From: a virus
IMG/VR virus record: IMGVR_UViG_3300014838_000085
Coordinates: 1-22,877 of that record
DNA length: 22,877 bases
Reading direction: 5' to 3' (one strand)
Positions 1-22,877 of the stretch are shown in pieces. Made by a program: the position numbers and the translations under genes. How positions within the stretch are numbered: position 1 is the stretch's first letter; each line of letters begins with the position of its first letter. The notes beneath the pieces are model-generated. The model had not been told where the DNA came from. It was given only the letters and a program-made list of their open reading frames with translations, and did not search any database.

Positions 1-165
1 ATGGTCAGCAGCATGGTCAGCAGAGTCAGCAGAGTCAGCAGCATGGTCAGCAGCATGGTCAGCAGAGTCAGCAGAGTCAGCAGCAAGGTCAGCAGAGTCA
101 GCAAGGTCAGCAGCATGGTCAGCAGAGTCAGCAAGGTCAGCAGCATGGTCAGCAGAGTCACCAGC
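1..165 (+). repeat. Degenerate GTCAGCAG tandem repeat
   Basis: The stretch is built from 9- and 12-base units based on GGTCAGCAG and AGTCAGCAG, joined by CAT or CAA triplets. It starts at or before the window edge. All unit lengths are multiples of three and all three forward frames are open, as expected for an in-frame coding repeat that can grow or shrink by slippage. The array decays at about 160-170 into unique sequence. Confidence 0.9.
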
Positions 166-203
166 ATATATTAAACACTCTAAGAAGCTATTACAATTAC
201 TAA
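3..203 (+). CDS. C-terminal part of a Gln-rich repeat protein (5' end outside window)
   Basis: The third forward frame encodes repeats of Gly-Gln-Gln, His-Gly-Gln-Gln and Ser-Gln-Gln, then a short unique tail ending in Tyr-Asn-Tyr and a TAA stop at 201-203. I prefer this frame because CAG/CAA changes between units are synonymous Gln changes here, and because an AGGAG ribosome binding site fits between this stop and the next ATG at 241. The second frame (Trp/Ser/Ala/Glu repeats with a Lys-rich tail, stop 239-241) is a serious alternative: it would overlap the next start as TAATG. No function can be assigned. A low-complexity Gln-rich end suggests a flexible, solvent-exposed segment. Confidence 0.45.
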   Translation, partial: GQQHGQQSQQSQQHGQQHGQQSQQSQQQGQQSQQGQQHGQQSQQGQQHGQQSHQHILNTLRSYYNY

Positions 204-240
204 AGGCTTCTAAGGCAACCAAGACAGGAGATATTAAGTA

Positions 241-300
241 ATGAGTAAAGCTATCCAGTTATATGAACATAAAGGAGATGAAGTAATGGGGTGGCTATGA
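241..300 (+). CDS. Tiny ORF, 19 aa, possible leader or coupling peptide
   Basis: The ORF starts at an ATG with an AGGAG element about ten bases upstream and ends with TGA at 298-300, overlapping the next ATG at 297. A second strong ribosome binding site (AAAGGAG, 271-277) lies inside it, 8 bases before an in-frame ATG at 286, giving a four-residue ORF with the same stop. Its main job may be to bring ribosomes to the overlapping downstream start. The peptide matches no family I know. Confidence 0.35.
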   Translation: MSKAIQLYEHKGDEVMGWL

Positions 301-386
301 CAAAGTGTAACTTTTGTGGACACCCATACCTAACAAGCTATGAAGCTTCACTGTGCTGTGATGAAAGTACAGAGGGCAATGACTAA
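297..386 (+). CDS. Small zinc-finger-like protein, 29 aa
   Basis: This 29-residue protein has a CNFCGHP motif at residues 4-10 and a CC pair at residues 20-21, followed by acidic residues. A CxxC plus two later cysteines is enough for one zinc site. Such mini zinc proteins are common beside phage HNH nuclease genes. The ATG overlaps the preceding TGA. A GTG at 291 in the same frame would place the AAAGGAG element at a better distance and add two residues. The stop overlaps the next gene's preferred start by 8 bases, so the three small ORFs look translationally coupled. Confidence 0.5.
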   Translation: MTKCNFCGHPYLTSYEASLCCDESTEGND

Positions 387-696
387 ACAATGGATGAAGC
401 GATCTTACATAAAAAGAACTCCATTCAAGCACAAGTCTAGCCATAAGCGATTAAAGCCTATTGGCAAAGTTGGCAAAGCTACAATGGCTGCAACAGCTCA
501 GTGGCGTAAGGACAACCCACCAAACCATCAAGGCTACTATATCTGCTACATTTGTGGCAAATGGATTACACCGGAAGAGCTGAATGTTGAGCACACCAAA
601 AGCAAAGCTAGACACCCTGAACTAAGAACTGATCAAAGCAAGTTCAAGCCATGTTGCTCAGACTGCAATGAGAAAAAGGGCAGTCATGATAATTGA
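379..696 (+). CDS. HNH endonuclease (NinG/Rap-like)
   Basis: This 105-aa protein has a very basic N-terminus (Lys/Arg/His-rich, residues 7-33) and a C-terminal HNH zinc domain. CYIC at residues 56-59 and CCSDCN at 92-97 would bind zinc, VEH at 70-72 supplies the first catalytic histidine, and Asn97 is the central Asn. The domain order resembles lambda NinG (Rap) and related phage HNH proteins that cut branched or double-stranded DNA. It lies just before the recombination block. I chose the ATG at 379 because GAGGG lies just upstream and the start overlaps the previous stop. The frame is open back to 340, but that extension would lie over the preceding zinc-finger gene. The family call is good; the exact substrate is unknown. 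Confidence 0.75.
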   Translation: MTKQWMKRSYIKRTPFKHKSSHKRLKPIGKVGKATMAATAQWRKDNPPNHQGYYICYICGKWITPEELNVEHTKSKARHPELRTDQSKFKPCCSDCNEKKGSHDN

Positions 697-721
697 CAAC
701 TATTAACTAACTCTATATACT
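693..721 (+). promoter_or_regulatory. Sigma70-type promoter P693, TTGACA-N17-TATACT
   Basis: A perfect -35 box (TTGACA, 693-698) and a near-perfect -10 box (TATACT, 716-721) are separated by exactly 17 bases. The -35 overlaps the stop codon of the HNH gene. Transcription would start around 728-729, at the ATG of the next gene, so the mRNA would be leaderless. Confidence 0.8.
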
Positions 722-728
722 ATTATAT

Positions 729-947
729 ATGATTGATAAATTATACAAACCTAGAGAAATTGCAAAACTTGGTCTCATCAGAAATGGTATCAACTCAAAG
801 AATGAAAACTCAAATTACCAGTATGTACTTAATTTAATAAAAGGGGGTAAACTCAAACCGGCAAGAAATTATGGAACTAATAGCCGATCTTATCACCTGA
901 TTAGCGAGGCTGAAATCAAACGCTACAATCAGGAAGCTAATAACTAA
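729..947 (+). CDS. Small helix-turn-helix/excisionase-like DNA-binding protein
   Basis: This 72-aa protein starts with an LYKPREIAKLGL segment, typical of the first helices of MerR/excisionase-type winged helices. A long helix and a basic LKPARNYG...RSYHLISEAEIKRY stretch follow, reading like a wing and a final helix. That pattern (tool-box helix, then 'YLISEAEI.RY') is common in phage Xis-like and MerR-like small DNA binders. It is the first gene after the P693 promoter and has no ribosome binding site, so it is probably read from a leaderless mRNA. As first gene of the early block it could be a regulator. The DNA-binding call is moderately sure; the role is inferred. Confidence 0.6.
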   Translation: MIDKLYKPREIAKLGLIRNGINSKNENSNYQYVLNLIKGGKLKPARNYGTNSRSYHLISEAEIKRYNQEANN

Positions 948-964
948 ACAGGAAAAGAGTAACT

Positions 965-1258
965 ATGTCAGTATTCAAGAAAAATCGTGCAGCTTATTTT
1001 GAGAAGATGGGTACTTTCACTGAAGTAACTATTACTGAAGATAAGGTTAAGTTTAGTCTTAATTACAGTTCAATAACTATGAACTTAGAAGAAGTGCCAA
1101 AACTTCTAGCTGATGTTATGCAGCTTTATGCTATGGCAAAGCCGATCTTGGACCGAAAAAGTCTTGAGGCAACTAAGAAAAAGCTTGCCGGTCTTGCTGG
1201 TGAAAAAGATAGTGATGACAGTGATGAGCCAATTGATCTAAGTGACATACCATTTTAA
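965..1258 (+). CDS. Small acidic-tailed protein with SSB-like C-terminus
   Basis: This 97-aa protein has a short beta-rich N-terminal half (residues 18-40), a helical middle and an acidic C-terminus whose last residues are Leu-Ser-Asp-Ile-Pro-Phe after a Asp/Ser/Glu-rich stretch. The Asp-Ile-Pro-Phe end matches the conserved tip of bacterial single-stranded DNA-binding protein, which recruits RecO, PriA, RecQ and exonuclease I. At 97 residues it is shorter than ordinary SSB, and I do not recognise an OB fold. It may be a diverged phage ssDNA-binding protein or a mimic of the SSB tail. Its place upstream of RecT and exonuclease genes suits either. The start has a good AGGAAAAGAG site. Confidence 0.6.
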   Translation: MSVFKKNRAAYFEKMGTFTEVTITEDKVKFSLNYSSITMNLEEVPKLLADVMQLYAMAKPILDRKSLEATKKKLAGLAGEKDSDDSDEPIDLSDIPF

Positions 1259-1279
1259 TAAATAAGGAAGCCAAATAAT

Positions 1280-1471
1280 ATGGAAAGTCTTGAACAAACA
1301 GCCCACAAACATTTTGAAAAATTAAACAAAACTATTGAATATCATGCCGGCAGGTTGAAAGGTGACTTACCTGTACCTATTAAAAATGTAATTCAGTCTG
1401 AAATTGATATGCTAGAGTTCATGGCTGAATATGCAAAAGAAGCCCTTGTACAAAGAGGGATTAGGGTTTAG
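1280..1471 (+). CDS. Hypothetical helical protein, 63 aa
   Basis: The 63 residues look almost wholly alpha-helical, with two long helices (about 2-26 and 34-58) and no cysteines, signal peptide or membrane segment. I recognise no family. An AGGAAG ribosome binding site lies about ten bases before the ATG. The stop codon TAG falls within three GGG runs spaced seven bases apart that precede the next gene. It belongs to the early operon by position and orientation. Confidence 0.6.
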   Translation: MESLEQTAHKHFEKLNKTIEYHAGRLKGDLPVPIKNVIQSEIDMLEFMAEYAKEALVQRGIRV

Positions 1472-1480
1472 GGTTATTCT

Positions 1481-1738
1481 ATGCCGGACATGATCACATT
1501 TGATAAGGATGGACTTCAAATACCATCACAGCCATTTTTGAGTATGGTAATCATAATGCTTAAAAAATGTGAGAAAGAAACCGGTGGTGAGAGCCTTATC
1601 AGTTGGTTGGAGAGCTTTGAAGAGCGAGACAATGACATTGATGGTTACAATGACACCTCGCTCAGAAAAGCTGTTTATAAAATGCTTAAGGAGAATTATC
1701 TTGATAAGGAAGAAGAACAAAGATCAGTCTCAGCCTGA
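1481..1738 (+). CDS. Hypothetical protein, 85 aa
   Basis: The 85-aa product is acidic and predicted helical, with a possible hydrophobic helix at residues 18-28 and a charged Glu/Lys-rich end. No conserved motif is visible. The only purine-rich element before the ATG is AGGG at 1470-1473, seven bases upstream. Another ATG at 1490 in the same frame would shorten it by three residues. The next gene begins two bases after its stop, so translation is probably coupled. Confidence 0.55.
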   Translation: MPDMITFDKDGLQIPSQPFLSMVIIMLKKCEKETGGESLISWLESFEERDNDIDGYNDTSLRKAVYKMLKENYLDKEEEQRSVSA

Positions 1739-1739
1739 A

Positions 1740-1973
1740 ATGCTTACTCCGATAATTTGGGGGCATGATCTAAAAAGCAGACCGATAGGTGTTATGAAAA
1801 TGGTTGAGGGCAGAATAATGTTTGTGCTTAGAGAAAGTGCCAACATTAAAGTTGAAGACATTAACACAATTGCTCTAGCTTTTGCACCTCAGTATATGAT
1901 CAGCAAAGAAAAGAATGGCATTGTGCTTGAAATTGAATTATTTGCAATTAGTTTATTAAATAAGCACCCCTGA
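1740..1973 (+). CDS. Hypothetical protein, 77 aa
   Basis: The 77-aa product begins with Met-Leu-Thr-Pro-Ile-Ile-Trp-Gly and alternates short strands with one helix. No known motif is visible. The reading frame is open further upstream, but that part lies across the previous gene. The ATG at 1740, two bases after the TGA at 1736-1738, is the natural coupled start. No clear Shine-Dalgarno element lies in front of it. It is the last gene before promoter P1989. Confidence 0.5.
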   Translation: MLTPIIWGHDLKSRPIGVMKMVEGRIMFVLRESANIKVEDINTIALAFAPQYMISKEKNGIVLEIELFAISLLNKHP

Positions 1974-1988
1974 TATTATATATCTTTA

Positions 1989-2017
1989 TTGACTTTTATA
2001 TACGCTTGTGCTAGGAT
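1989..2017 (+). promoter_or_regulatory. Sigma70-type promoter P1989, TTGACT-N17-TAGGAT with extended -10
   Basis: TTGACT (1989-1994) and TAGGAT (2012-2017) are separated by 17 bases. A TGC directly before the -10 adds the extended -10 TGn element. Transcription should begin near 2024, leaving a short leader of about 26 bases with an AAAGGG ribosome binding site for the gene at 2050. Confidence 0.7.
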
Positions 2018-2049
2018 TAGATAGTCATAAACTAAAAAGAAAGGGTAAC

Positions 2050-2253
2050 ATGACACAATCAAACAAAACAAATACATCTAAGGATGTGATCAAGTCAGTA
2101 GCTTGGTTAATTGAAGCAACTTTTAGGGGCTTTGTTGGCTATGAACTGCTTAATCATTTTCACAGCTATGTTATTGTCGCTGCTGCTGTTTACAGCCTAG
2201 CAACTTCTGTACTTATAGTTGTAGTTCACTTTGTCAAAGCTCACAAAGCTTAA
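2050..2253 (+). CDS. Small membrane protein, possible holin-like
   Basis: This 67-aa protein has a polar N-terminus (Asn/Thr/Lys-rich, residues 1-12), an amphipathic stretch around 14-35 and a clear membrane segment at about 41-62 (Tyr-Val-Ile-Val-Ala-Ala-Ala onwards). It ends in a short basic tail. Size and shape fit small phage holins and other phage inner-membrane peptides, but the gene lies 2.5 kb before the transglycosylase and has its own strong promoter, so an early membrane role (superinfection exclusion, for example) is equally possible. I chose the ATG at 2050 for its AAAGGG site; the frame extends to a GTG at 2008, but that lies inside the promoter. Confidence 0.6.
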   Translation: MTQSNKTNTSKDVIKSVAWLIEATFRGFVGYELLNHFHSYVIVAAAVYSLATSVLIVVVHFVKAHKA

Positions 2254-2290
2254 AGACAATCGCACATTAACTTAAACGGAGACACTAATC

Positions 2291-2686
2291 ATGTCAAATG
2301 TAGAAGACATTGTTAAGTCTGAACTTCAGAAGTTTGAAGATCAGGAACAAGCTTTACAGACTTTAGCAGCAGAGTTGCAGCAAAGTCCAAAGTTTGCACA
2401 ATTTATTGAAGCTCAAAAGAACTTCAAAGAGCTAGAAAGCTCAGTTTGGAAGAACATAGAAACTGTAATGATTGAGAATGATGTCATGTCAATAAAGAAT
2501 GATAAAGTTACTCTATCAATCGCTAACCGAGTTAGTTTTGATATTGACATGGCTAAACTACCTGCCAAATATATCAAGCAAGTGCCGGACACCACTTTAA
2601 TTACCGGTACATTCAAGCTTGAGGGCAAACCGGTTAGAGGAACAAAGCCAAAATATACTAAGTATCTGGTCAAGAGGATTAAATAA
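2291..2686 (+). CDS. Gp157-like / host-nuclease-inhibitor-like phage protein
   Basis: The 131-aa protein has a long coiled-coil N-terminal half (residues 5-60), then a beta-rich part beginning Met-Ser-Ile-Lys-Asn-Asp-Lys-Val that ends very basic (Lys-Arg-Ile-Lys). This 'coiled coil, then short beta sheet' plan, placed directly before a RecT gene, is typical of phage Gp157-like proteins and resembles Gam-type nuclease inhibitors. Known members are thought to protect or handle DNA ends during recombination. A CGGAGA ribosome binding site lies about ten bases before the ATG. The RecT gene starts three bases after its stop. The family name is tentative; the gene itself is secure. Confidence 0.6.
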   Translation: MSNVEDIVKSELQKFEDQEQALQTLAAELQQSPKFAQFIEAQKNFKELESSVWKNIETVMIENDVMSIKNDKVTLSIANRVSFDIDMAKLPAKYIKQVPDTTLITGTFKLEGKPVRGTKPKYTKYLVKRIK

Positions 2687-2688
2687 TC

Positions 2689-3417
2689 ATGGAAATTATT
2701 GAGCAAATCAAGACCAAGCTTTACCAAAAGTACAATGCTCAGGGCACTATAGTTAGTGTAACAACCCTTAAAAATAAAGTGCTAATTGATACCAGCATTT
2801 TGTATATTCAGAAGAAGATTGCTGAAAAAGACAATAAGACCGGTAAACCAAGATATAACTTTGGTGCTGATTTTTTGTTGCAGTCAATCGCTGAGTGTGT
2901 TGATACCGGCTTTGCTCTTGATGGCATTAACTATGTTATCTCAGGCAACCGAATGTACATGCCAACCTACAAAGCTTTCAAGAACAAGCTTTATATGGTT
3001 TACCCTCAAACTGTTATTGATCTTCAGGTCATCCGAGAGGGTGATACCTATGAGTTTGCCAAAGAAAGTGGCTCTGTAATCTACACCCACAATCTAGCTG
3101 ACCCATTTCAAACTGAACAGAGTAAAATAATTGGTGCTTACTGTATCATTAAAAATAATCGTGGTGAGTTTTTAGAAACTCTTAATCAGCATGATTATGA
3201 AAGAATGAAAGATGGCTCAAAAAATCCTGCACTTTGGAACAGTTGGGCTAGTGAGTTTTGGCTAAAGTCAGTCATTAAGAGAGCTTGCAAAAGACACTTT
3301 AATGACCTTACCACAGCACTTGAAGAAAAAGATAATGAAGTTATTGGACTTGATGATATTGTAAAAGCAAGCCCTGAAAAAATGGCTGAGATCATCAAAG
3401 CTAAAAAGGCTAAGTAA
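2689..3417 (+). CDS. recT: RecT-family single-strand annealing protein
   Basis: This 242-aa protein fits the RecT family (usually 240-300 aa), which coats ssDNA and anneals complementary strands. Supporting features in order are the region around residues 65-95 with 'ECVDTGFALDG' and 'MYMPTYKAFKNKL', the 'VIREGDTYEF' strand near residue 105, the 'IIGAYCIIKNNRG' segment near 145, and the C-terminal 'WASEFWLKSVIKRACKR' helix (about residues 185-201) that matches the family's W..E...K..IKR signature. The C-terminus is Lys-rich. Its stop overlaps the start of the exonuclease gene as TAATGA, as expected for a two-component recombinase. Confidence 0.88.
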   Translation: MEIIEQIKTKLYQKYNAQGTIVSVTTLKNKVLIDTSILYIQKKIAEKDNKTGKPRYNFGADFLLQSIAECVDTGFALDGINYVISGNRMYMPTYKAFKNKLYMVYPQTVIDLQVIREGDTYEFAKESGSVIYTHNLADPFQTEQSKIIGAYCIIKNNRGEFLETLNQHDYERMKDGSKNPALWNSWASEFWLKSVIKRACKRHFNDLTTALEEKDNEVIGLDDIVKASPEKMAEIIKAKKAK

Positions 3418-3953
3418 TGATTACAATACTTGAAGTCAAACAAGGCACTCCACAGTGGCATAAAGAGCGTCAAGATATAGTGACCGGCTCAATTGCTGAT
3501 GATTTGCTAGTACATGGCTTAGATCATGCCCTGAAAGCTAATTACAGCCAATTTAAGGGCAACTACTATACTGAGCGTGGGTTGATACTAGAAAAACAAG
3601 CTATTGAAATCTATGAGGCTTTACATGATGTCAAGGTTGAAATAGTTGGTATGGTCAAGAACAGTTTTTACCCAAATGCCGGCTGTTCACCTGATGGCAT
3701 TGATAGAAGCATAGAGTGCCTGATTGAAGTCAAATGTTTTGGTAAAAGACATTCTGAAATAAGAAACATTACCTCAATACCTTTTAAGATTATGTCTCAG
3801 TTACAATTCAATATGATGATTAGTGAGTTACCGGTTGCAAGATTGGTACTTTACAATCCTGATCTTGAAGACGCTGATGAAGCCTACCGAGAAATTGAAG
3901 TAATGGCTAATAAGAGAATACAAGCTAATATGGCTAGGAAGCTGCAATCATGA
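3417..3953 (+). CDS. YqaJ-type (lambda Exo-like) 5'-3' exonuclease
   Basis: This 178-aa PD-(D/E)XK nuclease would resect dsDNA ends to give the ssDNA that RecT anneals. The N-terminus has Gln-Gly-Thr-Pro-Gln-Trp and Arg-Gln-Asp-Ile-Val-Thr-Gly-Ser (residues 9-25), the classic YqaJ opening. An Arg-Gly...Glu helix follows at 54-66. Catalytic residues are Asp93 in CSPDG and Glu104/Lys106 in LIEVKC. A QLQFNM helix near residue 128 is the usual fourth motif. It is somewhat shorter than lambda Exo (226 aa) but typical for YqaJ phage members. The start overlaps the recT stop, and its own stop overlaps the next ATG (ATGA). Confidence 0.88.
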   Translation: MITILEVKQGTPQWHKERQDIVTGSIADDLLVHGLDHALKANYSQFKGNYYTERGLILEKQAIEIYEALHDVKVEIVGMVKNSFYPNAGCSPDGIDRSIECLIEVKCFGKRHSEIRNITSIPFKIMSQLQFNMMISELPVARLVLYNPDLEDADEAYREIEVMANKRIQANMARKLQS

Positions 3954-4198
3954 GCAAAATAGTACATGAGTTGCTAATGCAGTGGCGTAAAGACCCTGAG
4001 GGCATTGAAAGGGCAATGAATAAACACATAGACAATGTATCTGCTTCTAGTTCTGCCGGTGGAAGATGGGCTGCCTTTGAATTATCTGCTCACCTAGTAG
4101 AAAACTATTCAAAAGAAGAAGCCTTAGAAAAAATCAGAAAATGTGAGAAAGATTGGAAAAAGTTTGCTCTGACTAGAACTAAAAGGCACAAACCATGA
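3950..4198 (+). CDS. Hypothetical helical protein, 82 aa
   Basis: The 82-aa product is helical and basic, with a Ser/Ala/Gly-rich loop in the middle (residues 31-38) and a Lys/Arg-rich tail. No known motif is seen. The ATG overlaps the exonuclease stop as ATGA, and its own stop overlaps the next ATG the same way. It therefore sits in the middle of the recombination operon and is probably translated in step with it. A role as accessory DNA-binding protein is only a guess from charge and position. Confidence 0.6.
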   Translation: MSKIVHELLMQWRKDPEGIERAMNKHIDNVSASSSAGGRWAAFELSAHLVENYSKEEALEKIRKCEKDWKKFALTRTKRHKP

Positions 4199-4608
4199 AC
4201 TACAACCTAGCAATACCAAAAGAATTAGTTGCTGCAAGAAGCCGAGTAACTTATCTAGCCAAGAAAAAAATCCGAGTAGATATTAAAGAAATCAGAATGA
4301 ATAGGACAATTTCTCAGAATAGTTACCTGCATTTAATCTTGGCAGCTTTTGGCTTACATTTTGGCTATACACTTGAAGAGGCAAAGCTGATCTATAAGCA
4401 AGTCAATAGACCAATTTACTATTACCAGAAAAAAGGTAGAGTTTTTATCAAGTCTAGTGCTGCTCTTGATAAAAGAGAAATGGCAAACAGCATAAATACT
4501 TTCATGACAGTCTCAAAAGAAGCCGGCTGTGAATTGCCACTAGCAACAAATAAAGAGTGGTTACTATCAATACAAAATGAAATAGAAAGGTCAGGTTATT
4601 ACTTATGA
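4195..4608 (+). CDS. NinB-like phage recombination protein
   Basis: The 137-aa protein carries the 'R(T/S)..QN.YLH' signature (Arg-Thr-Ile-Ser-Gln-Asn-Ser-Tyr-Leu-His, residues 38-47), followed by a helix with Gly-Tyr-Thr-Leu-Glu-Glu-Ala-Lys. It ends with a helical part rich in Ser/Asn (residues 85-130). NinB (Orf) of lambda and many distant phage homologues share the 'R..QN' element and help RecT/Beta-type recombination by loading on SSB-coated DNA. Its place right after recT and the exonuclease supports this. Similarity beyond the signature is weak. Its start overlaps the previous stop (ATGA), and its last bases carry half of a duplicated segment (see 4591-4614). Confidence 0.6.
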   Translation: MNYNLAIPKELVAARSRVTYLAKKKIRVDIKEIRMNRTISQNSYLHLILAAFGLHFGYTLEEAKLIYKQVNRPIYYYQKKGRVFIKSSAALDKREMANSINTFMTVSKEAGCELPLATNKEWLLSIQNEIERSGYYL

Positions 4609-4614
4609 AATATA
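4591..4614 (+). repeat. Direct repeat copy A at a start codon
   Basis: TCAGGTTAT followed four bases later by TATGAAATATA. The same two blocks, one base apart, recur at 4731-4751, and in both copies the ATG is a gene start. Confidence 0.85.
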
Positions 4615-4730
4615 TGGACATTAAACCAGAGCCAAAGACTGAATACAGGGTTTGGAAAAGATGGATGAACAACAACACATCACGCTTAATTAGCAAGTCT
4701 ATATTTGCCAAAAAGATTGTGGTAATATAG
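4605..4730 (+). CDS. Hypothetical protein, 41 aa
   Basis: The 41-residue basic peptide starts at an ATG overlapping the previous TGA (ATGA) and ends at TAG 4728-4730. It contains Trp-Lys-Arg-Trp and a hydrophobic end (Ile-Val-Val-Ile). Its start region is copied almost exactly at the start of the following transglycosylase gene, and both proteins begin Met-Lys-Tyr. It may therefore be a remnant of a duplication, or a coupling peptide. No function can be given. Confidence 0.45.
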   Translation: MKYMDIKPEPKTEYRVWKRWMNNNTSRLISKSIFAKKIVVI

Positions 4731-4751
4731 TCAGGTTATCTATGAAATATA
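4731..4751 (+). repeat. Direct repeat copy B at the transglycosylase start
   Basis: TCAGGTTAT, one base, then TATGAAATATA. It matches copy A at 4591-4614 apart from a three-base indel in the middle and a base change, and again contains the ATG of the following gene. Confidence 0.85.
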
Positions 4752-5224
4752 AAGCAATAGTTGCTTTTGCGATCATTAGTTTACTACTGGCAATTCCACT
4801 GTCACACCGATCTGCAAAGCCACTCATCCATTTGTCTTTCAAACCTGTTGCTAGTAAGGGTATTATTAAAAAAGTACCTGTAATTTCAACGCCACTTTCT
4901 ACCCCTGTCGTAAAAACACCCACTCCTGTTGTCTCAACGCCACCTCAAATTGTGCTGGCAAGCTTTACTTGTGACAGTTATGCTAGTTATTTTGAGCAAT
5001 ATAGTTGGAATGTAAACACAGCTATTGCTATCTGCCAAGCTGAAAGTTCCGGTAATCCAAATGCAATAAGCCCAACTTCAGATTTTGGCTTAATGCAACT
5101 TCATGACATTGATATACTCAATCCGGCAGAGAATATAGCCTATGCTTACTATCACAAATACCTAACTCAAGGCTGGCAAGCTTGGACTACATATAATGAT
5201 GGTGCTTATGCTGCCTATTTATAG
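4742..5224 (+). CDS. Exported lytic transglycosylase (SLT/lysozyme-like)
   Basis: This 160-aa protein should cleave peptidoglycan glycan strands, either for host lysis or for wall entry. Residues 4-20 form a signal anchor (Ala-Ile-Val-Ala-Phe-Ala then Leu-Leu-Leu). Residues 44-70 are a Pro/Thr/Ser/Val-rich linker with repeated STP/TPVV elements. Residues 77-160 form the lysozyme-like domain: an ICQAESSGNPNAIS block with Glu101 as the likely catalytic acid, the SDFGLMQL motif at 113-120, and a final W-x-x-W-type end (Gln-Ala-Trp-Thr-Thr-Tyr). The domain is compact (about 85 aa) compared with Slt70-type domains (about 120 aa), as in many small phage and gut-virome lysins. An intrinsic terminator follows immediately. 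Confidence 0.85.
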   Translation: MKYKAIVAFAIISLLLAIPLSHRSAKPLIHLSFKPVASKGIIKKVPVISTPLSTPVVKTPTPVVSTPPQIVLASFTCDSYASYFEQYSWNVNTAIAICQAESSGNPNAISPTSDFGLMQLHDIDILNPAENIAYAYYHKYLTQGWQAWTTYNDGAYAAYL

Positions 5225-5239
5225 GGTATTATAGTAATT

Positions 5240-5267
5240 GGGGCTGAGTCATCACAGCCCCTTGATT
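5240..5267 (+). terminator. Intrinsic terminator after transglycosylase gene
   Basis: GGGGCTG (5240-5246) pairs with CAGCCCC (5255-5261) around an 8-base loop, followed by TTGATTTT. The 7-bp, GC-rich stem stands out in this AT-rich DNA. Its T-rich tail doubles as the -35 box of promoter P5262. Confidence 0.85.
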
Positions 5268-5290
5268 TTCAGAATTAACACAAGTATAAT
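5262..5290 (+). promoter_or_regulatory. Sigma70-type promoter P5262, TTGATT-N17-TATAAT
   Basis: TTGATT (5262-5267) and a perfect TATAAT (5285-5290) are separated by exactly 17 bases. Transcription would begin near 5297. This should be the main promoter of the sugar-modification block, and probably also of the packaging and head genes, because no terminator is visible until 20853. Confidence 0.8.
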
Positions 5291-5324
5291 AATAAGTAAC
5301 AATATATAACACCAGAGGGCAACA

Positions 5325-5519
5325 ATGATGACTGACAAAAATGGAATAGCACCTTATTTATTAACTCCTGATGACCTAAAATACAAAGCACCTAAAAAAG
5401 TAATTACAATGAAGTTTTTAGAAAAGCAAGAAAAAAAGCTTGATAAAGCTGTTAATCACTATCGCTTTAATCCATTCAAAGAATACTTTAATTATCTAGT
5501 GCAGGTCATACTGGCATGA
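5325..5519 (+). CDS. Hypothetical protein, 64 aa, first gene of the late operon
   Basis: The 64-aa protein has a basic, Lys-rich middle (residues 24-43) and a more hydrophobic end. No family is recognised. AGAGGG lies about five bases before the first of two adjacent ATG codons (5325 and 5328), and either may be used. It is the first gene after promoter P5262, with a leader of about 28 bases. Its stop overlaps the start of the first glycosyltransferase gene (ATGA). Confidence 0.6.
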   Translation: MMTDKNGIAPYLLTPDDLKYKAPKKVITMKFLEKQEKKLDKAVNHYRFNPFKEYFNYLVQVILA

Positions 5520-6460
5520 AGATATGCTTTTTGGGTAACTTTCAGGTGGATTTTTCTAGTGAGAGCCATCATGCTAAAACGCTAGAAAGCATGGGTCATA
5601 CAGTCATGAGGCTGCAAGAGGGTACTGTCACATCTGAAGTTGTACTTGAATGGGCTTTGACTGCTGATCTATTTGTTTGGGTGCATACTCATGGCTGGAA
5701 TACTGCCGGCACAATGTCAATGGTTGATATATTAGACAACCTAAAAAACAACAACATACCTACAATGACTTATCATCTTGATCTATGGTTTGGTATCAAC
5801 AGGCAAAAAGATTTAGACAATGACCCATTTTATAAACACATAGGGCATTTCTTTACTGTAGATAGATTGATGGCTGAATGGTTTAATGAAAATACCGAAG
5901 TCAAAGGTCACTATTTAAGAGCTGGTGTGTTTGATGATGAATGTTACACAATAGAGCCCAACCAAGAGCCACTGAATGATGTTATATTTGTAGGCTCAAG
6001 AGGTTATCATCCTGAGTGGCAATGGAGACCACAGCTTGTAGATTGGCTGGCTGAAACTTATGGTGAGCGATTTAAGCATTATGGTGGTGATGGCATTAAG
6101 ATTGTCAGAGGAAGTGAGCTCAACCAGCTGTATGCCAATACTAAAGTAGTTGTTGGTGATAGCCTATGTCTTAATTTTGACTACCCTGATTACTGGTCAG
6201 ACCGAGTTTATGAAACAATTGGAAGAGGTGGATTTCTACTCATGCCACAAATAAAAGGTCTTGAGACAGAGTTTGATTATCAGACTGAATTAGCAACATT
6301 CAGGTTTGGTGATTTTCAAGGTCTTAAAAAGAACATAGATTTATATATTAACAATAACCTACTCAGAGAAACTATTAAGAAAAATGGCTTTAATAGAGTG
6401 AAGCATAATTATACTTATTCTCACAGGTGGCAAACTATATTTCAGGAGTTAGGCTTATGA
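5516..6460 (+). CDS. Glycosyltransferase, CgeB-like GT-B fold
   Basis: This 314-aa protein is probably a nucleotide-sugar glycosyltransferase of the GT-B type. The N-terminal half begins with a Rossmann strand and loop (MKICFLGNF) and has an acceptor-side region with ADLFVWVHTHGW around residue 50. The C-terminal half has VIFVGSRGY near residue 160 and the donor-binding region RVYETIGRGGFLLMP near residue 232, which resembles the E-x-x-(G/A)-x-G-x-x-x-L element of the CgeB/spore-maturation glycosyltransferases (Glyco_trans_1_2). There is no signal peptide, so it acts in the cytoplasm. It is coupled to its neighbours by ATGA overlaps on both sides. Sugar and acceptor are unknown. Confidence 0.75.
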   Translation: MKICFLGNFQVDFSSESHHAKTLESMGHTVMRLQEGTVTSEVVLEWALTADLFVWVHTHGWNTAGTMSMVDILDNLKNNNIPTMTYHLDLWFGINRQKDLDNDPFYKHIGHFFTVDRLMAEWFNENTEVKGHYLRAGVFDDECYTIEPNQEPLNDVIFVGSRGYHPEWQWRPQLVDWLAETYGERFKHYGGDGIKIVRGSELNQLYANTKVVVGDSLCLNFDYPDYWSDRVYETIGRGGFLLMPQIKGLETEFDYQTELATFRFGDFQGLKKNIDLYINNNLLRETIKKNGFNRVKHNYTYSHRWQTIFQELGL

Positions 6461-7002
6461 CATTAGAAGAAATTGGCAGAATACATGGTACTGATAAAGT
6501 TGAGCATGGCTATTTACCACATTATGAGCAGCATTTACCGGACTGTGATAGCCAATTCACACTATTAGAGATCGGTATTGCAACCGGTGCTTCATTAAGA
6601 ATGTGGCATGATTGGGCTATAAATGCTCAGATAGTTGGTATAGACAATAACCCTGATGTCAAAGACATACCAGAAGAGGGCTTTAAGATTATTCATGGTG
6701 ACGCTACAGAGCAGTTTGAAATGCCATACACTTCTTTTGATGTAATTATAGATGATGGCTCACACCAATCAACCGATATAATAAAAAGCTTTGATTTACT
6801 ATGGTCAAAACTAAAAATTGGTGGCTGGTATATTATTGAAGACCTTGAGACCCAATTTCATGAAGAATGGGGGGGCTCTTACTCAGGCTCACCGGCAACA
6901 ACAAAGATTTATACTGAATTACTTAACACAATACAGAATAGATACAATTCTGAGCTTCATGTCTATGAGCAAATGGTGTTCATTAGAAAGGGCAAAAAAT
7001 GA
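6457..7002 (+). CDS. SAM-dependent methyltransferase, macrocin-O-methyltransferase-like
   Basis: This 181-aa class I methyltransferase opens with Ile-His-Gly-Thr-Asp-Lys (residues 9-14), typical of the macrocin/mycinamicin sugar O-methyltransferase group. The SAM-binding motif I is LLEIGIATGASLRMW (36-50), the acidic residue after strand 2 is Asp63 in GIDNN, and DVIIDDGSHQ (95-104) is the family's metal/acceptor motif. WYIIEDL follows at 124-130. It probably methylates a sugar hydroxyl made by the neighbouring enzymes. I chose the ATG at 6457 because it overlaps the preceding TGA. A run of seven G at 6869-6875 (codons 138-140) is exceptional in this DNA and could be a phase-variation tract. 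Confidence 0.8.
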   Translation: MTLEEIGRIHGTDKVEHGYLPHYEQHLPDCDSQFTLLEIGIATGASLRMWHDWAINAQIVGIDNNPDVKDIPEEGFKIIHGDATEQFEMPYTSFDVIIDDGSHQSTDIIKSFDLLWSKLKIGGWYIIEDLETQFHEEWGGSYSGSPATTKIYTELLNTIQNRYNSELHVYEQMVFIRKGKK

Positions 7003-7646
7003 AATATGTAATTGTCTTGCCTAGCATTTTTAAGCCATATACTGATGATTGCATTGCAAGTATGTCTGACGCTCTTAAGCAGAATGTCTTACTAATTGAT
7101 AACACTCAAAACAATATTGGAGTTACACCAGCTTGGAACTTAGGTATTGATAAGCTATATGAAGATAATGCTGACTGGCTAATCTTACTAAGTGCAGCAA
7201 TTAGATTTACAAATGGTGGTGATGATTTTATTGCAGAGCTTGAAAAACGTGCTGCCACTGATGATGTTGTTGAAGCAAACAATGTCTTTGGCTGGCATTT
7301 GATAGCTTTTAATAGACGCTTATTTGATAAGGTTGGTAGATTTGATGAAAACTTACCGATATATTTCAGTGATCTTGACTGGTCATTAAGAATACAGAAA
7401 GCTTATAACCAAGAAAATGCTGTTTGGGATAAGGTTGAGCTTGGAGTTACAGATATGGGTATGGCTCATGGTGTTAAGTTTGCTGGCGTTGTTGAGCCGG
7501 CTGACCCAAAGATAATGTACTTTGTTACAAAATGGGGCAGACATCCTAGTGCATGGAAACTTGGCAGTTATGACACACCATTTGATGACCCTGCAAATGA
7601 TATTAAGTTCTTCCCACATGTTAATTTTATAGGGGGCAATTTATGA
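6999..7646 (+). CDS. Family 2-like glycosyltransferase (GT-A fold)
   Basis: This 215-aa protein has the order of a GT2 enzyme. It starts with a short N-terminal strand (KYVIVLPSIF) and has LLIDNTQNNIGVTPAWNLGI near residues 30-50, the usual 'N.G...A.N.G' donor site. The segment ADWLILLSAAIRF near residue 60 stands where GT2 enzymes have Asp-x-Asp; here it lacks the second acid. FNRRLFDKVGRFDENLPIYFSDLDWSLR follows near residues 104-131, matching the late 'DE.F..Y..D.D.' block. The missing DxD could mean unusual metal use or reduced activity. Both ends overlap neighbours as ATGA. Confidence 0.75.
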   Translation: MKYVIVLPSIFKPYTDDCIASMSDALKQNVLLIDNTQNNIGVTPAWNLGIDKLYEDNADWLILLSAAIRFTNGGDDFIAELEKRAATDDVVEANNVFGWHLIAFNRRLFDKVGRFDENLPIYFSDLDWSLRIQKAYNQENAVWDKVELGVTDMGMAHGVKFAGVVEPADPKIMYFVTKWGRHPSAWKLGSYDTPFDDPANDIKFFPHVNFIGGNL

Positions 7647-8443
7647 AAGAGACAGTCTTATTAACCGGTGCAAAAGGTTTTGTTGGCTCAAATGTTTGGG
7701 AGTATTTAAGCGAAAAATCAGACTATAATCTTGTTTGTCCTGATGGTCATATCACTGAAGATATGGGTGGCAAGTTTGATTATATTGTTAATTTTGCATC
7801 CAATTCAAGTGTTGAGCAATCTATACAAGACCCTCAAGCAGTTATAGATAATAATGTCTCTCTCATGACATCACTTCTTGAAATAGCTAGGCTAAACCCA
7901 CCGAAGTTATTTGTGCAATTCTCAACTGTTGAGACACAAGAAATTACCAATCCTTATGCTGCTAGTAAGAAAGCTCAGGAAGATATTGCTCTAGCTTATA
8001 GCCGGACTTATGGCTTGCCGGTTGTTGTTATTCATTCAACTAACTTGATTGGCAAAGGTCAAGGACAAGATAAGTTTATACCTAAAGTCATTAAGCAAAT
8101 AAAAGCCGGTGAGCCGGTAACTATCTATACTGTTAATGGCGAGTTTGGCAAAAGAAAATATAACAATGTCAAGAATGTTGGTGCAGCAATTTTATATCTA
8201 CTGCAAAACCATGAATACTATCAGAGTTATCATGAGCTAGGTGTTTATGGTGGTAATGAAGTGAACAATTTACAGATGGCTCAAGCTATTGCAAAACTAC
8301 TTGGCAAGAAACTATCTTGTGAGTTCATAGAAGCTGACACCATCAGACCTAATTACTTGATGAGCTATAATTCTGACCAAGATAATGTGCCAACTACTTT
8401 AGTGGCAGCAACATTAGAAGATGGATTGAGAGAGCTATTATGA
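7643..8443 (+). CDS. NAD(P)-dependent sugar epimerase/dehydratase (extended SDR)
   Basis: This 266-aa protein is an extended short-chain dehydrogenase of the GalE/RmlB type, acting on nucleotide sugars. The cofactor motif GAKGFVG is at residues 9-15. A Ser-Thr pair at 94-95 (FSTVE) and Tyr105/Lys109 in YAASK form the catalytic triad region. The later NLIGKGQGQDKFIPKVIKQI segment is the usual substrate-binding helix. It is shorter than typical members (310-340 aa), with a reduced N-terminal part between strands 2 and 4. It probably supplies an unusual sugar donor for the adjacent glycosyltransferases. Which reaction it runs cannot be told from sequence alone. Confidence 0.85.
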   Translation: MKETVLLTGAKGFVGSNVWEYLSEKSDYNLVCPDGHITEDMGGKFDYIVNFASNSSVEQSIQDPQAVIDNNVSLMTSLLEIARLNPPKLFVQFSTVETQEITNPYAASKKAQEDIALAYSRTYGLPVVVIHSTNLIGKGQGQDKFIPKVIKQIKAGEPVTIYTVNGEFGKRKYNNVKNVGAAILYLLQNHEYYQSYHELGVYGGNEVNNLQMAQAIAKLLGKKLSCEFIEADTIRPNYLMSYNSDQDNVPTTLVAATLEDGLRELL

Positions 8444-10134
8444 TACATGTTGTATGGCTGCCACCAGATAATCAGTGGGATGAGTACACTTTTGAGCTGT
8501 TATTCAATAATAAAATGTGGCTACCAAATGGTAGTTATGAGTTCAAGCACCACAAAGATTTCTCTGAGCTACCAAAAGAAGCTGAGGGCATTATTCTGGT
8601 TGTGCCCCAAAAATACTATGTTGATAAAGTTGATTGGCTTAATGACAAGATAAAGCATTACAAATATGTACTCTATGTTGGTAGTGGTAATGAAGAGGCT
8701 GAGTTCCCAATTGAGAAAATAAAACACCCTAATATGGTTGTTTACTACACCACACCTCACATGAAACGAACAAAGTTCAAGGCTATTGACCGGCTGTTTG
8801 GTGATGGCTATGCACCACAATCAGAATGTATTGTTGATTATGCTCAGCTTGCTCAAGATAAGCCAATAGATGTTTATTTTGGTGGTCAAGTCACCCATGA
8901 AAGACGAGAGCAAGCCATGAAAGCCCTCAAGCACATTGATACAGAAACTAAAGTTAAGGTTGAGTATCTTGAAAGCAAAGGCTTCACTCAGGGCTATGAC
9001 GATTACCATACTTACTATGAGAAAATGGCTAGTGCTAAAATTGTTCCTTGTCCATCCGGTCCAAACACACCTGACACTTTCAGAAACTATGAAGCACTTG
9101 AAGCTATGGCATTACCAATACTAGACACTAAGACAATTTATGACAGTGTACCTGATTATTGGTCTAAGTTGTTTGGTGCTGAGCCACCAGTACCGATTAT
9201 TAAAGATGATTGGGAGAGCTTAAATGGCTATTGTCAGGGCATACTTGAAGATTGGCATACTTATATCAACAGAGCTGTATCATGGTGGATTGGCAAAAAG
9301 AAACAATATGCTTATGATCTGGTAGCTGACCTTGACAAATTAACCGGTTACAAAAAAGAATTAACTGCACAAGAGAAAATTACAGTGATTGTGCTCACTA
9401 GCCCAATACCATCAAATCCTGACACCAGAAAAATTGATGAGTGTATTGCAAGCATAAGAACTGTATTGCCGGAAGCTGAAATACTAATCGGTGTTGATGG
9501 AGTTAGAGAAGAGCAGCTTGACCGGAAGCCTGATTATCAGGAGTTTACCAAAAGATTACTTTGGAATTGTTTGCATGTATGGACAAACGTATTACCGGTT
9601 GTCTTTGAAGAGCACATGCACCAAGCTATGATGACCAAGAAATTACTTACAATGGTCAAAACACCAACCATTCTATTTGTTGAGCATGATATGGTTATAA
9701 CCTCTAAATCTACTGAGACCCAATACCCACCTTATGAATGGGGTGAATTAGTAGATATTATTGAAGAGGGCACAGCTAACATAATCCGATTTCACTTTGA
9801 GGCAGTATTCCCTGTTGAACATTTGCCACTAATGCTTGGTGAGCGTGAGTATATTCATGGCATACCTATGATTAAAACAATCCAATACTCTCAAAGACCA
9901 TTTTTAGCCAACACAGCTTTTTACAAAGATATTATTGACCGGTACTTTACTGATGAAAGCCGGACATTTATTGAAGACGTTGTACATGGCAAACCAATTA
10001 GTGCCTATCAAGACAATGGTATTGTTGGCTGGAACTTGTGGAAGATATGGATTTATGCACCTGAGGGTGATATGAAGCGATCTGAGACCATTGATGGTAG
10101 AGAAGATGACCCTAAGTATGAAATGAGGTTTTAA
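8440..10134 (+). CDS. Two-domain glycosyltransferase-like protein, 564 aa
   Basis: Two parts can be seen. Residues 1 to about 310 resemble a GT-B/CgeB-like transferase: Rossmann-like strands, VYFGGQVTHERREQAM near residue 147, then ASAKIVPCPSGPNTPDTFRNYEALEAM near 196-222, the usual donor site. From about residue 312 a second domain starts with EKITVIVLTSPIPSNPDTRKID, typical of a GT2 start, and has EILIGVDGV and FVEHDMVI (near 412-418) as the acidic metal site. The protein may add two sugars in succession. It is the largest enzyme of the block and overlaps the epimerase gene as ATGA. The second domain is the less sure assignment. Confidence 0.7.
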   Translation: MIHVVWLPPDNQWDEYTFELLFNNKMWLPNGSYEFKHHKDFSELPKEAEGIILVVPQKYYVDKVDWLNDKIKHYKYVLYVGSGNEEAEFPIEKIKHPNMVVYYTTPHMKRTKFKAIDRLFGDGYAPQSECIVDYAQLAQDKPIDVYFGGQVTHERREQAMKALKHIDTETKVKVEYLESKGFTQGYDDYHTYYEKMASAKIVPCPSGPNTPDTFRNYEALEAMALPILDTKTIYDSVPDYWSKLFGAEPPVPIIKDDWESLNGYCQGILEDWHTYINRAVSWWIGKKKQYAYDLVADLDKLTGYKKELTAQEKITVIVLTSPIPSNPDTRKIDECIASIRTVLPEAEILIGVDGVREEQLDRKPDYQEFTKRLLWNCLHVWTNVLPVVFEEHMHQAMMTKKLLTMVKTPTILFVEHDMVITSKSTETQYPPYEWGELVDIIEEGTANIIRFHFEAVFPVEHLPLMLGEREYIHGIPMIKTIQYSQRPFLANTAFYKDIIDRYFTDESRTFIEDVVHGKPISAYQDNGIVGWNLWKIWIYAPEGDMKRSETIDGREDDPKYEMRF

Positions 10135-10302
10135 GTGAGCACACCTAGTCATAACTACATAACCAAAGTAATAAATGTCATTCAAGAGTGTCCTAGTGAA
10201 ACAGGTATGGAGTTTACCTTTTTTATTGATAGTTTAGATACTGAATTGCCTATCATGGATGACCCAAAGTTATTAAGCAAGCTAAAGGAGTTATTGAAAT
10301 GA
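10135..10302 (+). CDS. Hypothetical protein, 55 aa, GTG start
   Basis: This gene begins with GTG directly after the TAA of the preceding gene. A GAGG ribosome binding site lies about seven bases upstream, and the stop overlaps the next ATG (ATGA). It fills an otherwise empty 164-base gap exactly, in the pattern of its neighbours, which is the main evidence that it is real. The product is acidic, with a Phe-Thr-Phe-Phe-Ile core and a helical C-terminus (Lys-Leu-Leu-Ser-Lys-Leu-Lys). No family is recognised. Confidence 0.6.
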   Translation: MSTPSHNYITKVINVIQECPSETGMEFTFFIDSLDTELPIMDDPKLLSKLKELLK

Positions 10303-10655
10303 AAGTTACTCAAAAACAATTCCTATTATTCCAAAACTACTGCAAAGCTTATCAGCAAGAGTTTGGGCTTAACCACTGGACCTTATATTTCAGGCTTAAA
10401 AAAATACATTCTTATGCAAACAATAACACTGACGATCAATATGTAGCCACTATCACGCTGGCAGATGAATATGATAAAAGCGATATTGATATTGCTGGTG
10501 GCATTAACTTACATCTTATGCAGACTGCCAAACATGAAATGTTGCATGTAATTATTGGCAAGCTATACTTTTTGGGCTGGAAGCGAGACACAAGTAGCAA
10601 AGAATTATTATCAGCCAATGAAGAGGCAGTTAGTTTGTTGGAGAAAATTATATGA
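10299..10655 (+). CDS. Zinc metallopeptidase-like protein (HExxH)
   Basis: The 118-aa protein carries HEMLH at residues 79-83 within a KHEMLHVIIGKL helix and two adjacent Glu residues at 108-109 (Asn-Glu-Glu-Ala), the usual position of the third zinc ligand in gluzincin-like folds. The N-terminal half has strands and a Trp (Asn-His-Trp-Thr-Leu-Tyr). Small HExxH proteins of this size are frequent in phages and often annotated as putative metallopeptidases or SprT-like. The active-site residues are present, so hydrolase activity is possible. Its place inside the sugar-modification operon is unusual. Starts and stops are coupled by ATGA on both sides. Confidence 0.65.
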   Translation: MKVTQKQFLLFQNYCKAYQQEFGLNHWTLYFRLKKIHSYANNNTDDQYVATITLADEYDKSDIDIAGGINLHLMQTAKHEMLHVIIGKLYFLGWKRDTSSKELLSANEEAVSLLEKII

Positions 10656-10867
10656 AAATAGAAATATCTAAAGCTAAGGCATTTGAAATAGACCCTACCA
10701 AGAATTATCTTGTTAGCTTTGAAAGTGAAGTTGCTATGTCAAGAGAAGAAGCAGTAAAAATTAAAGAAAAATTAATAGAAGTATTTACAGAAATTGGGGC
10801 AAAGGTCCATGTCGCTATACTTGTTAAGGGCAAAATTGTAATAACAGAGGTGAGAGATAAAAAATGA
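10652..10867 (+). CDS. Hypothetical protein, 71 aa
   Basis: The 71-aa product has a beta-alpha-beta pattern: a strand (Tyr-Leu-Val-Ser-Phe), a helix (Ser-Arg-Glu-Glu-Ala to Phe-Thr-Glu, about residues 30-47) and two strands (Val-His-Val-Ala-Ile-Leu-Val and Lys-Ile-Val-Ile-Thr). That would form a small ferredoxin-like unit. No signature motif is present, so no role can be named. ATG and stop overlap the neighbours by four bases each. Confidence 0.6.
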   Translation: MKIEISKAKAFEIDPTKNYLVSFESEVAMSREEAVKIKEKLIEVFTEIGAKVHVAILVKGKIVITEVRDKK

Positions 10868-11100
10868 AATTAACATTTGATATACACAATAAACCTGTTA
10901 TAGAAAGCCCATTGGGTAAAATGACTTATGAGGAGTTACTAGATAACCTTATATTAAAATCTGGTAAAGCTAAGAATAAGGTACAGGCTGAAGCCGGACT
11001 ACAACACCCACAGCTATATAAAGACATTAGTTTATTGTCTGTATTAAAATCTTTAGAAGTTTTAGGTTATGAAATAATTATCAGAAAGGCTACTCCATGA
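10864..11100 (+). CDS. Small XRE-like helix-turn-helix protein
   Basis: In this 78-aa protein, residues 22-70 match a short Cro/XRE helix-turn-helix pattern. They run from a LLDNLILKSGK helix, through a recognition region KNKVQAEAGLQHPQLYKDI, to a closing LLSVLKSLEVLGYEIII helix and strand, the usual ISLLSLLKILEALGYEL-type ending of this family. The first 20 residues are a beta hairpin. It might regulate the operon it lies in. Translation is coupled at both ends (ATGA). Confidence 0.6.
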   Translation: MKLTFDIHNKPVIESPLGKMTYEELLDNLILKSGKAKNKVQAEAGLQHPQLYKDISLLSVLKSLEVLGYEIIIRKATP

Positions 11101-12167
11101 AATTAGGATTATGGGGTGCTAGAATGGACAACTCCGGTCTTGGTATGCAGACTTGGGAGTTTTACAACCACATGAAACCAGACAAAACATTTGTGGTAGA
11201 TATTTCAATGATTGAGCCCAATCCTGAGAGACGCTTAAAACAATACCCTGAGCGATACCCTGAACTCCGAGAGATCATTCAAGGCTTCCCAAATGAAAGT
11301 GATATGAGAAACTTCTTAACCGGCTTGGATGTTGTCTTCATAGCCGAGAGTGCCTACAACATGGACTTTTATAGAATTGCTAGAGATATGGGTGTCAAAA
11401 CAGCAGTTCAATACAATTATGAGTTTTTTGATTGGTATGATGGCTCAATTTATGCCAACAATCCACCGGACATGTTTATTGCACCTAGTAGCTGGCATTA
11501 TGCTGAAGTTGATGAGTTTTGTAAGAAGAAAGAAATTGCTCATGTTTATTTGCATTGTCCAGTAAACCGAGACAAGATTAAGCTAAGACATATTGATAGT
11601 GCTTTGACATTTGTTCACATTGCCGGCAGACCTGCAAGCCATGACAGAAATGGTACTTATACTTTTCTCAATGCCCTGCAATTAGCTGAGGGCGATCTAA
11701 GAGGCATTGTTTATACTCAAGACAAAACGTTAGAGAGTGAAATCCACCAAGAATACCCAAGTGTTGATGTCCGGTACAATGTAGTTGATTACACAGACAT
11801 TTACAAAAAAGGCTCAGTTTTAGTTTTGCCTAGAAAATATGGTGGCAACTGCTTGCCTATGAATGAAGCTCTTGCAGCCGGTATGCCGGTCATCATGACA
11901 AAGATACCACCTAACAGTGATTTTCTACCTGGTGAGTGGCTTGTTGGGGCTGTAGAGACAGATATTGAGTTTGCACCAAGATTTAAGTTACCGGTTTATG
12001 AAGCTGACCCTGCTGCACTTATGCTTAAAATGAGGTGGTTTAAGTCACTAAGTAATTCAGACATGTTATATCAGAGCCATATTGCTGACAGTCTAGCTGA
12101 CAAAATTAGCTGGCAAACCATGAAACCTAATTATGAGAAAGTTTTAGAGGCATTATGTCAAATATAA
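11097..12167 (+). CDS. GT4-like glycosyltransferase (GT-B fold)
   Basis: This 356-aa protein begins MKLGLWGARMDNSGLGMQT, the N-terminal 'G.G' loop of GT4-type transferases. Other landmarks are YNYEFFDWYDG near residue 115, APSSWHYAEVDEF near residue 132 (usual 'S.W..' acceptor-side helix), VHIAGRPASHDRNG near 175, and the donor-binding region RKYGGNCLPMNEALAAGMPVIM near 246-267, which contains the family's E-x7-E-type element in reduced form (Asn-Glu-Ala-Leu-Ala-Ala-Gly). It should transfer a hexose-type unit from a nucleotide sugar in the cytoplasm. Its 3' end overlaps the next gene by 13 bases. Confidence 0.8.
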   Translation: MKLGLWGARMDNSGLGMQTWEFYNHMKPDKTFVVDISMIEPNPERRLKQYPERYPELREIIQGFPNESDMRNFLTGLDVVFIAESAYNMDFYRIARDMGVKTAVQYNYEFFDWYDGSIYANNPPDMFIAPSSWHYAEVDEFCKKKEIAHVYLHCPVNRDKIKLRHIDSALTFVHIAGRPASHDRNGTYTFLNALQLAEGDLRGIVYTQDKTLESEIHQEYPSVDVRYNVVDYTDIYKKGSVLVLPRKYGGNCLPMNEALAAGMPVIMTKIPPNSDFLPGEWLVGAVETDIEFAPRFKLPVYEADPAALMLKMRWFKSLSNSDMLYQSHIADSLADKISWQTMKPNYEKVLEALCQI

Positions 12168-12544
12168 AAACTAGAAAAAATCAAAGAGAGTTTGTAACAG
12201 CTTTTCTTGAGGTTTACTGTGAGAATGGTACTTTGAGCGATCTATGCAAAAAACTAGATGATAGTGTGGCAAATGTCTCTCATAGAATAAGCAGACTTAG
12301 AAGAGCTGGTGTCAATTTACCCAAGCTTTATAAATTAGGTGATATTGATGTTGATGAGCTTAATAAGTTAATAGAAACCAAGCTCAGGGCAGCCTCTAAG
12401 CTAACACCAGAGCAAAGACCAATAGTAGTTACCAAACCTGATAAACCAATCACCCCAAAAGACAATGATGGTGTTTGGAGACCTAAACCGATAGTACCCA
12501 ATTCACCTGATTATGGAAAGGCAACCCACAATGCCAACAGTTAG
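12155..12544 (+). CDS. Helix-turn-helix protein with Pro-rich tail
   Basis: In this 129-aa protein, residues 9-50 form a winged-helix-like unit: FVTAFLEVY helix, GTLSDLCKKLDDSVANVSHRISRLRRAGVNLPKL with the turn around Asp-Asp-Ser-Val. It resembles a widespread phage HTH type that reads '...LG.S...V..RI..LR..GV.LP'. The remainder (about 85-129) is Pro/Lys-rich and probably unstructured. It lies shortly before the terminase genes, where such proteins may help DNA recognition or regulation. An AGAGG ribosome binding site precedes the ATG, which overlaps the previous gene. Confidence 0.65.
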   Translation: MSNIKTRKNQREFVTAFLEVYCENGTLSDLCKKLDDSVANVSHRISRLRRAGVNLPKLYKLGDIDVDELNKLIETKLRAASKLTPEQRPIVVTKPDKPITPKDNDGVWRPKPIVPNSPDYGKATHNANS

Positions 12545-12698
12545 ACAAATGTATAACAAACTTATAGAGCTTGAAAAGCTTGATAAGTCAGAGGGTGCAT
12601 ACCCAATTATGTTTAATTCAGCTTGGGCTCAAATAGAGTTTATTCTATATTGTCGCTGGCGAAAGTTTTTGAAGAGGCTGAAGATATGGAAATCTTAA
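12531..12698 (+). CDS. Hypothetical protein, 55 aa
   Basis: The ORF begins at an ATG with GGAAAGG about ten bases upstream and overlaps the preceding stop. The first 40 residues read as a helix (Val-Arg-Gln-Met-Tyr-Asn-Lys-Leu) and a strand (Tyr-Pro-Ile-Met-Phe). The last 15 are unusually basic and aromatic (Trp-Arg-Lys-Phe-Leu-Lys-Arg-Leu). The overlapping frame in that last part reads more like normal protein, so a small frameshift may have altered the original C-terminus. No function is recognised. Confidence 0.5.
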   Translation: MPTVRQMYNKLIELEKLDKSEGAYPIMFNSAWAQIEFILYCRWRKFLKRLKIWKS

Positions 12699-12820
12699 AT
12701 CTATATGCCGGTATTGGTGACAAGCGTACTCTATTAAATAATTGTGTTGAGCCTGAACTTGGTTTGCACATATTAAATGCTGCACTCAATCCCATTAAGT
12801 TACAAGGAGAGTTATTGTAA
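12686..12820 (+). CDS. 44-aa ORF resembling the N-terminus of a DNA methyltransferase
   Basis: The product starts Met-Glu-Ile-Leu-Asn-Leu-Tyr-Ala-Gly-Ile-Gly, close to motif I at the start of phage DNA (cytosine/adenine) methyltransferases, which read 'ILNLYAGIGGN'. After about 16 residues the match is lost and the protein ends at residue 44, so no catalytic motif remains. It could be a truncated remnant or a chance likeness. An AGAGG ribosome binding site lies nine bases before the ATG. The stop overlaps the next ATG as TAATG, suggesting it is still translated. Confidence 0.45.
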   Translation: MEILNLYAGIGDKRTLLNNCVEPELGLHILNAALNPIKLQGELL

Positions 12821-13638
12821 TGCCCCCAATCACTGTCTTTTGCCCTTTCACTAGACCTGAGAATGTCAGACGCTTCTTTGATGATCTAGCCTCAACTGAC
12901 TTAAAAGCAGAGAATACAAACCTAGCTTTAATTATTGACATTGGTGAAAATAAAGATACCGGTGAGCAAGATGGCATAAAAATCTACACTCGCATTATGG
13001 AAGAAATGAATAGAACAAAATATCGCAAGTTTATAATCATTAAAAATTATGAGCACCATGTAAACCCAATTAACATCCCAATCAGAAGAGAGCGAATTGC
13101 AGAAATCCACAATCAGAGCAAAGACATTATTTCAGCACTTGATGGTGAATATGTTTTAGGCTTGGAAGATGACACTATTTTTACCAACCTTTGTGTTCAG
13201 CGATTACTAGAGCCATTTAATAGCTTTGCCACTCTTGATAAGCCAATAGGTTTGGTAAGTGCTTACGCTGCCGGCAGATGGCATAACAAGATCATTGGAA
13301 TATGGAACTTTGACAATATAGATAATCCTACTGAGTGCTGGACTGAATTGCCAAGTAAGGGTTATCAGGAATGTGACGCTACTGGCTTTTATTGTTATCT
13401 CACACCAAAAGAGCTTTATATCAAACACAATTACAATACAGATGTTATTGAGCCTTACGGACCGGATGTAAATTATGGCTTATGGTTAAGACGAGAGGGA
13501 TTTGTAAACATTGTTGATTGGTCACAGCCCTGTGGTCATAAAGATGGTGATATAATAATTACCCCAAATGATAATTTATATGTTGAGCACTTTTATAAAG
13601 CAAAAGAGCCGGCATGGATTAGGACAACCAACAAATGA
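12820..13638 (+). CDS. Family 2-like glycosyltransferase with EDD motif
   Basis: This 272-aa protein starts with a strand ITVFCPFTRPENV, then ALIIDIG near residue 36. Residues 88-110 (IPIRRERIAEIHNQSKDII) correspond to the donor-binding helix of GT2 enzymes. GLEDDT at 114-119 is a clear acidic metal-binding motif (Asp117/Asp118). Later, GLVSAYAAGRW and DATGFYCYL match the usual acceptor strands, and DVNYGLWLRREG stands where GT2 enzymes have the late 'ED' catalytic block. It is the last sugar-related gene before the packaging genes. An AAGGAG ribosome binding site lies about ten bases before the ATG. Confidence 0.75.
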   Translation: MPPITVFCPFTRPENVRRFFDDLASTDLKAENTNLALIIDIGENKDTGEQDGIKIYTRIMEEMNRTKYRKFIIIKNYEHHVNPINIPIRRERIAEIHNQSKDIISALDGEYVLGLEDDTIFTNLCVQRLLEPFNSFATLDKPIGLVSAYAAGRWHNKIIGIWNFDNIDNPTECWTELPSKGYQECDATGFYCYLTPKELYIKHNYNTDVIEPYGPDVNYGLWLRREGFVNIVDWSQPCGHKDGDIIITPNDNLYVEHFYKAKEPAWIRTTNK

Positions 13639-13904
13639 ACTACACAGATATTGAAAACTTTGTATTTGACAAAGGTACTGATGACGAAGAAACAGTTATC
13701 AACTGGCGTGTTAGAAGACGTAAGCCACAAATCAGATGTCCAAAATGCTTTAAGTTCTTTGATTTGCCAAAAGACACTACTATTGATAAAGAGGGCTATT
13801 TATCTGCAAGCATTTACCATTTCTGTGATGATCAATTTCAGGGTGATGATAACCAACAAGGCTGGGCAGTATTAGCTCACTTGGTTGATTGGGGTGTAAA
13901 ATAA
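13635..13904 (+). CDS. Small zinc-binding protein, 89 aa
   Basis: The product contains Cys-Pro-Lys-Cys after an Arg-rich stretch (residues 26-38) and a further Tyr-His-Phe-Cys near residue 64, enough for a zinc site made of Cys and His. The C-terminus is aromatic and hydrophobic (Gln-Gly-Trp-Ala-Val-Leu-Ala). The basic patch before the CxxC hints at nucleic-acid binding. It stands directly before the terminase small subunit gene, and its ATG overlaps the previous stop (ATGA). Function unknown. Confidence 0.6.
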   Translation: MNYTDIENFVFDKGTDDEETVINWRVRRRKPQIRCPKCFKFFDLPKDTTIDKEGYLSASIYHFCDDQFQGDDNQQGWAVLAHLVDWGVK

Positions 13905-13908
13905 GACT

Positions 13909-14418
13909 ATGAGTAAAGAAGTTGATGATCTTAATAGAGTAAGTTTTGGTGGCAGACCACCTGTCTTTAAGACACCAGAAGAAATGCAAGAACAAATTGC
14001 AGGTTACTTTATAGGTGGTATGAAAAAGCGACAAATTGTTGTTGGCAAAGGTGAAGACAAGCATGTGGTAGAAATACCAATACCTACAATTACTGGACTG
14101 TGTTTGTACTTAGGTTTTGACAGCCGGCAATCATTTTATGACTATGAAGAAAAAGACGAGTTTTCTTACACTATAAAAAAGGCAAGGACATTTATAGAGC
14201 TAGAATATGAAGAAATCCTACAAACAACAGGCAGCACCGGTGCAATCTTTGCACTAAAAAACTTTGGTTGGCAAGACAGAAGTGAGCTTGCTGTTAGTTC
14301 AAGTGATCAAAGGCTTGAAGATAAAATTAAGGACTTTTTAGATGACCCAAACAACGAACCAGATAACCTACCAAACGACAGCGAAGAAACTACCGAACAG
14401 TCTAGTCAAGAGGATTAG
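13909..14418 (+). CDS. terS: Terminase small subunit (gp3-like)
   Basis: In this 169-aa DNA-packaging protein, residues 14-24 (GGRPPVFKTPE) are the family's typical N-terminal element. TITGLCLYLGFDSRQSFYDYEE at about 59-80 is the helix-turn-helix that recognises the packaging site, and FSYTIKKARTFIELEYEEIL (about 84-103) is the oligomerisation helix. STGAIFALKNFGWQD (107-121) is the family's C-terminal core. The last 30 residues are acidic and disordered. It should form a ring that selects phage DNA for the large subunit. Its final 77 bases also encode the start of the large subunit in another frame. Confidence 0.9.
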   Translation: MSKEVDDLNRVSFGGRPPVFKTPEEMQEQIAGYFIGGMKKRQIVVGKGEDKHVVEIPIPTITGLCLYLGFDSRQSFYDYEEKDEFSYTIKKARTFIELEYEEILQTTGSTGAIFALKNFGWQDRSELAVSSSDQRLEDKIKDFLDDPNNEPDNLPNDSEETTEQSSQED

Positions 14419-15805
14419 GGGTTTACTCAATGTCTTTACTGACGCTGAGGGTAGAACTTTTGGCTCTATATTCACTTATACACAAGTTTTAATTGTTTAC
14501 TGTATTGCTTTCAGAGCTTATGCAAGAATAATCCTGATACTTCCTACACAGTATGGCAAATCGCTTGCTGTAGCCATTGGTATATTGATGAGAGTATCAA
14601 CTCATAAAGAAAAGTGGGCTATCATTGCACCTACTGAAGAAAAAGGCAGAATTATCATGGATTATATCATTGAGCATATATTTGATGATAAGTGGCTGAT
14701 TAAAAAGCTTGATTACAATGGCACAAAAGAAAAACTGCTACAAGAGCGATCTAAAACTAGAATTACTTTCAAAGGTGCTGGTGAAATCAGAGTTTATACT
14801 GCTGACGCTAACAACATGAAAAAAGTTGAAAAAGCTTTGACCGGTTTTGGTGCACCTAATTTAATCATTGATGAGAGTGCTATTTTACCGAACAAAGTTT
14901 ATGCCATGATCAAGAGAATGGCTGGTGGTACAAAAAATAACTTTATACTTGAGATTGGCAACCCATTCTTTGGCAATCACTTCAAGCGAATGTGGGTAGG
15001 CAAGCGATATGTCAAAGTATTTCTTGATGTTTACATGGCACTTAAAGAGGGTAGATATACTCAAGACTATGTTGATGAAATGAAAGACGAAGAAATGTTT
15101 GATGTGCTTTATGAGTGCCACTTCCCTGATGACGAAAAAGCACCAGAGGGCTACCGATCATTACTTGCCTCATCACATATTGACAATGCTTTTATAGACA
15201 ATGAGCTGCCAATTGGACATAAAGACAATGGTGATGTAATTGACAAGCCATTACTTGGCATTGACCCTAGTCATGGTGGTGCAAACTCAACTCTTATGGT
15301 TTTACGCTACCCATTAACCGGCTTTGCAAAAGTTGTTCTTAAAAAACAATACAAAGACAGTGGTAATGTCACAGAAGATATAATTGCTGACGCTATTAAA
15401 ATCATTGAAGAGTATGATGTTGGTGATTACCGAACTGCTGTTGATGGTGGTGGTGTTGGTGCTGGTGTTGCAGATGGCTTAGAGCGTAAGGGTTATGCTG
15501 TAGAAACTGTTTTGTTTGGTCAGAAAGCAGAAAATACCACTCGCTATGCAAATGCCAAAGCAGAGCTATTTATGAGGCTTAGAAAGTGGATTATTTCAGA
15601 CAATGGCAAATTGGTTAAGGATGATGGCTTTTTGGAACTAAAAGAGATAAACTACAAAGAGAACACAAGCTCTAAGGTGCAAATGGAAAGCAAAGAAGAA
15701 CTTTCAAAACGTGGTATTGCAAGTCCAGACACAGCAGACGCTCTAGCCTTGACAATGATAAACACAAGCACCATTGTTGATGATGAAGAAGATGATATAA
15801 TCTAA
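14342..15805 (+). CDS. terL: Terminase large subunit (ATPase and nuclease)
   Basis: This 487-aa motor protein packages DNA into the prohead. Motifs: Walker A PTQYGKS (68-74), Walker B with catalytic acid LIIDES (174-179), and a C-terminal RNase H-like nuclease with Asp308 (GIDPS), Asp368 (AVDGGG) and Asp463/Asp466 (DTADA). Length is normal for the family (450-550 aa). I chose the ATG at 14342 because AAGGA lies eight bases upstream and no usable later start precedes Walker A. It overlaps the small subunit gene by 77 bases in another frame, which gives it an odd Thr/Gln-rich N-terminus of about 20 residues. Confidence 0.9.
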   Translation: MTQTTNQITYQTTAKKLPNSLVKRIRGLLNVFTDAEGRTFGSIFTYTQVLIVYCIAFRAYARIILILPTQYGKSLAVAIGILMRVSTHKEKWAIIAPTEEKGRIIMDYIIEHIFDDKWLIKKLDYNGTKEKLLQERSKTRITFKGAGEIRVYTADANNMKKVEKALTGFGAPNLIIDESAILPNKVYAMIKRMAGGTKNNFILEIGNPFFGNHFKRMWVGKRYVKVFLDVYMALKEGRYTQDYVDEMKDEEMFDVLYECHFPDDEKAPEGYRSLLASSHIDNAFIDNELPIGHKDNGDVIDKPLLGIDPSHGGANSTLMVLRYPLTGFAKVVLKKQYKDSGNVTEDIIADAIKIIEEYDVGDYRTAVDGGGVGAGVADGLERKGYAVETVLFGQKAENTTRYANAKAELFMRLRKWIISDNGKLVKDDGFLELKEINYKENTSSKVQMESKEELSKRGIASPDTADALALTMINTSTIVDDEEDDII

Positions 15806-15823
15806 ATCAGAGGTTAAACACAC

Positions 15824-18019
15824 ATGGCACTCAAAATAGGACAAATCGTAAAATTAGCAGTTGCAAAAAGACTTTTTGGTTATGGTCCGAGTGACGATTA
15901 TTCTTATGTAGATCAATTTCAAGGTCCGATAAAAGACATTGCATTACTTGGCATGTATTCTGGTGTTGCATATCGCTGTATTAACACTTTGGCTGAAGCA
16001 GTAGCCGGTCAATATATTCCTTACCCATACACATTAAGTGCACAAGGTAAGCAAGTAGTAGTTAATAATCATCCATTTTGGGATGTATTAAATAACCCAA
16101 ATCCTGATTTGACTTTTTATCAGCTATTTGAGGGCTCTGCAAGCTTTGTTGAGCAGTTTGGTGAGTTCTTTTGGTACATGGTTGGTGGCTCAATTACTGG
16201 CTTTAAGGGTGGAGTAAAACAAATCTATCTGCTTAGACCTGACAAAATGGGTATTGTTTTAGACAAACAAACCGGTGAAGTCATGGGCTACAACTACAAT
16301 GTTGGTGGTGGCAAGCGAATACCTTTTACTGTTGAAGAAATCAAACACTTCATGACATTCAACCCTAAAAACCCTTATCGTGGTTATTCAACTGTTGAAG
16401 CAGCAGTAGATTATATTCAAACAGAAGAAGAAGTATCAAGATTTACTAGAAATTATTTCAGAAACAATGCAGCAATGTCAGGCATTTTATCTATTGATGG
16501 CAAACTAACTAGAGAAAATTGGAACAAGTTTGTTAGACAATGGCGTGAGCGTTATCAGGGTGTGGCAAATGCCGGCAAAGTAGCTTTGGTTAGAAATAGT
16601 CAGGTTACATTTACACCGGTTAGTTCAAGCATTGGTGATATGAACTTGACCGATCTAAAACAGACCACAGTTGATCAGATACTTATGATGTTCCGAATAC
16701 CAAAAGGTTTGTTTGGCATGGAAAGTGATCAAGGACTTGGTAGAGCTTCTGTTGAAACATTAGAATATATATTTGCCAAGTGGACTGTTGATAACAAATT
16801 AGACAGACTTGATGATTTTATTGAAAGCTGTTTACAGGATTATTACCCCAAGCAAGTTAATCAAGTTTCTCACAGAAATATCATACCTGAGGACAAAGTT
16901 TACTTACTAGATTACTATAATCAAGGTGTTGATAGGTGGGTTACAAGGCAAGAAATCCGAGACAAAGACCCTGATCTTGCAAATACTTTAATTGATGGTG
17001 CTCAACAACTGTTTACTACTATTCAGCAAATACCACTTATTGACCCTGAAGAGCAAGCCAAAAAAGACCAAGCAGCAGCAGAGGCAGCTCAAACTTTAGC
17101 AGAAACTCAAGCTCAAAAGCCAAAAGATGACCCTGACAATGATAACGATAATGACAGCAATTCTGAAGACGATAATGATGATGACAGTGACAAATCTTTG
17201 AAGATTAGGCTTGTGAAGTCAAAAAAAAAAGTAGTTAAATCACTTAACTACTCAACTGCTCAAAAAGAAGCTCAGAGATTAACAATTGAGAGAAATGCTA
17301 CTGCTTATGCTAGAAAATATAAGCAAGCTTTTAATTCTGTATTATCTGTTCAGAAACAAACTGTACTTGGTAACATCCAACATCTTGCCGGCAAAGCACT
17401 TGCAGACACATTGCTCAACATGAGTGATGAAGACGCTAATTTTAGTGCTGCTTTATTGCCGGTATTAACTGCACTTACACTAGAACAAGGACAGCTTGCT
17501 ATTGAGTTTTCAGGTGCAACCGATAGTACATATCAAGTTAGTCAATCATTGAAAGCTGCTATTACAGCCTCAACCAAGAAAATGAGCCAAAACTTTGACG
17601 CTGAAACAGTTGATCAATTAAATGCTACTTTAAGTGAGGGTGTAACTGCCGGTGAAAGCATAAGTGACTTATCTGCTAGAGTGTCACAAGTTTATGATAC
17701 TGCTCAAGGCTACCGATCAGACACAGTTGCTAGAACTGAGGCTCAATCTGCAAGCAATGGTGCAACACTTGACGCTTATCAACAAAATCCGGTTGTAATT
17801 GCTATGACTTGGTTTGCAAACCCTGACGCTTGTGAATACTGTGCAGACTTAGATGGTACGACAGTTGGTCTTGAAGACAGCTTTGTTGCTCAAGGTGACA
17901 GCGTGGATGTCACTCAAGATGATGGCTCTACAGACAGTTATCAAGCAGATTATGGTGATGTGGACACTCCACCTTTGCACCCAAATTGTAGTTGTACTAT
18001 AATACCAGAGACAGAATAA
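15824..18019 (+). CDS. Portal protein fused to a Mu gpF/SPP1 gp7-like minor head protein
   Basis: This 731-aa ORF has two parts. Residues about 1-405 form an HK97-type portal: GVAYRCINTLAEAVAG near 48, the FWYMVGG strand near 113, YLLRPDKMGIV near 131 and DQILMMFRIPKGLFG near 286. Residues 430-470 are an Asp/Asn/Ser-rich acidic linker followed by Lys-Ser-Lys-Lys-Lys. Residues 475-731 form a MuF-type domain, with ARTEAQSASNGA near 634 and a zinc-like set Cys670, Cys673, Cys722 and Cys724 (HPNCSC). Portals form the 12-subunit DNA channel; MuF-like proteins are minor head components. The junction is a run of ten A plus a hairpin (17221-17251). No start codon is present at the beginning of the MuF part, so it needs the portal start. 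Confidence 0.88.
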   Translation: MALKIGQIVKLAVAKRLFGYGPSDDYSYVDQFQGPIKDIALLGMYSGVAYRCINTLAEAVAGQYIPYPYTLSAQGKQVVVNNHPFWDVLNNPNPDLTFYQLFEGSASFVEQFGEFFWYMVGGSITGFKGGVKQIYLLRPDKMGIVLDKQTGEVMGYNYNVGGGKRIPFTVEEIKHFMTFNPKNPYRGYSTVEAAVDYIQTEEEVSRFTRNYFRNNAAMSGILSIDGKLTRENWNKFVRQWRERYQGVANAGKVALVRNSQVTFTPVSSSIGDMNLTDLKQTTVDQILMMFRIPKGLFGMESDQGLGRASVETLEYIFAKWTVDNKLDRLDDFIESCLQDYYPKQVNQVSHRNIIPEDKVYLLDYYNQGVDRWVTRQEIRDKDPDLANTLIDGAQQLFTTIQQIPLIDPEEQAKKDQAAAEAAQTLAETQAQKPKDDPDNDNDNDSNSEDDNDDDSDKSLKIRLVKSKKKVVKSLNYSTAQKEAQRLTIERNATAYARKYKQAFNSVLSVQKQTVLGNIQHLAGKALADTLLNMSDEDANFSAALLPVLTALTLEQGQLAIEFSGATDSTYQVSQSLKAAITASTKKMSQNFDAETVDQLNATLSEGVTAGESISDLSARVSQVYDTAQGYRSDTVARTEAQSASNGATLDAYQQNPVVIAMTWFANPDACEYCADLDGTTVGLEDSFVAQGDSVDVTQDDGSTDSYQADYGDVDTPPLHPNCSCTIIPETE
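17221..17251 (+). promoter_or_regulatory. A10 slippery run followed by perfect hairpin, probable recoding site
   Basis: Ten A (17221-17230) are followed at once by GTAGTTAA (17231-17238), a 5-base loop and TTAACTAC (17244-17251), a perfect 8-bp stem. In the reading frame used, the run encodes Lys-Lys-Lys inside the portal-MuF linker. A -1 shift gives Ser-Ser-stop; a +1 shift gives an immediate TAG. On the minus strand the same sequence looks like a hairpin followed by T10, that is, an intrinsic terminator. Confidence 0.6.
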
Positions 18020-18037
18020 ATAACAGGAGAATAAAAA

Positions 18038-18358
18038 ATGGGTAATATTCAAACAGCATTAAATCAGTTTAATCTAACAATCTCAGCCTCAACAGCAGCA
18101 AAAACTTTAATAGCAGCAATAGTTGGCAGGTATGTAGATATAACAAGTTTGTTTTTAGCAAACAGTTCAGCAACAGCAACATTAGTGACTTTATCTGATG
18201 GCACAAACTCTTATGAGTATGAAGTACCGGCAAATGGCTCTGTAGTTCTTGATACTACTGATCTTCAGGCAACTAGCCAAAATACTGCATGGACATTAAC
18301 TTGTGCTACCAGTGTTACAAGTCTTTATGCTTCTGGTACTCACAGCTACAGAAATTAG
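18038..18358 (+). CDS. Small beta-rich virion protein, probable head decoration protein
   Basis: The 106-aa protein is rich in Ser, Thr, Ala and Val and looks like a small beta sandwich: VDITSLFLANSSATATLVTLSDGT near residues 33-56 and EVPANGSVVLDTTDL near 62-76, a pattern common in virome proteins that sit on capsids or fibres. It has no Cys-rich or membrane part. Lying between portal and protease genes, it is probably a decoration or head-fibre protein. Surface-exposed Ser/Thr would also make it a candidate target for the phage's own glycosyltransferases, though this is inference. A strong AGGAG lies nine bases before the ATG. Confidence 0.6.
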   Translation: MGNIQTALNQFNLTISASTAAKTLIAAIVGRYVDITSLFLANSSATATLVTLSDGTNSYEYEVPANGSVVLDTTDLQATSQNTAWTLTCATSVTSLYASGTHSYRN

Positions 18359-18366
18359 GTTTTCAC

Positions 18367-18519
18367 ATGAAAGAAATCCACTGTAAAAATTGTAACCGGT
18401 TACTATGCAAGATGAGCTTTGGTGAATTAGAGATAATGTGCCAAAACTCCAAATGCAAGACCATAAATATAATTAAGCTAACTTCTTATAAACAGTTATT
18501 GACAGCCAAGCCTGAATAA
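18367..18519 (+). CDS. Com-like zinc-finger regulator
   Basis: This 50-aa protein begins Met-Lys-Glu-Ile-His-Cys-Lys-Asn-Cys-Asn-Arg-Leu-Leu, close to phage Mu Com (which starts MKSIRCKNCNKLL). Cys6, Cys9, Cys25 and Cys30 would bind zinc, and Leu-Glu-Ile plus Lys-Thr-Ile-Asn complete the family pattern. Mu Com binds the mom mRNA and opens its start region. No mom-like gene is visible here. Instead the gene is followed directly by promoter P18499 and a structured leader for the protease and capsid genes, which could be its target. I chose the ATG at 18367; the frame extends upstream over the previous gene. Confidence 0.75.
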   Translation: MKEIHCKNCNRLLCKMSFGELEIMCQNSKCKTINIIKLTSYKQLLTAKPE

Positions 18520-18527
18520 CATACTAT
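18499..18527 (+). promoter_or_regulatory. Sigma70-type promoter P18499, TTGACA-N17-TACTAT
   Basis: A perfect TTGACA (18499-18504), inside the end of the com-like gene, and TACTAT (18522-18527) are separated by exactly 17 bases. Transcription would start near 18534, the first base of the tandem repeats, giving a 90-base leader before the protease gene. It would boost protease and capsid protein over the upstream packaging genes. Confidence 0.75.
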
Positions 18528-18533
18528 TAAAAC

Positions 18534-18566
18534 ATAAGCTCACTAGGGCTATAAGCTCACTAGGGC
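18534..18566 (+). repeat. Two direct copies of a 16-base sequence in the capsid leader
   Basis: ATAAGCTCACTAGGGC occurs at 18534-18549 and 18551-18566, one base apart and identical. Each copy contains AAGCTCA, which can pair with TGAGCTT at 18597-18603. Confidence 0.9.
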
Positions 18567-18607
18567 AGATAACTGTAAATATAGTTATTTGTTGTATGAG
18601 CTTTTTT
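18553..18607 (+). terminator. Terminator-like nested hairpin in the protease/capsid leader
   Basis: AAGCTCA (18553-18559) pairs with TGAGCTT (18597-18603), enclosing a second hairpin ATAACT (18569-18574)/AGTTAT (18583-18588), and six T follow (18602-18607). It ends terminator-fashion only a few bases before the AGGAGA ribosome binding site at 18611. Because it lies downstream of P18499, it could attenuate, process or stabilise the capsid mRNA, or stop upstream transcripts. Confidence 0.55.
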
Positions 18608-18624
18608 AATAGGAGAATATAAAA

Positions 18625-19407
18625 ATGAGTGAAGAAAACGAAGACAATAAAATTGTAAAGCGAGAAATTGGTGAGCGTGTTGATGTATTGTGTAACTTTG
18701 AGCCTAACTCTGTCAAAGACTTAGGTAATGGTGCTTTTAGTGCCACAGTCTCAACCTCAGATGTTGATAGAATGGGTGAAAGTATTGATAGTCAAGGTGT
18801 TGATACCGATACATTTATGCAAAATCCTGTAGTTCTATATGGTCATGATTATCAAGGCTTGCCGATTGGTAAAGCTACCAAGATCACAAGTTTTAAGAAT
18901 AAGATTACTGCACAATTTCAACTAGCGATTGCTGAGTACCCTTTTGCTGCTACTGTTGCTGCCATGATAAAAGGTGGCTATCTTAATGCAGTATCAATTG
19001 GTGGGATTGTCAAACAATGGGATGACAGCTATACCCAAATCCAACAAATGGAAATGGTTGAGTTTTCAGTTGTTCCTGTACCAGCTAATCCAAATGCCTT
19101 AATTACTGCCGGCTTTGAAAAAGCTACCGGCAAGAGTGTTGAAGAAGTCTCTAAAGAGTTCCATGACTTTGTGCAAGGTACAACTGCCGAGAAATTACAG
19201 AAAAATCTTGACAATGAAGAATTGTTAGTCCATATTAAATCATTGAAAACCCTTACGGCTATACTTGAGCAAGCAGTTGCAGACAAGACAAGCGAAAAGG
19301 AAATCTCTGAAAGCGAGAAGATAATTCTCACAATACGAAAAACTGCTGGTAAAACAATGGAGACCAGCCATCAAATAATAAGGCTCACAAGAGCCAAGAA
19401 AGAATAG
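18625..19407 (+). CDS. HK97-family prohead protease
   Basis: This 260-aa serine protease matures the capsid by removing the N-terminal part of the capsid protein. Catalytic His74 lies in LYGHD, Ser124 in NAVSIGG, and the EMVEFSVVPVPANPNA block (143-158) is the family's C-terminal signature with Glu146 as third residue. Residues 1-35 are an acidic, flexible lead. The last 95 residues are helical and Lys/Glu-rich, and probably act in self-processing or scaffolding. Length is slightly above the usual 180-230 aa because of that tail. It is followed at once by the capsid gene. Its start has AGGAGA about nine bases upstream. Confidence 0.9.
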   Translation: MSEENEDNKIVKREIGERVDVLCNFEPNSVKDLGNGAFSATVSTSDVDRMGESIDSQGVDTDTFMQNPVVLYGHDYQGLPIGKATKITSFKNKITAQFQLAIAEYPFAATVAAMIKGGYLNAVSIGGIVKQWDDSYTQIQQMEMVEFSVVPVPANPNALITAGFEKATGKSVEEVSKEFHDFVQGTTAEKLQKNLDNEELLVHIKSLKTLTAILEQAVADKTSEKEISESEKIILTIRKTAGKTMETSHQIIRLTRAKKE

Positions 19408-19414
19408 GTTTATT

Positions 19415-20830
19415 ATGAGTAAAGAAGATACTGAAATTGAAATAACGGAAGATTTGCAAAAAGACATTACTAAAAGTGTCATTGAAAGCGAAGAGTTTAA
19501 GACTTCAATGCTAGAAACTGCAAAAAGTGCTGCTACTGAAGCTGCAAAGGCAGTTATTGCTGAGTTTGACCTACCTGCTAAAAAAGACTTAGGTGCAAAC
19601 AAGGAAGAGGAAGAGGAAGCTACTGAAAAAGGTCTTATTGATAAGAGCTTATCTGGTGCTGTTGAAAAGCAAATTGTTAAGCGATATTTTGATGGTGATG
19701 ATGACTTGGCTAAAGAGTTTGAAGCTGTTGTTAAAAGTCCATTTGCCTCTATGTCTAAGGAAAAGCGTTTTTTCTTGGGTATAAAAGCTTTAATGAACAA
19801 AGATCAAGAAGCTATCAAAGCTCTTAATGAGTTTTCTGGTGAATTGTATGCTCTTAAGGCATATAAAGACGCTAGGTTTAGTGACTTAGCTGAAAAGGCT
19901 GGTTATGCCAATGACGCTATTTCTGCTGATGGTGGTGCTCTTGTTCCTGACCCTGAGTTCAATACAACTGTTTATGACAACCTACCTAAGTATGGAGTAA
20001 TCTTTGCTGATGGTAATGTTCAATCAACTGACCGAACTGCTGTATATGCTCTAAGTCTAACAGGCACAATTCAGTTTACTAACGTTGCTGAAGCCGGTGC
20101 AATTAGTGGTACTAAACTAGCTTTCAACCGAAAGCAAACAAACTTAATCAAATATGCTGCCATAATTCCTGCAACTACTGAACTTACCGAAGATAGCATT
20201 GTTGATTATTGGAACATTGTTACAAATGAAATCTCTCGTGCTTATGGTTTGGTAAGTGATACTCAGGTATTTACTGACCCAACCAATGGTATTTTGCACT
20301 CAAGTGGTATTATCACCCAACCTCTAATTAGTGGCTCAACTGGAAGCACAATTGTTTGGGATGACTTACTACAAGCTGAGGGTAAACTGGAAGACGCTCT
20401 TGATACTTCTGACTTTGCTTGGTACATGCGAAAGCAAACCTACTATGCTCTTGCTCAGATCAAAGCTTCAACTGCTGGTACTTACCTTGCCGATAGTATG
20501 ATGGCTGGTTGGAGACCAAATCCAAATGAGCCTACAACCCCTTGGGGTACACCTGTTCACTTCTGTAGGATTTTGCCTACATCTGCACAGGTTGGTAGCA
20601 ATGCCGGATTTGCAGTCTTTGGAAGTCTTAAAAACACAAACTTCTACAACAAGAATGGTCTTGCCTTGACAATGCTAACTGAAGCTACTATTACAGACGC
20701 TAGTAGTGCAAGCTTCAACCTTGCTACTCAAGATGGTCTAGCCATGAGAGTTGTAGTCCGTATCTTACACATCTTACCTGTTGGAAACGCTAGTAAGTTT
20801 GTGGTTGTTGGTACTGGTACAGTCTCCTAG
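19415..20830 (+). CDS. HK97-fold major capsid protein with N-terminal scaffold domain
   Basis: The 471-aa protein has a helical, Glu/Lys/Ala-rich N-terminal part (residues 1 to about 160) that acts as built-in scaffold (delta domain) and would be cut off by the protease just upstream. The mature part starts near DGGALVPDPEF (about 171-181), the typical start of HK97-type capsid proteins after cleavage. Later landmarks are KYAAIIPATTELTEDS near 248-263, SRAYGLVSDTQVFT near 275 and VRILHILPVGNASKFVVV near the end. A lone AGG seven bases before the ATG is the only ribosome binding site seen. A strong terminator follows. Confidence 0.9.
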   Translation: MSKEDTEIEITEDLQKDITKSVIESEEFKTSMLETAKSAATEAAKAVIAEFDLPAKKDLGANKEEEEEATEKGLIDKSLSGAVEKQIVKRYFDGDDDLAKEFEAVVKSPFASMSKEKRFFLGIKALMNKDQEAIKALNEFSGELYALKAYKDARFSDLAEKAGYANDAISADGGALVPDPEFNTTVYDNLPKYGVIFADGNVQSTDRTAVYALSLTGTIQFTNVAEAGAISGTKLAFNRKQTNLIKYAAIIPATTELTEDSIVDYWNIVTNEISRAYGLVSDTQVFTDPTNGILHSSGIITQPLISGSTGSTIVWDDLLQAEGKLEDALDTSDFAWYMRKQTYYALAQIKASTAGTYLADSMMAGWRPNPNEPTTPWGTPVHFCRILPTSAQVGSNAGFAVFGSLKNTNFYNKNGLALTMLTEATITDASSASFNLATQDGLAMRVVVRILHILPVGNASKFVVVGTGTVS

Positions 20831-20852
20831 TAACAACTAAACAAAAACTATT

Positions 20853-20882
20853 AAGACCGGTCTTGCGAGAGCCGGTCTTTTT
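20853..20882 (+). terminator. Strong intrinsic terminator after capsid gene
   Basis: AAGACCGG (20853-20860) pairs with CCGGTCTT (20872-20879). An inner TCT/AGA extension (20861-20863 with 20868-20870) around a TGCG loop lengthens the stem with one bulged G, and five T follow (20878-20882). It is the strongest terminator in the window and marks the end of the head operon. Confidence 0.9.
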
Positions 20883-20892
20883 AATTACACTT

Positions 20893-21231
20893 ATGCTTAT
20901 GGGTGAAAAACTAAACTTTTACTATGCTAATGATCAGCCAATAGCTGAGTTTGAATATGATGATGACATCTATGATTTGAATTGGGAGAATACCACTGTT
21001 TATCTGCACCACCCACCTTATGCACAGATAGATCATTTATTTGTAACAGAGCTTGATGAAGAGACAACTGCTGTTAGAGGCATATATATGTTCCGGCAAA
21101 CAATAGACAATTTCACTCAGGTTGCTAAGCAACTTGTAGATTTACGCTACCGAGTTGTCAAAGCACCAATACCAATTGAGAATGATCTAAAAGCTTGGGT
21201 AACACTCAACACTAGAGACCTAGATGAATAA
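20893..21231 (+). CDS. Hypothetical protein, 112 aa
   Basis: The product is acidic, with Asp/Glu-rich turns (Tyr-Asp-Asp-Asp-Ile-Tyr), a His-His-Pro-Pro loop near residue 41 and a mixed alpha/beta pattern. I recognise no family. Two ATG codons (20893 and 20899) could serve; neither has a ribosome binding site, because the terminator stem lies directly upstream. An AT-rich TTTAAT at 20880-20885, the right distance ahead for a -10 box, might drive a leaderless mRNA, but no matching -35 is seen. Its stop overlaps the next start. Probably a head or head-tail accessory by position. Confidence 0.6.
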   Translation: MLMGEKLNFYYANDQPIAEFEYDDDIYDLNWENTTVYLHHPPYAQIDHLFVTELDEETTAVRGIYMFRQTIDNFTQVAKQLVDLRYRVVKAPIPIENDLKAWVTLNTRDLDE

Positions 21232-21670
21232 AGACAAACAATCCAAAGTAACTCCTATAAAATGGTACATTGATCAAGACCAAAGAGTTTTAAGAAGCTC
21301 TGAAGTTAATGAGCACCATGTTTTATACCCAAAAAATGTTTGGAAAACTGGCACACCAATTCAGAAAGAGCTTAGAACTATGGGTGGATTTGTGCAAAGA
21401 ATGTCTATACCGGTCCACAAAGATTTGCACAGAGCAGTTGAAATACCACCATTAACTAATCTTCACCTCATGCAAGACATTTTAAGGGTGCAGAAAGGCT
21501 ATCAAAATACAGACCCTATAACTAGACTAACTTTGACAATTGCTAGGCTAGGAGAGCTTGCTGGTGGTCCAAATGAGCAATTAGTGGAAGAAGCTAATCT
21601 TTTAATTGATAATCTTAGCCGGCAAAGAGAGTTTATTCTACTTGGTCATGTGTCACTTTTAGAAGAGTGA
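21224..21670 (+). CDS. Hypothetical protein with His-rich motifs, 148 aa
   Basis: The 148-aa protein contains Asn-Glu-His-His-Val-Leu-Tyr-Pro near residue 27 and, 40 residues on, Val-His-Lys-Asp-Leu-His (about 65-70), followed by a long helical C-terminal half. Paired His motifs of this sort occur in some uncharacterised proteins and could bind a metal, but this is not a recognised HNH signature. The ATG overlaps the previous gene by eight bases. Its stop overlaps the extended -10 of the next promoter. No role can be assigned beyond position among head-tail genes. Confidence 0.6.
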   Translation: MNKDKQSKVTPIKWYIDQDQRVLRSSEVNEHHVLYPKNVWKTGTPIQKELRTMGGFVQRMSIPVHKDLHRAVEIPPLTNLHLMQDILRVQKGYQNTDPITRLTLTIARLGELAGGPNEQLVEEANLLIDNLSRQREFILLGHVSLLEE

Positions 21671-21676
21671 TATAAT
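21668..21676 (+). promoter_or_regulatory. Extended -10 promoter TGATATAAT
   Basis: TGA directly followed by a perfect TATAAT (21671-21676) forms an extended -10 element, which can work without a -35 box; none is obvious. Transcription would start near 21683, the ATG of the membrane peptide, so this is a second candidate for a leaderless mRNA. Confidence 0.55.
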
Positions 21677-21682
21677 AAGCTT

Positions 21683-21763
21683 ATGAATACATCAAAAGTT
21701 GTACTTATAGTTTTAGTAACCATAGTAGTTTTATTTGTTATTTGGAAGTTTGTTATTAACTAG
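21683..21763 (+). CDS. Single-span membrane peptide, 26 aa
   Basis: The peptide is Met-Asn-Thr-Ser-Lys followed by 16 hydrophobic residues (mostly Val, Leu, Ile) and Trp-Lys-Phe-Val-Ile-Asn: one transmembrane helix and nothing else. It starts at the position where the TGATATAAT element should begin transcription and has no ribosome binding site. Its stop overlaps the AGGAG of the next gene. Very small one-span phage peptides can be holins, antiholins or superinfection-exclusion factors. The lack of any other features prevents a choice. Confidence 0.5.
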   Translation: MNTSKVVLIVLVTIVVLFVIWKFVIN

Positions 21764-21776
21764 GAGTAAAACTCTT

Positions 21777-21953
21777 ATGCTTGATAGGCAAAAAATACAT
21801 AACTCTGCAATGCTCTACCCTGATGAATGTAAAGAGCTTATTTCTACCGGTAATCATGCTTATGTTGATGTTACTGGCAAAGATTATCAGCAGTGTATTT
21901 CTTGTGGTAAGATATTAAAAGAGAAAGGTAACACAAATGGATTACGGAAATGA
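21777..21953 (+). CDS. Hypothetical CxxC protein, 58 aa
   Basis: The 58-aa product has Cys-Ile-Ser-Cys-Gly-Lys near its end (residues 42-47), one additional Cys near residue 19 and a His-Asn pair at residues 8-9, so a small metal site is possible. An AGGAG lies ten bases before the ATG, which decides this start over the longer frame that runs through the membrane-peptide gene. It overlaps the next gene by 17 bases. No family recognised. Confidence 0.55.
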   Translation: MLDRQKIHNSAMLYPDECKELISTGNHAYVDVTGKDYQQCISCGKILKEKGNTNGLRK

Positions 21954-22620
21954 TAATTATACAACAACATCAGCAGTTCAAGCTTACCTAGACAGAACAC
22001 TGACCACTAATGAATTGACCGATCTAGCTTATATTATTCCTGCTGTGTCACGCTGGATTGATAGAACTCTTGGCACTACTTTCTCAAACTTGCCTACAAA
22101 TGTACCTTTTGACCCAAATAATCCATCAAATGCTGCTTGTGGCTGGCAACAAAAACACCTAGCCGGTGGCTGGCAAGAAATAAATATAAGACCATGCCAA
22201 CAAATCTTGCTTGTTCAAGCAATTAACCCTTATGACTTCAGTGTGTTTTATACATTCAGCACACCACTTGAATATACTGCTGAGCCTTATGATCTGCCGG
22301 TTAAGACATCTTTAAGAATGAAGATGAATGAGTTTACTGGTAATGATCTAAAATGGGGCTCAGATGTTAATAGCACACTGGTCACAGCTTTATTTACTGA
22401 ATATGATTATGTTAATGGTTGTTACCCTTACGATATAGTTTTACTGACTAATCATTTATGTGGTGTTTGGCTACAAAACAACCAAAACGCTGAGCCAATC
22501 CAGCGTGAAGCTGTTGAGGGTCACATGGTTATTAAGCGAATGGATGATTTGCTTGCCTCTGACCCAATGTTTACTAGAGTAATACAAAGCCGAGAAGAAG
22601 TATGGCTTGAGGACATGTAA
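21937..22620 (+). CDS. Head-tail connector (adaptor)-like protein
   Basis: This 227-aa protein opens with TTSAVQAYLDRTLTTNELTDLAYIIPAVSRWIDRTLGTTF, spread over residues 9-49: the two-helix 'dimension' typical of gp6-like and DUF3199-like adaptors that bind below the portal. The middle is beta-rich with several Pro/Tyr. The end is the helix with EGHMVIKRMDDLLASDPMFTRVIQSREEVW. Its place after the capsid gene fits the usual order capsid, adaptor, stopper. AAAGG lies about eight bases before the ATG. Assignment by pattern and order; moderately sure. Confidence 0.65.
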   Translation: MDYGNDNYTTTSAVQAYLDRTLTTNELTDLAYIIPAVSRWIDRTLGTTFSNLPTNVPFDPNNPSNAACGWQQKHLAGGWQEINIRPCQQILLVQAINPYDFSVFYTFSTPLEYTAEPYDLPVKTSLRMKMNEFTGNDLKWGSDVNSTLVTALFTEYDYVNGCYPYDIVLLTNHLCGVWLQNNQNAEPIQREAVEGHMVIKRMDDLLASDPMFTRVIQSREEVWLEDM

Positions 22621-22622
22621 CC

Positions 22623-22877
22623 ATGAAAAAGTTACGCCTCAAAGAGAGCTGTATTTACTACACTGTTGATAGAGATAGATATGGTGATTTTCAGCTTACT
22701 TCTCAAGGTACATTACTTTGTCTTTACAGAAATGTTGAACAACTTAACAGAGGCATAAATTACCGAGAAGAAGCTAATATACAGGGTGAGTTTTGGTTTG
22801 ACGGCACAGCCACAGTCAAAGAGGGTGATGTGATAGGCTATAATAGTCAATTATTCAGAATTGAAAACATTGTGACA
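22623..22877 (+). CDS. Head-closure/stopper-like protein (3' end outside window)
   Basis: The first 85 codons run to the window edge without a stop. The sequence is beta-rich and contains Glu-Phe-Trp-Phe-Asp-Gly (residues 56-61) followed by Val-Lys-Glu-Gly-Asp-Val-Ile and Ser-Gln-Leu-Phe-Arg-Ile-Glu. This 'WF......KEGD.I......Y(F)RIE' pattern is shared by many head-tail joining proteins, which have a small beta barrel of about 100-120 aa. It starts two bases after the adaptor stop. Which connector class it belongs to cannot be told from the fragment. Confidence 0.6.
   Translation, partial: MKKLRLKESCIYYTVDRDRYGDFQLTSQGTLLCLYRNVEQLNRGINYREEANIQGEFWFDGTATVKEGDVIGYNSQLFRIENIVT

Follow-up and report, generated by a model that had tools for sequence, protein, structure and literature searches.

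The stretch of DNA analyzed here (the window) is a viral contig of 22.9 kb (22,877 nucleotides), in which a single long ORF encodes a phage portal protein fused to a MuF domain. The features of this locus, together with those of the domain junction discussed below, are as follows:

13909, upstream of the fusion ORF: packaging gene GP3_package
14342, upstream of the fusion ORF: ORF of 487 codons with no match in Pfam
15824-18019, plus strand: portal-MuF fusion ORF of 731 codons, also present as a fused homologue in 34 other lineages
15965-16966, plus strand: HK97-type portal domain, residues 48-381 (Pfam PF04860 Phage_portal, E 4.7e-45)
17108-17242, plus strand: linker between portal and MuF, residues 429-473, of low confidence in the AF2 model
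17221-17230, plus strand: A10 tract, putative slippage site; the junction carries A9-A11 in 15 other lineages too
17230-17252, unstranded: perfect hairpin of 9 bp with a 5-nt loop, found in this phage only and probably incidental
17232-17234, plus strand: TAG stop reached after loss of one A (K-K-K-TAG), giving a portal-only product of 469 aa
17236-17238, plus strand: TAA stop met when one A is added or the ribosome shifts by -1 (K-K-K-S-S-TAA), giving a portal-only product of 471 aa
17615-18004, plus strand: MuF domain, residues 598-727 (Pfam PF04233 Phage_Mu_F), with a conserved PPLHPNC motif
18625, downstream of the fusion ORF: prohead protease gene
19415, downstream of the fusion ORF: capsid gene

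From its position, the 487-codon ORF is assumed to encode the large terminase. Elsewhere on the contig, positions 5516-13638 hold an island of sugar-related genes (glycosyltransferases, a methyltransferase, and a GDP-mannose-dehydratase-like epimerase), and the contig start (1-166) is a tandem repeat in which GTCAGCAGA units are abundant and several frames are open.

Both halves of the fusion could be assigned to known families. The N-terminal part scores above the gathering score of the PF04860 profile and has the fold of an HK97-type portal, with PDB profile matches to GTA and HK97-type portals (E 2e-26) and a Foldseek match (E 4e-15). The C-terminal part exceeds the gathering score of PF04233 and carries the C-terminal HPNC motif of MuF, or SPP1 gp7-like, proteins. 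In an AF2 model of the fusion built on 18 sequences, residues 429-473 were of low confidence and presumably form a disordered linker, and the next helix begins at residue 478, which places the A10 tract at the C-terminal end of the linker. Both the length and the sequence of this linker differ between relatives.

An initial sequence-only reading of the window had pointed to a homopolymer at the portal/MuF junction as its longest, and this was confirmed: the A10 tract, read TCA AAA AAA AAA GTA, is followed in length by three A7 runs and one G7 run. Since 40 of 100 dinucleotide shuffles of the AT-rich window also contain an A10, such a run is not rare by chance and the window by itself proves little; what goes beyond chance is that relatives have kept the tract, not the A10 as such. 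The same reading had correctly noted that both alternative frames stop at once after the tract. It had further held that the MuF part has no start codon of its own near its beginning, which is nearly right, as the in-frame GTG (17213) and TTG (17198) located just 5' of the tract are accompanied by no convincing Shine-Dalgarno sequence.

Occurrence of the tract among relatives

Alignments of portal, MuF, and terminase, as well as single relatives, served as queries in scans that yielded 35 portal-MuF lineages, the related genes coming from environmental viral contigs. A9 or A10 was found at the portal/MuF junction in 15 of these 35 lineages, and one further partial relative (L007) carries A11; a tract of at least 9 A is thus present at the junction of 16 lineages, counting the window. 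The closest relatives (L101, L102, and L103) have an in-frame A10 within linkers of very different length and sequence, and A9 occurs in L106, L107, L158, L113/L183, L114/L178, L188, L190, L194, L196, L202, and L203. Four records from four different metagenomes (L158-L161) have identical portal-MuF genes, all with A9. In L007, which lies on the same contig as L005, the A11 occupies positions 479-489, the portal frame ends in KKKSSKRPTVQH followed by a stop, and MuF lies in another frame; this record comes from a single metagenome assembly and may reflect a true reciprocal state, phase variation, or an error of assembly.

Conversely, L023, L104, L105, L166, L108-L112, L115-L121, L179-L182, L185, L186, L191, L195, L198, L200, and L201 showed no A9 tract. 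About half of the fusion-encoding lineages therefore do without it, indicating that the tract is not obligatory, that any switch is lineage specific, and that the design can work without a portal-only protein. The sequence-only reading had asked whether both the A run and the adjacent hairpin persist in homologous ORFs, and had counted relatives fused without them as evidence against a switch: the A run does persist across variable linkers, the hairpin does not, and the contrary evidence is in part present, in that tract-less half. On the tree, tract-bearing lineages occur in all major clades, mixed among tract-less ones, so the tract is either old and has been lost several times or has been gained repeatedly.

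Beyond these contigs, one scan of prokaryote genomes was empty and a second gave distant MuF genes only, with no close prophage, and matches among phage isolates were limited to distant portals or MuF domains. Three other observations were made among the relatives. In L108-L112, an AGGAG(C/T) near the start of MuF is spaced 7 nt from a downstream in-frame GTG, at which MuF alone might be initiated internally. In L027, a distant portal-MuF ORF is broken within the MuF domain by an in-frame TAA (YK*SG, 6180-6182). The near-duplicate contigs L066 and L067 contain an A10 (9128-9137 and 5020-5029, respectively) within a 158-codon ORF 3' of the portal, a possible slippage site.

Selection on the tract and products of a slip

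Across 243,795 bp of portal-MuF loci, all 15 A/T runs of at least 9 lie in the linker, which makes up 5,613 nt, or 2.3%, of the DNA. In the same loci, A9 or longer runs spell 12 of 15 KKK motifs in the linker and none of 13 elsewhere (p 1.5e-5). An earlier version of the KKK test (Fisher 1.6e-12) and a codon-usage product (1e-7 to 5e-9) overstated the significance because the lineages had been selected for bearing the tract. The distribution of run lengths is likewise inverted at the junction, with 16 runs of at least 9 versus 6 of 7-8, compared to 6 versus about 215 elsewhere in the ORFs.

The tract is moreover maintained in three different codon phases, namely, AAA AAA AAA (phase 0), CAA AAA AAA AGT (phase 1), and xxA AAA AAA AAG (phase 2), and one lineage spells it Q-K-K-S (phase 1) instead of K-K-K. 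Identity at fourfold-degenerate sites between tract-bearing lineages is only 25-51%, suggesting that the tract reflects more than mere inheritance. Given the three phases, the Q-K-K-S spelling, and the near saturation of synonymous sites, selection acts on the nucleotide tract and not on lysine. All of these comparisons have to be read knowing that the lineages are related, that the junction was picked after seeing the window, and that the linker is Lys-rich. As a homopolymer of at least 9 kept as nucleotides, the tract would qualify as a transcriptional slippage site in those lineages that carry it, and it is missing from about half of the family.

In all 16 tract-bearing lineages, both shifted frames reach a stop within about 20 codons, so that any non-triplet slip yields a portal without MuF. 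Early stops are slightly enriched in the shifted frames (p 0.019, versus 0.31 in tract-less controls), which is minor support only since this value weakened from p 0.0035 as lineages were added, and -1 stops on their own are not enriched. As the sequence-only reading had proposed, the truncated portal of 469-471 residues would be of normal size, the stand-alone portals of relatives with a separate MuF gene (L173 and L175) having about 445 codons. The nearby stops, which in the window come after only 1-2 codons, are thus predicted to generate the alternative product that characterizes slippage sites.

Transcriptional slippage and competing explanations

We consider it probable, with moderate confidence, that the A10 tract is a selected RNA-polymerase slippage site inside the fused gene, from which both the fusion and a portal-only protein would be made. 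Most transcripts would retain A10 and encode the 731-residue fusion, while some would gain or lose one A, run into a stop one or two codons later, and encode a complete portal of 469-471 residues without MuF. One gene would then supply two kinds of portal subunit to a mixed 12-subunit ring, in which some subunits carry an internal MuF domain; taking part in this ring is the function that we infer for the portal-only form, and the mixed ring may be the benefit of the arrangement. The portal-only/fusion slippage switch suggested by the sequence-only reading is partly supported in this form, its core having strong comparative support from the 16 lineages, the three phases, and the A11 of L007. 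The stoichiometry of many portals and few MuF copies that it had attached to the switch is not implied, since A9 or A10 without a slip encodes the fusion, and only very efficient slippage would make the portal-only form more than a minor product. Slippage by bacterial RNA polymerase requires about 8 or more As (PMC6260861), and poly(A) tracts longer than 7 are a recognized class of transcriptional realignment site (PMC3711429). A tract of at least 9 in each phase, together with the lack of any conserved stem or Shine-Dalgarno-like element, favors transcription as the level at which the slip would occur.

A programmed -1 ribosomal frameshift on an in-frame A_AAA_AAA or A_AAA_AAG, whose -1 stop would give the portal-only protein in a set ratio, appears unlikely but is the main rival. 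An in-frame A_AAA_AAR heptamer of the X_XXY_YYZ type is present in all tract-bearing lineages, with a -1 stop reached in 1-20 codons, and also in six or seven tract-less lineages with only 6-8 As (L111, L181/L182, L191, L198, L200, and L201), so that a ribosomal or dual mechanism is conceivable. However, a run of 7 nt would suffice for the heptamer in phase 2, where tract-bearing lineages hold 9-10, and the lack of enrichment of -1 stops alone also speaks against a ribosomal shift. The strong local hairpin in the window would suit such a shift, yet the stem occurs in the window only, no upstream Shine-Dalgarno-like element was found in tract-bearing lineages, and the stem begins 0-3 nt past the heptamer, nearer than the spacing usual in -1 frameshifting.

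The hairpin itself had been described as a perfect 8-bp stem beginning on the base after the tract; the stem is indeed perfect but comprises 9 bp, since A17230 pairs with T17252. The 40-mer holding it has a folding energy of -8 kcal/mol (z -5.3), and chance alone would place about 3 perfect 8-bp hairpins in the window. A similar stem was absent from nine other tract-bearing relatives and from the wider relative set, and Rfam gave no hit. We thus rejected the hairpin as a slippage stimulator and as a part of the switch: besides being restricted to the window, it lies downstream, and an RNA polymerase positioned on the tract has yet to transcribe it, so its zero spacing is no argument for transcriptional slippage, contrary to what had been claimed. 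It is probably incidental.

Other forms of selection at the nucleotide level, either a poly(A) translational pause for domain folding or a phase-variable DNA repeat that switches the MuF fusion, seem improbable. While the tract is located at a domain boundary and the A11 record L007 would represent an "off" genome under phase variation, 15 of the 16 lineages are in frame and L158-L161 all have A9, so the length of the DNA tract looks stable. Pausing, for its part, would leave unexplained why junction runs reach at least 9 rather than 6-8.

We judge it quite improbable that no recoding takes place, in which case the protein would need a basic, Lys-rich linker and AT-rich codon usage would have produced A9-A10 by drift. 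Tract-less relatives such as L023 and L104 are also K/R-rich at the junction site, and most of these phages use AAA more often than AAG for Lys. Against such drift stand the within-locus KKK control, the conservation of the tract across phases that include Q-K-K-S, and the inverted run-length distribution; L107 and L113, furthermore, keep the tract although AAA accounts for only 47-50% of their Lys codons. Lys codon bias alone was rejected on the basis of this control, the phase variety, and these low-AAA phages. Finally, an intrinsic terminator on the minus strand, where the hairpin precedes a T10 in the geometry of a hairpin and U-tract, can be dismissed, since the stem has only 2 G-C pairs, a terminator scan did not recover the site, no credible gene lies nearby on that strand, and relatives hold the tract without the hairpin.

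Comparison with known systems and implications

The arrangement most closely recalls known cases of transcriptional slippage. In Thermus thermophilus dnaX, slippage gives tau and gamma at about 1:1 (PMC5009743). The portal-MuF gene similarly encodes the long product in one ORF, with an A-run of at least 9 and stops near in both other frames; unlike dnaX, it is a phage gene known from sequence, and the ratio of about 1:1 belongs to dnaX. In Escherichia coli dnaX, a -1 ribosomal frameshift takes place on A_AAA_AAG. The two genes share a slippery, A-rich, in-frame heptamer and, as predicted for portal-MuF, a short N-terminal product, but portal-MuF has no conserved stem or Shine-Dalgarno-like element, and its tract exceeds the heptamer in every phase. 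Slippage also operates in tssM of Citrobacter rodentium (A11) and Yersinia pseudotuberculosis, where both products and their ratio were measured, with a 20-25% shift (PMC4256274). As in tssM, a poly(A) tract would give a structural protein in a longer and a shorter version, and the DNA occurs in either state, out of frame (L007) or in frame (window), although TssM is a secretion-system membrane protein and not a virion protein.

Among phages, lambda G/GT and SPP1 17.1/17.1* are programmed ribosomal frameshifts in tail genes, with the short product as default (PMC6316719). There, as proposed for portal-MuF, one gene specifies two virion or assembly proteins that share an N-terminus, in a fixed ratio, whereas the long form (the fusion) is the default here. 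In SPP1, the portal gp6 is bound by gp7 (MuF), a protein of low copy number (PMC6316719), from which we infer that a mixed portal ring is plausible; gp6 and gp7 are encoded by two separate genes, unlike the single ORF of the window. The Streptomyces phages Chymera and mu1/6, which are distant relatives, each have one annotated "portal" ORF with portal and MuF domains.

In agreement with the sequence-only reading, which knew of no described case, a literature search among open-licence PMC papers turned up no portal-MuF gene with a reported slippage site; in one paper on a Campylobacter phage, the gene proposed to undergo slippage is a broken methyltransferase gene rather than one for a virion protein. 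Frameshift finders that seek out-of-frame ORFs would miss the site because its DNA frame is intact. The slippage mechanism is already known from dnaX and tssM, and the portal-MuF gene would be a new setting for it.

Portal rings are usually regarded as twelve identical subunits. We propose tentatively, the matter being almost evenly balanced, that in a widespread lineage of environmental tailed phages programmed transcriptional slippage on A9-A11 sets the proportion of portal-ring subunits that are portal-only versus fused to MuF. If this is true, the mixed rings of some phages would owe their MuF content to RNA polymerase and not to gene dosage or ribosomal frameshifting, and RNA-polymerase slippage would program the composition of a DNA-phage head.
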